From Bacteroides sp. (GTDB lineage: Bacteria > Bacteroidota > Bacteroidia > Bacteroidales > Muribaculaceae): 64,000 nt of DNA. Numbering within the stretch: the first letter of the stretch is position 1; each line of letters starts with the position of its first letter. Positions 1 through 64,000 of this stretch are shown one piece after another. Position numbers and translations under genes: made by a program. The stretch lies in the NCBI GenBank assembly GCA_023663525.1, contig JAMPHF010000001.1:389512-453511 (forward strand), read 5' to 3'. The notes beneath the pieces were generated by a model that ran no database searches, had not been told where the DNA came from, and worked only from the letters and a program-made list of their open reading frames with translations.

Positions 1-35
1 TCCCTCAAAGATTGCGTCGCCCTCGGTTTAACTTT

Positions 36-53
36 TGTTATGAGACACACTCT
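36..53 (+). repeat. Dispersed GTTATGAGACACACTCT motif, copy 1
   Basis: The motif lies 16 nt before the start codon of the GH105 gene. The preceding TTAACTTTT is also shared with the copy at 20940. Two further copies with one base change (ACGCTCT) form a tandem array at 49241. Here no TAnnTTTG box follows at promoter spacing, so this copy is not an obvious promoter. It may be the end of a mobile element lying to the left of the window; that is a guess. Confidence 0.5.
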
Positions 54-69
54 AAGATCACAGATATTC

Positions 70-1200
70 ATGAAAAAGATTTTGCTATCCGCACTTGCAG
101 CCTTGATGCTGCTCCCGCTGTCGGCTGCCGACCAGCTCCCACCACGAGAGGAAACACTGAAGACCATTGTCAAGGTCAATGACTACTACCTGAAGAATCA
201 TCCCGACCCGCTGCTGGGGATCCCGTACTACTCGCGCAAGAAAGTCTACGAGGCCAATATCTGGACACGTGCGGTCTATTTCGAGGGTCTGATGGCACTC
301 CATTCAATCTATCCCGACAACCGCTATTATGACTATGCCTACAATTGGGCCGACGGCTTCAAATGGGGTATGCGGCGCGACGACACTACGACCCGCAATG
401 CCGACAATTATTGCTGCGGTCAGACATACATAGACCTCTATCGTCTCACCCCCGAACCGAAGATGCTCACCAAGACCAAAGCATGTATGAACATGCTCGT
501 CAACACTCCGCAGGTCAATGACTGGACATGGATTGACGCAATCCAGATGGGTATGCCTCTGCTCGCCAAGATGAGTGCCATCACCGGCGATCCGCGCTAC
601 AATGAGAAGGCATGGCACATGTACAAATGGTCACGCGACACTCTTGCGGGCGGTCTTTTCAACGAAAAGGAGGGTCTTTGGTGGCGCGATAAGGATTTCG
701 TGCCTCCCTACAAGGAGCCTAACGGCAAAAATTGCTACTGGTCGCGTGGCAATGGCTGGGTGGTTGCCGCTCTTGCAAAGGTCCTGAACGAACTGCCCGA
801 GGATGCGCCTCACCGCGATGTCTACATCAACGATTTCAAGGCTATGTGTGACGCTGCCTTGAAATGTCAGCGTGAGGACGGATTCTGGAATGTCAGTCTC
901 CATGACGAGAGTAATTTCGGTGGCAAGGAAACCACTGGAACCGCACTTTTTGTCTACGGTATGGCCTGGGGCATTAACAACGGAATCCTCGACCGCAACA
1001 AGTATCTCCCGGCATTGACCAAGGGCTGGAACGCAATCGTCAACGATGCTATCCATCCTAACGGCTACATCGGTTATGTGCAGGGTACGGGCAAAGAACC
1101 TAAGGACGGTCAGCCGGTGGCCTACGACTCCAAGCCCGATTTCGACGATTACGGCACAGGCTGTGTCCTCCTCGCCGGCTCGGAAGTCTACAAACTGTAA
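70..1200 (+). CDS. GH105 unsaturated rhamnogalacturonyl hydrolase (YteR/YesR-like)
   Basis: Predicted secreted glycoside hydrolase of 376 aa that removes the unsaturated uronic acid left at the non-reducing end of pectin fragments by lyases. An N-terminal signal peptide (MKKILLSALAALMLLPLSA) supports the start at 70; the frame opens at 40, but that start would precede the signal peptide. The (alpha/alpha)6-barrel pattern is visible as NIWTRAVYFEGL, the WIDAIQMGMP segment whose Asp156 aligns with the catalytic Asp of YteR, and YWSRGNGWVVAAL. Two GH28 genes 2 kb away point to a pectin utilization locus. The family call is firm; the exact substrate (rhamnogalacturonan or homogalacturonan oligomers) is inferred. 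Confidence 0.9.
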   Translation: MKKILLSALAALMLLPLSAADQLPPREETLKTIVKVNDYYLKNHPDPLLGIPYYSRKKVYEANIWTRAVYFEGLMALHSIYPDNRYYDYAYNWADGFKWGMRRDDTTTRNADNYCCGQTYIDLYRLTPEPKMLTKTKACMNMLVNTPQVNDWTWIDAIQMGMPLLAKMSAITGDPRYNEKAWHMYKWSRDTLAGGLFNEKEGLWWRDKDFVPPYKEPNGKNCYWSRGNGWVVAALAKVLNELPEDAPHRDVYINDFKAMCDAALKCQREDGFWNVSLHDESNFGGKETTGTALFVYGMAWGINNGILDRNKYLPALTKGWNAIVNDAIHPNGYIGYVQGTGKEPKDGQPVAYDSKPDFDDYGTGCVLLAGSEVYKL

Positions 1201-1213
1201 TTCCTTGATTTGA

Positions 1214-1326
1214 GAGGGATATAAGAAGACAAGAGTCGCAGGAGTAACAAGGATTTATATATCAGGCATTTTCGTGCTGAAAAATCTCCTTGTTGCTCCT
1301 GCAACTCTTGTCTTCTTGTATCCCTC
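1214..1326. repeat. Long hairpin repeat, family A copy 1
   Basis: Inverted repeat with arms of about 43 nt. The left arm contains AAGAAGACAAGAGTCGCAGG and the right arm its near reverse complement. The loop contains GCATTTTCGTGCTGAAA, shared with copy 2 at 2610. It starts 14 nt after the GH105 stop and ends 8 nt before the convergent ATPase stop, so it could terminate both genes. Confidence 0.85.
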
Positions 1327-1333
1327 TTTTCGT

Positions 1334-2488
1334 CTACGTGGTCTTTTGAATCCAACTTGCAAAGAAGACATCATAAAGGCGGTATGTGTTATCGGTCTTG
1401 GTTATAAGACCTGCCTTTAGGAGTCCCCTGCAAGCTGATTGCATTGAGGCTGCCGTCTTGAATCCACTTGCTTCAAGAGAGTCGGCCGACAGAAGATTGT
1501 CAACAGGCCCTTTCTTGGCCAGATAAATAGCCAAAGAACGTTGCATCGGTGAAAGTCGCGCCATTATTTCACGATAGCTGTATTCCTGTACACCTATGAT
1601 GTTCTGCTCGGCAATCAGTATATCTTTCGGTTGTAAATTGCCGCCGGGAGGAGTTATCGCAAACAGTTCATTGAGCATCATCTGTATGAACCATGTAATG
1701 CCCGACATTTTATGATATACAGTCCGTATGACATCTTCCTCGCCCTCTTTTCCATACTCTGAAAATTTGCGCATTGCAAATTCGATGTAGGCTTTTTCCG
1801 GAATTGCCGGGAGATGCAACATGAGACAACTTTGGTAGAATGGACGTTTCACGCTATTGAACATAGCATTCATCACCGACTGTTCGCTCCCGGCAAAAAT
1901 AAAGCGCGTTCGAGGTGAGCGTTGAATGTAACTCCGAAACAGAGCCTCGGCTTTACCTTCACCATATTTGCTGATTTCCTGAAATTCATCAATAGCCACG
2001 ATTACCGGTCGGGGTGCATTTTCGAGATAGTCAAATATCTCTGCCAATGTCAGTTCAGGCTGCGTGAGATTGACAGCAGTCATTGACAGTGAAGGCACGC
2101 CGGTATGGGCATCGAATGTCACTGTCGGACGAAGGCTCTTCAACCCCTCGATGAAACGTTGCCAGGGAGAGTCCTTTTCGCGAGTAACGGCTTGGAAAAC
2201 AGCTTGCCCAAGCATTGCAACCAATTCTGCCACTGATGATGTCGCATACACATCGACAAAGACTGTCATATATTCCTTCGCCACGTCCTCTTGTGCAAAC
2301 AAATGTTCAATCAGCCCCGACTTGCCCATGCGTCGCGGTGAAATTATCGCTACATCGCGCCCGTTTCTGATTGACTTCTCAAGAAAGTGCAATTGTTCTT
2401 CCCTGTCACAGAAATATTTAGCCCCGGCATATCTCCCTATGACAAAAGGATTGGTTAATGTAATATCGTACTTTTGCTTCGTAGCCAT
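1334..2488 (-). CDS. AAA ATPase of the archaeal-ATPase/STAND-like group
   Basis: A 384-aa nucleotide-binding protein of the group often annotated simply as ATP-binding protein (resembling Pfam PF01637). A P-loop PRRMGKSGL is at about residues 51-59, Walker B VIVAIDEFQE at 162-171, and a sensor-like stretch RFIFAGSEQS follows near 196. The C-terminal third looks like a winged helix. The upstream frame continues to 2524, but the ATG at 2488 (MATKQKYDITL) fits the family better. The gene is visibly more AT-rich than its pectinase neighbours and lies between two copies of one hairpin (1214 and 2610), which suggests acquisition. A TAATTTTG box at 2524-2531 (minus strand) may be its promoter. The cellular role is unknown. 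Confidence 0.75.
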   Translation of the reverse strand: MATKQKYDITLTNPFVIGRYAGAKYFCDREEQLHFLEKSIRNGRDVAIISPRRMGKSGLIEHLFAQEDVAKEYMTVFVDVYATSSVAELVAMLGQAVFQAVTREKDSPWQRFIEGLKSLRPTVTFDAHTGVPSLSMTAVNLTQPELTLAEIFDYLENAPRPVIVAIDEFQEISKYGEGKAEALFRSYIQRSPRTRFIFAGSEQSVMNAMFNSVKRPFYQSCLMLHLPAIPEKAYIEFAMRKFSEYGKEGEEDVIRTVYHKMSGITWFIQMMLNELFAITPPGGNLQPKDILIAEQNIIGVQEYSYREIMARLSPMQRSLAIYLAKKGPVDNLLSADSLEASGFKTAASMQSACRGLLKAGLITKTDNTYRLYDVFFASWIQKTT

Positions 2489-2609
2489 TATTGAGGAATT
2501 GATTATTATGTTTATAATAATCACAAAATTAATAATTATTTCTTTAATAATGAAAATTTGTAATGAATTTTAGCGAAAATGCTCAGTTCATTTTGCGGTA
2601 AGACTGTGG

Positions 2610-2711
2610 GTACACGAGGACAAGAGTCTCAGGAGCAACGGGGATTATTTTTCAAGCATTTTCGTGCTGAAAGATCTCCTTGTTGCTCCTGAGACTCTTG
2701 TCCTCGTGTAC
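2610..2711. repeat. Long hairpin repeat, family A copy 2
   Basis: Inverted repeat whose left arm includes AGAGTCTCAGGAGCAAC and whose right arm carries the exact reverse complement. The loop GCATTTTCGTGCTGAAA is the same as in copy 1. It is followed by a T-run and lies 21 nt from the stop of the minus-strand lipoprotein gene. Confidence 0.85.
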
Positions 2712-2731
2712 TTTTTTTGTCCTGAATGGGA

Positions 2732-3112
2732 TTATTTTACCTCATTTTTTACACCGTATACGGAATCTGCGATTGCTGCGATGTCCAGAAGTTCGATGGT
2801 GTCACCGTCGGCCATTCTTTCGGCTATTATGTTGTTGGTCTGTTCGATGGATTCGTAGACAAATTGGTAGTCAGCAGAGTCTAATCCTAATTTCAATGCC
2901 TCATCCTGTCCGATTGTCATGATGTATTTTGTCCCTTCCAGTTTGACGTATGGAGCCATCAATGTAGAAGCCCGGCGGAGTTTCTCGATGTTTTCGATAC
3001 TTACTTTTTTCTCCTCTCGATCAGATATTGTGTCGCTTGATGAGCATGAGGTTGCTATGGATAATAGACAAGCAGCTCCGATGGTTGATTTTGTGAGTGA
3101 AAAACGTTTCAT
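2732..3112 (-). CDS. Small putative lipoprotein of unknown function
   Basis: A 126-aa protein with a lipoprotein signal peptide: basic MKRFSLTK, a hydrophobic stretch, and lipobox SIATSC near residue 23. The mature part is rich in charged residues (EEKKVSIENIEKLRR) with no domain I recognise. Coding sense is supported by the signal peptide and by a stop just after hairpin copy 2. The gene sits upstream of the GH28 pair on the same strand with a 31-nt gap, so it may share a transcript with them. Function unknown. Confidence 0.6.
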   Translation of the reverse strand: MKRFSLTKSTIGAACLLSIATSCSSSDTISDREEKKVSIENIEKLRRASTLMAPYVKLEGTKYIMTIGQDEALKLGLDSADYQFVYESIEQTNNIIAERMADGDTIELLDIAAIADSVYGVKNEVK

Positions 3113-3143
3113 TGAATGATATTGGTTTTCGGTTGTTTTCCTG

Positions 3144-4514
3144 TCACTTGACTGTCATCCCTTCGGTGTCGGTGGCGATGTAGGTTTCGCGCTCGTCGGG
3201 GTTGATGGTCTCTACGGTAACATTGTCGAATGTGATGTTGCGTGTATGGTTGAGCCAGAAACCTTTGGCGGGGAGTATGCCCCACATTGTAGATTCGGGA
3301 TACTCGGCCCGCTTCTCATCGGTGGGAGCGGCCACCTTCTTCTGACCTCCTTGTTGCCGGATGCGGATGTTGCGAAGCTCCACGTCCTTGACGGGGTGAC
3401 CTTCCAGGCCTGTGATGGACGATCCGGTCGGTCCGGCTTCGTCAATCATGATGTCGTGGAGGCAGATGCGCTCCATGCTGCCCACGCCGGTCACGGGGAC
3501 ATCGGGAGAACACGGACGGGCACGGTCGGCAAGACGGATGAAGATGGGCGATTCGGTGCCTCGGATGGTGATGTCGCCAATATCCACATTGGTCATAGTA
3601 CCGCCATCGACAATCTCAAGCACGATGGCTCCGTGACCGATTCCACCGGGGTAGCCGAAGAACTGGGTTGACTGGTCGGCGGAGGGTTTCACGGCGATGC
3701 CACGGATGATGATGTTGCGGAATCCGCCGTTGGTCTCCGTGCCGAGTTTGATGGCGTTGCAGTGGCTTGAGACCACGCAGTTGCTGATGACGATGTCCTC
3801 GCAGAGCCGTGGCGATGTGCTTTTGAGAGTGATGGCATCATCGTCGGAGTCGGCAATCATGTCGGAGACAGTGACATCATGGCAGCCGTCGAGGTCAAGT
3901 GCGTCATTATTGTAGTTGTTGCGGTTGACCACGGTTATACCACAGATTTTCACTTTATCGCAGGCAAGATAGTGCTGCATCCAGCAGCCGGAGTTTCTGA
4001 GCGTCACGCCGCTCACGGTGACACTGCGACATTGTATCATTCTCAGCAGGTGGGGGCGGGTGATACCCTCATCGTTCCACGACAGCTTGGGGAAAGTCTT
4101 CCCGCGACCGTCAATTGTACCCTCGCCGGTGATGGCTACGTTCTCCGCCTTGTCGGCATAGATCAGTTGTATGGTGGGAGTGTGGGTGCGCAGCGAGACG
4201 TAGTCGGTCTTGACCGGCACATAGTCCTTGATGTCAGTGCTGCCGTAGAGTGTCGCTCCGTTCTCAAGATTGAGGGTGACATTGCTTTTCAGGAATATGC
4301 TACCAATCTTGTAGTTACCTGACGGAACAAACACGGTGCCGCCTCCGGCTTCCGAACATTCGTCGATGGCTTTCTGGACGGCAGCAGTGCTGAGGCGGGT
4401 GGTATCGCTGACAGCACCGTATGCTGTGATGTCATGAATTGCTGCCGATCCGGGCATCAATAGTCCCGAGGTCAGCAGCAAACCAAAAAACATGAAAAGG
4501 CTAATGTGTGTCAT
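3144..4514 (-). CDS. GH28 polygalacturonase-like enzyme
   Basis: Secreted right-handed beta-helix hydrolase of 456 aa, predicted to cleave galacturonic-acid linkages in pectin. A signal peptide ends near PGSA. The N-terminal block ITAYGAVSDTT and AVQKAIDECSEAGGGTVFVP is typical of GH28/pectin-lyase-fold proteins. The catalytic region reads NNDALDLDGC then SDDDAITLKS, giving the three acidic residues. At the position of the classical GHG motif it has SHCNAIKLGTET, as in several Bacteroidales GH28 groups. It lies 16 nt downstream of the second GH28 gene on the same strand, so the two are probably co-transcribed. Exo versus endo action and the exact pectin domain attacked are not visible. Confidence 0.87.
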   Translation of the reverse strand: MTHISLFMFFGLLLTSGLLMPGSAAIHDITAYGAVSDTTRLSTAAVQKAIDECSEAGGGTVFVPSGNYKIGSIFLKSNVTLNLENGATLYGSTDIKDYVPVKTDYVSLRTHTPTIQLIYADKAENVAITGEGTIDGRGKTFPKLSWNDEGITRPHLLRMIQCRSVTVSGVTLRNSGCWMQHYLACDKVKICGITVVNRNNYNNDALDLDGCHDVTVSDMIADSDDDAITLKSTSPRLCEDIVISNCVVSSHCNAIKLGTETNGGFRNIIIRGIAVKPSADQSTQFFGYPGGIGHGAIVLEIVDGGTMTNVDIGDITIRGTESPIFIRLADRARPCSPDVPVTGVGSMERICLHDIMIDEAGPTGSSITGLEGHPVKDVELRNIRIRQQGGQKKVAAPTDEKRAEYPESTMWGILPAKGFWLNHTRNITFDNVTVETINPDERETYIATDTEGMTVK

Positions 4515-4530
4515 GATGTCCGTAGGGAGT

Positions 4531-5862
4531 TCAGTCGGCGAAAGTTATTTCAAATGTGCCTATATCCTGGAGTCTGATGGTTTTGTTTTTTGACCGGACG
4601 TTGGTCACTTTCAGGCCCTCCACGGGAATTTCGGGAAGCCCCTTGGCCTGAATCAGTTCCCGACATTCCCCGACCTCAAGGTTATCGACATGGATACCGC
4701 TGAACTTGGGAGTGACTTTGCCGATGGGCTGCGCGGGAAGTCGTTCGGCGAGCGCACCCATCCACGCCGGGCTGCCGAGCATGTCCATCTGTATCACAGC
4801 TCCCGGGGTTTTCACTACTTTGATGTTCCTGATCCATATATTCTCCGCGCCTCCTCCGCGTGGACGACGTGTCTTGAAATATAGCGGCATACGGGCATTT
4901 TCCATCACCACGTTCTCGGCATAGATGTTGCGGATGAATCCGGCGGTCTCCGTCCCGACGGTGATACCGCCCACACCGCGCTTGACACGGCAGTTGCGGA
5001 TGACCACATTCTGTGTCGGACGGCCGAGGTCCACTGCCTCCTCGCCGCGTCCGGCCTTGAGGGTGAAGCAATCGTCGCCACAGTCAAGAGTAGTGTTCTC
5101 GATGAGGGCATTCACGCTTGAATCGATGTCAATGCCGTCGGTGCGCGGATGACCGTGACTGTTGACGGTCACACCACGGATGATTATGTTCTCGCAGTAG
5201 ACAGGGGCGATGTTCCAGAAAATTGACTGGTCGAGAGTCACATCCTCGATGAGAACGCCACGGCAATTAACCGGGCCGATGAACGTCGGCATATAGATCT
5301 TGTCGAGCGATGCCTCGCGGGCAGCTCCTGACTCTATTTTCTTTTCGGCGGTCACGGAGAGACCGGTATCCATTTTCCCGGTGATTTCGCAGTCGCGTGC
5401 GGGGGCTTTCAGATGTCCTTTGCCCGTGACAGCGATATTTTCAGCTCCGTTGGCATAGACCATTGCGCCGAGCGACTTCACGTCCGCGCCCTCATAACGC
5501 GAATCGACCAGCGGAAGATAATCCTTGATTTCGCCTGTAAATTCAAGGGTCGCACCCTCCTCAAGATGAAGATTGACATTGCTCTTGAGCATTATGCGTC
5601 CCGTCAGCCATTCGCCGGCCGGGACGAGCACTGTCCCGCCTCCCTGCTCCGAGATGCGGTCGATGGCTTTCTGGATGGCTGCGGTCGATAGTTTGCCTTG
5701 TTTCGCTCCGGTCTTGGCTATGCTGATCTGACGGTCGGGAAACGAGGGTGCTTTCATGTTGACGACTGCGTTGACAAATTCGGGAATCTCGCCGTCGGCG
5801 GTCTGTGCCGTCGCCCCGAGAGCGATGACAAGTCCTATGGCAAGGCTGATTAGTTTCTTCAT
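4531..5862 (-). CDS. GH28 polygalacturonase-like enzyme, second copy
   Basis: A 443-aa secreted beta-helix enzyme with signal peptide MKKLISLAIGLVIALGATAQ. GH28 features are AIQKAIDRISEQGGGTVLVP, the acidic cluster RTDGIDIDSS and CGDDCFTLKAGRG, and GVGGITVGTETAGFIRNI where classical polygalacturonases have GHG. It is clearly diverged from its downstream neighbour, so it is a distinct subfamily member rather than a recent duplicate. It is the first gene of the minus-strand pectinase unit and is transcribed away from the GH25 gene. No SusC/SusD pair is visible here, so the remainder of a utilization locus would have to lie to the left of the window. Confidence 0.87.
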   Translation of the reverse strand: MKKLISLAIGLVIALGATAQTADGEIPEFVNAVVNMKAPSFPDRQISIAKTGAKQGKLSTAAIQKAIDRISEQGGGTVLVPAGEWLTGRIMLKSNVNLHLEEGATLEFTGEIKDYLPLVDSRYEGADVKSLGAMVYANGAENIAVTGKGHLKAPARDCEITGKMDTGLSVTAEKKIESGAAREASLDKIYMPTFIGPVNCRGVLIEDVTLDQSIFWNIAPVYCENIIIRGVTVNSHGHPRTDGIDIDSSVNALIENTTLDCGDDCFTLKAGRGEEAVDLGRPTQNVVIRNCRVKRGVGGITVGTETAGFIRNIYAENVVMENARMPLYFKTRRPRGGGAENIWIRNIKVVKTPGAVIQMDMLGSPAWMGALAERLPAQPIGKVTPKFSGIHVDNLEVGECRELIQAKGLPEIPVEGLKVTNVRSKNKTIRLQDIGTFEITFAD

Positions 5863-5945
5863 GGTTTGTGAGAAAAATTGGGTGTTAGTTTATTTTTAAC
5901 AATGCAAATTTACACTTTTTCCGCATGTTTTCATGAAATAATTAG

Positions 5946-5953
5946 TAAATTTG
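5946..5953 (+). promoter_or_regulatory. Bacteroidetes -7 box (TAAATTTG) for the GH25 gene
   Basis: TAAATTTG matches the TAnnTTTG element. Only five bases separate it from the ATG at 5959, so transcription would start at or next to the start codon, giving a leaderless or nearly leaderless mRNA. No good -33 TTTG is visible. Confidence 0.45.
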
Positions 5954-5958
5954 TAGGC

Positions 5959-6687
5959 ATGAAGCCTTTTCTCCCGATAATCTATACCATGATAATGTCC
6001 GTCATGCTCAGCTCATGTGGACATGATGACGGTGGCTCTGTGAAAATCTACCTGGACAGAAGCCGCTTTGAAGTGATTGGTATAGATGTCAGCGCGCACA
6101 ATGGCGACATTGACTTCCGCAAGGTGGCCGAGGATGGAATCTCATTCGTCATAATCAAAGCCACCGAGGGAGGGACGTTCAAGGACCGCAAGTTCATCGA
6201 CAATCTGCGCGAGGCTAAGGCCGCAGGGCTGAAAGTCGGGGCATACCACTTCTTCCGCTTCGACACTCCGGGCTACATGCAGGGGCTTAATTTCCTCAAC
6301 TCACTTCGTTCGCGCGACATTGACCTCCCGCTCATCATCGACATCGAGGAGTGGACCAACTCAAACAGTCAGCCGACACCGATTGTCCTCAACAGGCTGA
6401 CTGAGATGATAGATCATCTTGAGGGGCATGGCTACCGGGTGATGCTCTACACGAACAAAAACGGCTTCACGCGGTTTCTCCGGGGTCGTCTGGAGGGCTA
6501 TCCGCTCTGGATCTGTTCGCTCGTCGATGAGCCTAAGGGCATGGGCTGGGTGCTGTGGCAGGGAACGCACAACGGACGGGTTGCGGGCATAGACCATCCT
6601 GTCGATATAAACGCCTTCGCCGGTACGGCTGCCGAATGGGAGGATTTCCTGCGACCGAGACCGCAAAATCACATAAACAGGCAATAA
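5959..6687 (+). CDS. GH25 family lysozyme-like lipoprotein
   Basis: A 242-aa predicted lipoprotein (lipobox MLSSC, Cys20) with a GH25 muramidase domain. Family motifs are GIDVSAHNGDIDF (Asp43 in the first strand), FVIIKATEG, AYHFFR and LPLIIDIEEW (Asp129/Glu131), then GYRVMLYTN and a terminal VDINAF. GH25 enzymes cleave the MurNAc-GlcNAc bond of peptidoglycan. The start at 5959 is preferred over the earlier in-frame start at 5878 because it gives a lipoprotein signal peptide and follows a promoter box. It precedes porU by 67 nt on the same strand. Whether it remodels its own wall or attacks other bacteria cannot be told. Confidence 0.88.
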   Translation: MKPFLPIIYTMIMSVMLSSCGHDDGGSVKIYLDRSRFEVIGIDVSAHNGDIDFRKVAEDGISFVIIKATEGGTFKDRKFIDNLREAKAAGLKVGAYHFFRFDTPGYMQGLNFLNSLRSRDIDLPLIIDIEEWTNSNSQPTPIVLNRLTEMIDHLEGHGYRVMLYTNKNGFTRFLRGRLEGYPLWICSLVDEPKGMGWVLWQGTHNGRVAGIDHPVDINAFAGTAAEWEDFLRPRPQNHINRQ

Positions 6688-6754
6688 TCAAGTCAATGCA
6701 TACGTTAATATTCAGATAAACCTTATCATTGCTATCCATCTTGCAATAAAATTC

Positions 6755-9700
6755 ATGAAAACCATCATCCACCACATACTCATATTGCTCACCGTAGTGA
6801 CAACCCCATTCTCAATGCGGGCTTTCTCGACCGATATATACAGCCCGACCTCAGTCCTTTCGTCCGGACGGTGGATCAAGGTCAGCGTCGAGGAGAGTGG
6901 CGTGCATTTCATCTCCACCTCCGCCCTCCGCTCGTGGGGGTTCACTGATCCTTCAAAAGTCAGGATTTTCGGCTATGGTGGTGCGCGGATACCCGACTAC
7001 ATGACGCGTGCCAACTATGTGGATGACCTCCCGGTGGTGAAAAGCGAGGCTGTCAACGGCGGTATCGTGTTCTATGCCCAGGGACCCGGAACGTGGACCC
7101 ACGAGCGGAATGACATCTACAATCATTCGCTCAACCCTTATTCGACCCACGGCTATTATTTCATCAGCGATTCACAACCGGAAGCTGACAATAAGATAAT
7201 CACCGAAGGGTCTGAGCCGACTGCCGATGCTGCCACCACGTTTATCGAGCGCATCTGGCATGAAAACGAGCTTGTCTCACCTGCCGAGAGCGGTCATCAG
7301 CTTGTCGGTGAGGATTTCCGCTACACTACCAACCGCACATTCAATTTCCAGCTTCCCGGTCGCGTGGCCGATACGGAGGTGTGGATGCAGTGTGATTTTT
7401 TTGCCAAAAGTGCCTCCGCTCCGTTGACTATCAATTTCACCGCCAACGGTCAGAATCTGCCTTCGGTCGCCTCTGACCGCGTCCGTATGACATCCGAATG
7501 GGGTGACACATGCCGTATCCGTAAACGCTTCGTTCCCTCGGGAACATCTCTCGCCCTCGGGATAAAGATAAACATCTCTGCGCCGGTCAACCTTGCGAAC
7601 CTTGACCGACTCACTCTGACCTACACCCGCGAACTGTCGCTCCCGTCCTCGGGGACACTTGAGTTTTCGTCCATGTCGAGGTCACTGAGGCTTGGAGGGG
7701 TGAAATCGGAGACGCGTGTATGGGATGTCACCGACCCGGTCAACCCGATAGCCATGCCCCTGACGCAGGATGCGGGAGGAAATGCCGGATGGACCAACGA
7801 CTACACCGGACAGCGGACCTACGCGGCATGGACTTCCACCTCGTCGCTCCCTTCGCCCCGTCTTGTCAGCCTCGTGTCCAATCAGAATCTCCACGCCGAG
7901 CCTACGCCCGACATGGTCATAATCTCCCCGACGGAACTACTCGAACAGAGCCGCCGCATTGCCGCCATCCATTCATCTGCCCCGCGCAACCTGAATGTGC
8001 TTGTGGTCTCAGCCGAGCAGGTCTACAATGAATTCGGCTCCGGCTCGCCTGATATCAACGCTCTGCGCAGAATGTTAAAGATGTTCTATGACCGTGGCAA
8101 TGCCGCCGGGGCTGAGCGGACTTTGAAGTACGTACTCCTCATGGGTGGTGCGAACCATGACCACCGCCGCCTGACTTCGGCCGTGGCCGGAAGTGCATCG
8201 CTCACTCTCCCGATATGGCAGACCGAACTCTGCAACAGCGAGAGTTATTCATACTGCTCGGATGACCCCATTGCGTTTCTTGAGGACAATTCAGGATTGC
8301 GCATGGCCTCCGATCGCCTTTCGGTGGCCGTCGGTCGAATTCCGGCACGAAGCGTGAGCGCGGCCAAAACATACGTGGACCGTTTTGAGAATTATGTCAA
8401 CAAACCAGTGCAGAGCGAGTGGCGCAACAGGATGCTGATGTTTGCCGATGAGGGCAACAGCGGTCAGCACATGGAGCAGACCGACACCATGGAGATGGCG
8501 ATGCGGAGAAACCCGACCGCCCCCGGATTTACGTTCCATAAAGTTTTCATCGATGCCTACGAGTTGCGCAACGGCACTTCGGAGGAGGCGAAAACCAAGG
8601 TGTCGAATCTGTTTAACGATGGTGTCATCATCTGGAGCTACATCGGTCACGGTGCAATCAACACTCTTTCCGGCGATGGAATCTTCACCCCTGCATTTCT
8701 TAATAATCTCTATCTCCGTCATCCGTTCTTTTTCTATGGAGCGACATGTACGTTCGGTGCGCTTGACGGCAGTGCGGTCTCGGGCATGGAATCACTGCTC
8801 ATGACTGATGCAGGCGGCGCAATCGGAGGCTTCTGTGCCGTACGCCCGGTCTACATTGTCCGCAACGGCCCGCTCTCGAATGCGTTCGGCACGCAGATGG
8901 TGACGAGGGAAGCTGACGGGAATGTGCAACCGATAGGCGAGGTGTTCAGAAAGGCGAAAAACAGCCTTTCGGGCGATGATAACGTGCGCCGCTACATTCT
9001 TTTTGCCGATCCGGCCTTGCGTCTTGCCATCCCGGCCAATACTGTCCGTCTCACCTCGATCAATGGTGTCGAGGTCGATGGCGATGCGCAGCCGATACTC
9101 CCTGCAAGCTCGCGATCGGTGGTCAAAGGTGAGGTGTGTGATAACACCGGAAACCGCATCGATTCGTTCAACGGGTGGCTGTCACTGTCGCTCTATGATG
9201 CGGAGCGCAGTTTCACGACTCACGGACGAGGCACCCAGGGTACACCCGGCAAGGAAGTGACTTTCGATGAGCAGGGCGAACGGCTCTACACCGGGCGGAC
9301 CCTTGTGACCGCCGGAGAGTTTGAGCTTGTGATACCGATGCCGGCGGAGATTGCCGACAATTTCCGTCCTGCCACCATGTCGATGTTTGCCGCGTCCGAT
9401 GATGGACTTGAGGCTTCCGGCGTGTGCCGCGACCTCTACGCCTACGGTGTTGATGAGAACGCTATCCCGGATGATGTCGCTCCATTGATTGAGTACATAT
9501 ATCTCAATCATTCCACGTTCAAGCCCTCCGATGAGGTGGATGCCAGTCCGATGTTGATTGCACGTGTCAGCGATGACGTCGGGTTGAACATGTCGAGTGC
9601 GGGTGTGGGTCACCAGATGACTGTGAGGATTGACGGTGACATGAATTTCACGGATGTATCCTCCCACTTCACGCCCGATTCAGACGGCACACCTGCCGGA

Positions 9701-10132
9701 ACGATATTTTATCAGCTCCCCGAACTGTCGGCAGGCAACCATACGGCGACCTTGAAAGTGTGGGACACGGGTGGCAACTCGTCATCGGCTTCTGTTGATT
9801 TCTTTGTCAACCCCGAGAGCGCGCCCAAGATATTCGATATATACTCCGATGCCAATCCGGCGACCACTGAGGCTAATTTCTACGTGAGCCACAACCGTCC
9901 GGATGCGACTTTGACTGTCAAGATTGAGATATTCGACTTCAACGGTGCGCTTGTGTGGACTTCGGAAACGCAAGGGCGTGCCGACATGTATGCCTCCGCT
10001 CCCGTCAAGTGGAATCTCACTTCCAAATCCGGCTCACGTGTGGGACGTGGCATCTATCTCTACCGCGCCACAATATCGTCCGGTGGAAAGACATCATCGC
10101 AGACCAAGCGTATAGCCGTCGCACCGATGTAA
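6755..10132 (+). CDS. porU: Type IX secretion system sortase PorU (C25 peptidase)
   Basis: A 1125-aa cell-surface cysteine peptidase that removes the C-terminal sorting signal of type IX cargo and attaches the cargo to the surface. The signal peptide is within the first ~25 residues. The gingipain-type catalytic dyad is visible: His632 in WSYIGHGA and Cys665 in YGATCTFG. The C-terminus carries a sorting-domain-like beta-sandwich, with NPATTEANFYVSH, FDFNGALVWTS and VGRGIYLYRATI. PorU itself keeps such a domain in known systems. PorV, its usual partner, is not adjacent; a convergent lrp gene follows. Its presence implies a type IX system elsewhere in the genome. Confidence 0.9.
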   Translation: MKTIIHHILILLTVVTTPFSMRAFSTDIYSPTSVLSSGRWIKVSVEESGVHFISTSALRSWGFTDPSKVRIFGYGGARIPDYMTRANYVDDLPVVKSEAVNGGIVFYAQGPGTWTHERNDIYNHSLNPYSTHGYYFISDSQPEADNKIITEGSEPTADAATTFIERIWHENELVSPAESGHQLVGEDFRYTTNRTFNFQLPGRVADTEVWMQCDFFAKSASAPLTINFTANGQNLPSVASDRVRMTSEWGDTCRIRKRFVPSGTSLALGIKINISAPVNLANLDRLTLTYTRELSLPSSGTLEFSSMSRSLRLGGVKSETRVWDVTDPVNPIAMPLTQDAGGNAGWTNDYTGQRTYAAWTSTSSLPSPRLVSLVSNQNLHAEPTPDMVIISPTELLEQSRRIAAIHSSAPRNLNVLVVSAEQVYNEFGSGSPDINALRRMLKMFYDRGNAAGAERTLKYVLLMGGANHDHRRLTSAVAGSASLTLPIWQTELCNSESYSYCSDDPIAFLEDNSGLRMASDRLSVAVGRIPARSVSAAKTYVDRFENYVNKPVQSEWRNRMLMFADEGNSGQHMEQTDTMEMAMRRNPTAPGFTFHKVFIDAYELRNGTSEEAKTKVSNLFNDGVIIWSYIGHGAINTLSGDGIFTPAFLNNLYLRHPFFFYGATCTFGALDGSAVSGMESLLMTDAGGAIGGFCAVRPVYIVRNGPLSNAFGTQMVTREADGNVQPIGEVFRKAKNSLSGDDNVRRYILFADPALRLAIPANTVRLTSINGVEVDGDAQPILPASSRSVVKGEVCDNTGNRIDSFNGWLSLSLYDAERSFTTHGRGTQGTPGKEVTFDEQGERLYTGRTLVTAGEFELVIPMPAEIADNFRPATMSMFAASDDGLEASGVCRDLYAYGVDENAIPDDVAPLIEYIYLNHSTFKPSDEVDASPMLIARVSDDVGLNMSSAGVGHQMTVRIDGDMNFTDVSSHFTPDSDGTPAGTIFYQLPELSAGNHTATLKVWDTGGNSSSASVDFFVNPESAPKIFDIYSDANPATTEANFYVSHNRPDATLTVKIEIFDFNGALVWTSETQGRADMYASAPVKWNLTSKSGSRVGRGIYLYRATISSGGKTSSQTKRIAVAPM

Positions 10133-10150
10133 AAAACATTTCCATGATTC

Positions 10151-10205
10151 ATAAAAGCAAACAGGTCACGCACAAACTGTTTGTGCGTGACCTGTTTGCT
10201 TTTAT
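10151..10205. terminator. Perfect 55-nt palindrome, bidirectional terminator
   Basis: Two 27-nt arms (from ATAAAAGCAAACAGG, ending CCTGTTTGCTTTTAT) flank one central base. The arms end in A- and T-runs on either strand. It sits 18 nt after the porU stop and 18 nt before the convergent lrp stop, as expected for a shared terminator. Confidence 0.85.
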
Positions 10206-10223
10206 AACGATTGAAACCGTGTG

Positions 10224-10688
10224 TCAGTCATCATAGATGACCGGGAGTACGCGGCTGATACTGTGGTCGAGGGATATGAGGGTCTCTGTCCCGACAACAC
10301 CGTTGATCATCTGTATCTTGTCGTTGAGAAGCTCCATCAGATGCTCGTTGTCGCGGGCAAAGAGCTTGATAAGCATGGAGTAAGGCCCCGTGGTGTAGTG
10401 ACATTCCACCACTTCAGGTATTTTCTCAAGTTCCGGCACCACCTCACGGTACATGGCACCACGTTCAAGGTTGACACCGATGTATGTACATGTGCGGAAT
10501 CCGAGCACTTTGGGGTCAACGAGATATCCTGAGCCGGTTATGACGTTAAGATCAATCATGCGCTGGATGCGCTGGTGGATGGCTGCACGCGAAACACCGC
10601 ATTCCTGAGCCACATCCTTTGAGGCTATGCGGGCGTTGCGCATGACGATTTCCAAAATTTTCCTGTCTAAATTATCAATCTTTTCCAT
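10224..10688 (-). CDS. Lrp/AsnC family transcriptional regulator
   Basis: A 154-aa regulator with an N-terminal winged helix-turn-helix (LDRKILEIVMRNARIASKDV and VSRAAIHQRIQRMIDLNVITG) and a C-terminal RAM ligand-binding domain (YIGVNLERG, VVECHYTTGPYSMLIKLFARD). Such proteins usually sense amino acids and act as octamers or dimers on DNA. The ATG at 10688 (MEKIDNLDRK) is preferred over the upstream in-frame start at 10709. A near-consensus promoter lies at 10819-10849, giving a leader of about 125 nt. It is a single-gene unit with PorU convergent. Target genes and ligand unknown. Confidence 0.9.
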   Translation of the reverse strand: MEKIDNLDRKILEIVMRNARIASKDVAQECGVSRAAIHQRIQRMIDLNVITGSGYLVDPKVLGFRTCTYIGVNLERGAMYREVVPELEKIPEVVECHYTTGPYSMLIKLFARDNEHLMELLNDKIQMINGVVGTETLISLDHSISRVLPVIYDD

Positions 10689-10818
10689 TGGTCCATATAT
10701 TCCTCGCACTCATGATGTTACTTGGGGATATGTATATGGCGTTAGCCATGTCTGCAAACCATACCGTTTGAGGTTCGACAAATCAATCCCGGAGTGCGAT
10801 ACTACGATAAATTCATGG

Positions 10819-10849
10819 CAAAAATACACATTTTTATGCGATTTTCAAA
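10819..10849 (-). promoter_or_regulatory. Promoter for the lrp-family gene
   Basis: On the minus strand TTTG (10846-10849), a 19-nt spacer and TATTTTTG (10819-10826) match the Bacteroidetes -33/-7 consensus. The predicted transcript start is near 10814. Confidence 0.6.
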
Positions 10850-10915
10850 CAAAATGTCAATAAAACGATTCAGAATACATGATATTGGAGGCAGATGCAG
10901 ACATATTTGACATGT

Positions 10916-12748
10916 CTACTTCATGGACTGCATCTCGACAAGGCGGGTATAGTAGCCGTTGAGAGCGAGCAGTTCCTCATGGGTGCCGCGTTCCACAATC
11001 TCGCCCTCATGAAGCACGCAGATGAGGTCGGCGTTCTTGATGGTTGAAAGCCTGTGGGCGATGACGATCGTGGTGCGGTCCTTCATCAGCCGTTCGAGGG
11101 CTTCCTGGACAGATTTCTCACTCTCGCTGTCGAGGGCTGAGGTAGCCTCGTCGAGTATGAGTATCGGTGGATTCTTGAGGATGGCGCGCGCTATCGAGAG
11201 GCGTTGACGCTGACCGCCGGAGAGACGGCAGCCTCGGTCACCGATGTTGGTGTCATAGCCTTGTTCTGTGGCCATGATGAACTCATGGGCGTTTGCGATC
11301 TTCGCAGCTTCGCGCACCTGCTCCATCGTGGCATTCTTCACACCGAATGATATATTGTTGAAAATCGAGTCATTGAACAGAATTGCCTCCTGATTGACAT
11401 TTCCCATGTAGCCTCGCAGGTCATGGACGCGGAGGTCCCGGACATCACATCCGTCCACCGTGATGCTACCCTTGTCAATGTCGTAGAAGCGCGGGAGGAG
11501 GTCGGCGAGTGTTGATTTTCCACTGCCGCTCTGCCCGACGAGTGCGACGGTGCTTCCGGCGGGGATGTCGAGATTAATTTTCTTCAGCACCGGGACATCG
11601 GGATCATAGCCGAAGGTCACGTCCTTGTAGCGGATGTGTCCCTGCAGTTTCTCAATCTCTTTCGGGTCTTCGGGGTCGGTGATCGGATTGGTGGCGGCAA
11701 TGATTGCATCGACGCGCTCCATTGCAGCAAGACCTTTCTGAATATTGTAGACGGCTTTTGAGAGGTCTTTGGCTGGATTTATGATACTGTAGAAAATCAC
11801 CATGTAGTAGATGAATTCCGGGGCAGTGAGGCTTGTCTTGCCCGAGAGGATCAGCATACCTCCGAAGCTCAGGACGATGGCGATGGTGAATGTGCCGAGA
11901 AGCTCGCTCATGGGGTGGGCGAGAGACTGGCGGCGTTGCACGGAGGCTGTGATGTTGAAGAATCGTTGATTGCCATTGCGGAAACGCTGGCGCACCTTGT
12001 CCTCGGCGTTGAAGGCCTTGATGATGCGCAGACCGCCGAGGGTCTCCTCGATGTAGCTCATGATTATGCCCCACTGCTGCTGTCCCTGGAGCGACTTGCG
12101 TTTCAACCGCTTGCCGACACGCCCCATGATCGACCCTGCTATCGGGAGAAGCACCAGCACGAACAGTGTCAACTGCCATGAAATTATGATCATGCCTGCG
12201 AGGCATACGATAATCATGACGGGGTTTTTGAACAGCATGTCGAGCGACGACATGATTGAGTTTTCGATTTCGGCGACATCGCCGGTCATACGGGCCATGA
12301 CATCGCCCTTGCGCTCGGACGTGAAGTAGGCGATGGGCAATGACACAATCTTGTCATACACGAAATTGCGTATGTCGCGGACAATGCCCGCGCGCATCGG
12401 GATGACGAAGTAGAGGCTCGCGTAGGTCGCTCCGGTCTTCAGTGCCGTCATCACGACGAGGAGTGCCGAGAGGATGATGAGCGTGGCCACGGGCCCTTGG
12501 GTCGAGATGCATTCCTGTGTCGCCCAATAGAAATTGTTGATGGCCACGTCTTTCAGCGAAGCAGACCCGACAGGCATGTATGTGTAGGCCATTTCCTTGA
12601 CTTTGAACAGCATCTCCAGGATCGGGATGATGAGGGCAAAGGAGAATAATGTCAGGAATGCCGCGAGGAAGTTGAAGAAGATATTGAGAAAGAGGTATTT
12701 CTTATAAGGTGGGACGAACCTCAGGAGAAGTTGATAAAATTCTTTCAT
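10916..12748 (-). CDS. ABC exporter, MsbA-like half transporter
   Basis: A 610-aa fused permease-ATPase half transporter that would act as a homodimer in the inner membrane. The N-terminal ~330 residues form a type IV ABC transmembrane domain with about six segments. The ATPase domain has Walker A GQSGSGKST, signature LSGGQRQRLSIARA, Walker B LILDEATSALD and the switch IAHRLSTI. Length and organisation match MsbA and multidrug exporters of Bacteroidales. Substrate is not determined by sequence; lipid A flipping is possible, since LPS-transport gene lptE lies in the next cluster, but drug export is equally plausible. Confidence 0.88.
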   Translation of the reverse strand: MKEFYQLLLRFVPPYKKYLFLNIFFNFLAAFLTLFSFALIIPILEMLFKVKEMAYTYMPVGSASLKDVAINNFYWATQECISTQGPVATLIILSALLVVMTALKTGATYASLYFVIPMRAGIVRDIRNFVYDKIVSLPIAYFTSERKGDVMARMTGDVAEIENSIMSSLDMLFKNPVMIIVCLAGMIIISWQLTLFVLVLLPIAGSIMGRVGKRLKRKSLQGQQQWGIIMSYIEETLGGLRIIKAFNAEDKVRQRFRNGNQRFFNITASVQRRQSLAHPMSELLGTFTIAIVLSFGGMLILSGKTSLTAPEFIYYMVIFYSIINPAKDLSKAVYNIQKGLAAMERVDAIIAATNPITDPEDPKEIEKLQGHIRYKDVTFGYDPDVPVLKKINLDIPAGSTVALVGQSGSGKSTLADLLPRFYDIDKGSITVDGCDVRDLRVHDLRGYMGNVNQEAILFNDSIFNNISFGVKNATMEQVREAAKIANAHEFIMATEQGYDTNIGDRGCRLSGGQRQRLSIARAILKNPPILILDEATSALDSESEKSVQEALERLMKDRTTIVIAHRLSTIKNADLICVLHEGEIVERGTHEELLALNGYYTRLVEMQSMK

Positions 12749-12807
12749 CTTTGAAGTCTGCTATGATTGGTGGAGATGACCGGGGCGAGGTGTGACAGCA
12801 AAAGCCT

Positions 12808-12860
12808 GCACCGACGTAATGACATTAATCAATGTGTCAGGGCAGGCTGTATGGGTTTGT
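12808..12860 (-). terminator. Weak stem-loop after secG
   Basis: AGCCTGC near 12810 pairs with GCAGGCT near 12848. A smaller TGACATT/AATGTGTCA stem lies inside. It follows the secG stop on the minus strand but has no clear T-run, so its role as a terminator is uncertain. Confidence 0.3.
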
Positions 12861-12894
12861 GAGATAAACTCCCGTGAAAGTTGTCAGTCGGATT

Positions 12895-13296
12895 TTATTC
12901 GGCAGGAGTTTCTGCTGCGGGAGTCTCAGTTGCGGGAGCTTCGGCTGCGGGAGCTGAAGTTTCGGCAGCGGGAGCTGCGACGGGGGTAGCTTCAGGAGCG
13001 GCAGTGTTGAAGTCGCCGGGGATCACCTGGTCGGTGGGAGTGGCAGTCACACGCGAGGATGTTGCGTTGATGGCCTTGGGCATGGAGAATGTTGCGAGGA
13101 TTGAAAGCACGCAGATTGCACCTGCAAGGCTCCATGTGAGCTTTTCGATGAAACTGTTGGTGCGACGAACGCCCATGATCTGGTTTGAACCGGCAAAAGA
13201 TGATGAAAGGCCACCGCCTTTGGACTTCTGAACGAGCACCACGCAGATGAGAAGCACTGCGCAGATGAGCGTCAGGATGATCAATACGATATACAT
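12895..13296 (-). CDS. secG: Preprotein translocase subunit SecG
   Basis: A 133-aa inner-membrane protein that supports SecYEG protein export. Two transmembrane segments are visible (VLIILTLICAVLLICVVLVQ and AGAICVLSILATF) around the conserved cytoplasmic loop KSKGGGLSSSFAGSNQIMGVRRT. An unusually long tail of about 45 residues, almost entirely Ala, Pro, Glu and Thr, follows the second helix; it is low-complexity and probably non-essential. The order lptE, TPR-like gene, secG is a common Bacteroidales arrangement. The gene follows a MITE-like repeat that separates it from its usual upstream partner. Confidence 0.92.
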   Translation of the reverse strand: MYIVLIILTLICAVLLICVVLVQKSKGGGLSSSFAGSNQIMGVRRTNSFIEKLTWSLAGAICVLSILATFSMPKAINATSSRVTATPTDQVIPGDFNTAAPEATPVAAPAAETSAPAAEAPATETPAAETPAE

Positions 13297-13323
13297 AGTT
13301 AATTTGATGGTTTATTTTGTTCG

Positions 13324-13489
13324 CTTAGTGACGATAAAAAATAACTTGGTAAAATTTTCGTATATGTTATTTTTGAAGATTTGCTTTTGAACAAGCGCGA
13401 GTTTAGCGTGCTAAATGACTGTTTGGAAAAAGTGAAGATTCAAAATAACATAGAAAAGTTTACCGAGTTATTTTTTTATCGTCACTTAG
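13324..13489. repeat. MITE-like inverted-repeat element (family C)
   Basis: Imperfect arms of about 60 nt: the left begins TTAGTGACGATAAAAAATAA and the right end is its near complement, with TTTTTTTATCGTCACTTAG at 13471-13489. The interior has another short palindrome TTTAGCGTGCTAAA. No transposase is encoded. The element fills the gap upstream of secG. Its right arm contains the last nine codons and the stop of the gene at 13460-14266. Confidence 0.75.
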
Positions 13490-14266
13490 GCTCGAATTAA
13501 GCATTAATTTACGCAGAAAACGCAATTGGTCTGCAAAGTAAACACTTTTTTTTGGATTATTCAAACTCAAACTGTGAATTATTTCAAAAGCCTTGTCGTA
13601 GCGGCGGCGACGGATGTAGATTTTTGCAAGACTTTCACTCAATGAGCTGTCGTCCGTTGTGCTTGTGACCGCTATGGGATGGTCGGTCGGGGTGGCGGGG
13701 GCGGCGTGACCGGCATCCTCTGCCCCGGCTTCGGCTGCTGCGGTTTCCGGCTGTGTCGCGTGGCCGCTTTCCGAGCGGTTTTTACGGATGAAGGCATTGA
13801 TGAGAGCATCCTGCGGGTCATCGTCGGCTGATGGCTCGGGCGGGAGGCTCTCCTCCTCCTCTTTCGAGAGGATTACGGAGTAGTCGGCGGTAGGGTTGAA
13901 GATGAGTCGTTCGAGCATTGCGTCCTCTTGTGGCGAGGAGTGACCGTAGGTGGCGAGGAAAGTGTCGATGACATTGTCGGTCGTCACCGGCTCTTTCTTT
14001 TCCGGTGGATAGAAGTTGAGCCAAGTGTCGCGTTCGCTGTCCGTGAGGGCGGCGAATGTTGCAGGGTCGGGCGCATTGAGCGCGATGTGGCCCAGTAGTC
14101 GGCTTCGTGTCTCCGCAGGCAGAGCTTTCCCCTCGCGCTGCATCAGCGTGAGGGCGGGGAGCGTGAAGAACGGATATTCTTTCATGAGCCGCTCCACGTC
14201 CGAGATGCCGACAGGTATGTCAGGGTCGGCAAGCGAGCGGAGATAATGGTTTAGTGCTTCGTCCAT
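13460..14266 (-). CDS. TPR-like protein of the lptE-secG cluster, C-terminus within a repeat
   Basis: A 268-aa cytoplasmic protein conserved in position between lptE and secG in Bacteroidales. The C-terminal part has a helical repeat pattern (SESLAKIYIRRRRYDKAFEIIHSL) resembling a tetratricopeptide unit. The middle is acidic and low-complexity (Ala/Glu/Pro-rich). The ATG at 14266 is chosen, 8 nt after the lptE stop; an upstream TTG at 14281 would overlap lptE. The final residues LSDDKKITR and the stop are encoded by the arm of the MITE-like element at 13324-13489, so the native end was probably replaced. Molecular function unknown. Confidence 0.75.
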   Translation of the reverse strand: MDEALNHYLRSLADPDIPVGISDVERLMKEYPFFTLPALTLMQREGKALPAETRSRLLGHIALNAPDPATFAALTDSERDTWLNFYPPEKKEPVTTDNVIDTFLATYGHSSPQEDAMLERLIFNPTADYSVILSKEEEESLPPEPSADDDPQDALINAFIRKNRSESGHATQPETAAAEAGAEDAGHAAPATPTDHPIAVTSTTDDSSLSESLAKIYIRRRRYDKAFEIIHSLSLNNPKKSVYFADQLRFLRKLMLNSSLSDDKKITR

Positions 14267-14274
14267 GACTTTAT

Positions 14275-14805
14275 TTACCAATCGCCGAGGGTGGCATTGA
14301 AAATCAGATCGACAAGTTCTTTTGAAATCTCGTTGCAGAGCTGGTCCTGCACATCGGTCAGCATTTCCGAGCTGTCAAAGTCGCGGTAGGCACTGAAGGT
14401 CTGGTCTATGTCCTTGCCCTCGGACTTGTTGTCGATATATCGGATTTTGACTTGGATTGTCAGTCGGGTGCGGGATGCGTAGGCATTCTCAGTCACCGCC
14501 TGGGGTGAAAGCGAGTAGCCGGTGATTTCGCCTTCGAGCTGGAGGTCGGCGTTGGGGGTGTCGATGGTGCGCAGGCGCGTGTTGCGTGAGATGTAGTCGA
14601 GCAGCTCGTTTTCAAACGTTTGCTGCAGAGGTGGATACACGAGTGCGGCGCGGATCGGGAAGTTGGAGACATAGATGGTCTTGTAGACCGTATAGTCGAT
14701 TGCCGCGCCATTGAGCTTATAGCTTATGCGACATCCGCTCACCCCGCAGAACATGAGCAGGATGAGGAGACAGCGGATGATGTATGAGTGATGGATTGCT
14801 TTCAT
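14275..14805 (-). CDS. lptE: LPS assembly lipoprotein LptE-like
   Basis: A 176-aa predicted lipoprotein that would plug the LptD barrel during LPS insertion in the outer membrane. The lipobox is GVSGC (Cys25). The following region matches the Bacteroidetes LptE pattern: YKLNGAAIDY, TIYVSNFPIRA, PLQQTFENELLDYISRNTRL and a GEITGYSLSPQAV strand. Clustering with the TPR-like gene and secG supports the call. A TAACTTTG box seven bases before the ATG, with TTTG 20 nt further upstream, suggests an almost leaderless transcript that diverges from the DUF4199 gene. Confidence 0.85.
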   Translation of the reverse strand: MKAIHHSYIIRCLLILLMFCGVSGCRISYKLNGAAIDYTVYKTIYVSNFPIRAALVYPPLQQTFENELLDYISRNTRLRTIDTPNADLQLEGEITGYSLSPQAVTENAYASRTRLTIQVKIRYIDNKSEGKDIDQTFSAYRDFDSSEMLTDVQDQLCNEISKELVDLIFNATLGDW

Positions 14806-14812
14806 GGAAGCA

Positions 14813-14859
14813 CAAAGTTACAACTTTCTTGAAAAAGTGCCAAAAAATACCTAACTTTG
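14813..14859. promoter_or_regulatory. Overlapping divergent promoters (lptE and DUF4199)
   Basis: Minus strand: TTTG at 14841-14844, a 20-nt spacer and TAACTTTG at 14813-14820. Plus strand: TTG at 14829-14831, a 20-nt spacer and TAACTTTG at 14852-14859. The two promoters interlock, so their use may be mutually exclusive. Confidence 0.6.
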
Positions 14860-14942
14860 CAAGTCGTGAGCGTTTTCAGAGTGTTTTCTCGTGGCGTTCA
14901 TGCCGGATAATGTCAAGAATCTCTAACCTCAAACCGACAGCA

Positions 14943-15497
14943 ATGACTGCATCGAATACAAATATAGTGACTTCGCCCTATCGCCGTGGAGCTGATGACG
15001 GCTTCATGTTCGGGCTCTATCTGACGCTGATGTTTTTCAGCGGCATTTTTGGCTTCGGCCTTTTGTCTTTCCTCATGATGGTGTGTGTCCCGACGGTCAT
15101 CTACTTCTTCATGCGCCGTTATGACCGCCAGCTTCAGGAGTGTGCCACCTTTCCCATGATGTGGATGCAGGGGGTGGTGATCTTTGTCTGCGGGATGTTG
15201 ATTGCAGGGACTTTCCTTGTGGTCTACATGAAGTGGATACAACCCGATTTCATCCTCAACCAGCTTGAGGCTGTCATTGAGGTCGGGGCGCAAAATCCCG
15301 GGACGGCATTGGAGGAGGTGGGCGAAGTGGCCGAGCAGATGATCAAGGCCAATTTCATACCGTCGGCCATGTCGATTGTCTCCGAGCTCATCATGCTTGC
15401 CATCGTGACCGGGTCGATCCTCTCGATAATCATCAGTTCGATCTTCGCGCTGCGCCACAAGACCGCGCGTCAGCGTCGCGACATCTCCCGCCAATAA
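14943..15497 (+). CDS. DUF4199 family membrane protein
   Basis: A 184-aa inner-membrane protein with about four hydrophobic segments (GLYLTLMFFSGIFGFGLLSF, MMVCVPTVIYFFM, a third near GVVIFVCGMLIAGTFLVVY, and a last one near LIMLAIVTGSILSIIISSI). This is the DUF4199 pattern common in Bacteroidetes. The start at 14943 (MTASNTNIV) is used because the promoter box at 14852-14859 lies inside the longer frame. It is followed after 58 nt by a GT2 glycosyltransferase, a conserved pairing in Bacteroidales. A role as partner of that enzyme in membrane or envelope glycosylation is an inference. Confidence 0.82.
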   Translation: MTASNTNIVTSPYRRGADDGFMFGLYLTLMFFSGIFGFGLLSFLMMVCVPTVIYFFMRRYDRQLQECATFPMMWMQGVVIFVCGMLIAGTFLVVYMKWIQPDFILNQLEAVIEVGAQNPGTALEEVGEVAEQMIKANFIPSAMSIVSELIMLAIVTGSILSIIISSIFALRHKTARQRRDISRQ

Positions 15498-15555
15498 AAC
15501 GGCTTCTTTAGATAAATGATATAACAACAAAACAACATATTCAAGGATTACAGCA

Positions 15556-16524
15556 ATGGACATATCAGTGGTCATACCCCTCTACAATGAGGCCGAATCG
15601 CTTCCCGAACTGACTGCGTGGATTGAGCGGGTCATGAAGGATCACGACTTCACGTATGAGGTGATTTTCGTTGATGACGGAAGTACCGACGACTCCTGGA
15701 AAGTGATCAGCCGTCTGTGTGAGAACAATCTCTCGCTCCACGGCATTTCGTTCAGGCGCAACTATGGCAAGTCACCTGCGCTCAACACCGGATTCAAGGC
15801 AGCCAAGGGCGATGTGATCATCACCATGGATGCCGACCTCCAGGACTCGCCCGATGAGATTCCCGAACTGTACCGCATGATCATGCGCGACGGCTATGAC
15901 CTCGTGTCCGGATGGAAACGCAAGCGTTACGATCCGCTGTCGAAGACGATCCCGACAAAACTGTTCAATGCCACTGCCCGCAAGGTCAGCGGGATCAAGA
16001 ATCTCCACGACTTCAACTGCGGACTTAAAGCCTACCGCAACGAGGTGGTGAAGCATATCGAGGTCTATGGCGACATGCACCGCTATATCCCTTATCTTGC
16101 CAAGAACGCCGGTTTCACCCGTATCGGTGAGAAGGTGGTCCAGCACCAGGCCCGCAAATATGGCACCACCAAGTTCGGGCTCGACCGCTTTGTCAACGGC
16201 TATCTCGACCTTGCCACGCTTTGGTTCATGGGTAAGTTCGGGGCAAAACCGATGCACTTCTTCGGTCTGCTCGGATCGCTGATGTTCATCATCGGCTTCA
16301 TCGCGGTGATGGTGGTGGGTTTCGGGAAGCTATGGGACATGGCTCACGGCAATCACTACATCCTCGTGACCGATTCGCCTTACTTCTATCTCTCGTTGAC
16401 CATGATGCTCCTCGGCACCATGCTCTTTCTCACCGGGTTCATCGGTGAGCTTGTGGTGCGCAACGCCCCCGAGCGCAATCATTATGAAATCAAAGAGGAA
16501 ATAGGTATTAAAAAAGAAATATAA
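15556..16524 (+). CDS. GT2 family glycosyltransferase (polyprenyl-phosphate type)
   Basis: A 322-aa membrane-anchored glycosyltransferase similar to dolichyl/undecaprenyl-phosphate sugar transferases. The GT-A domain shows VVIPLYNEAESLPEL, IFVDDGSTDDSW, the ITMDADLQDSPDEIPEL metal-binding region and NCGLKAYR. Two C-terminal transmembrane helices (around FFGLLGSLMFIIGFIAVMVV and FYLSLTMMLLGTMLFLTGFI) follow, as in GtrB/ArnC-like enzymes. It would load a sugar from a nucleotide donor onto undecaprenyl phosphate at the cytoplasmic face. The sugar is unknown. It is the second gene of a likely operon running to phoH. Confidence 0.9.
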   Translation: MDISVVIPLYNEAESLPELTAWIERVMKDHDFTYEVIFVDDGSTDDSWKVISRLCENNLSLHGISFRRNYGKSPALNTGFKAAKGDVIITMDADLQDSPDEIPELYRMIMRDGYDLVSGWKRKRYDPLSKTIPTKLFNATARKVSGIKNLHDFNCGLKAYRNEVVKHIEVYGDMHRYIPYLAKNAGFTRIGEKVVQHQARKYGTTKFGLDRFVNGYLDLATLWFMGKFGAKPMHFFGLLGSLMFIIGFIAVMVVGFGKLWDMAHGNHYILVTDSPYFYLSLTMMLLGTMLFLTGFIGELVVRNAPERNHYEIKEEIGIKKEI

Positions 16525-16548
16525 TCCGATATAGATCCGATACAGACA

Positions 16549-17085
16549 ATGAATTCAAACGCTTATCCGCAATTATACCGTCTCGCCGAGTTGCGTTATT
16601 CCTGCCGTTCGTACAGCGACCGCCGGGTTGAGCGCGATACCATTCTGACCATTCTCGATGTGGCGCGTCTCGCACCGTCGGCATGTAACCGTCAGCCCTG
16701 GATGTTTATTGTCGCTGACTCTGACGAACAGCGCGAGGCCATCCTCGGCAGCTATGACCGCGAGTGGGTGCGCACGGCTCCTGATTTCATCATAGCCTGC
16801 GGGCTGCATGACGAGGCGTGGCATCGTGCGAGCGACGGCAAGGACCATACGGATGTGGATGTGTCGATTGCCGTGGAGCATTTGTGCTTGGCGGCAACTT
16901 CGCTCGGTCTCGCCACGTGCTGGGTCTGCAATTTCGACACCGAAGCCATCCGCAAGGCGTTCGCTCTCCCCGACCACGTGGAGCCTGTCGCGATAATTCC
17001 GCTCGGCTATCCCGCCGAGCCCGGAAATGTCCCTGCAAAGAAACGCAAGGAACTCAGTGAGATCGTGAAGTGGGGAAAGTTTTAG
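16549..17085 (+). CDS. Nitroreductase family protein
   Basis: A 178-aa FMN-dependent oxidoreductase-like protein. The N-terminal RYSCRSYSDRRVERDTI and ARLAPSACNRQPW stretches form the family's FMN-binding signature. A later VDVSIAVEHLCLAATSLGLATCW and IIPLGYPAEPG complete the fold. Such enzymes reduce nitro groups, flavins or quinones with NAD(P)H; the natural substrate here is unknown. It lies 24 nt after the GT2 gene, so co-transcription is likely. Confidence 0.9.
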   Translation: MNSNAYPQLYRLAELRYSCRSYSDRRVERDTILTILDVARLAPSACNRQPWMFIVADSDEQREAILGSYDREWVRTAPDFIIACGLHDEAWHRASDGKDHTDVDVSIAVEHLCLAATSLGLATCWVCNFDTEAIRKAFALPDHVEPVAIIPLGYPAEPGNVPAKKRKELSEIVKWGKF

Positions 17086-17114
17086 AAGGTGTTTCATAAA
17101 TAAAGATTGGGAAT

Positions 17115-17630
17115 TTGAAGATACTGATCTACATCATAGCCTGCGCGATGTCTGCCGGGCTGGCGATGAGTTCGTGCAGCAACGTCGGCTGTACCGAGAA
17201 CCAGAATTCCATCCCTTTGGCCGGTTTCTACTCGATGGCAACCGGGAGTGCCATCTCGCCCGATTCATTAGCTGTGGGTGGCGTCGGTGCTCCTGACGAC
17301 ACGCTTCTCCTCGGCCCCGGGTCGAGGGTGAGCAGGCTGTATATGCCTTTCCGCGCCTCTACACCGGCAACGGAGTTTTATTTTCAGTACAAACAGAAGT
17401 CTCTCGACTATCCGTGGTTCGTTGACACCATACGTTTCAGCTACACGGCCACACCCTACTTTGCCTCGGAGGATTGCGGAGCGATGTACCACTATCTCAT
17501 AACCTCTTTCAGCTACACCACGCATGTCATTGACTCGGTGGCTGTCATTGATTCGCTCATCACGAATGTTGACAAAGAGAGTATCAAGATTTTCTTCAGG
17601 ACGAGTGAGGAGACAGACGAAGATCAATAA
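17115..17630 (+). CDS. DUF6452 family lipoprotein
   Basis: A 171-aa putative lipoprotein; DUF6452 members occur in Bacteroidales directly before a DUF6048 gene, as here. The likely start is TTG at 17115: it gives a complete signal peptide MKILIYIIACAMSAGLAMSSC with lipobox AMSSC. The first in-frame ATG (17149) would leave almost no hydrophobic region. The mature protein begins with CSNVGCTENQNSIPL, then predicted beta strands (TEFYFQYKQKS, FVDTIRFSYTATPYF). The pair probably acts at the outer membrane; function unknown. Confidence 0.75.
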   Translation: MKILIYIIACAMSAGLAMSSCSNVGCTENQNSIPLAGFYSMATGSAISPDSLAVGGVGAPDDTLLLGPGSRVSRLYMPFRASTPATEFYFQYKQKSLDYPWFVDTIRFSYTATPYFASEDCGAMYHYLITSFSYTTHVIDSVAVIDSLITNVDKESIKIFFRTSEETDEDQ

Positions 17631-17639
17631 GACGATAAA

Positions 17640-18581
17640 ATGATGCAAAGAATCGGTCATATAGCCATGTATGGATCTCGGTCAGGAGGAGTTGTGAGGC
17701 TTGTGCTTCTGGCTCTCGTCCTCTCAATGGCTCTCGGTGTGTCTGCCCAACGGCGCATCACGCCCGTGCAGCCGACCACACCGGGTACAGTCCCAAATGT
17801 CGAAAGGGAGAAGCGCATCGACCGCACGCACCTCGTCGAGCAGACAGATGCAAACGGAAACACAATCTTTGTCGATACGGTGACGGGTCGGGAGGTCGTC
17901 GATTCGCTTTTGCTGCCGGCTCCCCCCAAGATGGAATATCCTCTGCTGCATGAGCTTATCGGCGGAGTGAATCTGTGGAATCCTCTGATGCGTGCGTTCG
18001 GACAGCACTACGGACTTAGCGACGTCTGGGCCGAGGTCAGCCTTCACAACCGTTATTTCCCGTTTCTCGCCATCGGTGTTGACAACTGCAACGATACGCC
18101 CGACGGGTCGAACTTCACGTTTCGTGTGCCGGTCTCGCCGTATTTCAAGATTGGAGCGTCATATAATTTCTTCTATAATTCAAATCCTGACTACAAGCTC
18201 CAGATGGGTTTCCGCTATGGATTCACCACATATAAATGGAATGTGGAGGACATCACCGTCAACGAGGGCTATTGGAATGACCCGACCCACTTTGCTCTAC
18301 TTGACCAGAAATCAACGGCCGGCTACCTTGAGATCACGTTCGGTCTGAAGGTGAAGGTGTTCAGAAGCTGGTCGCTCGGATGGAACATAATCTACCATTC
18401 AATCCTCCACGAGACCAAGAATCCATCGGGCAAACCGATGTTCATCCCCGGCTACGGCAAGCGAGGCTCGGCGGTCACCGGCAGTTTCTCACTCATGTAC
18501 ACCATCCCGTTCGACAAACTGCGCAAAAATAAGCCTGTGGTGATAAACAATACTGACATTGAAGATGTTAATGATATATAA
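17640..18581 (+). CDS. DUF6048 family outer-membrane protein
   Basis: A 313-aa secreted protein with signal peptide ending near GVSAQ. The sequence after ~residue 90 alternates amphipathic strands with aromatic ends (YFPFLAIGVDNC, FKIGASYNFFYN, KLQMGFRYGFTTYKW, LEITFGLKVKVFRSW), which indicates a small outer-membrane beta-barrel. It follows the DUF6452 lipoprotein by 9 nt. This is a conserved two-gene unit, so the lipoprotein may cap or assemble with the barrel (inference). Alternative downstream starts at MYGSRSGG cannot be excluded. Confidence 0.75.
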   Translation: MMQRIGHIAMYGSRSGGVVRLVLLALVLSMALGVSAQRRITPVQPTTPGTVPNVEREKRIDRTHLVEQTDANGNTIFVDTVTGREVVDSLLLPAPPKMEYPLLHELIGGVNLWNPLMRAFGQHYGLSDVWAEVSLHNRYFPFLAIGVDNCNDTPDGSNFTFRVPVSPYFKIGASYNFFYNSNPDYKLQMGFRYGFTTYKWNVEDITVNEGYWNDPTHFALLDQKSTAGYLEITFGLKVKVFRSWSLGWNIIYHSILHETKNPSGKPMFIPGYGKRGSAVTGSFSLMYTIPFDKLRKNKPVVINNTDIEDVNDI

Positions 18582-18603
18582 ATAAGGTTAAAACTGTCAG
18601 CCA

Positions 18604-19566
18604 ATGATAGAGAGAATCGTTATTATCGACAATGTGGACCCCGTCAGTTTCTACGGTGTCAATAACAGCAACATGCAGTTGATCCGCAATCTGTTTCCGA
18701 AATTGCGCATGGCTGCGCGCGGCTCGGTCATAAAGGTTATCGGTGACGAACATGAGACTGCCGAATTTGAAAAACGGATAAAAGAACTTGAGGAATATTG
18801 TGTCAAATACAATAAGCTCACCGAGGAGGTGATTCTCGACATCGTCAAGGGCAAATCGCCTGAAGCTCCGAAGCACGACGATGTGATCATCTATGGGATA
18901 AACGGCAAGCCCATCAGCCCGCGCAACACCAATCAGGCTCTGATGGTGAAATCCGTGAGGGAAAACGACCTGACATTTGCCCTCGGTCCTGCCGGTACGG
19001 GTAAGACCTACATTGCCATCGCCCTCGCGGTCAGAGCGTTGAAAAACCGTGAGGTCCGCAAGATCATCTTGTCGCGTCCGGCTGTGGAGGCCGGTGAGAA
19101 GCTCGGATTTCTGCCGGGCGACATGAAAGATAAGATCGACCCCTATCTCCAGCCGCTCTATGATGCTCTTGAGGATATGATTCCGGCCGTCAAACTGAAG
19201 GAGTATATGGAGACGAATGTCATTCAGATTGCACCCCTTGCCTTCATGCGTGGCCGCACGCTCAATGATGCTGTCATCGTGCTTGATGAGGCGCAGAACA
19301 CAACCGTGCAGCAGATCAAGATGTTCCTCACACGTCTCGGCATGAATGCCAAGATGATAATCACGGGCGATGCTACGCAGATCGATCTCCCCCGCTCGGT
19401 GACCTCCGGCTTGATTCAGGCATTGAAGATACTGAAAGATGTCCCCGGAATCGGGAAGATAGAGTATAGTAAAAAGGATATAGTCCGCCATCCGCTCGTC
19501 CAGCGCATAGTCGAGGCCTACAACCGCTTCGACAAGGAGCAGGAAATCCCTCCGGAGGAAGCATAG
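18604..19566 (+). CDS. phoH: PhoH family ATPase
   Basis: A 320-aa cytoplasmic P-loop NTPase. Walker A GPAGTGKT is at residues 128-135, Walker B VIVLDEAQNTT near 220, and TGDATQIDLPRSVTSGL is the helicase-like motif of the family. The N-terminal ~90 residues contain the KH-like region seen in PhoH proteins. PhoH/YbeZ proteins associate with RNA processing together with YbeY. The gene is the last of the plus-strand unit from DUF4199 and ends 4 nt before a strong hairpin (19570). Confidence 0.93.
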   Translation: MIERIVIIDNVDPVSFYGVNNSNMQLIRNLFPKLRMAARGSVIKVIGDEHETAEFEKRIKELEEYCVKYNKLTEEVILDIVKGKSPEAPKHDDVIIYGINGKPISPRNTNQALMVKSVRENDLTFALGPAGTGKTYIAIALAVRALKNREVRKIILSRPAVEAGEKLGFLPGDMKDKIDPYLQPLYDALEDMIPAVKLKEYMETNVIQIAPLAFMRGRTLNDAVIVLDEAQNTTVQQIKMFLTRLGMNAKMIITGDATQIDLPRSVTSGLIQALKILKDVPGIGKIEYSKKDIVRHPLVQRIVEAYNRFDKEQEIPPEEA

Positions 19567-19569
19567 AGG

Positions 19570-19685
19570 GTACAGAAATTCATAAACAACATAAATGACA
19601 GATATTTTATCATGACCATTGGAGTAAAAACCGTGGTATAAAGATAATTAAATCTGTCATTTATGTTGTTTATGAATTTCTGTGT
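19570..19685. repeat. Long hairpin repeat, family A copy 3 (AT-rich arms)
   Basis: A perfect 32-nt arm pair starts ACAGAAATTCATAAACAAC and is mirrored by GTTGTTTATGAATTTCTGT. The left shoulder GGGTACAGAA resembles the other family A copies. It sits between the convergent phoH and MFS stops and probably terminates both. Confidence 0.75.
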
Positions 19686-19701
19686 CTACTATACTCCGGA
19701 T

Positions 19702-20919
19702 TCAGACGGGAAGGTTGCGGTTCTTGAGGTTGGGGAGGAGGAGGGCTACGACTCCGAGGAGTGGCATGTAGGCGCAGAAATTGTAGACCGCCTCAATTCC
19801 ATATTTATCTGCGAAATCTCCGAGAGCGGCTGAGGCTATGCCTCCGACTCCGAATGCAAAGCCGAAAAAGAGACCCGAAATCATGCCGAGCTTTGTCGGG
19901 AGAAGTTCCTGCGCATAGAGGAGTATGGCAGGAAAAGCGGATGAGAGCATGAATCCGGCTCCGAAACTCAGTATGGCAGTCACTGACAGCGAAGCGTGAG
20001 GCATCAGGAGGCTGAACGGGGCGGTGCCGAGTATGGAAATCCATATCACTGTCTTGCGTCCGTAGCGGTCGCCGACCGGTCCGCCGACAAGAGTTCCTGC
20101 GGCTGTCGAAACGACGAAGATGAATAGCAACATCTGCGACGTGGAGACCGAAACACCGAAGCGGTCGATGAGATAGAATGTGTAGTAGCTCGAAATGCTC
20201 GCCATGTAGATGTATTTCGAGAAGATAAGCACTATGATGACGCAGATTGTGAAAATGGTGCGGGATTTTGACAGCGGAAGATGCGCCTTGTGTTCGGCCC
20301 GGATTTCGCGCGTCTTCAAGTCACGCAGATAAGCCCCATACCATCGGCAGATAGGAGCCATGGCCCAAAAACACAGTAGTGCGAAGATCAGGAATACCGC
20401 CACGTAGCGTCGGCCGTGGGGCGCGACGATGAGAGCGACGAGCAGCGGTCCGATCGAGCCTCCGAAATTGCCGCCGACCTGAAAGACCGACTGCGCGAAC
20501 CCGCGCCGCTGCCTTCCGGCGAGCGAGGTTATGCGCGAGGCCTCGGGGTGAAGGGTGGCAGAGCCGAGTCCGACAAGGAAAACCGCCGCAAGTATCCCCG
20601 CGAACGATGTGTTGAAGGCAAACATGAGTATTCCGATCGAGGTGCTGCACATTCCCATCGGCAGACTCCACACAAACGGTCTGCGGTCAAACGCATAGCC
20701 CACCACGGGTTGGAATATCGAGGCTGCCAACTGATAGACGAGCGTGATGAGTCCGATTTCAGCGAAATTGATTCCAAGATCCGCCTTGAGCATAGGATAG
20801 ACGGCAGTTATTACTGATTGGAGGAGGTCGTTGAGGCAGTGGGCTGCACTGAGCGCGAGGAGTACATGGAATGTGGGCATCTCGGCAAGCCCCCGGAGTT
20901 TATGAAAGAAGTTTGACAT
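19702..20919 (-). CDS. MFS transporter, fosmidomycin-resistance (Fsr)-like
   Basis: A 405-aa inner-membrane transporter with about twelve helices. Family features are HCLNDLLQSVITAVYPMLKADLGI near the N-terminus, GSATLHPEASRI and a QVGGNFGGSIGPL segment in the first half, and VGGPVGDRYGRKTVIW between halves. These match the Fsr group of proton-driven exporters, which includes fosmidomycin and other drug exporters. The physiological substrate is unknown. It is a single gene with a convergent phoH. Confidence 0.88.
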   Translation of the reverse strand: MSNFFHKLRGLAEMPTFHVLLALSAAHCLNDLLQSVITAVYPMLKADLGINFAEIGLITLVYQLAASIFQPVVGYAFDRRPFVWSLPMGMCSTSIGILMFAFNTSFAGILAAVFLVGLGSATLHPEASRITSLAGRQRRGFAQSVFQVGGNFGGSIGPLLVALIVAPHGRRYVAVFLIFALLCFWAMAPICRWYGAYLRDLKTREIRAEHKAHLPLSKSRTIFTICVIIVLIFSKYIYMASISSYYTFYLIDRFGVSVSTSQMLLFIFVVSTAAGTLVGGPVGDRYGRKTVIWISILGTAPFSLLMPHASLSVTAILSFGAGFMLSSAFPAILLYAQELLPTKLGMISGLFFGFAFGVGGIASAALGDFADKYGIEAVYNFCAYMPLLGVVALLLPNLKNRNLPV

Positions 20920-20936
20920 CTGTGACTGATTAACTT

Positions 20937-20967
20937 TTTGTTATGAGACACACTCTTATTATATTTG
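20937..20967 (+). promoter_or_regulatory. Promoter of the sigma-factor operon, overlapping the dispersed motif
   Basis: TTTG (20937-20940), a 19-nt spacer and TATATTTG (20960-20967) give a near-perfect Bacteroidetes promoter. The spacer consists of the dispersed TTATGAGACACACTCTT sequence also seen at 37 and 49241. The transcript start would be near 20973, leaving a leader of about 140 nt before the sigma-factor gene. Confidence 0.6.
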
Positions 20968-21112
20968 CAAAATTAGCAAAATAATTCGAGGTCATAGCCT
21001 GAAAAAGAAATATGGTATGTAACTATCTGTAAATCATAGAAAAGTAATTTTTTTGAAAAATTTTTCGATTTTGAGGTTAGGTTTTTCGGAAGTTGCGTGT
21101 CTTATAGATGTA

Positions 21113-21619
21113 ATGAACGATAAAAAATCAATCATGAGGCAAAGAAACGATATAGAACAGCTATTCAAGACCCACTATGCTGCCATGCATAGGCTTGCAA
21201 TGCTGATGATCCACGATGAGGATGTGGCGAGGGATATTGTGCACGATGTCTTTGAGACACTTCTCTATGCGGAATCGGCTGACGTTTCCGGTGCATATCT
21301 CATGAGGTCAGTACGCAATCGTTGTCTGAACCATCTGCGCGAACTTTCCACTCACGAAAAGGTCAAGGAGCTCTATTCTATCGATGAGCGGGAGATTGAC
21401 GATGAGGAATGGCCTGACGACGAAACAATAGCGCAGATACAGTCTACTGTGGAAAATGACCTCACGGAAGCGTGCCGGAGGGTTGTCAACCTAAGATTCA
21501 CCGAGGGAAGAAGCTACAAGGAAATTGCCGACATTCTCGGTGTGAGCGAGGTCGCTGTCTATAAACACTTGCGCCATGCAATGGATGTCTTACGTAAAAA
21601 ATTAACTCAAAATGGATAA
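21113..21619 (+). CDS. ECF RNA polymerase sigma factor
   Basis: A 168-aa sigma-70 family factor of the extracytoplasmic type. Region 2 is seen in IEQLFKTHYAAMHRLAMLMI and ARDIVHDVFETLLY, and region 4 in CRRVVNLRFTEGRSYKEIAD and VSEVAVYKHLRHAMDVLR. The ATG at 21113 is chosen because the earlier start at 21053 is a TTG in an AT-rich leader. The stop overlaps the start of the DUF4974 gene by 8 nt, so translation is coupled. It probably directs transcription of its own operon when released by the membrane partner. Confidence 0.88.
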   Translation: MNDKKSIMRQRNDIEQLFKTHYAAMHRLAMLMIHDEDVARDIVHDVFETLLYAESADVSGAYLMRSVRNRCLNHLRELSTHEKVKELYSIDEREIDDEEWPDDETIAQIQSTVENDLTEACRRVVNLRFTEGRSYKEIADILGVSEVAVYKHLRHAMDVLRKKLTQNG

Positions 21620-22250
21620 AATAGATCAGTTACTCAATGCCATAGAGCATCCCGAAAAATATTCAAAATCAGAGCTTGAGGCTCTCCTCCGCGACCCGGA
21701 AGTGAGAGAGGTCTACAATTTGCTTGACAAGACCAAATCGAGTATGCAACCATACACTGCACCCGATGTTGATGCAGAGTGGGAAGCGTTTGAGAGCGCA
21801 CACAGGGAGCACAAATTCCGTCTGCTCGAATTTTTCTCGCGCAACACGGCTGCAAGCATTGCCATCGGCATTGCCTCGTTTGCCGCAGTGGCGGCTGTTG
21901 TCGGGGTGGGTGTCAGCCATACTTTCAGCGACAATGCCGATATGGACGTTCCGGAGGCAGTGGAGTCTGCGGTGGTGAATGTTGCCACTGTCGATTCAAC
22001 ACAAGCCGAGCCTATGCCCGCACCTGTTCCCGTAATGGTGATTTTTGATAATGAGCCGTTTGAATCCATCATTTCACAAATTGCAGCATACCACGGTCTT
22101 ACGGTCGAGTACGCTTCCGACGCTCCCAAGTCGCTGCGCCTGTATTTCAAATGGGATCAGAATCTCCCAGTTGAGCAAGTCATCGAAAATCTTAACAACT
22201 TCGAGAGAATACATCTCACATTAAGTGAAGGGAAAATTAAAATTGACTGA
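21612..22250 (+). CDS. DUF4974 membrane protein, putative anti-sigma factor
   Basis: A 212-aa protein with one transmembrane helix around residues 82-103. The N-terminal cytoplasmic ~80 residues would bind the sigma factor. The periplasmic C-terminus (MVIFDNEPFESIISQIAAYH, LRLYFKWDQNLPVEQVIENL, ERIHLTLSEGKIKI) is a DUF4974 domain, which is related to secretin/TonB STN domains. The FecR core domain normally found between these parts is absent, making it much shorter than typical FecR-like regulators (~330 aa). It overlaps the sigma gene and precedes the receptor by 4 nt. Confidence 0.78.
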   Translation: MDKIDQLLNAIEHPEKYSKSELEALLRDPEVREVYNLLDKTKSSMQPYTAPDVDAEWEAFESAHREHKFRLLEFFSRNTAASIAIGIASFAAVAAVVGVGVSHTFSDNADMDVPEAVESAVVNVATVDSTQAEPMPAPVPVMVIFDNEPFESIISQIAAYHGLTVEYASDAPKSLRLYFKWDQNLPVEQVIENLNNFERIHLTLSEGKIKID

Positions 22251-22254
22251 AATC

Positions 22255-24789
22255 ATGCCCCGTATAATATCATTGTTAATAGCCGTGACTTTAGCCATCA
22301 TGGCTCACGCCGACACATTCTCCTATCGTTTTAAATCCACCCCGCTACCGCAGGCTCTCCGTCAGATTATGGATGACCATAACAATTTTGACATCAATTT
22401 CATATACAATGAGCTTGAGAACTACAAGACCAGTGCCGTGGTCAACACTGACAATGCCTACGATGCTCTCCGCCAGACCATCGGGTTCAATCCCGTCACG
22501 GTAGTCAACGCAAAGGGGATTTACTATGTCGAAGCCCTCCAGCAGGGCAAGTATGTATACTTCGGTCGGGTGGTCGCCACCGATGGCGATCCTTTGGTTG
22601 GCGCGACCGTCCTGCTGCTCGCGCCGAAAGACTCTACCGTCATGACCTATGGCGTTGTGGACAGCGAAGGCGGTTTCTCGATTCCCTGCGACCGTCAGAA
22701 TGTAGTGGCGAAAATCCTCTGCATCGGCTACAAGACCAAAATCATGAGATGCACATCGTTTAATCTTGGCACGATAGTTATGGACGAGAATGCCTTGGAG
22801 CTGAAATCCGTCACTGTCAATGCCGATCTTCAGAGTGAGTACTCTGACCGCAGTGTCTTCATCCCCACCGCACGTCAGAAGCGGTTCTCTGACGGTGCGA
22901 TCGATCTTCTCTACCAGATGGCCATCCCCATGGTCAAGATCAATCTGCAGAACGGGAGCGTCACGACCAACTCCAACATGAAGGTGGCAATATACATCAA
23001 TAAGTCGGAGGCCACTGCCAGGGATCTTGAAGGTCTGAATCCTGAGGATGTGAAGACCGTGGAGTATCTCATAAACCCCATGGACCCGCGCTTTCAGCAC
23101 GCACAGTATGTGATTAACATCACATTGCGAAAGATTGAATATGGCGGCTACACCAAGCTCCAGGGCAGGGCAAATCTCGTGGCCGGGTCGGGGCACGGAC
23201 TCGCTTACACGAAATTCAACAACAAGCGCATGACGTATGACCTCTCGCTCTATGACTATAATCTCAGCAATCGTCATGGCGGCTCGGAAGAATCACAGAC
23301 CTATACGCTCGGCGATGGAGAGCAGGTGGTGCGCGACACCAAGCTCACCGACTATCATGTCAAGAGCAATCGGGCGTCTGCCGCGTTCCGTGCGAGGTAT
23401 GAGGATGACAGTAAGTCGATTGCCAATCGTTTGACGGTCAGCTATACCAATCAGCCCCACTCTGATTCGGAGGGTAGAGTCACGTTCTCATCGGGCACGA
23501 TAGACGATGAGGTGTACAGATCGACCTCCGGGCTGCGGACCATTTATCCGACGTGGAAAGGTGAATACTTCTTCAACCTCGGTCACAACATCTCGCTCAA
23601 CGTCAACCCGCAGTTCCACTATTATCATGTCAACAGTGACTCCCGCTACCGCACAGCCACCACCGACATCACGACAATAGCCCGCGAGAATGTGTATGAG
23701 GGCGACCTCGACTTCCAGATTAATAAGCAGCTCAACAATAACCATGGCCTCAGCTTCATGGGCAAATATGCACAACAGTACGACAAGGTGGAGTACACCG
23801 GCACGACACCATCAGTGCAGAAGTTCAGAGGCACGGCAGCAGTCGGACTCTTGACCTACATGTTCAAGACCAAGAAACTGTATGGTCAGTTGACTGCCGG
23901 AGGTGCGGCCGATTGGAATCATATCGACGGTAAGAGGACCAACAATTTCCTTCCGGCAGCCTATCTGAGCCTTCAGTATGCCTTCGACCGCAGCCGGTCA
24001 CTTCAATTCATGGCACAGATTGACGCCAACACGACAGATATAAGCACTAAGGGTGGAAACATTGTCCGTAGCAATGAATATCTCTATCTCACTGGTAATC
24101 CGGAGTTGAAGGACTCAAAGAATGTAAGAGGCTCGCTCTCCTACAATTGGACTCCCTCAAATGAGCTTTCGGTGAGTGCCGATCTCGGATATTTTGAGAT
24201 TTTCGACCGCCCGACCGCTATATTCGTCCCTTACATGGATGGAAAAGCCATCCTGCGCACCATCGAGAACGACGGTAATTACGCATACGAGTATGCCGGA
24301 TTGTCGTTTACCTCGCGTCTGTTGGACAAGTCGTTGACCCTCAGTTTCAAGCCTCAGATATGGTTCTATCAGACCACCGGAGAGTATGATGCACGCCGCG
24401 CATCGTTTGTCTACGAGCTTTCCGCGCGCTACTATCTCGGCAAGTTCTACATCTCAGGCTTCTGCAATTCGGGTGAGGACATGCTCGTGCAATATTCGAT
24501 GTGGAGCAATCGGACCAAGACACGTCTCAGCTATGGCGCGGCCATCGGCTGGAGCAACAGCCATTGGACACTCCGTGTCACAGCTCACAACCCGTTCCGC
24601 GACTCATGGGTGGGAGAGAGATCAATCCTCAGCGGCAAGTATTTCTCCTCGCGTCAGGTCTCATTCTCCAATGCTGATCACCAGTGGTTCTGCCTCACTG
24701 CCACCTACACATTCAAGTATGGTAAGAAAGTCCGCAAAGGTGATGAAATCTCGGCAGATGACAGCGGCAACTCAGCAATCATGAAGTAA
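22255..24789 (+). CDS. STN-domain outer-membrane beta-barrel receptor
   Basis: An 844-aa outer-membrane protein. A signal peptide (to MAHA) is followed by an STN-like domain at about 25-95 (FKSTPLPQALRQIMDDHNNF), a carboxypeptidase-regulatory-like beta-sandwich near 100-185 (FGRVVATDGDPLVGATVLLL), a plug-like region, and a long beta-barrel with alternating aromatic strands to the C-terminus (OMP_b-brl_3 type). The start at 22255 follows the previous stop by 4 nt. It has no SusD partner. With the sigma and DUF4974 genes it resembles a cell-surface signalling receptor that reports an external ligand through its STN domain; the ligand is unknown. Confidence 0.85.
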   Translation: MPRIISLLIAVTLAIMAHADTFSYRFKSTPLPQALRQIMDDHNNFDINFIYNELENYKTSAVVNTDNAYDALRQTIGFNPVTVVNAKGIYYVEALQQGKYVYFGRVVATDGDPLVGATVLLLAPKDSTVMTYGVVDSEGGFSIPCDRQNVVAKILCIGYKTKIMRCTSFNLGTIVMDENALELKSVTVNADLQSEYSDRSVFIPTARQKRFSDGAIDLLYQMAIPMVKINLQNGSVTTNSNMKVAIYINKSEATARDLEGLNPEDVKTVEYLINPMDPRFQHAQYVINITLRKIEYGGYTKLQGRANLVAGSGHGLAYTKFNNKRMTYDLSLYDYNLSNRHGGSEESQTYTLGDGEQVVRDTKLTDYHVKSNRASAAFRARYEDDSKSIANRLTVSYTNQPHSDSEGRVTFSSGTIDDEVYRSTSGLRTIYPTWKGEYFFNLGHNISLNVNPQFHYYHVNSDSRYRTATTDITTIARENVYEGDLDFQINKQLNNNHGLSFMGKYAQQYDKVEYTGTTPSVQKFRGTAAVGLLTYMFKTKKLYGQLTAGGAADWNHIDGKRTNNFLPAAYLSLQYAFDRSRSLQFMAQIDANTTDISTKGGNIVRSNEYLYLTGNPELKDSKNVRGSLSYNWTPSNELSVSADLGYFEIFDRPTAIFVPYMDGKAILRTIENDGNYAYEYAGLSFTSRLLDKSLTLSFKPQIWFYQTTGEYDARRASFVYELSARYYLGKFYISGFCNSGEDMLVQYSMWSNRTKTRLSYGAAIGWSNSHWTLRVTAHNPFRDSWVGERSILSGKYFSSRQVSFSNADHQWFCLTATYTFKYGKKVRKGDEISADDSGNSAIMK

Positions 24790-24798
24790 ATCTTATGT

Positions 24799-24915
24799 AA
24801 AGGGGACATAAGAGAATACAAAAAGGGCAGAAGTGACAAGGAAATTTTTTCAGGTTTGCAAATAACTGATAATTCCTTGTCACTTCTGCCCTTTCTGTAC
24901 TCTTTTGTGCCCTTT
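24799..24915. repeat. Long hairpin repeat, family A copy 4
   Basis: The left arm includes GGGCAGAAGTGACAAGGAA and the right arm has its exact complement. The shoulders AAAGGGGACATAAGAG and GTGCCCTTT also pair. It starts 10 nt after the receptor stop. The remaining ~110 nt up to the promoter at 25026 are AT-rich with no feature recognised. Confidence 0.85.
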
Positions 24916-25025
24916 CAGTCCATCAAGTAATCCAATCATTGGTAAAAAACGGAACAAATGAGGGCGATATTGATAATTTTACAATTTTTATTGTGACTTT
25001 TTTCTTTTATTGGCTAAATCATTGG

Positions 25026-25033
25026 TAACTTTG
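25026..25033 (+). promoter_or_regulatory. -7 box (TAACTTTG) for the RND efflux operon
   Basis: TAACTTTG lies 60 nt before the adaptor start. The region upstream is very AT-rich. No TTTG at the ideal spacing is obvious, so only half of the promoter is supported. No operator repeat or adjacent TetR-type regulator was seen. Confidence 0.45.
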
Positions 25034-25093
25034 CACGTTAAAATTTCCGAAAAATAACAAAATAGGTATATAAATAAGAAAAAAAGAACGACA

Positions 25094-26281
25094 ATGAAAT
25101 CCATCGCGTTATCGAAAAGCGGTATCGGAATGATGCTCGCCGCCGTGACCCTGCTTCCCTCATGCTCAAAACAGCAGCAGCAAATGCAGGCTCCGGCACC
25201 CGAAATCGCCACTATCACCCTCTCTCCGCAGACGGCTGATCTGAAATCCACTTTCCCCGCTACCATCAAGGGTAAGACAGACATTGACATCCGTCCGCAG
25301 GTGACAGGTTTCATCACCAAGGTTCATGTTGACGAGGGTCAGCGCGTCCACAAAGGTCAGGTGCTTTTCACGCTTGATCAGGTGACATTCCAGGCAGCCG
25401 TTGACCAGGCCAAGGCCGCTGTCAACAATGCCCAGACGGCGGTCAACACCGCCAAGATGACAGCCGACAGCAAAAAGGCACTGTTCGACAAGAACATCAT
25501 CAGCCAGTATGAGTATCAGCTCTCGCAAAATTCTCTCGCACAGGCCCAGGCTCAGCTCGCCAATGCAAAGGCCGCTCTCGCCTCCGCTCAGAAGAATCTT
25601 GCCTACACCGTTGTCACCTCGCCCAGCGATGGCGTTGTCGGAACTATCCCCAACCGCGAAGGTTCGCTCGCATCACCGTCATCGGCACAGCCTCTGACCA
25701 CTGTCAGCGACAACTCACAGGTCTATGCCTACTTCTCACTCACTGAAAATGATCTCCTCAACCTCGTCGGCGACGGTAACCGTACTATGGACGCTGCCAT
25801 CAAGGAGATGCCCGCCGTGCAACTGCGCATGAGCGACGGCAGCATCTATCCCCTTGAGGGCAAGGTGGCCACCGTTTCGGGTGTCATCGATAATTCAACC
25901 GGTGCATCAAGCGTCCGCGCCCTGTTCAACAATCCTCAGGGTGTGCTCCGCAGCGGTGCCACAGGTCAGATCATCATCCCCGATGTGCAGGAGCAGGTGA
26001 TCATGATTCCCCAGAAGGCCACATTCGAGCTTCAGGACCGCCGTTTCGCTTACGTAGTCAACGATTCCAACAAGGTTGTCTCCGTTCCCATCACCATCGA
26101 GGCCAACAATGACGGCAAGAACTACGTGGTCACTTCAGGTCTCAAGCCCGGTCAGCGCGTGGCCATCGAGGGTGTCGGCAACAAACTCAAGGATGGCATG
26201 ACCATCAATCCCGTTGCTCCCAAGACTCAGGAAGCTCCCGCCGAGGCTGCCGCACAGCAGGCACCTGCCGAGAATAAATAA
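25094..26281 (+). CDS. RND efflux periplasmic adaptor (AcrA/MexE-like)
   Basis: A 395-aa membrane-fusion lipoprotein (lipobox LLPSC) linking an RND pump to the outer-membrane channel. The lipoyl half-motif DIRPQVTGFITKVHVDEGQ is followed by a coiled-coil hairpin (QAAVDQAKAAVNNAQTAVNT and later AQAQLANAKAALASAQKNL), then the second lipoyl half TSPSDGVVGTIPNREGS, a beta-barrel domain and a membrane-proximal domain. A C-terminal tail rich in Ala, Pro and Glu is unstructured. It is the first gene of the pump operon. Drug specificity cannot be read from sequence. Confidence 0.92.
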   Translation: MKSIALSKSGIGMMLAAVTLLPSCSKQQQQMQAPAPEIATITLSPQTADLKSTFPATIKGKTDIDIRPQVTGFITKVHVDEGQRVHKGQVLFTLDQVTFQAAVDQAKAAVNNAQTAVNTAKMTADSKKALFDKNIISQYEYQLSQNSLAQAQAQLANAKAALASAQKNLAYTVVTSPSDGVVGTIPNREGSLASPSSAQPLTTVSDNSQVYAYFSLTENDLLNLVGDGNRTMDAAIKEMPAVQLRMSDGSIYPLEGKVATVSGVIDNSTGASSVRALFNNPQGVLRSGATGQIIIPDVQEQVIMIPQKATFELQDRRFAYVVNDSNKVVSVPITIEANNDGKNYVVTSGLKPGQRVAIEGVGNKLKDGMTINPVAPKTQEAPAEAAAQQAPAENK

Positions 26282-26303
26282 TTAATCCATTCACACATTT
26301 CTA

Positions 26304-26339
26304 TCAGCCGGACTGCGCGCAGATCCGCGCGACGGCTGA
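26304..26339 (+). other. Intercistronic GC-rich stem-loop between adaptor and pump
   Basis: TCAGCCG pairs with CGGCTGA, and inside GCGCG pairs with CGCGC around a six-base loop. It lacks a T-run, so it is unlikely to be a full terminator. It may protect the 3' end of the adaptor message or lower read-through to the pump gene. Confidence 0.5.
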
Positions 26340-26364
26340 ATCCACGAATACAGAATAACCAGCA

Positions 26365-29300
26365 ATGAAATTAGATACATTTATCAATAGGCCGGTGCTG
26401 TCAACGGTGATTTCCATCTTCATCGTTCTTCTGGGTTTGATCGGACTTGTGTCACTCCCGGTCACTCAGTTTCCTGACATCGCACCGCCAACCATCCGCG
26501 TATCGACCACCTACATGGGTGCGAATGCCCAGGCCGTGCTGAACTCTGTGATTGCTCCTCTTGAGGAGTCGATCAACGGTGCCGAGGGCATGACCTACAT
26601 GGAGTCAACCGCCACCAACACCGGTTCGGCCGACATCACAGTGTACTTCGAGCAGGGTTTTGACCCTGACATGGCTGCGGTCGATGTCCAGAACCGTGTG
26701 GCAAAGGCTCAGAACCTCCTTCCTGCCGAAGTTACCCAGGTGGGTGTGCTCACCCAGAAGCGTCAGTCGTCAATGCTCCTCATGGTCGCACTCTATGACG
26801 AATCGGGGAAATACACTTCAGAGTTCCTTGACAACTATGCGAAGATCAATATGATTCCGCAGTTGCAGCGTGTGTCAGGTGTGGGCGACGTCATGTCGTT
26901 CGGTGCTGACTACTCAATGCGTATCTGGCTCAAGCCGGAGGTGATGGCTCAGTATGGACTCGTCCCGAGCGACATCTCCTACGCCCTCGCCGAGCAGAAC
27001 ATCGAGGCTGCCCCCGGTGCATTCGGCGAGCAGGGCGACCAGAGCTTCCAGTACACCATGAAGTACAAAGGCCGCCTCACCACCCCCGAGGAGTTTGAGA
27101 ATATCGTTGTGTCGGCCAAGCCGACGGGTGAGGTGCTCCGTCTCGGCGATGTTGCTGAAATCGAGCTTGGTCGTGTGACCTACGGTTTCTCCAACTCACT
27201 CAATGGCTACGCTTCTACGAGCTGTATCGTCTTCCAGACCGCAGGCTCGAATGCGACTCAGATCATCAACGACTGTCTCAAGGTTGTTGACAGTATGAAA
27301 AAGGAACTTCCTGCGGGTCTTGCCATCGCCGTCCCGATGAACAACAATGACTTCCTCGATGCGTCAATCCATGAGGTTATCAAGACCCTCATCGAGGCGT
27401 TCATCCTCGTGTTCTTCGTGGTTTATGTGTTCCTTCAGGACATCCGCTCCACCATCATTCCCGCCATTGCCATCCCTGTGGCACTTGTCGGCACATTCTT
27501 CTTCATGAATCTCATCGGATTCTCGATCAACCTCATCACTCTCTCGGCTCTTGTCTTGGCCATCGCGATTGTGGTCGATGACGCGATAGTCGTCGTCGAG
27601 GCGGTCCACGCCAAACTTGACGTGGGCTACAAGAGTGCGCGCAAGGCGTCAATTGATGCGATGGGCGAGATCGGCGGTGCCATCATCTCGATCACCCTCG
27701 TCATGATGCTCGTGTTCATCCCGGTGTCGTTCATGTCGGGTACGACCGGTGTGTTCTACCGTCAGTTCGGTCTGACCATGGCCATTGCGATCGGTCTTTC
27801 GGCATTGAACGCCTTGACCCTTTCGCCCGCACTTTGTGCCGTGTTCCTCAAGGGTCATGATGATGACTCCACTCTCAAGGAGCGCATGGGCAAAGCCTAC
27901 GGAGCAGCAGCCGAGGCCGTGGTCGGAAACACAAAGCGTCGCTTCACCCTCAACATGCCCCCGCTGGTGACATTCGCTTTCCTTGCCGCCACCATCCTGT
28001 TCATGGTGCTCGGATGGTATAACCTTGAGCACCCCGTCAAGCTCATCATCGCTTCGGTTGTAGCCGTCATCACCATCCTCGGTATTTTCAACAAGCGATT
28101 CCACAAGGGCTTTGAGAAAGGTTTCGGACGAATCCTCAAGATGTACAACAAGCTCACATCATTCTTCATCAATCATAAGATCACATCGTTTGCCATTGTT
28201 GCCGGTGCTGTCGCCATCCTCGTATGGCTCATGAGCATTACGACCTCGACCCTCGTACCTAATGAGGATACCGGCGTATTGTTCTGTATGGTCGATATGC
28301 CCCCGGGCACATCTCAGGAACGCACCGAGGAAGTCCTTGACCAGCTCGATGGAATCCTCGCGCAAGTCCCCGAAATCCAGTATCGCCAAAAGATTGCCGG
28401 TTACAGTTTCATGGCAGGTCAGGGTGCCACCTACGGTACTTTCATCCTCAAGCTGAAGAATTGGGAGGACCGCAAGCAGGCCGACCAGACTTCTGAGGCA
28501 ATCCTCATGAAACTCTACGGCATGACCTCGGCAATCAAGGATGGACGTGTGATGATCTTCGCGCCGCCTATGATCTCCGGTTACTCTCTGACCAACGGTT
28601 TTGAAATCAAGATGCAGGACCGCACGGGTGGCGATGTCAACGACTTCTTCACCGTGGTCCAGGCTTTCCTCGGTCAGCTCAACCAGCAGCCGGAGGTACA
28701 GGCCGCATACACCACCTTCAACCCGACCTTCCCGCAGTATCTTGTTGACATCGACGCTGCGAAGGCAAAACAGGCCGGTATCTCGCCCAAGGATATTCTT
28801 TCGACCCTCCAGGGCTACTATGGCGGTATGTATGTGTCGAACTTCAACCGTTTCGGTAAAATCTACCGTGTGATGATGCAGGCAGCCCCCGAGGCGCGTA
28901 TCAACCCCGAGACACTTGCCTCGATCAAGGTGCGCAACGGCAGAGAGATGGCTTCGCTCTCCAACTTCGTCACTCTCACGAAGGTCTACGGTCCTGACCT
29001 CCTCAATCGATTCAACATGTTCCAGTCAATATCCGTGACCGGTCAGCCGGCTCCGGGCTACACCTCCGGCGACTGTCTTGCCGCCATCGAGCGAGTTGCA
29101 GCCGAGACATTGCCCGCCGGCTACGGCTATGAATATTCAGGTATGACCCGTGAGGAGGCATCGTCGGGCGCAGGTTCGACAACCGCCATCATCTTCGGTC
29201 TCTGTCTCCTGTTCGTCTACCTCCTCCTGTCCGCTCAGTATGAGAGCTACATCCTCCCGTGGGCTGTTATCTTCTCGATTCCGTTCGGACTTATGGGTAC

Positions 29301-29745
29301 GTTCATCTTCGCCCAGATCTTTGATATATCCAACAACATCTACCTGCAGATCGCGCTCATCATGCTCATCGGTCTTCTTGCAAAGAATGCAATCCTTATC
29401 GTTGAGTTCGCCGTCGAGCGTCGTCGCACGGGTATGTCGATTGTCAATGCGGCCATCCAGGGTGCAACCGCCCGTCTGCGTCCTATCCTCATGACCTCTC
29501 TCGCCATGATCATCGGTCTTCTGCCTATGATGTTTGCCACCGGTGCGGGTGCCAACGGTAACCGTGCCCTCGGTACCGGCTCAATCGGCGGTATGCTCAT
29601 CGGTATGATTCTCCAAGTGCTCATCGTTCCCGCCCTGTTCGTGATCTTCCAGAAGATTCAGGAGAAGATTACTCCGCTCAAGTGGGAGGATACAGACAAT
29701 GAGGGTATTGAAAACGAAATCGAGCAGTACACCCCCAACCGTTAA
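26365..29745 (+). CDS. RND multidrug efflux pump (AcrB/MexF-like, HAE1)
   Basis: An 1126-aa proton-driven inner-membrane pump. HAE1 features are the N-terminal FINRPVLSTVISIFIVLLG, the porter-domain start QFPDIAPPTIRVSTTYMGAN, and the proton-relay helix ALVLAIAIVVDDAIVVVE with its paired aspartates. The second half repeats the fold (around SITTSTLVPNEDTGVLFCMV) and ends with helices GLLAKNAILIVEFAVE and LPMMFATGAGANG. It is slightly longer than E. coli AcrB (1049 aa), with extra residues around 510-610 between the halves. It works as a trimer with the adaptor and channel encoded on either side. Confidence 0.95.
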   Translation: MKLDTFINRPVLSTVISIFIVLLGLIGLVSLPVTQFPDIAPPTIRVSTTYMGANAQAVLNSVIAPLEESINGAEGMTYMESTATNTGSADITVYFEQGFDPDMAAVDVQNRVAKAQNLLPAEVTQVGVLTQKRQSSMLLMVALYDESGKYTSEFLDNYAKINMIPQLQRVSGVGDVMSFGADYSMRIWLKPEVMAQYGLVPSDISYALAEQNIEAAPGAFGEQGDQSFQYTMKYKGRLTTPEEFENIVVSAKPTGEVLRLGDVAEIELGRVTYGFSNSLNGYASTSCIVFQTAGSNATQIINDCLKVVDSMKKELPAGLAIAVPMNNNDFLDASIHEVIKTLIEAFILVFFVVYVFLQDIRSTIIPAIAIPVALVGTFFFMNLIGFSINLITLSALVLAIAIVVDDAIVVVEAVHAKLDVGYKSARKASIDAMGEIGGAIISITLVMMLVFIPVSFMSGTTGVFYRQFGLTMAIAIGLSALNALTLSPALCAVFLKGHDDDSTLKERMGKAYGAAAEAVVGNTKRRFTLNMPPLVTFAFLAATILFMVLGWYNLEHPVKLIIASVVAVITILGIFNKRFHKGFEKGFGRILKMYNKLTSFFINHKITSFAIVAGAVAILVWLMSITTSTLVPNEDTGVLFCMVDMPPGTSQERTEEVLDQLDGILAQVPEIQYRQKIAGYSFMAGQGATYGTFILKLKNWEDRKQADQTSEAILMKLYGMTSAIKDGRVMIFAPPMISGYSLTNGFEIKMQDRTGGDVNDFFTVVQAFLGQLNQQPEVQAAYTTFNPTFPQYLVDIDAAKAKQAGISPKDILSTLQGYYGGMYVSNFNRFGKIYRVMMQAAPEARINPETLASIKVRNGREMASLSNFVTLTKVYGPDLLNRFNMFQSISVTGQPAPGYTSGDCLAAIERVAAETLPAGYGYEYSGMTREEASSGAGSTTAIIFGLCLLFVYLLLSAQYESYILPWAVIFSIPFGLMGTFIFAQIFDISNNIYLQIALIMLIGLLAKNAILIVEFAVERRRTGMSIVNAAIQGATARLRPILMTSLAMIIGLLPMMFATGAGANGNRALGTGSIGGMLIGMILQVLIVPALFVIFQKIQEKITPLKWEDTDNEGIENEIEQYTPNR

Positions 29746-29788
29746 CCCCAATCACAACTGTTTTTCATACCAGTCAATATCAAACTCA

Positions 29789-31174
29789 ATGAAAATCAAG
29801 AATATCTCACTTATCCTTGCAGCCACACTGAGCGTCACCGCGCTCAGTGGATGCGGGATTTATCAGAAATATGACGCGAAGAAGATTGACAGCCGGCTTG
29901 TGAAGGAGTATGCCGAGGCTCTCAAGGTTCAGGACGACTCCACGGCTTTCGGCAATCTGTCGTGGCGCGCGGTGTTCACTGACCCCGCTCTCGTCGGTCT
30001 CATCGACCGCGCTCTCACTGCCAACAAGGATCTCCGCAACGCCAAACTCAATGTTGACATTGCCCATGCGCAGCTCAAGGGTGCGAAACTGAGCTATCTT
30101 CCCTCTCTCGCATTCACTCCCAACGGTGCGGGCGCGAAGTATGCGAGCAATGACTTCAACTGGACATATCAGCTCCCACTCGCTGTCAACTGGGAGGTGG
30201 ATGTGTTCGGCAAACTTCTCAACAACAAGCGTACAGCGCAGGCTGCCGAACTTCAGGCAAGAGCCTACGAGCAGGCTGTCCGCTCGCAGATAATAGCAGG
30301 TGTGGCACAGTGCTACTATTCAATCGCCGCCCTTCAGGCCCAGCTTAATCTCTCACGCGAGACTTCCGAGCTTTGGAAAGAGAGCGTCCAGGTGATGCGC
30401 AATTTGAAGGAAGCCGGCCGACTGAGAGAGGATGCCGTTGTGCAGAGCCTCGCTCAGTATTACAGCATTGAGTCGCAGATCACCGACATTGAGCTGTCGC
30501 TCCACGAGGCCAACAACACCATGTCGCTTCTTCTCAACGAAATGCCGCAGAAGTGGACTGTTTCGCCCGATGCCTCAATCAATGTCCCGGAGATGAAGCG
30601 CACTGCCATCCCGATGGCTGAGCTTGCTGTCCGTCCGGATGTGCGTGCATCGGAGATGTCACTTGCATCGGCGTTCTATTCGACTGCATCGGCTCGCGCT
30701 GCTTTCTATCCCTCGATCAACATTACGGCCAACGGCGGTTTCACCAACCTCCTCGGTTCGTTTGTCCAGAATCCCGGAGACTGGTTCATCCAGCTTGCGG
30801 GCAGCCTCACCGCACCGCTGTTCTCACGCGGTCAGAACATCGCCCGCCTCGAAGCCTCCAAGGCTCAGCAGCAGCAGGCTCTCAACAACTTTGAATACAC
30901 TCTCATGAGTGCGGCTGCCGATGTCAGCAATGCCATGACAGTCTATGAAAAGAGTGTCCAGAAGCAGCAGTGGCTTCAGTTGCAGGTCGAGAATCTGAGC
31001 AAGGCTGTCGATATCACCAACGAACTTCTCCTGTTCGACGGTTCCACAACGTATCTTGAAGTGCTCACAGCCCAGAAGAATCTTCTCGGTGCGCAGACCG
31101 CACAGATAACTACAAACCTCACCGCTGCACGTTCGGTCATCAACCTGTATCAGAATCTTGGCGGCGGACGTTAA
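29789..31174 (+). CDS. Outer-membrane efflux channel (TolC/OprM family lipoprotein)
   Basis: A 461-aa lipoprotein (lipobox LSGC) of the NodT/OprM family that forms the exit duct of the RND pump. The repeat-like helical segments are visible: NKDLRNAKLNVDIAHAQLKG and, in the second half, RPDVRASEMSLASAFYSTA, each followed by strand regions (LPSLAFTPNGAG, YPSINITANGGF). The frame opens at 29699 inside the pump gene; the ATG at 29789 is chosen for its signal peptide MKIKNISLILAATLSVTAL. It completes a tripartite pump operon. Confidence 0.92.
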   Translation: MKIKNISLILAATLSVTALSGCGIYQKYDAKKIDSRLVKEYAEALKVQDDSTAFGNLSWRAVFTDPALVGLIDRALTANKDLRNAKLNVDIAHAQLKGAKLSYLPSLAFTPNGAGAKYASNDFNWTYQLPLAVNWEVDVFGKLLNNKRTAQAAELQARAYEQAVRSQIIAGVAQCYYSIAALQAQLNLSRETSELWKESVQVMRNLKEAGRLREDAVVQSLAQYYSIESQITDIELSLHEANNTMSLLLNEMPQKWTVSPDASINVPEMKRTAIPMAELAVRPDVRASEMSLASAFYSTASARAAFYPSINITANGGFTNLLGSFVQNPGDWFIQLAGSLTAPLFSRGQNIARLEASKAQQQQALNNFEYTLMSAAADVSNAMTVYEKSVQKQQWLQLQVENLSKAVDITNELLLFDGSTTYLEVLTAQKNLLGAQTAQITTNLTAARSVINLYQNLGGGR

Positions 31175-31198
31175 GATCAAACCTTAAAATTAGACATC

Positions 31199-31987
31199 AT
31201 GATTAGCGACAAAGCTCATATCGACCCCTCGGCCAAAATCGGCGAGAACGTCACCATCCATCCCTTTGCTTATATCGACAAGGATGTGGAGATTGGCGAC
31301 AACACTGTCATCATGCCTTTCGCAAGCATCATCCGCGGTACACGTCTCGGTAAGAACTGCAAGGTCTACCAGGGTGCCATCGTCGGTGCCGATCCCCAGG
31401 ATTTCCGTTGGAAAGGCGGCTACACCTATTGCTATATCGGCGACAATGTCATCATCCGCGAGAATGTCATCATCAACCGTGGCATCGCGAGCGAGGGTGG
31501 CACGCGCATCGGTGCCGGTTCTTTCCTCATGGCCAATTCTCATGTCGGACATGACTCGCATTTGAAAGGCAAGGATGTCATCGGCAATAATGTATCGATT
31601 GCCGGAGATGTCGAGATTGGTGAGTGTACAATCCTTTCGTCAAGCGTCGTTATCCACGAAAATTCCCGTGTCGGTGACTGGGTTCTTGTCAAGGGCGGCT
31701 GCCGCATCACAGGCAACGTGCCTCCCTTCTGCATTATGGCCCACAATCCTACCGCCTATTTCGGCGTGAACGCCACCATTCTCCGTAAGCAGGGCATGGA
31801 TGAGGAGCGCATCGATGACATCGCGAAATGCTACCGTCACATCTATCAGACGGGTACATCGGTGTTCAACGCTCTCCAGCGCATTGAGGCCGATGTCGAG
31901 CAGACACCCGAGCGCGACAATATCGTCTCGTTCATCCGCGACAACAAGCTCCGCATCGTCGCCATCCCGAAGGATCTTGAAAACTGA
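31199..31987 (+). CDS. LpxA-type UDP-GlcNAc acyltransferase (possible paralogue)
   Basis: A 262-aa left-handed beta-helix acyltransferase. Hexapeptide repeats run from IDPSAKIGENVTIHPFAYID to about residue 190. The region SFLMANSHVGHDSHL carries the catalytic His in the position of LpxA His125, and a C-terminal helical domain follows (NATILRKQGMDEERIDDIAK). LpxA adds the first 3-hydroxyacyl chain in lipid A synthesis. In Bacteroidales the main lpxA usually sits with lpxD and the lpxC-fabZ fusion. Here it follows the RND pump by 24 nt, so it could be a second paralogue. Whether it is the only LpxA of the genome cannot be known from this window. Confidence 0.8.
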   Translation: MISDKAHIDPSAKIGENVTIHPFAYIDKDVEIGDNTVIMPFASIIRGTRLGKNCKVYQGAIVGADPQDFRWKGGYTYCYIGDNVIIRENVIINRGIASEGGTRIGAGSFLMANSHVGHDSHLKGKDVIGNNVSIAGDVEIGECTILSSSVVIHENSRVGDWVLVKGGCRITGNVPPFCIMAHNPTAYFGVNATILRKQGMDEERIDDIAKCYRHIYQTGTSVFNALQRIEADVEQTPERDNIVSFIRDNKLRIVAIPKDLEN

Positions 31988-32019
31988 TTTCTGACAACCA
32001 CGGTATAACCCGGTATAAG

Positions 32020-32136
32020 GGATACAAGAAGACAAGAGGCGCAGGAGCAACAGGAGAGATTTTTTGTCAGCGATATTGTTTACGGCTGAGAAAATAATCC
32101 TCTTGTTGCTCCTGCTCCTCTTGTCTTCCTGTGTCT
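32020..32136. repeat. Long hairpin repeat, family A copy 5
   Basis: The left arm GATACAAGAAGACAAGAGG and its pyrimidine-rich partner CCTCTTGTCTTCCTGTGTC enclose an inner GCAGGAGCAAC/GTTGCTCCTGC stem. The loop differs from copies 1 and 2. It starts 33 nt after the LpxA-type stop. Confidence 0.8.
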
Positions 32137-32200
32137 TTCATCACCTTCTGTATTTCAATCGGGATATAAATTTCGTATGAAAAATTGGTCAAGCGACGGT

Positions 32201-32217
32201 TATATTTGTTATTTTTG
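32201..32217 (+). promoter_or_regulatory. Two overlapping -7 boxes for the tyrosine phosphatase gene
   Basis: TATATTTG (32201-32208) and TATTTTTG (32210-32217) both fit TAnnTTTG. Either would place the transcript start just before the ATG at 32231, which argues against the in-frame start at 32177. Confidence 0.45.
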
Positions 32218-32230
32218 TGACCATAAACAG

Positions 32231-32779
32231 ATGGATGGACACATGACTGATGATGGAATAAAAAGGAATCTCAGGGAGATTCTGTCAGCCCGACAAGAGG
32301 ACAAGCCGTTCAGAGTGCTCTTTGTATGTCTCGGAAATATATGCAGATCACCGGCTGCTGAGGGCATCATGCGTGAGATTGTCATGCAGGAGGGTGCAAC
32401 TGACCGGTGGGTGATTGATTCGGCCGGGACAGGGCGTTACCACATAGGAGATTTGCCTGACAGACGGATGAGGGTCCATGCACGGCAGCGTGGACTCGAA
32501 CTCACTCACCGTGCGCGGCAGGTCGAGACGGAAGATTTTCTGAATTTCGACATGATTGTCGCCATGGATGCAGCCAATGCGACCGATTTGCGCCACGCGG
32601 CCCCGACAATCGAGACTGCGAGGAAGATTATACCTATGGCTGCGTTCTTTCCCGAGGGGTGTCGTTATGACTATGTCCCCGACCCGTATTATGAGGGATC
32701 TGAGGGGTTTGAACTGGTGCTTGATCTGCTTGAGGACGGTTGCAGGAATCTCTATGACTGTGTAGAGAAAATAAAGTGA
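32231..32779 (+). CDS. Low-molecular-weight protein tyrosine phosphatase
   Basis: A 182-aa cytoplasmic phosphatase. The P-loop CLGNICRS (Cys33 to Arg39) is the C(X)5R signature, and the general acid lies in VPDPYYEG. The start is 32231 or the next ATG, 32243; the longer frame from 32177 is unlikely because promoter boxes lie in it. The first ~25 residues (KRNLREILSARQEDKPF) extend beyond the usual family N-terminus. Such enzymes often regulate polysaccharide-export tyrosine kinases; no such kinase is adjacent here, so its substrate is unknown. Confidence 0.9.
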   Translation: MDGHMTDDGIKRNLREILSARQEDKPFRVLFVCLGNICRSPAAEGIMREIVMQEGATDRWVIDSAGTGRYHIGDLPDRRMRVHARQRGLELTHRARQVETEDFLNFDMIVAMDAANATDLRHAAPTIETARKIIPMAAFFPEGCRYDYVPDPYYEGSEGFELVLDLLEDGCRNLYDCVEKIK

Positions 32780-32788
32780 GATTTTAAT

Positions 32789-32877
32789 CGTACGGACATA
32801 CCTTCGGCATGTTTGATTTCAACCGCCTGCCGCACAGGAACATGCATCCCTAAACATGCCAAAGGCATCTCCGTACG
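32789..32877. repeat. REP-like hairpin, family B copy 1
   Basis: CGTACGGACATACCTTCGGC and the inverted GCCAAAGGCATCTCCGTACG bracket about 40 nt. Each end is itself a small hairpin. Further copies are at 60354 and 62808, with a half copy at 44917. Confidence 0.75.
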
Positions 32878-32907
32878 TGTGTATACATTATTGCAAACAA
32901 GAAAATT

Positions 32908-33381
32908 ATGAAGACTTTCAATATTACAATCCCGGTCATTGAGGCTCGTTTCGAGGAATTGACCGATGAGCAAAAGGAGCTTGTGACGCTTGCCCGCAAG
33001 GCTACCTATCGGAGCTATGCACCGTATAGCAAATTTCGTGTCGGAGCTGCTATCAGACTGACGGATGGAAATGTCGTGAGCGGTTCAAATCAGGAAAACG
33101 CGGCCTATCCGTCAGGACTGTGTGCGGAGCGCACGGCTGCTTTCTATGCCCATTCGACATATCCCGATGCTGATTTTGAGGCAATTGCCATTGCTGCCGT
33201 GGGGACTGACGGCGTTGAGCTTGCCAATCCCATCTCGCCTTGCGGAGCGTGCCGTCAGTCTTTGCTGGAGTACGAGACACTGGCAGGAAAGGAGGTTGAG
33301 GTGATTCTCGTCGGCTCGGAAAAGATTTATATCTTCCCGTCAATCAGATCGACTCTGCCGTATTGTTTCGATGAATTTTGA
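32908..33381 (+). CDS. cdd: Cytidine deaminase
   Basis: A 157-aa zinc enzyme that deaminates cytidine and deoxycytidine to uridine forms in pyrimidine salvage. The zinc site and catalytic acid are visible: CAE (Cys72, Glu74) and PCGACRQ (Cys112, Cys115). The FRVGAAIRLTDGNVVSGSNQENAAYPSGL stretch binds nucleoside; its Asn-Glu pair is conserved. It is a homotetrameric-type CDA by length. It stands alone, downstream of a REP-like hairpin and convergent with the histidine kinase gene (14-nt gap). Confidence 0.94.
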   Translation: MKTFNITIPVIEARFEELTDEQKELVTLARKATYRSYAPYSKFRVGAAIRLTDGNVVSGSNQENAAYPSGLCAERTAAFYAHSTYPDADFEAIAIAAVGTDGVELANPISPCGACRQSLLEYETLAGKEVEVILVGSEKIYIFPSIRSTLPYCFDEF

Positions 33382-33395
33382 ACGCTGAGTGTCAA

Positions 33396-34661
33396 CTATT
33401 CAGCTTCCGCCAATGGCAGCGTCAATGCGAAGATTGTCGGTTGACCGGGGGCTGATTTGAGGACGAGTGTTCCGTGATTGGCGAGGATCATCCGTCGGCT
33501 CAGGCTTAACCCAATGCCGTTGCCGCCCTGTTTGGTCGTGAACAGCGGGGTGAAGATTCGGTGTGCGGTCTCGGCGGTGATTGGGGTGCCGTTATTGCAG
33601 ATTTCGACTGTGATTTTATTGTCCGATGGTTGGGGCGCGGCGATATGGTGGGTCATCGGGACGCTCACGCGGATAGTTATTTCCGTGGCAGAGGCTTCGA
33701 TGGCGTTTTTGATGAGGTTGATGAGTACCTGGCTTATTTGGCTTCTGTCCGCATGGATGATTGGGTCGTAGGTGGGCAGATAGAGGGTAAATTCCGCATG
33801 TTTGCCGGAATCATCGGGATGTGCTATCGTGTGTGCGATGGTTATGACATGGTCGAGGAGCGGTCGCAGCGGGAAGTCTGAGGCAGACGGTGTCGGTATG
33901 ATTGTGAGTCGCCTGTAATTCCCGACGAATTCCTTGAGTGAACGCGAGGAGTCGCTGATAGCGTCAAGCCCGTGGGTCAAATAGTCCTCATTCAAGGTGC
34001 CGGAACTGTCGGGATGGTCGAGGGTGTGGCGCAGTCGGAGGGTCTCGGACAGTGAGATTACGGGGGCTATACCGTTCATGATTTCGTGGGTGAGGACTCG
34101 GGTCATTTCCTCCCAAGTCTCCACACTTGCCGCCGCAAGTTGCGCCGAAATGTCGTCGAGCGTGACGAGCGTCAGTTGTTGCCCGTCATGACGGGTGAAC
34201 GATGTGGTCTTTATGGCGATATTGCGTATTGTCGTGTCGATTCCGGCTGTCGGGGTTGAAAGGAGTTCGGCGAGCTCGGACCAGGATTGGTTGAGGGAAG
34301 ATATATGGGTGAGGGCTGGCCGTCCAAGCAGGCGCAGAGCCGATGGGTTGGCAAGAATCACATGGCCGGAGGAGGTGATGACGATCACACCGGTGGCAAT
34401 TGAGTCAGTGATGGTCTCATAGTATTTCTCAGTCTCGATTACCTTCATGCGTAGGGCGGCAAGACTACGGGCTATGCGGTTGAGGAATTCGTTAAGCCGG
34501 CGGTCGGTCGATGTCGGGAAACGGAGTGTCGTGTCGGCCGAGTCGAGGGCTTCGAGTAGAAGTCTCAACCGCCGGGTCATCCTTGTCTGATGGCGATACA
34601 GTCGCCATGCACCCCATGCGATGAGGATTATCAGACCGGCAATGTAAATTTCATAGCGCAT
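33396..34661 (-). CDS. Sensor histidine kinase (NtrY-like, single membrane helix)
   Basis: A 421-aa kinase with one N-terminal membrane helix (residues 4-20) and no sizeable periplasmic domain. A PAS-like region spans about 80-170 (ITDSIATGVIVITSSGHVIL). The phosphoacceptor is His192 in LTHEIMNGIAPV. An ATPase domain follows with LINLIKNAIEA (N box), EICNNG, and GGNGIGLSLSRRMI (G boxes). The response regulator gene lies 28 nt upstream, so they form one unit with it. Signal sensing is probably within the membrane or cytoplasm. Confidence 0.9.
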   Translation of the reverse strand: MRYEIYIAGLIILIAWGAWRLYRHQTRMTRRLRLLLEALDSADTTLRFPTSTDRRLNEFLNRIARSLAALRMKVIETEKYYETITDSIATGVIVITSSGHVILANPSALRLLGRPALTHISSLNQSWSELAELLSTPTAGIDTTIRNIAIKTTSFTRHDGQQLTLVTLDDISAQLAAASVETWEEMTRVLTHEIMNGIAPVISLSETLRLRHTLDHPDSSGTLNEDYLTHGLDAISDSSRSLKEFVGNYRRLTIIPTPSASDFPLRPLLDHVITIAHTIAHPDDSGKHAEFTLYLPTYDPIIHADRSQISQVLINLIKNAIEASATEITIRVSVPMTHHIAAPQPSDNKITVEICNNGTPITAETAHRIFTPLFTTKQGGNGIGLSLSRRMILANHGTLVLKSAPGQPTIFALTLPLAEAE

Positions 34662-34689
34662 GATGTGATGTCCGGATTGCTCCTCCGTG

Positions 34690-35280
34690 TTACGAGATAT
34701 GTTCTAAGTTGTTATTACTCTTGATTTTATTGTAGAGAGTCTGACGGGATATGCCGAGTTGGGCCGCAGCGGCTGAGAGGTTGCCGCCATTGTCGGCGAG
34801 AGCCTCTGAGATCATCTTCTGTTCCATCTGGTGGAGAGTCAAAGGCGTTGGATTGTCATTGTGGTCATCTGTCGCATGATGTTCCGGGGATTTTGTCCGG
34901 GCGGCTGCTTGACGATTGGTGGCTTGAAGCAGAGTCTGGAGCAGACGGGCATTGTTCCACGGTTTTGTGACGAAATCGGCAGCTCCTTCCTTCAATCCTT
35001 GAACGGCAAGCTCAATGTCGGCGAATGCGGTGAAAAGAACCACCGGCGTGGAGGGGGAGAGCCGGTGAATCTCACTGAGCCAGAACAGCCCTTCGTTACC
35101 GTTGGTAACCGGTGAGGTGAAGTTCATGTCCAGAAGCACACAATCGGGTTTGCCCTCGCGCAGCAGTGCAGGGATACGTGAGGGCGATGTGGTAGTCATG
35201 ACATTGTCAAACTTTATCTCAGCGAGGAGTTTGACCGCCGCCAGCACCGATCGGTTATCATCAACAACAAGAAGGGTCAT
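34690..35280 (-). CDS. Response regulator with REC and Fis-type HTH, no AAA+ domain
   Basis: A 196-aa regulator. The receiver has the acidic pair DD (7-8), phosphoacceptor Asp51 in LLDMNF, Thr84 and Lys106 in KPW. The insert VTNGNEGLFWLSEI is typical of Bacteroidetes sigma-54-dependent regulators. The C-terminal Fis-like helix-turn-helix is GGNLSAAAAQLGISRQTLYNKI. The ~240-residue AAA+ module that normally lies between is missing, leaving a ~30-residue linker, so it resembles RegA/ActR regulators and cannot drive sigma-54 promoters itself. It likely controls the linked ABC exporter genes. Confidence 0.88.
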   Translation of the reverse strand: MTLLVVDDNRSVLAAVKLLAEIKFDNVMTTTSPSRIPALLREGKPDCVLLDMNFTSPVTNGNEGLFWLSEIHRLSPSTPVVLFTAFADIELAVQGLKEGAADFVTKPWNNARLLQTLLQATNRQAAARTKSPEHHATDDHNDNPTPLTLHQMEQKMISEALADNGGNLSAAAAQLGISRQTLYNKIKSNNNLEHIS

Positions 35281-35292
35281 AGTTATTTAATG

Positions 35293-35425
35293 CATAATTA
35301 TTTAATGCATAATGCATAATTCATAATCTTTTAACTTATAGTGCATAATAGCTTTGTTTTAAGTGCCTTAATCAATTATGCTATTGCTGTTTTTTTGATA
35401 TTATTATGCATTATGAATTATGCCT
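35293..35425. repeat. AT-rich inverted repeat (family D)
   Basis: TGCATAATGCATAATTCATA on the left faces TTATGCATTATGAATTATGC on the right. The same words recur at 38662-38714. It fills the gap between the response regulator and the ABC ATPase gene. Confidence 0.65.
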
Positions 35426-35433
35426 AAGCAAAT

Positions 35434-36114
35434 TTACTGATGTTTTTTTACTTCGCCAACGATTGTGCCGTCAAAAAGATGGACGGTCCGGGAGGCGTAT
35501 GACGCATCGCGGTCGGAGTGTGTCACCATGACGATTGTGGTGCCTTCGCGGTTAAGAGCTGAGAGGAGTTCCATGATTTCCTGACCGTTGTGCGAGTCGA
35601 GATTGCCGGTAGGCTCATCGGCAAGGATGATCGAGGGGTTGGAGACAAGGGCGCGGGCTATGGCTACGCGTTGCTGTTGTCCTCCCGATAGTTGCTGGGG
35701 GAGATGGCGGGCACGATGCTTCATGTTGACTTTGGCGAGCATTTCTTCGACGCGTTTGCGGCGTTCCGACCTGTCGAGCCCGAGGTAGATTAGCGGAAGT
35801 TCGACGTTGTGAGCCACGTCAATCTCGTCAATCAGGTTGAAACTCTGGAACACGAAGCCTACGCGCCCCTTGCGGAGCTGTCCGCGCTGTCGCTCAGGGA
35901 GTGTCGCCACTTCCTTGCCGTCAAACAGGTATTCTCCGCCGGTGGGGTTGTCGAGAAGTCCGAGAATGTTGAGGAGGGTTGATTTGCCGCAACCGCTCGG
36001 TCCCATGATTGCGACAAATTCGCCATCGGCAATGTTTATGTCTATACCGTTGAGTGCAACGGTTTCTATTTCGTCTGTACGGAAAGTCTTTGATAGATTC
36101 TTGGTCTGAAGCAT
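35434..36114 (-). CDS. ABC transporter ATPase (MacB/LolD-like)
   Basis: A 226-aa ATPase subunit. Motifs are Walker [11 protein letters not shown]-loop [10 protein letters not shown], signature [16 protein letters not shown], Walker [14 protein letters not shown] and the switch MVTHSD. The [10 protein letters not shown] form and the ~226-aa length identify the MacB/LolD/FtsE group, which couples to FtsX-like permeases and performs mechanotransmission rather than classical transport. It lies 48 nt after the large permease gene, its obvious partner. Confidence 0.92.
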
Positions 36115-36162
36115 ATTTTTCTGATTGGTAGTTGAGAATTGGGTGATGATAGATGAGAGGGG

Positions 36163-38469
36163 TCAGAGATCTATTTTGAGTCTGTTGACCGGATTTTCAT
36201 TGGCGGTGCGGAGGATGATGGAGAGTACACACGCCACGACGAGGATGAGCACTGCGAGGTCGGCGAGAATATAGTAGACCCATATATGCGGTGGTGTGAC
36301 GGTGAAATTTGGCAATAGCCATCTGTGATTGATGTATGCGGCGCAGAGTGAGCCAATCACAGTCGCGGGGATTGCCAGCCGGAGAATGTCGGCTATCAGG
36401 AGGTTCAGAATGTCAATGACGTCTGCGCCGTTGACTTTGCGGATGGCTATCTCCTTGCTGCGGCGTTGCACTTCATCGCGGGCGAAACCGATAAGACCCA
36501 TGAGGGAGATGAATATCAGTGTGATGGTTGCAATGAGTACGGAATCGCGGAATGTCCTGACATCGGAGTAGAGATTGATAGCTTTTTCCATCATGTCCAC
36601 GATTTCAAAACGGTTGGTGGGATATGTCTCTTTAAGGAAGTTGTCAAGTTGACGGAGGCTGTCGTCAAACGGTTCTTTCAGCCGCACGGTGGCGGTGCCC
36701 CTGAATCCTCCGGAGGAAAGGAGGGTTATCGGCAGGTAGTCATTGGTGAAGCCGCCGATCACATAGTCCTTCACGACTCCAACTACTTTGAATTGACTTT
36801 CCTCAAAGTAGACTATGCTGTTAAGCGGGTGGTTTGCGATTCCGAGACTACGTGCAAATTCCTCGCTGATTACCATCTCATCGTTATTCAATGGCTCGCG
36901 GCCTTCGATAAGGGTTATCCCCATGAGGTCGATATAGCCTTTGTCAATACCGTCGAAGCGTGTGTTGAAAAGCGTTGTGCCTTTTGCATCAGTAATCATA
37001 TCGCCTGAATATAATTCGAGAGGATCGTAGTAGGATGAGGACACATCTTCAACGTATGGCAGGTTTGCGATGGTGGCACGGAAGGCATCACGGTCAATTT
37101 TGGAGGGTATTTGGAACATTGCGAGATTCTTCACGCTGAAGCCCATGTCGCGGTTGACGACATCATTGTATTGCACGGTGATGACGATTAGAATAGAGGA
37201 GATGAATGCCACTCCGGCTATCTGGATAAAAAGTAGTGAACGCTTCCATGCACTGTTGCGCTCGGTGAAGCGGCGGAACACCTGAGTGACAGGGATACGG
37301 GCGAAGATGCGTCCGGGCAGCAGTCCGCCGACAATCAGGAAGAATGCGAGGAGGCTGACGGGTATCCACAGGCGTTCGGGGGCGAGGAGCATTCCGGGTG
37401 AGAGCGAAAGGGTCTCCTCGATGAGCGGTTGGGTCGTGTAGAGGAGGAGTGCCATGACAGCTATGGAACACAGCAGCACGATTAGGGTCTCGGCGAAAAA
37501 CATGCCCATGATTGTGCCGCTGCCCGCTCCGGAACATTTCTGCACTCCGATGGACTTGGCCCTGCGACTGAGTGAGGCGATGGTGATGAGGACATAGTTG
37601 AGTGTGGTCATCAGCAGCAGTGATACTCCGAGAATCCACAGTATGAGGTTCATGCGCTTGACCGTCTCATTTTGCAGATATGTTTGCTTGATCGGGAGTG
37701 CTTTCAGGACGGTTTTCTCCTCGGATGTGTCAGGTGCATGGGTCTGATACATGCGGTTGAGAAGTTGGTCAATCTCCTCTTGCGTCAGATTGTGACCGGG
37801 CTTCAGTCGGAAATAAACCGGCCAGTTGTCAGCACCGTTCCAGATGCGCCTCCGGTTGTATAAGGGGAATGATGACTGTGAAATCAGAGCCCGGCTTCTC
37901 TCCACGGTGACGTTGTCGGGGAAGTCGCGGTATATGCCACGGATGGTCATTTCCTTCTCGTGACCGTATGTCAGAGTCTTTCCAATCGGGTCTTCATCTC
38001 CGTAAAGCTCTTTGGCAAGCGACTCGCACAGATAGATTGTTCCCGGGAGGGTGAAATCTGCTTTTGGATTGCCATGCAGGACCTCGATTCCAAATGTCCG
38101 GAAATAGAGAGAATCGGCACCTACCGCGTAGGCATCAATCAGTCTGTCGCCGTCGAAAAGATCCGGCAGACTGATGAAGCCGAGGGCGGTCGCCGACCCG
38201 GCTTTATCGCCAAATGCCTCCATGACTCCCTCACCGAGCTTGCCGGGGAGACGGTTGAACGGACCAATCGTGCTGCCATTGATTTCGTAGGAAACCCAAA
38301 GCTGATAAAGGTTGTCGCGGTCGGGAAAACAATTGTCATAGCTGTAATTGTAGTCGAGACGGCAGAACACGAGAATGCTCACAAAGAGACCGACCGCCAC
38401 CGAGATTATCTTGATGGCATTTGCCCCCTTTTGGGCGAGCATGGATTGGATGATTAAATATAGTTTCAC
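36163..38469 (-). CDS. FtsX/MacB-type ABC permease
   Basis: A 768-aa inner-membrane protein. An N-terminal helix (IKIISVAVGLFVSILVFC) is followed by a ~230-residue periplasmic domain, three helices around 285-400, a second single helix near 412-435, another periplasmic domain and three C-terminal helices (from SVLIATITLIFISLMGLIGF). This is two tandem MacB-type units, a form common in Bacteroidetes. The conserved coupling sequence QRRSKEIAIRKVNGA lies in the second unit. A GTG start at 38469 is used. Linked with a two-component pair, it probably responds to envelope stress or antimicrobial compounds (inference). Confidence 0.87.
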   Translation of the reverse strand: MKLYLIIQSMLAQKGANAIKIISVAVGLFVSILVFCRLDYNYSYDNCFPDRDNLYQLWVSYEINGSTIGPFNRLPGKLGEGVMEAFGDKAGSATALGFISLPDLFDGDRLIDAYAVGADSLYFRTFGIEVLHGNPKADFTLPGTIYLCESLAKELYGDEDPIGKTLTYGHEKEMTIRGIYRDFPDNVTVERSRALISQSSFPLYNRRRIWNGADNWPVYFRLKPGHNLTQEEIDQLLNRMYQTHAPDTSEEKTVLKALPIKQTYLQNETVKRMNLILWILGVSLLLMTTLNYVLITIASLSRRAKSIGVQKCSGAGSGTIMGMFFAETLIVLLCSIAVMALLLYTTQPLIEETLSLSPGMLLAPERLWIPVSLLAFFLIVGGLLPGRIFARIPVTQVFRRFTERNSAWKRSLLFIQIAGVAFISSILIVITVQYNDVVNRDMGFSVKNLAMFQIPSKIDRDAFRATIANLPYVEDVSSSYYDPLELYSGDMITDAKGTTLFNTRFDGIDKGYIDLMGITLIEGREPLNNDEMVISEEFARSLGIANHPLNSIVYFEESQFKVVGVVKDYVIGGFTNDYLPITLLSSGGFRGTATVRLKEPFDDSLRQLDNFLKETYPTNRFEIVDMMEKAINLYSDVRTFRDSVLIATITLIFISLMGLIGFARDEVQRRSKEIAIRKVNGADVIDILNLLIADILRLAIPATVIGSLCAAYINHRWLLPNFTVTPPHIWVYYILADLAVLILVVACVLSIILRTANENPVNRLKIDL

Positions 38470-38661
38470 TGAGATTGGTATTTATGAAATGTTATCTGAA
38501 TCGTTTCTTGATTCTGAAGTGATGAAAAAACTTCCACACGACAAAATTAGTATCCGATTTCGCGATTTTATCCTTAACCTCAGTAATTCTGGCGTTTAGC
38601 TTGCATTAAAAAATGCAAAAGTGTAAATTATTTTGACATCCCCCTGAAACCATCCGACAAT

Positions 38662-38714
38662 ATTATGAATTATGCATTAAGCATTATGCATTATATTAAG
38701 CATTATGCATTACA
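38662..38714. repeat. AT-rich TAAGCATTATGCATTA repeats (family D)
   Basis: Short direct and inverted repeats of ATTATGCATTA, the same words as at 35293. The repeat overlaps the last codons and stop of rsmE by a few bases. Confidence 0.6.
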
Positions 38715-39423
38715 TCTTGTGCATTGAATCAATGATATGGCAAGCGGAGAGGGCATAGAGTGCCGCCGTTTCAGTGCGCAGGCGATTATCGCCGAGCGTG
38801 ACGGGGCGGAAACCGGCATCCAGAGTGCGGGCAATCTCCGTCGGCGAAAAATCGCCCTCAGGCCCGATGAGAATCAACGTGTCGCGGTGTGGCTGATAGG
38901 TTTGGGCAAAGTCCACACGTGGAATCGACTGATCGCAGTAGGCCACCATCCGCTGTGCTTCGGGCATCATGGCAATCACATCGCGCAGAGGGGTCATAGG
39001 GGTGATGATCGGGAGAGTGGCTTTGAGCGACTGTTTCATGGCCGAGACGGCAATCTTTTCGAGGCGTTCGGTCTTGATCTCGCGCCTCTCGCTGCGGTCA
39101 CAGAGGAGTGGGATGATGGTGTTAACCCCGATTTCAGTCATCTTCTCCACGAGCCACTCCATGCGGTCGATATGTTTGGTCGGGGCGACCGCCACGACAA
39201 GTTGCTGGCTCCAGGGGAGGGATTGGGGGGTGACTGAAAGAATCTCGACGGCCGCATGTTTCGGATGTTCGTCTGCCAGACGGCATGAGTACACGTTGCC
39301 ACGGCCGTCAATGACCTGCAGCTCATCGCCGGCGCGCATACGGAGCACTTTCACCGCATGGCGCGAATCGCTTTCGGGGAGTTCGTGACTCTCCTCGATG
39401 TCGGGTGCAAAAAACTGTATCAT
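38710..39423 (-). CDS. rsmE: 16S rRNA m3U1498 methyltransferase RsmE
   Basis: A 237-aa SPOUT-class methyltransferase that methylates U1498 of 16S rRNA. The N-terminal PUA-like domain includes HAVKVLRMRAGDELQVIDG. The knotted SAM-binding domain shows LILIGPEGDFSPTE and LGDNRLRTETAAL. The length fits the family. Its start overlaps the stop of the upstream MFS gene by 4 nt (ATGA), indicating coupled translation. The functional link to that transporter is not clear. Confidence 0.94.
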   Translation of the reverse strand: MIQFFAPDIEESHELPESDSRHAVKVLRMRAGDELQVIDGRGNVYSCRLADEHPKHAAVEILSVTPQSLPWSQQLVVAVAPTKHIDRMEWLVEKMTEIGVNTIIPLLCDRSERREIKTERLEKIAVSAMKQSLKATLPIITPMTPLRDVIAMMPEAQRMVAYCDQSIPRVDFAQTYQPHRDTLILIGPEGDFSPTEIARTLDAGFRPVTLGDNRLRTETAALYALSACHIIDSMHKM

Positions 39424-40751
39424 TCCTCTATCATGCCGTCAGCTCCGGAATTTGAGGTAGCGATGTCGTCCTTAATCTCGACGGCCGACGGTTTCGGACC
39501 TTTATCTTTGAATATAAACATAAACAGAATGCATACGACCAGTGCATATCCGGCAAATATGAACCATGAGGTCTCCCACCCGGCATGTTGCGCCTCGGGA
39601 GTGGTCTGCGAGAATACGAAATGATTCACGATTCCCTGGGCGCAAAGTGTGCCGACCGTCGCACCGATTCCGTTGGTCATTATCATGAAAAGACCCTGCG
39701 CGCTGCTGCGGATGTCGGGAGTTGTCTCCTGATCGACGTAGAGACCGCCGGAGACATTGAAAAAGTCAAATGCGATGCCGTAGACGATGCAGGAGGCCAC
39801 GAGAAGCCAAAGTCCGCTGCCGGTGTCGCCGATTCCGAAAAATCCGAAGCGGAACACCCATGCAAACATCGACATGAGCATCACACCCTTGATCCCGAAC
39901 CGCTTGAGGCAGAAGGGTATCAGGAGTATGCACAGAGTCTCGCTCATCTGCGAGAGGGAAATGAGGGCGTTGGCGTTGTGCGCACCCCATGTGTCGGCAA
40001 ATTCGGCTATCTCGGAGAATGAAGTGATGAAGGCGTTGCCGTAGCTGTTAGTGATCTGCAGTGAAACTCCGAGAAGCATACTGAACAGGAAGAATATGGC
40101 CATGCGCCGCTGTTTGAACAGGCTGAATGCCTTGAGTCCGAGCATGTCGGAGATGGAACTGTGACCTCCTTTTTTGATGGGGCAGGAGGGGAGGGTGAGC
40201 GAGTAGGCTGCGAGGATGAAGCTGAGGACTGCCGAGGTGATGAGCTGCCATGCGTTGGTCTGGAACTGGGTGAAGTTGACAAAAAGCATGGCGCAGATGA
40301 AGCCGACGGTGCCAAACACTCGGATCGGTGGGAAATGCTTGATGGTGTCGAGTCCAGCACGGCTGAGTGCGTTGAACGCCACTGAGTTGCCCAGTCCGAT
40401 GGTCGGCATGAAGAAGGCTACCGAGAGGGTGTAGAGGCTGAAAAGAGGCCCGAATTCAATCTGCGATGTCGTGAGGCAGTAGACACCTGCCGCAGCCATG
40501 AAGCAGCCGGCAAAGATGTGGCAGATACTCAGCATACGCTGCGCCTGGACGTAGCGGTCGGCGAGAATGCCGATTATGGCCGGCATGAAAAGCGACACAA
40601 TGCCCTGGACTGTGTAGAACCATCCAATCTGTCTTTCGAGACCGATTGAATAGAGAAAATTGCCGAGTGATATGAGATAGGCACCCCAGACGCCGAACTC
40701 AAGGAAGTTCATGAGCGCGAGGCGGATTTCGATTGATCGGATCTTGAACAT
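39420..40751 (-). CDS. MFS transporter, nucleoside permease (NupG/XapB) family
   Basis: A 443-aa inner-membrane protein with twelve predicted helices. The start LALMNFLEFGVWGAYLISLG and the segment IGWFYTVQGIVSLFMPAIIG match the nucleoside:H+ symporter family, as does FFNVSGGLYVDQETTPDIRS in the second half. It probably imports nucleosides. A cytidine deaminase lies 6 kb away and deoC 16 kb away, but the neighbours here are RNA-modification genes. Its stop overlaps the rsmE start. Confidence 0.87.
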   Translation of the reverse strand: MFKIRSIEIRLALMNFLEFGVWGAYLISLGNFLYSIGLERQIGWFYTVQGIVSLFMPAIIGILADRYVQAQRMLSICHIFAGCFMAAAGVYCLTTSQIEFGPLFSLYTLSVAFFMPTIGLGNSVAFNALSRAGLDTIKHFPPIRVFGTVGFICAMLFVNFTQFQTNAWQLITSAVLSFILAAYSLTLPSCPIKKGGHSSISDMLGLKAFSLFKQRRMAIFFLFSMLLGVSLQITNSYGNAFITSFSEIAEFADTWGAHNANALISLSQMSETLCILLIPFCLKRFGIKGVMLMSMFAWVFRFGFFGIGDTGSGLWLLVASCIVYGIAFDFFNVSGGLYVDQETTPDIRSSAQGLFMIMTNGIGATVGTLCAQGIVNHFVFSQTTPEAQHAGWETSWFIFAGYALVVCILFMFIFKDKGPKPSAVEIKDDIATSNSGADGMIEE

Positions 40752-40842
40752 GTCGTGTGCGTGTGATGAATGGTTTTATGGTATTATTTCTTTAGTCCCG
40801 TTTATTTGGCTGAGGACCGCAGGAGGGATTGAGGCGGTTGCG

Positions 40843-41457
40843 TCATTTCTTCTCCCCCCTCTTGCGTTTGAGAATCTCGGAGACTTTGGCAGCCTCCTCA
40901 TACTCCTCGCGTTCGATCAGTTTGTTGAGGGTCTTCTCAAGCTCCTCGATAGCATAGTTTTCAAGTCTGGGCTCGTTGGAGTTCAGCTCGCGCTCAATCT
41001 CGGCCTCGGTGTCCTCCTCGTGGCTCTCCTCTTTCACTTCCATTTCAAATCCGGTCTCGTTGAGGATTTCGGGGGTTGTGAAGATCGGTGCGCCGGTGCG
41101 CATTGCAATGGCTATCGCATCGCTTGTGCGCGAGTCAAGGGTGACGGTGCGCTCACCGTCGGAGAATGTCATCTCGGAGGAGAAAATGCCGTCCTCGAAC
41201 TTGTAGATGAACACTTCGAGCAGTTTGACACCGAAGGCATGGGCGAAGCTGACAAAAATGTCGTGGGTCATAGGGCGGGGCGGTGTTATGCTCTCCATTT
41301 TCAGCGCAATTGACTGAGCCTCTGCGGCTCCGATGACCACGGGTATACGGAACGGACCGCCAACCTGCGCGAGAATCAGCGCGTAGGCTCCGGCCTGGAG
41401 TTGGCTGTATGACAGGCCCATTACTTTGAGCCTTATTCTATCATCGTTTGCTGCCAT
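40843..41457 (-). CDS. DUF151 bifunctional nuclease family protein with UvrB/UvrC-like tail
   Basis: A 204-aa protein. The first ~130 residues form the DUF151/bifunctional nuclease domain (YALILAQVGGPFRIPVVIGA, ALKMESITPPRPMTHDIF, LDSRTSDAIAIAMRTGAPIF). A linker rich in Glu is followed by a UVR-type helical hairpin (LEKTLNKLIEREEYEEAAKV). Plant and Mycobacterium homologues have reported DNase/RNase activity; the bacterial role is poorly known. It is 24 nt before mnmA's stop on the same strand and probably shares its transcript. Confidence 0.9.
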   Translation of the reverse strand: MAANDDRIRLKVMGLSYSQLQAGAYALILAQVGGPFRIPVVIGAAEAQSIALKMESITPPRPMTHDIFVSFAHAFGVKLLEVFIYKFEDGIFSSEMTFSDGERTVTLDSRTSDAIAIAMRTGAPIFTTPEILNETGFEMEVKEESHEEDTEAEIERELNSNEPRLENYAIEELEKTLNKLIEREEYEEAAKVSEILKRKRGEKK

Positions 41458-41481
41458 TTATGATTGCTTTTATGTCATGCT

Positions 41482-42576
41482 CTAAAGTGTGATGTTTCGA
41501 CCGGTGATGATGCCGCTGCCATAGCAGATTTTCGAGTCACGGTCATAAATGACTCCGAACTGTCCCGGGGCTATTCCCTGGACCGGGGTGGAAGACTCGA
41601 TGACGTATTCCCGGTCGGCTATCCTTGTCAGTTGTGCGGGGAGGAAGTCGGGCGAATGACGGTTTTTGAATGTGATTTCCACTCTCTCGCAGTCATCGGG
41701 CCAGGGGTCGCGTGTGATCCAGTGCATCTCGTCGAGATGGAGCAGCTTGCCGTATTGCTTCTCGGTGTCGTAGCCCTGCGAGACGTAGATGACGTTTTCA
41801 TCGACATCTTTCTTCACGACATACCAGGGACCGCCGCTGAGTCCGAGACCCTTGCGCTGACCGATGGTGTGGAACCAGAATCCACGGTGCTCGCCAAGCC
41901 TGCGACCGGTCTCAAGCTCGACTATCGGACCCGGACGCTCGCCGAGATGACGGCGTATGAAGTCATTGTAGTTGATTTTTCCGAGGAAGCATATCCCCTG
42001 GCTGTCCTTGCGGTAGGCGTTCGGCAGACGGGCTTCGACTGCAATCTCCCTCACTCTTGCCTTGGGGAGCGACCCGATTGGAAACATCAGATGGCTGAGC
42101 TGGGCGTAGGATATGCGGCAAAGGAAATCCGTCTGATCCTTGACGCGGTCAACTCCGGTGCCGAGCCATACGAGACCGTCCGCCTCATGTGTTGTGGCAT
42201 AGTGACCTGTCGCGGTCTTGTCGAACTCATGTCCCCAACGCTCCTCAAAGAATCCGAATTTTATCATCTTGTTGCACATGATATCGGGGTTGGGGGTCAA
42301 GCCCTCGCGGACGGTGCGCAGGGCGTAGGCCATCACGTTGTCCCAGTATTCCTGATGGAGCGACACGACATCAAACGGCACACCGTAGTGGCGCGCAATG
42401 TAGCTGCACATCTCTATGTCCTCCTCCGCAGAGCAGTCGCCCTCGCCGTTGTCGAGCCCGATGCGGATGTAGAAAAGGTGAATGTCGTGGCCTTGTTCAA
42501 GCAACTGATGGACGGCAACGGCACTGTCAACACCTCCTGAGATGAGGACGGCTATCTTTTGAGCGTTCTCAGACAT
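41482..42576 (-). CDS. mnmA: tRNA-specific 2-thiouridylase MnmA
   Basis: A 364-aa ATP-dependent enzyme that thiolates U34 of Glu, Gln and Lys tRNAs. The PP-loop [11 protein letters not shown] is at the N-terminus. Catalytic cysteines are in [12 protein letters not shown] and [10 protein letters not shown]. The tRNA-binding segment [18 protein letters not shown] is present. The start at 42576 ([11 protein letters not shown]) overlaps the stop of the DoxX gene by 8 nt; the open frame continues to 42597. The protein is typical of the Bacteroidetes MnmA group. Confidence 0.94.
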
Positions 42577-43078
42577 CTTCAAGCTCCTCCTCCTCATATT
42601 TACCCTTTTGGGTGATTATGTAAAGCGAGATGAAATAGTCGAGGGAGATTTTGCCCGGGCCGGCGATGAGAAGATAGATGTAGATTCCGATGAACATTAT
42701 CGGGAGGTAGCCCGGATCGGTGCTGTCGAGACCATAGGCGGGCAGATAGGGAAGCATGTCGTGCAGGATGTAGTACTCCGCAGCAATCATGGCGCAGATT
42801 GGCGGGATGGCACTGAGGCGCGTGAGGAATCCCACCATTATGAGCAGCGAGCAGACGAGCTCGATGATGATCATGAGGATGAGCGAACATTCTGACGGCA
42901 TGTTGAGCACGGTGGGGAATGAATGGCACAGCCCCTCGAAGTTGACGAGGTGGCGTATGCCGAACTGCAGCAGCATGACTCCTACAAACAGTCGCATGAA
43001 CAGTCGCGCCAGATTTGAATATGTGTAGCCCGATAGCTTGACGAAGCAGTTGACGGGTGCCGAGTTATACCAGTTCAT
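42569..43078 (-). CDS. DoxX family membrane protein
   Basis: A 169-aa inner-membrane protein with four hydrophobic segments ([79 protein letters not shown]). The PGKISLDYF near the C-terminus is characteristic of DoxX-like proteins. These proteins are associated with thiol/redox homeostasis and quinone-linked oxidation in some bacteria. Overlap with mnmA and the DUF5106/thioredoxin-like neighbour suggest a sulfur or redox theme (inference). Confidence 0.85.
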
Positions 43079-43127
43079 GATTGATGGGGTCTTGATTTTT
43101 GAGACAATAGCCGGGAAGCAGTGGCGT

Positions 43128-44015
43128 TCACCGTTTCTTCAGTTGCCGGGCGATGTCGATCACCTGGTCGATGGTGAGGTGCTTGAAACGGATGTTGTGG
43201 TTGTGGTCAATGACGTAGAATTCCGGAGTCCCGAGGCGCAGGTCGATGGTCATATCGGCATCGGGGTTTGCGCCTACAATCCATGAGGAGGGGTAGGAGG
43301 CCACAGCATCTTTCCATTCCTGATTAGGCTCCGTCAGCGAGATGGACAGAATCTTGACTTTGCCCTCGTTGATGAGTTCGGTCATCGAGATATCGGCATC
43401 GAGCCTGATCCTCGCGAGATTGCAGTCGCTGCAATCGGGGTCGTTGAAGAACACCACAAGCACGTTTGCCGAATCGTTGTCGAGATTTCCCGTCGTGCCT
43501 TCGCGAGTGGTGTAGGGGAGCGATGGGGCTGGGAATCGGAGGAGGGAGTTCTTGAGCACCTGTTCCTGATGCACGAAGCGGGCTTTCGAGGCCTTGTCGA
43601 TGCGTTTGTTTGACGCGACGGCATGTGCAAACGGGAGGTATAGCTCGTCAATCCACATCTCGGCGGTGTCGCCATAGAGGAGGTTCTCGGCACATTCGGC
43701 GAGGAAAAGCTGGTCGGCGGGCTGCTTCTCAAGCATTTTGTTGAGTCGCACCACCGATGCAATGGCCGAGTCGGGGGTGGCATTTTTCAGCACGGAAATG
43801 TACACGTTGAACTCGGTTGCCATCTTGGCTTTTGCCGAAAACGCTTTTTTCATGTCGCAGAAATCCCAAAAATGGCGGGCAAGATAGTCGCAGCGTTTTT
43901 GGAACACGTTGATTGAATCCGGAATCAGCGGATAGGGGAAATATGTATCGGCCTTTGCCCCGAAACTGATTCCCATCAGGAGCAACAGACCAAGCAATAG
44001 TCCTTTTAGTTTCAT
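43128..44015 (-). CDS. DUF5106 thioredoxin-like secreted protein
   Basis: A 295-aa protein with a signal peptide (MKLKGLLLGLLLLMGISFGAKA). The N-terminal half is helical and matches the DUF5106 pattern (PLIPDSINVFQKRCDYLARHF). The C-terminal half is a thioredoxin fold with a DCSDC active site (VVFFNDPDCSDCNLARI) and the cis-Pro strand GTPEFYVID. It is probably a periplasmic thiol-disulfide protein. The ATG at 44015 is used; the frame opens at 44042. It is the first gene of the minus-strand unit that includes DoxX and MnmA. Confidence 0.85.
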   Translation of the reverse strand: MKLKGLLLGLLLLMGISFGAKADTYFPYPLIPDSINVFQKRCDYLARHFWDFCDMKKAFSAKAKMATEFNVYISVLKNATPDSAIASVVRLNKMLEKQPADQLFLAECAENLLYGDTAEMWIDELYLPFAHAVASNKRIDKASKARFVHQEQVLKNSLLRFPAPSLPYTTREGTTGNLDNDSANVLVVFFNDPDCSDCNLARIRLDADISMTELINEGKVKILSISLTEPNQEWKDAVASYPSSWIVGANPDADMTIDLRLGTPEFYVIDHNHNIRFKHLTIDQVIDIARQLKKR

Positions 44016-44157
44016 TCTGTTGTTATAAGTGATAATTTGCAATCACAAAGATAAAAATAATCTCTGAGAAATGAAAATAAAGTTGTCGGGGGCGCGTCGA
44101 TTATATTTGCTGTTCAGTGACGCGCCCGCAGAATTTAACCCAAATTATGTTGAATGA

Positions 44158-44190
44158 TTTGTGTGAGATGAATAATTCTGACTATCTTTG
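44158..44190 (+). promoter_or_regulatory. Promoter of trxA
   Basis: TTTG (44158-44161), a 21-nt spacer and TATCTTTG (44183-44190) match the Bacteroidetes consensus. The predicted start is near 44196, leaving a leader of about 68 nt. Confidence 0.65.
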
Positions 44191-44263
44191 CACCCGGATG
44201 GGGCAGAGAGTCCCCAAAGTAACTGACAAAACATATTAAACTCTATTTAAAATACTAACTATC

Positions 44264-44584
44264 ATGACATTCACTGATCAGAACGTTCACGACATCATCG
44301 CTTCAGGGAAGCCGGTTGTAATCGATTTTTGGGCAACATGGTGTGGCCCGTGTCAGCGCATGGCTCCCGTGGTTGAGGAGCTGGCCGAGGAATACAAGGA
44401 CACTGTCGCTATCGGCAAATATAACATCGAGGAGGAGAACGATCTCACCTCACAGTATCGCATCATGTCAATCCCGACCATTCTTTTCTTCAAGAACGGT
44501 GAGCAGATTCGCGATCTCCGTCTTGCCGGCGCGCAGCCCAAGGAAAATCTCGAAAAGCAGATCAAGAAACTCCTCGAACTCTAA
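44264..44584 (+). CDS. trxA: Thioredoxin
   Basis: A 106-aa cytoplasmic thiol-disulfide oxidoreductase. The active site WCGPC carries Cys27 and Cys30, the preceding VVIDFWATW is typical, and the cis-Pro loop is in IMSIPTILFF. The sequence is full length and without signal peptide. It is a single-gene unit with its own promoter (44158) and a strong terminator 30 nt downstream. Confidence 0.96.
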   Translation: MTFTDQNVHDIIASGKPVVIDFWATWCGPCQRMAPVVEELAEEYKDTVAIGKYNIEEENDLTSQYRIMSIPTILFFKNGEQIRDLRLAGAQPKENLEKQIKKLLEL

Positions 44585-44613
44585 TCCAATAGAGGACAGA
44601 ACGATATAAGCAC

Positions 44614-44669
44614 AAAAGAATCAGACGGTTTTCATCTTGCTTCAAGATTGACCGTCTGATTCTTTTTTT
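44614..44669 (+). terminator. Rho-independent terminator of trxA
   Basis: AAAGAATCAGACGG pairs with CCGTCTGATTCTTT, with a further CATCTTG/CAAGATTG stem inside, followed by a seven-base T-run. Confidence 0.9.
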
Positions 44670-44708
44670 GTGTTTATATTAATGAGTATCCTCATCTTTA
44701 CCTGTTTG

Positions 44709-44816
44709 GAACATCCGCAGGATGTTGATTTACCAGTGGCCGGGTATGACGAAGCGCAGCGTAGTCATGCCCGGCTACGAATAAACCGGCATCCTGACGG
44801 ATGCCATAAAATGCCT
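44709..44816. repeat. REP-like composite hairpin (family B2)
   Basis: AACATCCGCAGGATGTT forms a small palindrome. Then GGCCGGGTATGAC pairs with GTCATGCCCGGCT, and GGCATCCTGACGGATGCC is another palindrome. Three hairpins in a row are typical of REP-type intergenic elements. A chance frame across it (44670-44867) is not coding. Confidence 0.7.
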
Positions 44817-44916
44817 ATGGGTGAGGTTGTGGACACCCTTTTACATTTTTGGAGGGACAGGTTATAGGTTGTGTTTGTTCCTCCCCCATAATTAGTTGGT
44901 ATTCAGTGGTGTATTT

Positions 44917-44941
44917 AACATGCCGAAGGCATGTCCGTACG
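44917..44941. repeat. REP-like half copy, family B
   Basis: AACATGCCGAAGGCATGTCC followed by GTACG is identical to the right half of the element at 60354-60438. Only one half is present. It lies 28 nt beyond the S41 protease stop. The rest of the 384-nt gap (44585-44968) holds the trxA terminator, the B2 element and nothing else recognised. Confidence 0.7.
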
Positions 44942-44968
44942 ATTTGCCGGTTGGCATATACCCCCCTG

Positions 44969-46570
44969 TTATTCCGTTTGGCGGAGATAGGAGTCGTATT
45001 CGGCGGGATTCGTTATGATTTCGATGGCTTCGGTGAAAATCGGGTCGAATTTTGCTATGACCTTGGAGTAGGTGGCCTGCTCGTAGATGTCACGGCCAAT
45101 CAGTCCTTTGACGATGGCTTCCAGTATCGGACGTGAACGCTCATAGTCTTTCTCGTTGAACTCGACACCGTCTTTTTTGCCGCGCTCGATTAGGGCTGTC
45201 ATGATTTCGGGAGTGATGATGAAGCCATTGACGAAGTCAGTGTCGGTGGGGTAGAGCTTCTTCAGGCTGTCGCGATGTTCATCGACATAGTTGACACAAA
45301 AGTTGTTGATGACGGCTTTGGCAATCATGTCGCGGTAGTAGGGGGAATACATAGTTGTGTCGATGGCCACGAATTTGTCGGGGAGGATGCCACCGCCACC
45401 GTAGACGGGACGGTTGAGGCGTTTGGTGAAGAATTTGAGCGAGTCGGGGAAGTGGTGGACGCTGTCGGCGTTCATGAACTCGCCGGAATTGTAGCGGTCG
45501 ATTATGTCGCGCTGGTAGGCTTCCTCGTCACCCGCCACGTATGGTTTCTGTATGCATCGACCGGAGGGAGTGTGGTAGCGTGAGATTGTCAGACGCATCA
45601 TTGACCCGTCGGGGAAGGGGAAAGGACGCTGGACGAGACCTTTGCCGAATGTGCGCCGCCCGACAATCACGCCACGGTCATTGTCCTGGATGGCCCCGGA
45701 AAGGATTTCGGATGCGGATGCGGAGTACTGGTTGACCATCACCACGACGCGTCCGTCAAGGAAATCGCCGTCGGCCTCGGCAACAGCTTCTGTGACTCCG
45801 TTTTTGGGCGATTCGGTGTAGACGACCATGTCGCCTTGACGGAGAAACATTTCTGAAAGCTCGATTGCGGGACGCATGTAGCCACCTCCGTTGTCGGTGA
45901 GGTCGAAGACGAGATGCTTCATGCCCTGCTTGCGCAGTTCTTTCATCGCTTTCTTGACTTCGTCGGTAGATGTCTCGGCGAAACGAGTGAGGGAGATGTA
46001 GCCCACGGAATCGTTGAGCATGTAGCTGACATCGACACTGTAGATGGGTATGTCGTCGCGCTCGATGCGGAATTCGAGGGGCTCGGGGCTGCCTTTGCGT
46101 AGGACTTTGAGATTGGCGATGGTGCCCTTCGGTCCGCGAAGCACCTTGAGGATGTCGTTGTTTTTCATATTGACACCGGCAATGACGGTGTCGTTACATG
46201 CGATGATGCGGTCGCCGGGGACGATTCCCATTCTCTCTGACGGACCTCCTGCCACGGATTCTATCACGTAGAGCGTGTCGCTTACCATCTGAAAGCGTAT
46301 GCCTATGCCTGAGAAGTTGCCTTCGAGCGGTTCGGTCAGTTCGCGTGTCTCCTCGGGCGAGGAGTATGTGGAGTGGGGGTCGAGGGTCTTGAGCATAGCT
46401 ATTATGGCCTCGGTGACAATCTTTGTCGTATCGACATCGTCCACATAATAGTTCTCGATTATCTGCTCTGCATAGCGGAGCTTGCGTTCGGGGGTGAACT
46501 GCATATTTAGCTGTGCGAATGTCGAGAGTGCGACTCCGGCAAGCACAATGGCTGTGATTATTTTCTTCAT
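44969..46570 (-). CDS. S41 family C-terminal processing peptidase
   Basis: A 533-aa periplasmic serine protease with signal peptide MKKIITAIVLAGVALSTFA. A PDZ domain follows (GIGIRFQMVSDTLYVIESVA to PGDRIIACNDTVI), then the S41 protease core with LVFDLTDNGGGYM, the nucleophile region NQYSASASEIL and the catalytic Lys in RTFGKGLVQ. It is longer than a minimal CtpA, having an extra C-terminal ~120 residues. Members trim tails of envelope proteins or peptidoglycan enzymes. It follows coaD by 41 nt in the conserved parE-coaD-S41 block. Confidence 0.92.
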   Translation of the reverse strand: MKKIITAIVLAGVALSTFAQLNMQFTPERKLRYAEQIIENYYVDDVDTTKIVTEAIIAMLKTLDPHSTYSSPEETRELTEPLEGNFSGIGIRFQMVSDTLYVIESVAGGPSERMGIVPGDRIIACNDTVIAGVNMKNNDILKVLRGPKGTIANLKVLRKGSPEPLEFRIERDDIPIYSVDVSYMLNDSVGYISLTRFAETSTDEVKKAMKELRKQGMKHLVFDLTDNGGGYMRPAIELSEMFLRQGDMVVYTESPKNGVTEAVAEADGDFLDGRVVVMVNQYSASASEILSGAIQDNDRGVIVGRRTFGKGLVQRPFPFPDGSMMRLTISRYHTPSGRCIQKPYVAGDEEAYQRDIIDRYNSGEFMNADSVHHFPDSLKFFTKRLNRPVYGGGGILPDKFVAIDTTMYSPYYRDMIAKAVINNFCVNYVDEHRDSLKKLYPTDTDFVNGFIITPEIMTALIERGKKDGVEFNEKDYERSRPILEAIVKGLIGRDIYEQATYSKVIAKFDPIFTEAIEIITNPAEYDSYLRQTE

Positions 46571-46611
46571 AAGTAAGAATTATGTTACGTCATTCTGTAT
46601 AGTCCACATTT

Positions 46612-47058
46612 TCAATGCCTCTCCGGCAGGAAGGGGGTGACATCGTAGCCGTAGGAGCTGAGTTCGCGGACGACGGAGGAGGAGATGGCCGCATATTCCG
46701 GGAGAGTAAACAGCAGGAGGGTCTCTATGCCGGAGATGCGGCGGTTTATGTCGGCAAGGTTGCGTTCATACTCGAAATCGATTGTTGACCTGACCCCGCG
46801 CAGCATCCACTTTGCGTCTTCCTGACGACATGCGTCGATGGTGAGCCCCTCATAGGCTATGACTTTGACTTTTGGCTCATTGTCGTAGAGACGGCTGATT
46901 GATTCAATCCGTTCCGGCACTGATGACTCAGCCAATTTGCCGGAATTGATCCCTATGGCTATCACCACGCGGTCAAAGAGGGGAATGACACGGTCAACGA
47001 GCGACTGATGACCTACGGTGAAGGGGTTGAATGAGCCCGGAAACAATATGGTGTTCAT
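46612..47058 (-). CDS. coaD: Phosphopantetheine adenylyltransferase
   Basis: A 148-aa cytoplasmic nucleotidyltransferase that makes dephospho-CoA from 4'-phosphopantetheine and ATP. The N-terminal ILFPGSFNPFTVGH holds the T/HxGH nucleotide-binding motif. WMLRGVRSTIDFEYERNLA binds the pantetheine, and the SSSVVRELSSYG motif near the C-terminus corresponds to the ISSS/TxxR signature. The open frame extends upstream to 47286, but that part overlaps parE; the ATG at 47058, 13 nt after the parE stop, is the real start. Confidence 0.93.
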   Translation of the reverse strand: MNTILFPGSFNPFTVGHQSLVDRVIPLFDRVVIAIGINSGKLAESSVPERIESISRLYDNEPKVKVIAYEGLTIDACRQEDAKWMLRGVRSTIDFEYERNLADINRRISGIETLLLFTLPEYAAISSSVVRELSSYGYDVTPFLPERH

Positions 47059-47071
47059 GCGCTGGAAGGGT

Positions 47072-49057
47072 TTATCCGATTTGGGAGTCATCCTCCACCA
47101 CGAGATTGTCGATGATGAAGTTCTGGCGTTCCATGGTGTTCTTGCCCATGTAGAATTCCAAAAGTTCAGCCACTGCATCCTCCTTGCGGAGAGTGACGCG
47201 GTCGAGGCGCATGTCGGGACCGATGAATCCTCGGAATTCCTCCGGGGATATTTCGCCGAGACCTTTGAAGCGGGTGATTTCTGCATTGTCGCCGAGCTTG
47301 GCTATGGCTGCGATGCGCTCCTCGTCGGTGTAGCAATAATAAGTATCGTCGGCTACGGAGGCTGCACCCCGCGCCCCGCGTTTTGTGGTCTTGTGGTTGC
47401 GGACTCGGAAAAGTGGGGTCTGGAGCACATATAGATGACCTTTCTTGATCATGTCGGGGAAGAACTGGAGGAAGAACGTCAGCAGCAGCAGACGGATGTG
47501 CATACCATCGACATCGGCATCGGTGGCTATGATGACTTTGTTGTAGCGCAGTCCGTCAATCCCCTCCTCGATGTTGAGTGCTGCCTGAAGGAGGTTGAAC
47601 TCCTCGTTCTCGTAAAGGATTTTGGCGGGGACTCCGTAGGAGTTCTTCGGCTTGCCACGGAGCGAGAACACCGCCTGAGTCCAGACATCGCGTATCTTGG
47701 TGATGGAGCCGGCAGCGGAGTCGCCCTCGGTGATGAAGATTGACGAGGCGAGTTTCTTCTCCTCGTCGCCACGGATGTCGTTGAGATGTACGCGGCAGTC
47801 GAGGAGCTTCTTGTTGTGGAGATTGGCTTTTTTCTGCTTCTCGCGGGCGAGTTTGGTGATTCCGGCCATGGCCTTGCGGTCGCGCTCGCTCTCCTGGACT
47901 TTTTTCAGGATGATTTCGGCTATGTCGGTGTTGCGGTGGAGATAGTTGTCAAGCTCAGTCTTGATGAAATCGCCGACGAATTTTGCCACGGTCGGACCGT
48001 CGGGGCTCATGTCGCGGCTTCCGAGCTTGGTCTTGGTCTGCGACTCGAACACCGGTTCCTCGACCTTGATGGAAATGGCGGCGATCATGCCGTTGCGGAT
48101 GTCGGAATAGTCGAAATCCTTTTTGAAATATTCTTTGATCGTGCGTGAGACGGCTTCCTTGAAGGCTGTGAGGTGGGTGCCTCCCTGAGTGGTGTGCTGT
48201 CCGTTGACAAATGAATAGTATTCCTCTCCGCGCTGATTGGCGTGGGTGATCGCCACCTCGATGTCCTCACCCTTGAGGTGGATGGGGAGATAGAGAGGCT
48301 CGGTGGTCATGCTGTCCTTGAGCAAGTCGAGCAGACCGTTGCGCGAGATGTATCTTTTGCCGTTGAACACCATGGCGAGTCCGGTATTGAGAAACGTGTA
48401 GTTCTTCAGCAGCGGGACTATGAAGTCATCGCGGTAGGCGTAGTCGCGGAAAATTGATGCGTCGGGTGTGAAGCGGACAAGTGTGCCGTTGGGTTCATCG
48501 GTCGGCTCGATGTCGCTCTCCTCGACGATTTCGCCGCAGTGGTAGAGGACGCTCTTGCCCATGCCGTCGCGGACGCTGGAGATGAAAAATTCGGTCGACA
48601 GGGCGTTCACGGCCTTTATGCCCACGCCGTTCAGCCCGACAGATTTCTTGAAGGCCTTTGAGTCGTACTTTCCGCCTGTGTTCATGCGCGACGACACATC
48701 GACAAGTTTCCCGAGTGGGATTCCTCGACCGAAGTCACGCACCGTCACCGTTCCGTCGGCCACATCGACGGTGATTTGTTTTCCGAAGCCCATCATGTAT
48801 TCGTCGATGGCATTGTCGAGCACCTCCTTGATGAGCACATAAATGCCGTCATCGTAGTTCGAGCCGTCGCCGAGTTTGCCGATATACATGCCGGGTCGGC
48901 GGCGGATATGCTCTTTCCAGTCGAGGGTCTTGATGTCGTCCTCGCTGTAATCGGCGGCAATCTGCGTCGCGGTGTCTTTGTCGTTGTCAAGTCCGTCACC
49001 CGTGTTCTCAGTGATGAAATCCGGGTTTTCAGATGAAATATCGTCAATGTTGATCAT
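47072..49057 (-). CDS. parE: DNA topoisomerase IV subunit B (type IIA)
   Basis: A 661-aa ATPase subunit (GyrB/ParE family). The GHKL fold shows [19 protein letters not shown] and [12 protein letters not shown]. The Toprim domain has [11 protein letters not shown] and [17 protein letters not shown]. The linked coaD and S41 genes are the usual Bacteroidetes neighbours of parE. Two starts are possible: 49072 or 49057. The latter is preferred because GGAGAG lies 4 nt upstream of it. TAAATTTG (minus strand, 49080-49087) places the transcript start close to 49072, so a leaderless start there is the alternative. Confidence 0.93.
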
Positions 49058-49079
49058 GTCTCTCCAATTCATTATGAGG

Positions 49080-49087
49080 CAAATTTA
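49080..49087 (-). promoter_or_regulatory. -7 box (TAAATTTG) of parE
   Basis: The box on the minus strand ends 7 nt before the ATG at 49072, predicting a transcript start at or very near that codon and only a 15-20-nt leader before the alternative start at 49057. Confidence 0.5.
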
Positions 49088-49172
49088 CGAAAAAATCTCG
49101 AATAAATTGATTGTAGACCTCATTTCATGTCCTTACTCTTTAAAATTCAGTAATATGGAGCCGTTAGCTGTT

Positions 49173-49429
49173 AGGCTGAAAAGGGTACAGAGAGACATAA
49201 GGGGCAGAGGGAACAAAAAATTTTTTAGGCTATTCGGTTTGTTATGAGACACGCTCTTGTTCGGTTGTTATGAGACACGCTCTTGTTCGGTTGTTATGAA
49301 ACTCACCCATATATGTCTACATGCGCGTATGATTTACATACGCGATAACGATAACTAACTTCCGGCGTGACAGCAAAATATAATTTTGTTATTTCTGTCC
49401 TTCCTGTCCTTCTGTACCCTTTTCAGCCT
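49173..49429. repeat. Long hairpin repeat, family A copy 6, interrupted
   Basis: The left arm GGCTGAAAAGGGTACAGAG (49173-49222) pairs with CTTCTGTACCCTTTTCAGCC in 49375-49429. The ~150-nt loop between them contains a 26-bp tandem repeat (49241-49303) and an inverted GCGTATGATTTACATACGC. It appears to be a family A hairpin split by an insertion. The hairpin ends 17 nt beyond the beta-helix lipoprotein stop. Confidence 0.75.
49241..49303. repeat. 26-bp tandem repeat, 2.4 copies (GTTATGAGACACGCTCTTG)
   Basis: Copies begin at 49241, 49267 and 49293; the first two are identical, the third diverges after GTTATGAAAC. The core GTTATGAGACAC is the dispersed motif at 37 and 20940. IS21-type elements have multiple terminal repeats beginning with TGT, so a remnant IS end is possible; no transposase is present. 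Confidence 0.7.
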
Positions 49430-49446
49430 GATGACTGACCGCCTGA

Positions 49447-50835
49447 TCACTCCTCCTTTCCGGTCTGGTATGCACCGAGATTGGGGGAGGAACCGCGATC
49501 TGTGCCGTAGAAGTCCCTCATGCCGTCGGCGGGGATGAGGTCGGGATAGGCTGCGCCGATGGCTGGCGATCCGGGTTGGAGGCGATAGTCAAAGTAGTAA
49601 TCCTCGCGGACGGTATAGTAGAGCGGATCAGCACCCCAGAGACAGTCGATGAAATTATTGTCGTCGCTGCCGTTGCTCTTCAGGAGCGAACGCCTGACGG
49701 TGACACTGCTCGCGCTGAGGTCGCCGGGGTAGAAGTCAGAGCCGTTGCCATAGAAAATGCAGTTGCGGAAATCGGCTGTCATCAATGGCATCCCCGAACC
49801 GTCGTCGCTTTCGCGGTCGATATGATAGAGCTGTACTGAGGCTCCGCGCAGACCGGAGAAAAGATAGTAGTTTGCGAAAGTGCAATTGCTGACTGTGGCT
49901 GTGCCTCCCACGAGTGCCATCACACCGTCAGCGGCTTCGGCGACTTCGCAGCCGGTGAGTGTCAAATCTGCGTAACGTCCGAGGAGGGAGTAGGTGGCAC
50001 TGTTGCGCAGACGGCAATTGAGGAATGATACCTGTGAGAGCGAATCGGCGATGACTCCCGACACAGTATTGCGCACCACTGTGTGACTCAGACGATTGCC
50101 ACGGCTCTGAGGGGCGAAGTGCAATCCCTCCCACTGCGAGGCCATGAGATCGAAGGTCACGCCGGAAATCACATTGCCGGTGCGGTCGCCGGTCATGTTG
50201 ATGGGATTGCGTGGTGTGCCTTCGGCGATGAGTGTACCCTCGACACGCATGAAGGCTTTATCGTGGAAATGGAGGGTAGTTCCTTCGGGGATGGTGAGGG
50301 TCGCGCCGGATGCGACTATGATGGAGTCGAAAATCTGATAAGGGTATGTGGCATCGAAGCGGGTGTCCTTGTCGATGACGGTGCTCTGGAGGCGTTCAAC
50401 GTCCTGACCGGATGCGCTGAGCACCACGCTGCGTGTGACTCCGTTGGTGGTGAAGTCGAGTATATCGCTGAAACCTGTGAGATCCGGAGTGCCATTGGTG
50501 CGGAGGGTTGCCTCGACGAATACGTAGATGGAGTCGTTAGGACGGATTTCGACATTCTGAAATGACGAGCCGGAGAAACCATCGACGTTTATGCGGAATG
50601 TGCCATCGGCATTGCGTAGAGCGATATTGTTGATGTTCAGTATCTTGTCGTGGCGGTTATAGACCATGAACCTACTTGTGGGAGTGGGCTGACCGGTGAA
50701 CACGACTCCAAGATCAAGGGTGTCAGTCGAGAATACCGGTTGCGATGAGGATGAGGTGTCAATGCCGTCCTCAATGCAGCCGGTGAAAGTGGAGAGGATG
50801 GCAAGCGAGAGAAGTATGTGGATGAGTGTTTTCAT
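49447..50835 (-). CDS. Right-handed beta-helix lipoprotein
   Basis: A 462-aa predicted lipoprotein (lipobox TFTGC). Residues ~35-150 look like an Ig-type beta-sandwich of the ASPM/SPD-2/Hydin kind (LDLGVVFTGQPTPTSRFMVY). From ~170 to 420 regular beta-helix turns run (LIAEGTPRNPINMTG, LHFAPQSRGNRLSHTVV, VSFLNCRLRNSATYSLLG, ATVSNCTFANYY). The ending PAIGAAYPDLIPADGMRDFY resembles right-handed parallel beta-helix surface proteins. It is probably exposed at the cell surface and may bind glycans. No catalytic residues recognised. Confidence 0.78.
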   Translation of the reverse strand: MKTLIHILLSLAILSTFTGCIEDGIDTSSSSQPVFSTDTLDLGVVFTGQPTPTSRFMVYNRHDKILNINNIALRNADGTFRINVDGFSGSSFQNVEIRPNDSIYVFVEATLRTNGTPDLTGFSDILDFTTNGVTRSVVLSASGQDVERLQSTVIDKDTRFDATYPYQIFDSIIVASGATLTIPEGTTLHFHDKAFMRVEGTLIAEGTPRNPINMTGDRTGNVISGVTFDLMASQWEGLHFAPQSRGNRLSHTVVRNTVSGVIADSLSQVSFLNCRLRNSATYSLLGRYADLTLTGCEVAEAADGVMALVGGTATVSNCTFANYYLFSGLRGASVQLYHIDRESDDGSGMPLMTADFRNCIFYGNGSDFYPGDLSASSVTVRRSLLKSNGSDDNNFIDCLWGADPLYYTVREDYYFDYRLQPGSPAIGAAYPDLIPADGMRDFYGTDRGSSPNLGAYQTGKEE

Positions 50836-50929
50836 GAAGTAAAAGCAAGTAGTGTGTTATATGACTATTAGTTAACGAGAAAAATGTGGAATTATTGTCA
50901 ACCATTAATCGTCTGTCATTCGCCATAGG

Positions 50930-51170
50930 GCTTAAAAGGGTACAAAAGATACTAATCGTCATGGGGGTGAAAAGGGTACAGAAGGACAAGGGGGACATAA
51001 GTAACAGAATTATTTTTAGCTATCGCGCAGGTAATAAATAAGTTATCGTGCATGTGAAAAACATGTAAAACAACCCTTACGACTTAAAAATTTCTGTTGC
51101 TTTTGTTCCTCTTGTCCTTCTGTACCCTTTTCACCCCTGTGACGAATAGTATTTTCTGTACCTTTTTCAG
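50930..51170. repeat. Long hairpin repeat, family A copy 7 (largest)
   Basis: Arms of about 80 nt: the left contains AAAGGGTACAGAAGGACAAG and its complement CTTGTCCTTCTGTACCCTTT is on the right, and the outer parts pair as well (AGATACTAATCGTCATG with TGTGACGAATAGTATTTTCT). The loop is about 77 nt. It ends 25 nt beyond the DUF4369 gene stop. It occupies most of the 359-nt gap 50836-51194; the first ~95 nt have nothing recognised beyond AT-rich sequence upstream of the lipoprotein gene. Confidence 0.85.
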
Positions 51171-51194
51171 TCTAATGATCTGGACAATAATATA

Positions 51195-52376
51195 TTATTT
51201 CGTTTTGAGGCGGGTGTTGGATGTGGGGGCGAGCTTGAGTTTGGTGCGGGGAGCATTCTCGTTATGGGCTTGCCGGGATGGTTTTAGAGGTTTGGGCGTG
51301 GAGAGGGTTTGTGGTTCGGGGGTATCCTCGACTGTATCCTTTTCGGGAGCTTTGAGGAAGATTCTCAGTCTGTTCCTGACACTGTCGGCGGCTGCGCGGA
51401 CAGAGTAGCCGCGATAGACCTGCTTCCCAATGCTGTCCGAAACGATGAAAAATGGGTATGACGGTATGACCATCGACCGTATGCTTGGATTGGAGGCTCC
51501 TCCCGGCAGCCATCCCTGCCACCAGTTGGCACTGTCATTGCGCACGGACAAACGCCACGACGTGCTGTCGCCTGCAAGTGACAGCTCTATTGCCTTGAAG
51601 CGGCGCGACGGGAGACTGTCGGTCAAGTTGCGGAGGGCGGATCTCACGCTGTCGCCCTTGCTGCGGCCGGTGAATGCTATCAGTGTGTAGCTTTGGCTCG
51701 ACGGCCAGTAGCGTAGGGTGGAGTCGCGGTTTTGATGGAGCGCGCAGTTGATGGTCATGGTCTTGACATTGCCGCGAGCATCGGCCGACACCTGCTCGCT
51801 CACCATTCCCGAAAATGCTCCCATGACGTTCGAGGGGCGGGCCTGCGGTTTCAGGATATTGATGAGTGAATCGGCCTCAAGCTCATAGCCACGGGCTTGG
51901 AAACGGGTGGCGAGGAGCATGGCCGACGATATGCGGTCGGGGTGGGTGCGAACCTCGTCGGCAATCAGCCGGTTAACGGTCGCGATGTCACCGCTGCGCA
52001 GGATGGAGTCATTGGCGGAGATGAAACGCGAAAATTCCTCGGAGGCATCGTTGCCCTCGATTTTTACCTGACCGGGGTTGTCGAGATCCATCTTCACGCT
52101 GAGGTCATCGCCGTTGGAGGCAACGCAGACAAACAGCGGCGTGCCGGAGTTTGTGACCACTTCGACGAGTGTCGGTTCAGACGAGACACCTCGGAGCGAC
52201 ACCTTGCCATCGACGGGATGGAACACGGCATGTTGGATGCTGCGGTTGATGTAGAACATCTCCACTCCTTCCTGACCAAGACCGCGAATCTCGCAGTTGA
52301 TCACAAATTCCTCGTCGTTGCCACAGGCCGTGAGCAGAGCGAGGAGCGACAGTAAAAAAACATGATAATAGCGCAT
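51195..52376 (-). CDS. DUF4369-like lipoprotein with degenerate thioredoxin-like fold
   Basis: A 393-aa lipoprotein (lipobox LLTAC, Cys18). The N-terminal region FVINCEIRGLGQEGVEMFYI and VDGKVSLRGVSSEPTLVEVV matches the DUF4369 pattern that precedes thioredoxin domains in Bacteroidetes. The C-terminal half has a thioredoxin-like strand order (SYTLIAFTGRSKGDSVRSAL, SMVIPSYPFFIVSDSIG) but no CxxC, so redox activity is unlikely. A basic Pro-rich tail of ~50 residues follows. A minus-strand TAATTTTG box five bases before the ATG suggests a leaderless transcript. Confidence 0.75.
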   Translation of the reverse strand: MRYYHVFLLSLLALLTACGNDEEFVINCEIRGLGQEGVEMFYINRSIQHAVFHPVDGKVSLRGVSSEPTLVEVVTNSGTPLFVCVASNGDDLSVKMDLDNPGQVKIEGNDASEEFSRFISANDSILRSGDIATVNRLIADEVRTHPDRISSAMLLATRFQARGYELEADSLINILKPQARPSNVMGAFSGMVSEQVSADARGNVKTMTINCALHQNRDSTLRYWPSSQSYTLIAFTGRSKGDSVRSALRNLTDSLPSRRFKAIELSLAGDSTSWRLSVRNDSANWWQGWLPGGASNPSIRSMVIPSYPFFIVSDSIGKQVYRGYSVRAAADSVRNRLRIFLKAPEKDTVEDTPEPQTLSTPKPLKPSRQAHNENAPRTKLKLAPTSNTRLKTK

Positions 52377-52381
52377 GGCTG

Positions 52382-52410
52382 CAAAATTACTAAATTTTTA
52401 TCTATCTTTG
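52382..52410. promoter_or_regulatory. Divergent -7 boxes for the DUF4369 and pldA genes
   Basis: Minus strand TAATTTTG (52382-52389) lies five bases from the DUF4369 ATG. Plus strand TATCTTTG (52403-52410) would start the pldA transcript near 52416, about 49 nt before its ATG. Convincing -33 boxes are not visible. Confidence 0.45.
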
Positions 52411-52464
52411 CAATCGTGTTCCACTTCAAAGGACGATTAATCGTCCCTAACGCATTTACAATCG

Positions 52465-53316
52465 ATGAAAGCCATATTGCGATTAGCCGTCGGCACACTC
52501 GCACTCATCACCTCAGGTCTCAGTTTCAATGCCGGGGCGCAGATTATCGCGACGAGCAATGAGACCATCAACACCGACAGTGTCCGCCGTGCGTTTGATG
52601 ATGCTCCGTATTTCGGTCTGTATAAGGACAATTATTTCATCTTCGGTGCCCCCGTCGGGGAGCGCATCAGCCGCCATACGTGTAATATCAAGTTCCAGAT
52701 TTCGATAGCCCAGCGACTGACGCGCAGCACACTTCCATTCGGGACGTATCTCTATCTGTTCTATTCGCAGAAATGTTTTTGGAACATTCTTGAGGACTCC
52801 ATGCCGATGACCGACCTCAATTTCAATCCGGGTGTCGGGTTGACGAAGCCGCTCTTTGTCAAGGGGCATTATGTCGGCAAGGTCAGTTTCATAGCCGAAC
52901 ATGAGTCAAACGGTCGAGACGGGGCGGCCTCGCGGTCGTGGAACAGGTTGAGTATCGGGGCGAGCATCATGATCGACCCCCAGCTTATGGTCCACAGCAA
53001 GGTGTGGCTTCCGATCATCGATGGTTCGGAAAACCGTGATATTCTTGACTATTGCGGCATATATCAGCTCGGCACTTCGGTGACTTCGCCAAACGGCCGC
53101 ATGGGTTTCGCCATCAATCTTGTGAAACGCAAGGGTTGGAAGCAGAACTATAACACGACCCTGGAGTTCAACTACCGCATTTTCCCGCGTGACAATCAAT
53201 ATCTGTTCGTGCAGTATTACAACGGTTATGGTGAGGGACTCCTCGCATATAAGGAATTTCATTCCATGCTCCGTGTCGGTCTCGTCATCAAGCCGAAACT
53301 GTTCAGCGATTATTGA
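52465..53316 (+). CDS. pldA: Outer-membrane phospholipase A
   Basis: A 283-aa secreted protein with a signal peptide to ~GAQ. The OMPLA signature is clear: HESNGRDGAASRSWNR contains His146, Ser148 and Asn160, the same 2- and 12-residue spacing as the His-Ser-Asn triad of E. coli PldA. Flanking strands (VGKVSFIAEH, LSIGASIMI, QYLFVQYYNGYGEGLLAY) form the 12-stranded barrel. The enzyme hydrolyses phospholipids in the outer leaflet, which preserves lipid asymmetry. The gene is single, divergent from the DUF4369 gene. Confidence 0.92.
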   Translation: MKAILRLAVGTLALITSGLSFNAGAQIIATSNETINTDSVRRAFDDAPYFGLYKDNYFIFGAPVGERISRHTCNIKFQISIAQRLTRSTLPFGTYLYLFYSQKCFWNILEDSMPMTDLNFNPGVGLTKPLFVKGHYVGKVSFIAEHESNGRDGAASRSWNRLSIGASIMIDPQLMVHSKVWLPIIDGSENRDILDYCGIYQLGTSVTSPNGRMGFAINLVKRKGWKQNYNTTLEFNYRIFPRDNQYLFVQYYNGYGEGLLAYKEFHSMLRVGLVIKPKLFSDY

Positions 53317-53340
53317 TAGGAATACAGTTATCAGACTAAG

Positions 53341-53479
53341 ACTGAAAAGAATACAGAAGGACAAGAGGGGACAGAAACGACAGATTTTTATATAATCAGC
53401 AAATTTTCAGTGGAAAATTACTCTGAAAATATTAATCCGTTACGTCTGTCCCCTCTTGTCCTTCTGTACCCTTTTCAGT
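53341..53479. repeat. Long hairpin repeat, family A copy 8
   Basis: AGAAGGACAAGAGGGGACAG on the left and CTGTCCCCTCTTGTCCTTCT on the right are exact complements. The loop is AT-rich and contains a smaller CAAATTTTCAGTGGAAAATT stem. It lies between the convergent pldA and tpx stops (25 and 22 nt away). Confidence 0.85.
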
Positions 53480-53500
53480 ACAGGCTTTTTTCAAGTGTGA

Positions 53501-54010
53501 TTAGTCCTTACGGGCGAGGACTTTGATTGCGGCATCGTAGTCAGGCTCGTTAGTGATTTCCTCGACGAGATCGCGGAAGATCACACGGCGGTTTTCGTCA
53601 AGCACGAGCACGCAGCGGGCGAGCAGACCTGCAAGCGGTCCATCGACGAGCTGCACACCGTATTTCTGTCCGAAAAGCGGTGAGCGGAATGCTGACCCGA
53701 AAAGCACGTTCTTGATTCCTTCGATTGTGCAGAAACGACCCATGGCGAACGGGAGGTCCATCGACACGCAGATCACTACTACATCATCGAGTTTAGCTGC
53801 CTCCTCATTGAAACGGCGCACGCTGCGCGCACATACCTCAGTGTCGAGGCTCGGGAAAATATTGAGGACTACCCGCTTGCCTGCAAAGTCAGTGCAGAGC
53901 AATTGCGAGAGGTCAGCTCCGGCGAGGTGGAAGCAAGGTGCGGTTTCGCCGATACCGGGGACGGTGCCACAGGTGTGGCATGGTTGGCCTTTAAAGAATA
54001 CGGTTTCCAT
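53501..54010 (-). CDS. tpx: Thiol peroxidase Tpx
   Basis: A 169-aa atypical 2-Cys peroxiredoxin that reduces alkyl hydroperoxides and H2O2 with thioredoxin. The peroxidatic Cys60 lies in DTEVCARSVRRFNE and the resolving Cys94 in MGRFCTIEGI, with family spacing. The N-terminal extension contains an extra CHTC pair and another Cys26, which is unusual for Tpx and may give a metal or redox site. The gene stands alone. Confidence 0.94.
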   Translation of the reverse strand: METVFFKGQPCHTCGTVPGIGETAPCFHLAGADLSQLLCTDFAGKRVVLNIFPSLDTEVCARSVRRFNEEAAKLDDVVVICVSMDLPFAMGRFCTIEGIKNVLFGSAFRSPLFGQKYGVQLVDGPLAGLLARCVLVLDENRRVIFRDLVEEITNEPDYDAAIKVLARKD

Positions 54011-54024
54011 TATTTAGTTTTTTA

Positions 54025-54115
54025 GTTTTGATTTAAAAATCATTTTGAATCATGATTTAATAAGATTTAACAAGATTAATCATGATTTATCATGTTAAAT
54101 CAGTTTAAATCAATC
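54025..54115. repeat. AT-rich imperfect inverted repeat (family E)
   Basis: TTGATTTAAAAATCAT on the left and ATCAGTTTAAATCAA on the right, with repeated AATCATGATTTA words between, form an imperfect ~40-nt arm pair. It lies between the starts and stops of the two minus-strand genes here and may include the tpx promoter. Confidence 0.55.
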
Positions 54116-54129
54116 GAGAATTATAAAGC

Positions 54130-55314
54130 TCATTCTACCAAAGCCATCGTCTGTAAAACAACGTTGCCTAACTCGTTGTTGAATCCGAGCACAACATTTT
54201 TCACCTTTCCTCCACTGTCGGCCATGATGACTACCGGGAGCGAGGCTGCGCCACAGTCGCGGGCAAGTGATTTGCCGTTCATCAGCAGATGTTCGCCCGG
54301 ACGAATGGACGGAATGATCGTCTCGATCGCATCTACATTGGTCGAGTTGAACACCCAGATGACATCGGCTTGGGCGGGTAGGCGGTCAACTGCCCCGCGC
54401 ACCTCATTGACAAGCTCGGTGTTGAATCCTGCCGAGGGGTCGAGCAGTGCGATGACGGTAGGAGTCACGAACGGATCGCCACGGTGATAGGTGTAGCGTT
54501 CGCCGGTAGTGGTCGGGAGGGAGAATGTGGGAAGCTGAGTGCCTGAAAGATTCTCGATGCGGAAATTGTTTTCACGATACTTCTCGAACACCTCCGGATA
54601 GCTTGCCGCAAGAGCCTCCTCGCCCAGTTGCGGACAGTTCATCCTCGACGGGTAGCGGTAGGTCACAAGCATGGACTGCTCCGTAAGTTGCCCGGGATTG
54701 CTCTCGGTGTCGATGCGCAGCGGCATCATTGTCTTGGCGTCGAAAATGAAACGCTTTTCCATGGCCGTGATGTCGTTGACCCTCATGACAGCTTTGATTT
54801 CGACAGCTTTCCTGCCGTCAAACACCATATCGGGGCGGAGAGTGAGGGTATACAGGCTGTCGGACGATATTTTTTTCAGCTCGCGGGCTATGTAGCCGGG
54901 ATAAAGATCGGTGAACTGTGCCGTGGCCTGCACGCCGTCAGTGTTGCCGCGAGGCATGAACGGGATTGAATCCCAGCCGGTGTGGTATTCCTGGAGACGT
55001 TCGTTGCGGTAGCGGTAATGATGACCATCGAAATAGGCCGAGAAGCCTTTGACCGGTCCTGACGGACTCTCCATGCTCCACTCGGTCAGATAGCCGCACG
55101 GCGAGAGCCGGTCGCCCGGGGCGGGGGCTGACGAGAGGTGGATATTGTAGACCACATCATTGTCGCTCTGCGGGAGCGACACGTTGAAACTCGCATCGGC
55201 CTCGTAGCAACCGGTCTTTTCAAGCGCAGTCACAACGTCAGCAATCCCTTGGGCCCACAGACCCAAGGGACATAACGCTGCTAACACCATTAACAATCTT
55301 GAGTTCCCTTTCAT
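54130..55314 (-). CDS. Secreted protein with LolA-like and thioredoxin-like halves
   Basis: A 394-aa protein with a signal peptide (to LGLWAQ). Residues ~25-215 form a LolA/LppX-like curved sheet pattern (YEADASFNVSLP, KAVEIKAVMRVNDITAMEKR, FDAKTMMPLRIDTES). The C-terminal ~140 residues look like a thioredoxin fold (LPTFSLPTTTGERY, PTVIALLDPSAGFN, DVIWVFNST, SLPVVIMADSGG) without a CxxC. The ATG at 55314 is used; a TTG at 55320 is less likely. The arrangement resembles uncharacterised Bacteroidales envelope proteins; function unknown. Confidence 0.7.
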   Translation of the reverse strand: MKGNSRLLMVLAALCPLGLWAQGIADVVTALEKTGCYEADASFNVSLPQSDNDVVYNIHLSSAPAPGDRLSPCGYLTEWSMESPSGPVKGFSAYFDGHHYRYRNERLQEYHTGWDSIPFMPRGNTDGVQATAQFTDLYPGYIARELKKISSDSLYTLTLRPDMVFDGRKAVEIKAVMRVNDITAMEKRFIFDAKTMMPLRIDTESNPGQLTEQSMLVTYRYPSRMNCPQLGEEALAASYPEVFEKYRENNFRIENLSGTQLPTFSLPTTTGERYTYHRGDPFVTPTVIALLDPSAGFNTELVNEVRGAVDRLPAQADVIWVFNSTNVDAIETIIPSIRPGEHLLMNGKSLARDCGAASLPVVIMADSGGKVKNVVLGFNNELGNVVLQTMALVE

Positions 55315-55454
55315 AAACAATAGTTGACGTTCACTTCTAATAACGTCCGTTTTTCCAAATCAGTTCATGAGGGGTGGGAAATTTTTAGAATATGTTTTAC
55401 ACCGGCGAGTGAAAAATAAAACGGAGGTGGGGGTTGGGAATCCGAAATAATTCG

Positions 55455-55462
55455 TAAATTTG
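55455..55462 (+). promoter_or_regulatory. -7 box (TAAATTTG) of the dtd operon
   Basis: TAAATTTG lies six bases before the ATG at 55469, so the mRNA is probably leaderless. A TTG at 55434-55436, 18 nt upstream, may be the -33 element. Confidence 0.5.
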
Positions 55463-55468
55463 CGGATT

Positions 55469-55921
55469 ATGAAGTTAGTGATACAACGTGTGACAGAGGC
55501 TTCGGTCAGCATTGGCGGGGAGCTTCACAGCACAATTGGCCCGGGGCTGATGATTCTGGTCGGGGTTGCGACAGGCGACACTGCCGATGATGTCAGGTGG
55601 CTTGCCTCAAAGGCCACGGCCATGCGAATATTCAATGACGAGGCGGGGGTGATGAACCGTTCGCTTCAGGATGTCGGCGGCGAGATGCTCGCCGTCAGCC
55701 AGTTCACGCTGTGTGCATCGACAAGAAAGGGAAACCGCCCGAGCTACATTCATGCAGCCGGTCACGATGTCGCCGTCCCGCTCTACGATATGTTCTGCAC
55801 CGAATGTTCGAGGATTCTCGGACGGGAGGTGAAGCGCGGAGTCTTCGGCGCTGACATGCAGGTGGCCCTCGTGAACGACGGACCTGTCACAATTGTTATA
55901 GATTCAAGGCTAAGAGACTGA
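55469..55921 (+). CDS. dtd: D-aminoacyl-tRNA deacylase
   Basis: A 150-aa homodimeric editing enzyme that removes D-amino acids and glycine from mischarged tRNAs. The start [17 protein letters not shown] is typical, and both active-site motifs are present: SQFTLCAS and NDGPVTI (the cross-subunit GPxT-type motif). The start at 55469 follows the promoter box by six bases; the frame also opens at 55460. It is followed by mazG-like and deoC genes, a common arrangement in Bacteroidales. Confidence 0.95.
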
Positions 55922-55923
55922 CC

Positions 55924-56334
55924 ATGAAACTTCACCCCATGAAAGATGAACCCATGACGCTCCGGGCGTTGCAGGATACGGTTGACGAGTGGATCCGCAC
56001 TGTCGGAGTCCGCTATTTCTCGCCATTGACCAACATGGCAATTCTCGCTGAGGAGACCGGAGAGGTGGCGAGGATCATGGCCAGAAAGTATGGCGACCAG
56101 TCGTTCAAGCCCGGTGAAGACCCTGATGCACTGGCCGACGAGCTTGCCGACCTGCTGTGGGTGCTGACTGCCATTGCCAATCAGACGGGGGTGGATCTCA
56201 CCGAGGCCTTCCGGCGCAACATAGCCAAGAAAACCATGCGCGACGTGACGCGCCACGTTTCCAACCCGAAACTCAGAGACAGCGGGGAGCCGGACGGAAA
56301 CAGTCCGGCTCATCCCGATAAAAACTTAAATTAA
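55924..56334 (+). CDS. MazG-like nucleotide pyrophosphohydrolase
   Basis: A 136-aa all-alpha NTP pyrophosphatase. The metal-binding EExxE and ExxD patterns are visible in LAEETGEVARIMARKYG and DALADELADLLWVLTAIAN. It would cleave unwanted nucleoside triphosphates to monophosphates and pyrophosphate. It starts 3 nt after the dtd stop; a later ATG at 55954 (MTLRALQDTV) is also possible. The last ~20 residues are hydrophilic and low in structure. Confidence 0.88.
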   Translation: MKLHPMKDEPMTLRALQDTVDEWIRTVGVRYFSPLTNMAILAEETGEVARIMARKYGDQSFKPGEDPDALADELADLLWVLTAIANQTGVDLTEAFRRNIAKKTMRDVTRHVSNPKLRDSGEPDGNSPAHPDKNLN

Positions 56335-56348
56335 TACATATAATCATC

Positions 56349-57233
56349 ATGGATAAGTACCAGCAAGTAATTGCCGACAGCCGCGTGACAAAATCGGACG
56401 CGGAAGTCGCTGCCAAGGTGAATGAGATCCTTGACAAGCATCTCGCGGAGAACAACAAACCCGAAGTTCTTAAAAAGATATTCAATTCGATAGACCTCAC
56501 GACACTCAAGTCAACCGACTCGCAGCGTTCGGTGGCCGACTTCACGGAGAAGGTCAACGCATTCGCCCACGAACATGCCGACCTGCCGAATGTGGCAGCC
56601 ATCTGCGTCTATCCGAACTTCGTGCCGATGGTGCGCACGGTGCTCGATTGCTCCGACGTGGACATCGCAGCCGTCTCCGGCTGTTTCCCCAGCGCGCAGA
56701 GCTTCATTGAGGTCAAGATTGCCGAAGTGGGTCTTGCGGTCGAAGCCGGCGCAGACGAGATAGACGTGGTGCTCGGCCTCGGCGACTTCTTCGACAAGGA
56801 TTATGAGGAGATGTGCGACCAACTCTCGGAGATGAAGCACTCCTGCCGCGATTCGCTCATGAAGGTGATACTTGAGACCGGCGCGCTCAAGACAGCCGAA
56901 AATATCCGCAATGCGTCGATACTCGCCATGTATTCCGGCGCGGATTTCATCAAGACCTCGACCGGCAAGGAGCTGCCCGGAGCATCGCTTGAGGCGGCCT
57001 ACGTCATGTGTGAGTGCATCAAGGAATATTACGAGAAGACAGGCCGTATGGTCGGCTTCAAGGCTGCCGGTGGCGTATCGACCACTGAGGAGGCTCTGAA
57101 GTACTACACCATCGTGCGTACCGTCCTCGGCGACAAATGGGTGGAGACCAACGAGTATTTCCGCATTGGTGCCTCGCGTCTCGCCAATGCCGTCCTCTCG
57201 GACATCCTCGGCGAAGAAACGAAATTTTTCTAA
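56349..57233 (+). CDS. deoC: Deoxyribose-phosphate aldolase
   Basis: A 294-aa class I aldolase that splits deoxyribose 5-phosphate into glyceraldehyde 3-phosphate and acetaldehyde. The Schiff-base lysine is in GADFIKTSTGK, the second lysine in VGFKAAGGV, and the catalytic Asp in the AAVSGCFPSAQ/ADEIDVVL region. The protein is longer than E. coli DeoC (259 aa), mainly by an N-terminal extension. It begins 14 nt after the mazG-like stop and closes the operon. Together with cdd and the nucleoside-type permease it supports nucleoside salvage. Confidence 0.93.
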   Translation: MDKYQQVIADSRVTKSDAEVAAKVNEILDKHLAENNKPEVLKKIFNSIDLTTLKSTDSQRSVADFTEKVNAFAHEHADLPNVAAICVYPNFVPMVRTVLDCSDVDIAAVSGCFPSAQSFIEVKIAEVGLAVEAGADEIDVVLGLGDFFDKDYEEMCDQLSEMKHSCRDSLMKVILETGALKTAENIRNASILAMYSGADFIKTSTGKELPGASLEAAYVMCECIKEYYEKTGRMVGFKAAGGVSTTEEALKYYTIVRTVLGDKWVETNEYFRIGASRLANAVLSDILGEETKFF

Positions 57234-57318
57234 ACAAATACAGTGAGGTGGAGAGCCGGTGCGGCAGAGCATCGCACCGGTCCTCCTCTCTTAAAAGTTT
57301 CATAATCACATTATCTTC

Positions 57319-57870
57319 ATGAAATATTGGATTATCATTGACGGTGTGCAGAAAGGACCTTACTCGCTTGATGAGGTCACCTCGACACCGGGTCTGAATC
57401 CCTCAACCCCCGTGTGGCACGAAGGTCTCAGCGACTGGACCACGGCAGCGGCCATCCCGGAAATCGTCGCTCACTTCTCTCAGCCAAATCCGTGGAACGA
57501 TCCCACCGCCAACCGTGATTACGGACAGCAGTCACAGGCCGACCGCCGGGCTTTCTATGGTCAGAATCCCTATGGCAATGCACCCTATGGCAATGCACCC
57601 TACGGCTACAATCAGGGGAACGGAAACGGCACACCTCCTCCCATGCCCGACAATTATCTGATATGGTCGATACTTGCGACCATCTGTTGCTGTCTGCCCA
57701 CCGGTATAATCGCCATTATCTATGCCTCGAAGGTCTCCCCGGCCTACTATCGCGGTGACTATATGGCGGCAATGGACGCATCGTCCAAAGCTCAGATGTG
57801 GCTGATCATCTCCTTTGTCGCCGGACTCATCTGTGCTCCGTTCTCGGTACTGTTGAGTTCATTCTACTGA
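57319..57870 (+). CDS. DUF4339 (GYF-like) and CD225/dispanin-type membrane protein
   Basis: A 183-aa protein. The N-terminal ~50 residues form a GYF_2/DUF4339 domain (YWIIIDGVQKGPYSLDEVTS, TPVWHEGLSDWTTA). A Gly/Asn/Tyr/Pro-rich linker contains a duplicated NAPYG unit from a 15-bp tandem repeat at about 57577-57606. Two C-terminal helices (YLIWSILATICCCLPTGIIA and MWLIISFVAGLICAPFSVLL) with the CCCLP-IYASKV pattern are CD225/dispanin-like. Its stop shares one base with the next start (TGATG). Function unknown; a sensor or scaffold role beside PgpH is speculation. Confidence 0.85.
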   Translation: MKYWIIIDGVQKGPYSLDEVTSTPGLNPSTPVWHEGLSDWTTAAAIPEIVAHFSQPNPWNDPTANRDYGQQSQADRRAFYGQNPYGNAPYGNAPYGYNQGNGNGTPPPMPDNYLIWSILATICCCLPTGIIAIIYASKVSPAYYRGDYMAAMDASSKAQMWLIISFVAGLICAPFSVLLSSFY

Positions 57871-58262
57871 TGCAGCAGCCCAACATCGCTCTTTACCGCC
57901 GGATTTTCTTTGCGGGCATCATCATCGCGCTGTGCGGTCTCGTGGCTCTCTATTTTTTCGCAGAACCGTCGTCAGGTCTGTATCCACGTTGCGCCTTCAA
58001 GGCCCTGACCGGGCTGTCATGTCCGGGCTGCGGCTCCCAGCGGGCAGTCCATTCGATGCTCAGAGGCGAATTCAAGGCCGCTTTCGCCTACAATGCGCTT
58101 TTCATGATTGAAATCCCGCTCCTCGGTCTCCTCGCGCTCTCCAGACTCCCGGGCAGATATGCCGCAAGGCTTCAACATCTGCTGTCGGGTCGCAATTTCA
58201 TCCTCATCATCCTCGCCACCATCATTATCTGGACTATCGTCCGCAACATTTTCGACGTATGA
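57870..58262 (+). CDS. DUF2752 membrane protein
   Basis: A 130-aa inner-membrane protein with about three hydrophobic segments. The DUF2752 core is CAFKALTGLSCPGCGSQRAV (CPGCGSQRA is diagnostic). The ATG overlaps the previous stop (TGATG) and its own stop overlaps the next start (ATGA), so all three genes are translationally coupled. The frame opens at 57798, but that would be internal to the previous gene. The role of DUF2752 proteins is not established. Confidence 0.86.
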   Translation: MQQPNIALYRRIFFAGIIIALCGLVALYFFAEPSSGLYPRCAFKALTGLSCPGCGSQRAVHSMLRGEFKAAFAYNALFMIEIPLLGLLALSRLPGRYAARLQHLLSGRNFILIILATIIIWTIVRNIFDV

Positions 58263-60322
58263 ACTCAATGCCAACGCGCCAACTCTCGCTCAGGATACTC
58301 CTGTTCATCATTGTGGTGTCAGTCACCGTCTATTTCCTCCCGCGCTCGTCAGAGAACCACTACTCGTTTGAGGAGGGCCGTCCGTGGAGCTATGCACTGC
58401 TGACAGCTCCCTTTGACATCCCGATCCATCTCGACTCAGTCAGCATAGCAAAGGTGAAGGACAGTATCGATGCGAATTTCGAGCCTGTGTTCATACGTGA
58501 CCTCACGACCGAGAAGACGATAATCTCGGAGTACACCACACGGCTCAACTCGGCGACCAATCTCAACATCACGCCTGCGGAGCGCAACCAGATCATAAAG
58601 GAGATACGCAAGGTGTATGAGAATGGTATCGTGGACCGCGATACGTATGCGAAGATTCTGACCGGAAAGTTGCCGTCGGTGAGATTCATCCATGACAACG
58701 TGGCTATAAGCCTGCCGACAGCCAACTATCTTTCAGCCTTCCGCGCCTACGAGTGTCTCGACAGTGTGCTCAACAACCGCGACATGCGTCAGGCCATCTC
58801 GGCGACCAAGCTCTCTCAGGTGCTGCACCCCAACATCCTCATTGACTCCGTGACCTCGCGCCGTCTGCTCGATGAGGCTTATCAGAAGGCTATGGCTCCG
58901 GTCGGTGTCATCCAGCAGGGTGAACGAATCATTGACAAGGGCGACATCGTCACGTCGAGGCTCGCCACCGTCCTGCGCACCTACGAGGAGATTGCCAGCG
59001 AGCGTGGCAATGGCACAATCTCGCAGCACTACTATCCGATTGCCGGTCAGGCACTCTACATGCTGATTCTCTACGGGTGTCTTTTCGGTTATCTCTACAT
59101 ATTCCGCCGTGACTACTTCGACGATGATCGCACGGTGACGTTCATCATCTCGCTGATGGGTGTGTTCACACTGTTTGCCTTCGCAATGCAGGCCGGTTTC
59201 CATACGGGTTTTTACATCACGCCGTTCACCATGGTGCCGATCCTCATACTCGTGTTCCTCGACTCGCGCACAGCCTATTTCTGCCACATCATCCTCGTGC
59301 TGATATGTGCGATAGTGGCTTCGTTTGCGCTTGAATTCATATTCCTGCAGTTCATTGCCGGTGTGATTGCCATCGATTCGCTCAAGGATCTCACGCGGCG
59401 CAGCCAGCTCATCCGTACGGCGGCATTCATATTTCTCGCCTACTCACTGTCCTACGTGGCAATCGAGGTGATGCAGGCAGGCTCATTGGCGCGCACCGAG
59501 GGTCGCATCTTCGGCTGTTTTGCCATAAATGCCATACTCATCTCGTTCAGCTACGTGCTGATGTTTCTCATCGAGAGAATCTATGGTTTCACCTCAAGGG
59601 TCACGCTTGTGGAACTTTCCGACATCAACAACCCGCTGCTGCGCGAGCTGTCCGAGGAGTGTCCCGGCACGTTCAACCACTCTATGGCAGTCAGCAATAT
59701 CGCCTCGGCGGCAGCAAGCCGCATCGGTGCCAATGTCCAGCTCGTCCGCACCGGCGCGCTCTATCATGACATAGGCAAAATCAAGAATCCGGCTTTCTAT
59801 ACCGAGAATCAACACGGAATCAACCCTCACGATTCGCTTGACCCGAAGCAGAGCGCGAGGATAATCACAGGTCATGTCAACGAGGGGCTTATGCTTGCCG
59901 AGAAGGCCAAACTCCCAAAGATGATACGCAAATTCATAGCCGAACATCACGGTGCGGGAAAAGCGAAATATTTCTACACCACATATTGCAACGCTCATCC
60001 CGATGAGGATGTGGACCCGGCATTGTTCAGCTATCCCGGACCGAACCCACAGTCAAAGGAGACTTCGCTGCTGATGATGGCCGATGCTGTCGAGGCCGCT
60101 TCGCGGTCTATGCCAAGCCACACACCGGAGGCCATCTCGGCACTTGTCAACAAGATTATAGATTCGCAGATTGCCGAGGGGCTGCACAATGAATCACCCA
60201 TATCGTTCCGCGACGTCAGCACGATCAAGGAGGTGTTTGCCCAGCGTCTCCGCACCATGTACCACTCACGCATCTCTTACCCCGAACTCAAAAAGCCCGC
60301 AACCGCAGGGCAGGAAAAATAA
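58259..60322 (+). CDS. 7TMR-HD phosphodiesterase (PgpH-like)
   Basis: A 687-aa membrane protein. An N-terminal helix is followed by a ~230-residue extracytoplasmic 7TMR-HDED domain (PFDIPIHLDSVSIAKVKDSI to GERIIDKGDIV), then seven membrane helices at about 265-445, and a cytoplasmic HD domain. The HD metal-binding residues are in FNHSMAVSN and TGALYHDIGKIKNP, with later AEHHGAGKAK. Homologues in Firmicutes hydrolyse c-di-AMP. Bacteroidetes also make c-di-AMP, so the same reaction is likely but not shown. It ends a coupled three-gene unit. Confidence 0.9.
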   Translation: MNSMPTRQLSLRILLFIIVVSVTVYFLPRSSENHYSFEEGRPWSYALLTAPFDIPIHLDSVSIAKVKDSIDANFEPVFIRDLTTEKTIISEYTTRLNSATNLNITPAERNQIIKEIRKVYENGIVDRDTYAKILTGKLPSVRFIHDNVAISLPTANYLSAFRAYECLDSVLNNRDMRQAISATKLSQVLHPNILIDSVTSRRLLDEAYQKAMAPVGVIQQGERIIDKGDIVTSRLATVLRTYEEIASERGNGTISQHYYPIAGQALYMLILYGCLFGYLYIFRRDYFDDDRTVTFIISLMGVFTLFAFAMQAGFHTGFYITPFTMVPILILVFLDSRTAYFCHIILVLICAIVASFALEFIFLQFIAGVIAIDSLKDLTRRSQLIRTAAFIFLAYSLSYVAIEVMQAGSLARTEGRIFGCFAINAILISFSYVLMFLIERIYGFTSRVTLVELSDINNPLLRELSEECPGTFNHSMAVSNIASAAASRIGANVQLVRTGALYHDIGKIKNPAFYTENQHGINPHDSLDPKQSARIITGHVNEGLMLAEKAKLPKMIRKFIAEHHGAGKAKYFYTTYCNAHPDEDVDPALFSYPGPNPQSKETSLLMMADAVEAASRSMPSHTPEAISALVNKIIDSQIAEGLHNESPISFRDVSTIKEVFAQRLRTMYHSRISYPELKKPATAGQEK

Positions 60323-60353
60323 GAAGTCGTTATCGGCATGTATGCATTATTAT

Positions 60354-60438
60354 CCGTACGGACATGCCTTTGGCATGTTTGATATGTGGCTGTACGATAA
60401 GATGTTAAACGTAAACATGCCGAAGGCATGTCCGTACG
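60354..60438. repeat. REP-like hairpin, family B copy 2
   Basis: CGTACGGACATGCCTTTGGC and GCCGAAGGCATGTCCGTACG form the outer arms; each arm also contains a GGACATGCC/GGCATGTCC self-complementary tip. It lies 32 nt after the PgpH-like stop and 32 nt before the glycosyltransferase stop. Confidence 0.8.
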
Positions 60439-60478
60439 ATCAGGGTTAATCCGGTCCGTACAATCAGGGTTAATCCAG
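60431..60478. repeat. 24-bp tandem duplication covering the glycosyltransferase stop
   Basis: TCCGTACGATCAGGGTTAAT is followed 24 nt later by TCCGTACAATCAGGGTTAAT. The stop codon of the minus-strand GT4 gene (60470-60472) is inside the second copy. The duplication joins the REP-like element to the gene end. Confidence 0.75.
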
Positions 60479-61558
60479 AATCTCCCTGTAGACTTCAGCG
60501 GTGGCGCGTCCAATGCTCTCCCAATTGAATGAGGAGAGGTCGTAGTCCCTGCGTTGGTTTGCCTCAAGAATGTCCAACCGGCGGTCAAGAGCTTGGCGGA
60601 GGCTGTCGGTGTCGGCCGGACGGAAATAGTCATCGGGATTCAAAGTGTGGATACGTGTACCCGGAATATCGGAAGCAAGAATCGGCAGTCGATAGTCCAT
60701 TGCCTCAAGCAATGCCAGGGGGAAACCCTCGTTGACCGACGAGAGGACGAACAGCTTGGCGTGTGAGTAGAGTTGGCGCAGTTGCTCGCCCTGCACATTG
60801 CCGGTGAATATCACTCGACCTTTGGTGTCGAGTTTGCGCAACTGTTTATAATAGGTGTCGTCATTGTCGCTCCCGCCCGCAATGACAAGACGAATGTCAC
60901 GGTCGAGCATATTGACAGCACGCACGAGATACTCGAATCCTTTTTCGGGAGTCAGTCGCCCGACTCCGAGAAGATATTCCATCGGCTTCACGTTGAGCGA
61001 TTCGATGAAATCGGTCGATGGAGACGGGTCATGGTGGACAACGCCATTGGGGATGTAGCGGACTTTCCGGGCATAGGCCGCAGCGACCCGCTTCATTTGC
61101 ATCTCATTGACAAAGATCACACGGTCAGCGAAGTGGAGCGAAAGCCATTCGCCGGCGCGGAGTATGGCCCGGCTGAAGCGTCCCCATTTCTTATGCTCAT
61201 AGTTGGCGCTGTGGTATGTCATTACGGTCTTGAGACCAAAGAGACGGAGCATGGGGATGACCAGTCCGGGACCGATGTTGTGGACATGGACAAGTTTCGG
61301 ACGTTTGACCACAAGATAAAATCCCGCGAGGAATGTATGAGCGAGAGCCTCAAAGCCGCTGATGGTCGTTGACGGGAGGTCGGAGAAGGTGATGTTGGGA
61401 TACTTCCCCTCTGCCCGCTCCTTCACGTAGGGGGAGCGTCTGAACACATTGAAACGAAATTCAGTCATGCATGGATAGAGAGCCTCACAATGTTTCTCGA
61501 CCCCACCCTGCACGTCCGGGAATCCGCGTAGGCCTATCACGGCGATTGTATCGTTCAT
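60470..61558 (-). CDS. GT4 family glycosyltransferase
   Basis: A 362-aa GT-B glycosyltransferase with DUF1972-type N-terminal features (AVIGLRGFPDVQGGVEKHCE), followed by VHVHNIGPGLVIP and FNPN-like RYIPNGV. The donor-binding domain shows LLGVGRLTPEKGFEYLVRAV and NEGFPLALLEAMDYRLPILA, where the E-x7-E motif is Glu/Glu. The start at 61558 is chosen because it overlaps the previous stop (ATGA); the open frame extends to 61660. With the next gene it forms a two-gene operon, probably for capsule, exopolysaccharide or O-glycan synthesis. Confidence 0.9.
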   Translation of the reverse strand: MNDTIAVIGLRGFPDVQGGVEKHCEALYPCMTEFRFNVFRRSPYVKERAEGKYPNITFSDLPSTTISGFEALAHTFLAGFYLVVKRPKLVHVHNIGPGLVIPMLRLFGLKTVMTYHSANYEHKKWGRFSRAILRAGEWLSLHFADRVIFVNEMQMKRVAAAYARKVRYIPNGVVHHDPSPSTDFIESLNVKPMEYLLGVGRLTPEKGFEYLVRAVNMLDRDIRLVIAGGSDNDDTYYKQLRKLDTKGRVIFTGNVQGEQLRQLYSHAKLFVLSSVNEGFPLALLEAMDYRLPILASDIPGTRIHTLNPDDYFRPADTDSLRQALDRRLDILEANQRRDYDLSSFNWESIGRATAEVYREILD

Positions 61559-62757
61559 TTTCCCTCGTAAATTTGAGTGAGAGTGTCGCAATGGACTGCG
61601 GCACTGAACTTGTGGCGTGAGCTGTCCATAATCTTGCGGTAATCCCAGTCGAAATTCCATGCTTTGTCAATTGCTTTCACCAGTTCGGGGACATTGCCGG
61701 ATTCATAGATTATGCCAGACTCCTTGCCGATCAGCTCGGGGATGCCTCCGATCCGGGCACCTATGACCGGAGTCCCGGCGCAGAGCGATTCGATGGCACT
61801 CAGCGGATTGTTCTCATAACATTCCGAGCAGACGACTGAGAAAGTGGCTTTTGACAGCAGGTCGGCAACCTGGGCGGGAGAGAGCGAGCCGACAAATTCG
61901 ATGTTGGGATATGGGGCTGCCATAGCTTTAAGCTCGCTTTCCATCGGACCGCGTCCGGCGATTTTCAGTTTGTAAGGCAGCCGCGAGGCAGCTTTTATGA
62001 GTGTCGGGAGACCTTTCTCGGCTGAAAGACGGCCAACGTAGCAGTAGAACGGCTCGCGCTTTTCCGAGAAACCGATGTTGTCATACCTCTTCTTGATTTC
62101 AGGAGCCACAAAGTTGCACAACACGCGCATCTTGTCAGCCGGATAGCCTGCCGAGATCATCTTGTCCATGATGAACCCGCTCGGACAGATGAATGTGTCG
62201 GTGAACGCTGTCAGCCTTTTGCGATTCCACACGAGGGCTTCCATGTAGGCCAGCACACTTGCAGGAAGCGAATTTTTCATGCACCGCTTGAGCAAGACCT
62301 GCTTCTTGTCGTGGAAACACAGTTCGCAGACCTTGCCGTCGCGCAGACATGAGTATGCGGGACACGCAATCTTGTAGTCATGTAGAGTCCAGACCACTTT
62401 AATGCCCCGGCGGTGAGCCAACTCGCCGACAAGCGGACACAGATAGGAATGGACGTTGTGGAGATGGACCACATCGGGCTTGAAATCATCGAGGAGGCTT
62501 TCAAAACGGCTGCGGAGGTCATCGAGCCCCAGGGTGCGGCGCATCGCACCGACCTTGGCTCCGAAACCCTTGAAAAATTCTACCTGAGGAACGAAATAAC
62601 GGGCATAGTCCGAATCGATATTCTCCGGAAAATCCATGGAGAACACCGCGACCTCATGACCAAGCCCGCGCAGAGCCTGCTCAAGATTTATGACCACTCC
62701 CTCGGCACCACCCCGACGGTAATAAAACTTGTTGACCAAGAGTATCCGTTGTTTCAT
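61555..62757 (-). CDS. GT4 family glycosyltransferase, first gene of the pair
   Basis: A 400-aa GT-B enzyme. The N-terminal domain has VNKFYYRRGGAEGVVINLEQ, DVVHLHNVHSYLCPLV and a cysteine cluster (CPAYSCLRDGKVCELCFHD) that occurs in a subgroup of GT4 enzymes. The donor domain shows YVGRLSAEKGLPTLIKAA, LKIAGRGPMESEL and ENNPLSAIESLCAGTPVIG. It is translationally coupled to the next glycosyltransferase. Sugar donor and acceptor are not determined. Confidence 0.9.
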   Translation of the reverse strand: MKQRILLVNKFYYRRGGAEGVVINLEQALRGLGHEVAVFSMDFPENIDSDYARYFVPQVEFFKGFGAKVGAMRRTLGLDDLRSRFESLLDDFKPDVVHLHNVHSYLCPLVGELAHRRGIKVVWTLHDYKIACPAYSCLRDGKVCELCFHDKKQVLLKRCMKNSLPASVLAYMEALVWNRKRLTAFTDTFICPSGFIMDKMISAGYPADKMRVLCNFVAPEIKKRYDNIGFSEKREPFYCYVGRLSAEKGLPTLIKAASRLPYKLKIAGRGPMESELKAMAAPYPNIEFVGSLSPAQVADLLSKATFSVVCSECYENNPLSAIESLCAGTPVIGARIGGIPELIGKESGIIYESGNVPELVKAIDKAWNFDWDYRKIMDSSRHKFSAAVHCDTLTQIYEGK

Positions 62758-62807
62758 ATAGCACAGTTAGAATTCTTATAGGGCAAGCAATGAGTATTTT
62801 TGTCTCA

Positions 62808-62893
62808 CGTAGGGACATGCCTCCGGCATGTTGAACGGATGTGTTTGTATGGTAGCTGATTAAGAGTGAACATGCCAAAGGCATGTCCCTACG
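62808..62893. repeat. REP-like hairpin, family B copy 3
   Basis: CGTAGGGACATGCCTCCGGC pairs with GCCAAAGGCATGTCCCTACG. GTAGGG replaces the GTACGG of other copies, and the change is mirrored in the other arm. It sits upstream of both divergent genes, 50 nt from the GT4 start. The rest of the 428-nt gap is AT-rich and holds the promoter at 63043. Confidence 0.8.
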
Positions 62894-63042
62894 ATTGGAG
62901 AAATTTTGAGCAAATGCTTATTGTTTTGCTTATACACCGTTATTTATAAACGGCGGCATACCGATTTTATTTTAGTAAACGGCACGTTTTCTCTCTCCAC
63001 ATTGCGCGGTTTGAAAAAAAGATGTGATGATGCAAAAATTGG

Positions 63043-63074
63043 TTTGTTGTTTTTGAAGAAAATATTTAACTTTG
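63043..63074 (+). promoter_or_regulatory. Promoter of the rseC-rnf operon
   Basis: TTTG (63043-63046), a 20-nt spacer and TAACTTTG (63067-63074) match the consensus. The start is predicted near 63080, leaving a leader of about 105 nt; it excludes the earlier in-frame start at 63072. Confidence 0.65.
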
Positions 63075-63185
63075 CTCCCACATATCCAAGAGTGTGCTTG
63101 TTTTCAATGTCAAGTGTCGATTTTACAGACGTATGCATCAATAGATGTTGAGACTGGACATGCTCCAAGTGTTTTTATCTATATC

Positions 63186-63608
63186 ATGAGTAAAGAAGAC
63201 GTAACCCACCGTGGAGTCATCAGGAAAGTGGAAAACGGTTATCTTGTCATCCGTACCGATGACGAATGTAAGTGTGACGGCTGTGCCATCACCGCCCTCT
63301 GCAACAAGGGGGACGACAAGACCGAACTGCTGACCATCGACACCCCGGAAGCACGCAAGTTTGCCATCGGCGAGCGTGTGGAGGTGACCGCCACATCGAG
63401 CTCTACGCTTTGGGCCACGTGGTGGGCTCTCATACTCCCGACGCTGATATTCGGTGGTGTGATTGTCGGGCTGCGGCTGGGCGTTCCCTCGCTCGGCGGT
63501 TGGTCGATAGCCTTCGGTTTTGCCGCCCTCGGGCTGTATGATGTCTTCCTTTACCGCAACCGAAAGAGATTTGCGCAGAAAATCAGTTGGAAAATAAATA
63601 AAATATGA
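63186..63608 (+). CDS. rseC: RseC/MucC-type SoxR-reducing system protein
   Basis: A 140-aa inner-membrane protein. The N-terminal domain has four cysteines (Cys28, 30, 33, 39 in DECKCDGCAITALC) in the pattern of RseC proteins, then a strand region IGERVEVTATSS and two helices (TWWALILPTLIFGGVIVGL and GWSIAFGFAALGLYDVFLY). RseC is associated with the Rnf/Rsx complex in reducing SoxR or maintaining envelope redox. The direct proximity to rnfB (17 nt) supports this. The ATG at 63186 is used. Confidence 0.88.
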   Translation: MSKEDVTHRGVIRKVENGYLVIRTDDECKCDGCAITALCNKGDDKTELLTIDTPEARKFAIGERVEVTATSSSTLWATWWALILPTLIFGGVIVGLRLGVPSLGGWSIAFGFAALGLYDVFLYRNRKRFAQKISWKINKI

Positions 63609-63625
63609 CGTTTTAATTTACTACC

Positions 63626-64000
63626 ATGAATATTATAGTAACTTCCATCATTGTCCTCGGGATTATTGGAATCATAGGTGCCGCTGTCCTCTATGTCGTG
63701 GCCAAACGCTTCTATGTCCATGAGGATCCCCGCATCGATCAAGTAGAGGCAATCCTCCCCGGTGCAAACTGCGGAGGCTGCGGACGCAGCGGTTGCCGCG
63801 ACTTTGCCGTGGCCTGTGTCAACGCCACCACGCTCGACGGTCTGAGCTGTCCGTCGTCGGGAAGTGCCGTCATGAAGAAGATTGGTGAGATTGTCGGGCT
63901 GGCCGCTTCGGAGACCAAGCCCAAGATTGCCGTCATCAAATGTAACGGCACCTGTGACCTCCGTCCCCGTCTCGCCCGCTACGAAGGCGCACCGACCTGT
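63626..64000 (+). CDS. rnfB: Ion-translocating oxidoreductase subunit RnfB (partial at window end)
   Basis: The first 125 codons of rnfB; the gene runs off the right edge. An N-terminal membrane helix (IIVTSIIVLGIIGIIGAAVL) is followed by the 4Fe-4S cluster motif GANCGGCGRSGCRDFA and later cysteines (LSCPSSG, KCNGTC). RnfB passes electrons from ferredoxin toward the membrane complex that pumps Na+ or H+. Downstream rnfC, D, G, E and A are expected but not visible. Confidence 0.93.
   Translation, partial: MNIIVTSIIVLGIIGIIGAAVLYVVAKRFYVHEDPRIDQVEAILPGANCGGCGRSGCRDFAVACVNATTLDGLSCPSSGSAVMKKIGEIVGLAASETKPKIAVIKCNGTCDLRPRLARYEGAPTC

Follow-up and report, generated by a model that had tools for sequence, protein, structure and literature searches.

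An apparently foreign AAA+ ATPase gene with a candidate private operator, flanked by two long hairpins in a Bacteroidales pectinase locus

The locus described here lies within a window of 64,000 nucleotides of Bacteroides sp. DNA, the whole stretch that was analysed. As the sequence-only reading of this DNA had noted, a single lower-GC ATPase gene on the minus strand interrupts a pectinase region. The gene sits between a GH88/GH105-type gene and a GH28 gene. Gene calls in the window were the longest open reading frames and are not an annotation. The features of the locus are as follows.

70-1200, plus strand: GH88/GH105-type glycoside hydrolase, left neighbour (Pfam Glyco_hydro_88, 307.5 bits)
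1201-3143, no strand: stretch between GH105 and GH28 without a counterpart in four relatives
1213-1327, no strand: hairpin 1, between the convergent stops of the GH105 gene (12 bp away) and the ATPase gene (6 bp away)
1334-2488, minus strand: AAA+ ATPase of 384 aa, assigned to PF01637 (ATPase_2), with a winged helix at the C terminus by fold comparison
2501-2551, minus strand: candidate private operator of four half-site units at 15-bp spacing (unit starts 2551, 2536, 2521 and 2506), shared with the L086 homolog
2502-2521 and 2532-2551: palindromes within the array
2524-2531, minus strand: TAATTTTG, a -7 promoter box of the Bacteroidota type, within the array
2608-2713, no strand: hairpin 2, 18 bp past the stop of the 2732-3112 gene
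2732-3112, minus strand: small AT-rich gene, lipoprotein-like (signal and cysteine by eye), with no Pfam family
3144-4514, minus strand: GH28 family pectinase, right neighbour (Pfam Glyco_hydro_28, 69.8 bits)

The GC content and codon use of 1334-2488, which the sequence-only reading had proposed to compute, were compared across the 30 genes in the window that encode 250 aa or more. The ATPase gene had the lowest GC (0.462 vs 0.540 ± 0.022), the lowest GC3 (0.473 vs 0.673 ± 0.048) and the most deviant codon use of the set. Its closest homolog, 83% identical at the amino acid level, was found in another genus (G117; also record L086). The only homologs in the same genus, those of G020 and G021, were 38-39% identical and located elsewhere, adjoining pseudouridine-synthase-like and thymidine-kinase-like genes (names by eye). 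A ParE/GyrB-type protein gave the opposite order: it was 77% identical to its G020 counterpart and 72% to that of G117, whereas the ATPase was 38% identical to G020 and 83% to G117. Matches to the ATPase at E ≤1e-60 were present in 105 of 397 genomes of the host's taxonomic family, with a sporadic and multi-copy distribution. Sequence comparison indicates that the gene was acquired horizontally from outside the genus.

At the DNA level, the window and L086 were approximately 77% (76.6%) identical over 2541-1359, a stretch that opens 53 bp ahead of the start codon and ends close to the stop. Upstream similarity was also seen in L090, L091 and L092. The DNA shared with L086 covers the gene and about 53 bp upstream and does not include the hairpins, suggesting that the ATPase moves together with its promoter. 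Carriage by phage was considered and rejected: no relatives of the ATPase were found in viral contigs, and the searches of phage and plasmid records gave 2 and 17 records, with no identity exceeding 60%. Assignment to a defence system was also rejected, as PADLOC returned only a partial P-loop match (E 0.003) and NCBIfam two matches far below cut-off. Two further observations were made at homologous loci. A Bacteroides finegoldii plasmid record (L204) holds an unannotated, two-piece ATPase homolog between a sulfatase and a GH88 gene, a neighbourhood like that in the window. Immediately upstream of the G020 homolog is an inverted repeat with 58-nt arms, unrelated in sequence (L077 2133-2296).

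The comparison with related genomes that had been suggested from the sequence was made on 16 same-genus stretches fetched around GH28; five, in which GH105 adjoins GH28, were comparable and entered the empty-site count, and the remaining 11 did not. In G026, G006, G001 and G004, GH105 and GH28 were convergent direct neighbours 75-288 bp apart, and these junctions held neither the ATPase nor a homolog of the 2732-3112 gene. Because both are missing between GH105 and GH28 in these relatives, the region that has no counterpart spans 1201-3143; it takes in both hairpins and the small gene, and its end lies past hairpin 2. The fifth comparable relative, G025, had a different gene of 293 aa at the junction, suggesting that the spot takes up unrelated genes. 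That gene (L060 1766-2647) is lipoprotein-like and occupies the same convergent GH105/GH28 junction. By eye, a hairpin or terminator-like palindrome could be seen at each of the relatives' junctions, a separate and unrelated one in each. Like the ATPase, the gene at 2732-3112 (GC 0.425) is non-syntenic, yet it lies outside the hairpin pair; its best match was 35%, and matches at E ≤1e-6 were found in 6 of 297 genomes, its own genome counted.

The ATPase scored 42.9 bits against the PF01637 (ATPase_2) profile, for which the cut-off is 33.2. It has a P-loop (SPRRMGKS) and a Walker B motif (VIVAIDEF), and the core residues were invariant in four aligned sequences. An AlphaFold2 model from four sequences had a mean pLDDT of 68.2; most of the C-terminal third scored 79-91. 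The model ended in a helix-helix-helix-strand-strand arrangement, that of a winged helix. The best fold match was 2qen (PABY2304; Z 21.1 over 323 residues, rmsd 3.6), which was also a full-length sequence match, followed by 2fna (SSO1545; Z 19.6) and then by Orc1/Cdc6 and CED-4/NLR proteins at Z of about 14 to 16 (Orc1/Cdc6 about 15). The predicted fold, from a model of moderate confidence, is that of an SSO1545/PABY2304-like (Orc1/Cdc6-like) AAA+ protein with a C-terminal winged helix. The similarity of NLR and Cdc6/Orc1 proteins is among the subjects treated in PMC4599002. The two archaeal AAA+ proteins SSO1545 (2fna) and PABY2304 (2qen) are thus the nearest known relatives by above-cut-off PF01637 match, full-length match to 2qen and best fold; the ATPase here differs in being bacterial and in having a private array of 14/15-bp half-sites at its promoter.

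In this array, successive units start at 15-bp steps: the first three, at 2551, 2536 and 2521, are the half-site ATTATT, and the fourth, at 2506, is the mirror form ATAATC. The -7 box TAATTTTG at 2531-2524 falls between array units. The -7 consensus of Bacteroidota is TAnnTTTG, and this pattern was present upstream of 67 of 74 homologs. The palindrome ATTATTAT-N4-ATAATAAT occurred exactly once in the genome, at the ATPase promoter; with up to 2 mismatches there were 6 genome sites, 2 of them here, and 2 for the reversed control pattern. Since the array is found nowhere else in the genome, gene and array would form a private, transfer-ready unit. By autocorrelation score, the best period of the window array was 23, not 15, and that of L086 was likewise different, at 18; both arrays are short and AT-rich, and neither is among the homologs counted below as having period 14 or 15. 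The window array is supported instead by its exact unit spacing, by k-mer pairs (p 0.002) and by conservation.

Array structure was assessed across homologs using 74 upstream regions (counting that of the window and omitting the duplicate L089) and 52 other window genes, so that the period control represents genes of this window only. Repeated and mirrored 7-mers were significant (p < 0.01) in 45/74 homologs and in 5/52 controls. The strongest upstream period was 14 (46 homologs) or 15 (11 homologs) in 57/74 regions compared to 6/52 controls (p 1.6e-13) and 2/74 shuffled sequences, and the remaining 17 of the 74 homologs had another best period. Direct 6-mer repeats were seen at 14 bp in 48/74 regions (4.4 expected) and at 28 bp in 30/74 (3.7 expected). 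The letters of the unit varied by homolog, with ATTATGC, ATTATCA, TATAGAA, CGCAA and ACGTAA types, and the pitch stayed constant. Bacteroides homologs outside the host's taxonomic family also showed 14 or 15 bp, and a Vibrio plasmid homolog only 25% identical had three CTAAATACT units at 14 bp. A clear 14/15-bp array was not seen at the Geobacter, Marinomonas and Arcobacter homologs.

The arrays were largely confined to the ATPase promoters. Of the 17 sites of the ATTATGCGATTTGCATAAT class (≤2 mismatches) found in 8 other genomes, 16 lay 24-94 bp upstream of an ATPase gene, and the reversed pattern gave none; the exceptional 17th site was intergenic, beside a mutS-like gene (name by eye). Together with the window genome, these genomes each show an operator-like array at the gene's own promoter and few or no sites elsewhere. 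Array similarity tracked protein identity (Mantel r 0.50, vs 0.17 when the more distal upstream sequence was used), and the arrays common to closely related promoters may reflect descent alone. With overall identity allowed for, the top column of 309 for array similarity was residue 355, which lies in the winged-helix domain's recognition helix, and 3 of the top 20 columns fell in this 13-residue helix, 12 columns of which were among the 309 tested (p 0.035, uncorrected). This is a weakly positive indication that recognition-helix residues track the array. Binding of these ATPases to a DNA target of defined sequence is very likely.

The ATPase gene is flanked, as the sequence-only reading had it, by two long hairpins with a common loop, and arms, folding and loop all agree with that description. 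The arms of hairpin 1 (1213-1253/1287-1327) are 41 nt long and 93% complementary; those of hairpin 2 (2610-2644/2677-2711) are 35 nt long and 94% complementary. Compared to 200 shuffles, both hairpins folded with z of about -15 on the plus strand and about -14 on the minus strand, with plus-strand folding energies of about -78 (hairpin 1) and -82 kcal/mol (hairpin 2). The loop word GCATTTTCGTGCTGAAA occurred exactly at 1266 and 2656 only; with 2 mismatches it was found at one more place (43785, minus strand; 0.18 expected at ≤3 mismatches), and the related loop AAGCATTTTAATGAAAA is present in a family member on contig C12, so that this loop subtype is not strictly confined to the edges of the ATPase. 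Hairpins 1 and 2 were 84% alike vs 70-74% to other copies, a closeness of which local copying is possibly the source. A T run follows the stem of hairpin 2 on one strand and is absent on the other, and hairpin 2 is therefore no textbook two-way terminator.

The two hairpins belong to a larger family. A covariance model built from seven copies was used to score 131 candidates per genome, out of hundreds, and the counts are thus lower bounds: at least 66 strand-matches in the window's own genome (G000), at least 103 in G003 and at least 88 in G026, one of the relatives with an empty site. No match was found among the 131 scored candidates per genome in G020 and G021, where ATPase homologs are present, or near the ATPases of L086, L090, L091 and L092. 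The 24 distinct places listed in the window's own genome comprised 14 convergent, 10 tandem and 0 divergent gene gaps, and nearly all were nearer a stop codon than a start; at L216, a predicted start overlaps the hairpin. Of 16 sampled copies, among them the one at 24798 in the window (L213), 10 lay in convergent gaps, compared to 8 convergent gaps among 52 in the window (p 0.0005). Position at gene 3' ends with a convergent bias is what hairpins that end transcripts or protect their 3' ends would show, and transcript ends or 3'-end protection is the most likely function of the family.

Other members of the family lie in the window at 19560-19695, 24804-24912, 32018-32138, 50924-51177 and 53341-53479. 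Their arms seem to be made of purine-rich units of 8-9 bp, such as GGACAAGAG, and their stems vary from copy to copy with self-complementarity kept. Shorter palindromes with CGTACGGACATGCC-type arms make up a second family, seen at 32789-32877, 60355-60438 and 62808-62893, one of them between divergent genes. A much longer hairpin, with a second palindrome nested within the arms of the first, is present at L070 1465-1703 (G000:C9:640464-640702). The long-hairpin family is amplified in G003, G026 and G000, and the 24 remaining same-genus genomes have few copies or none, a patchy spread that suggests bursts of copying. In being high-copy, patchy, hairpin-forming and near gene ends, the family is like ERIC, REP and MITE-like palindromes; it differs in its stems of 35-50 bp, its fast-changing sequence and its lack of an Rfam match over cut-off. 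Below the Rfam cut-off, only microRNA-type models matched, as expected for any long stem. An origin as REP elements moved by RAYT was rejected: PF01797 (Y1 transposase) had no match at E ≤0.01 in G000, which is 99.86% complete, and was found in 6 of 14 control genomes. No description of the hairpin family was found in searches of open-access papers.

The sequence-only reading had proposed a mobile or recombining cassette with the hairpins as its boundaries. According to this proposal, the like-oriented hairpins would be the ends of an element, or would recombine with each other, and the ATPase would enter or leave between them. The notion of a mobile gene stood, the ATPase being apparently foreign and its site empty in relatives, and a foreign gene between two hairpins of the same loop and orientation, closer to each other than to any other copy, speaks for the proposal as a whole. 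The hairpins, however, did not hold up as boundaries. Their family is widespread at other genes without an ATPase, the DNA shared with L086 stops before both hairpins, and the non-syntenic stretch does not end at the hairpins, extending beyond hairpin 2 to 3143. Presence of the ATPase and of the hairpins also appeared unlinked, hairpins being abundant in G026 with its empty site and undetected among the candidates scored in G020 and G021 with their homologs. As the closest ATPase homologs also have no such hairpins and the genome has no detected Y1-type transposase, we consider a hairpin-bounded cassette highly improbable.

The array itself could be read in other ways. It could be the operator of a different, host-encoded regulator, with the ATPase merely its target; DNA binding by the ATPase is a prediction, and palindromic operators are known at some Bacteroidota promoters. 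We regard this as unlikely: the array letters change between homologs at constant spacing and follow the ATPase sequence, hardly any sites lie outside the ATPase promoter, and a period-14 array is present even upstream of the Vibrio plasmid homolog. Alternatively, the array could be an origin-like or sensor-like site of assembly or unwinding, where the ATPase oligomerises and autoregulation is a side effect. Archaeal Orc1/Cdc6 initiators have repeats next to their own gene, and an AAA+/winged-helix gene with iterons at its side is reminiscent of archaeal origins. The ATPase resembles these initiators in fold, combining AAA+ and winged-helix domains (Z about 15), and in the repeats beside its gene, and its fold places it near SSO1545 and PABY2304 and next to Orc1/Cdc6 and CED-4/NLR ATPases; this likeness leaves some room for the array as the assembly site of an ATP-driven switch. 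However, the array overlaps the promoter box, there is no sign of an origin, the ATPase is sporadic and multi-copy, the copies examined were chromosomal and solitary, and the loci read had no adjoining replication gene. A role primarily in assembly therefore appears improbable.

The account that we favour, and think probable, is of a horizontally acquired, self-contained and self-repressing ATPase with a private array, from which the hairpins are separate and have a role at 3' ends. The ATPase is predicted to bind the array through its winged helix, one subunit per half-site, so that neighbouring subunits would sit side by side, 14 or 15 bp apart. With the promoter box inside the array, binding would most likely repress the gene, and the array-bound ATPase may thereby control its own transcription. 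Gene and array would move together between genomes as a private unit; the hairpins would be a distinct high-copy palindrome family at gene 3' ends. A broader proposal, more tentative and on balance doubtful, is that of a widespread bacterial family of Orc1/Cdc6-like ATPases in which each copy has its own array of 14/15-bp half-sites, read by that copy alone. Array letters and recognition helix would change together, and the resulting mutually orthogonal, self-targeting pairs would be many, would move as single genes and, beyond simple repression, might assemble on the array or melt DNA there.

The ATPase with its private array is a more interesting object than the hairpins, and no description of arrays at this ATPase family was found in searches of open-access papers. 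The lesson of the hairpins is that palindromes beside a foreign gene need not mark the edges of that gene. The ATPase belongs to a common, unexplained "ATP-binding protein" family of gut Bacteroidales, and a candidate private operator of fixed pitch at nearly every copy is a first concrete handle on the role of this family. If the proposed relation between ATPase and array is true, the family would contain many orthogonal regulator-operator pairs, and this would explain how a lone gene spreads without a carrier operon.
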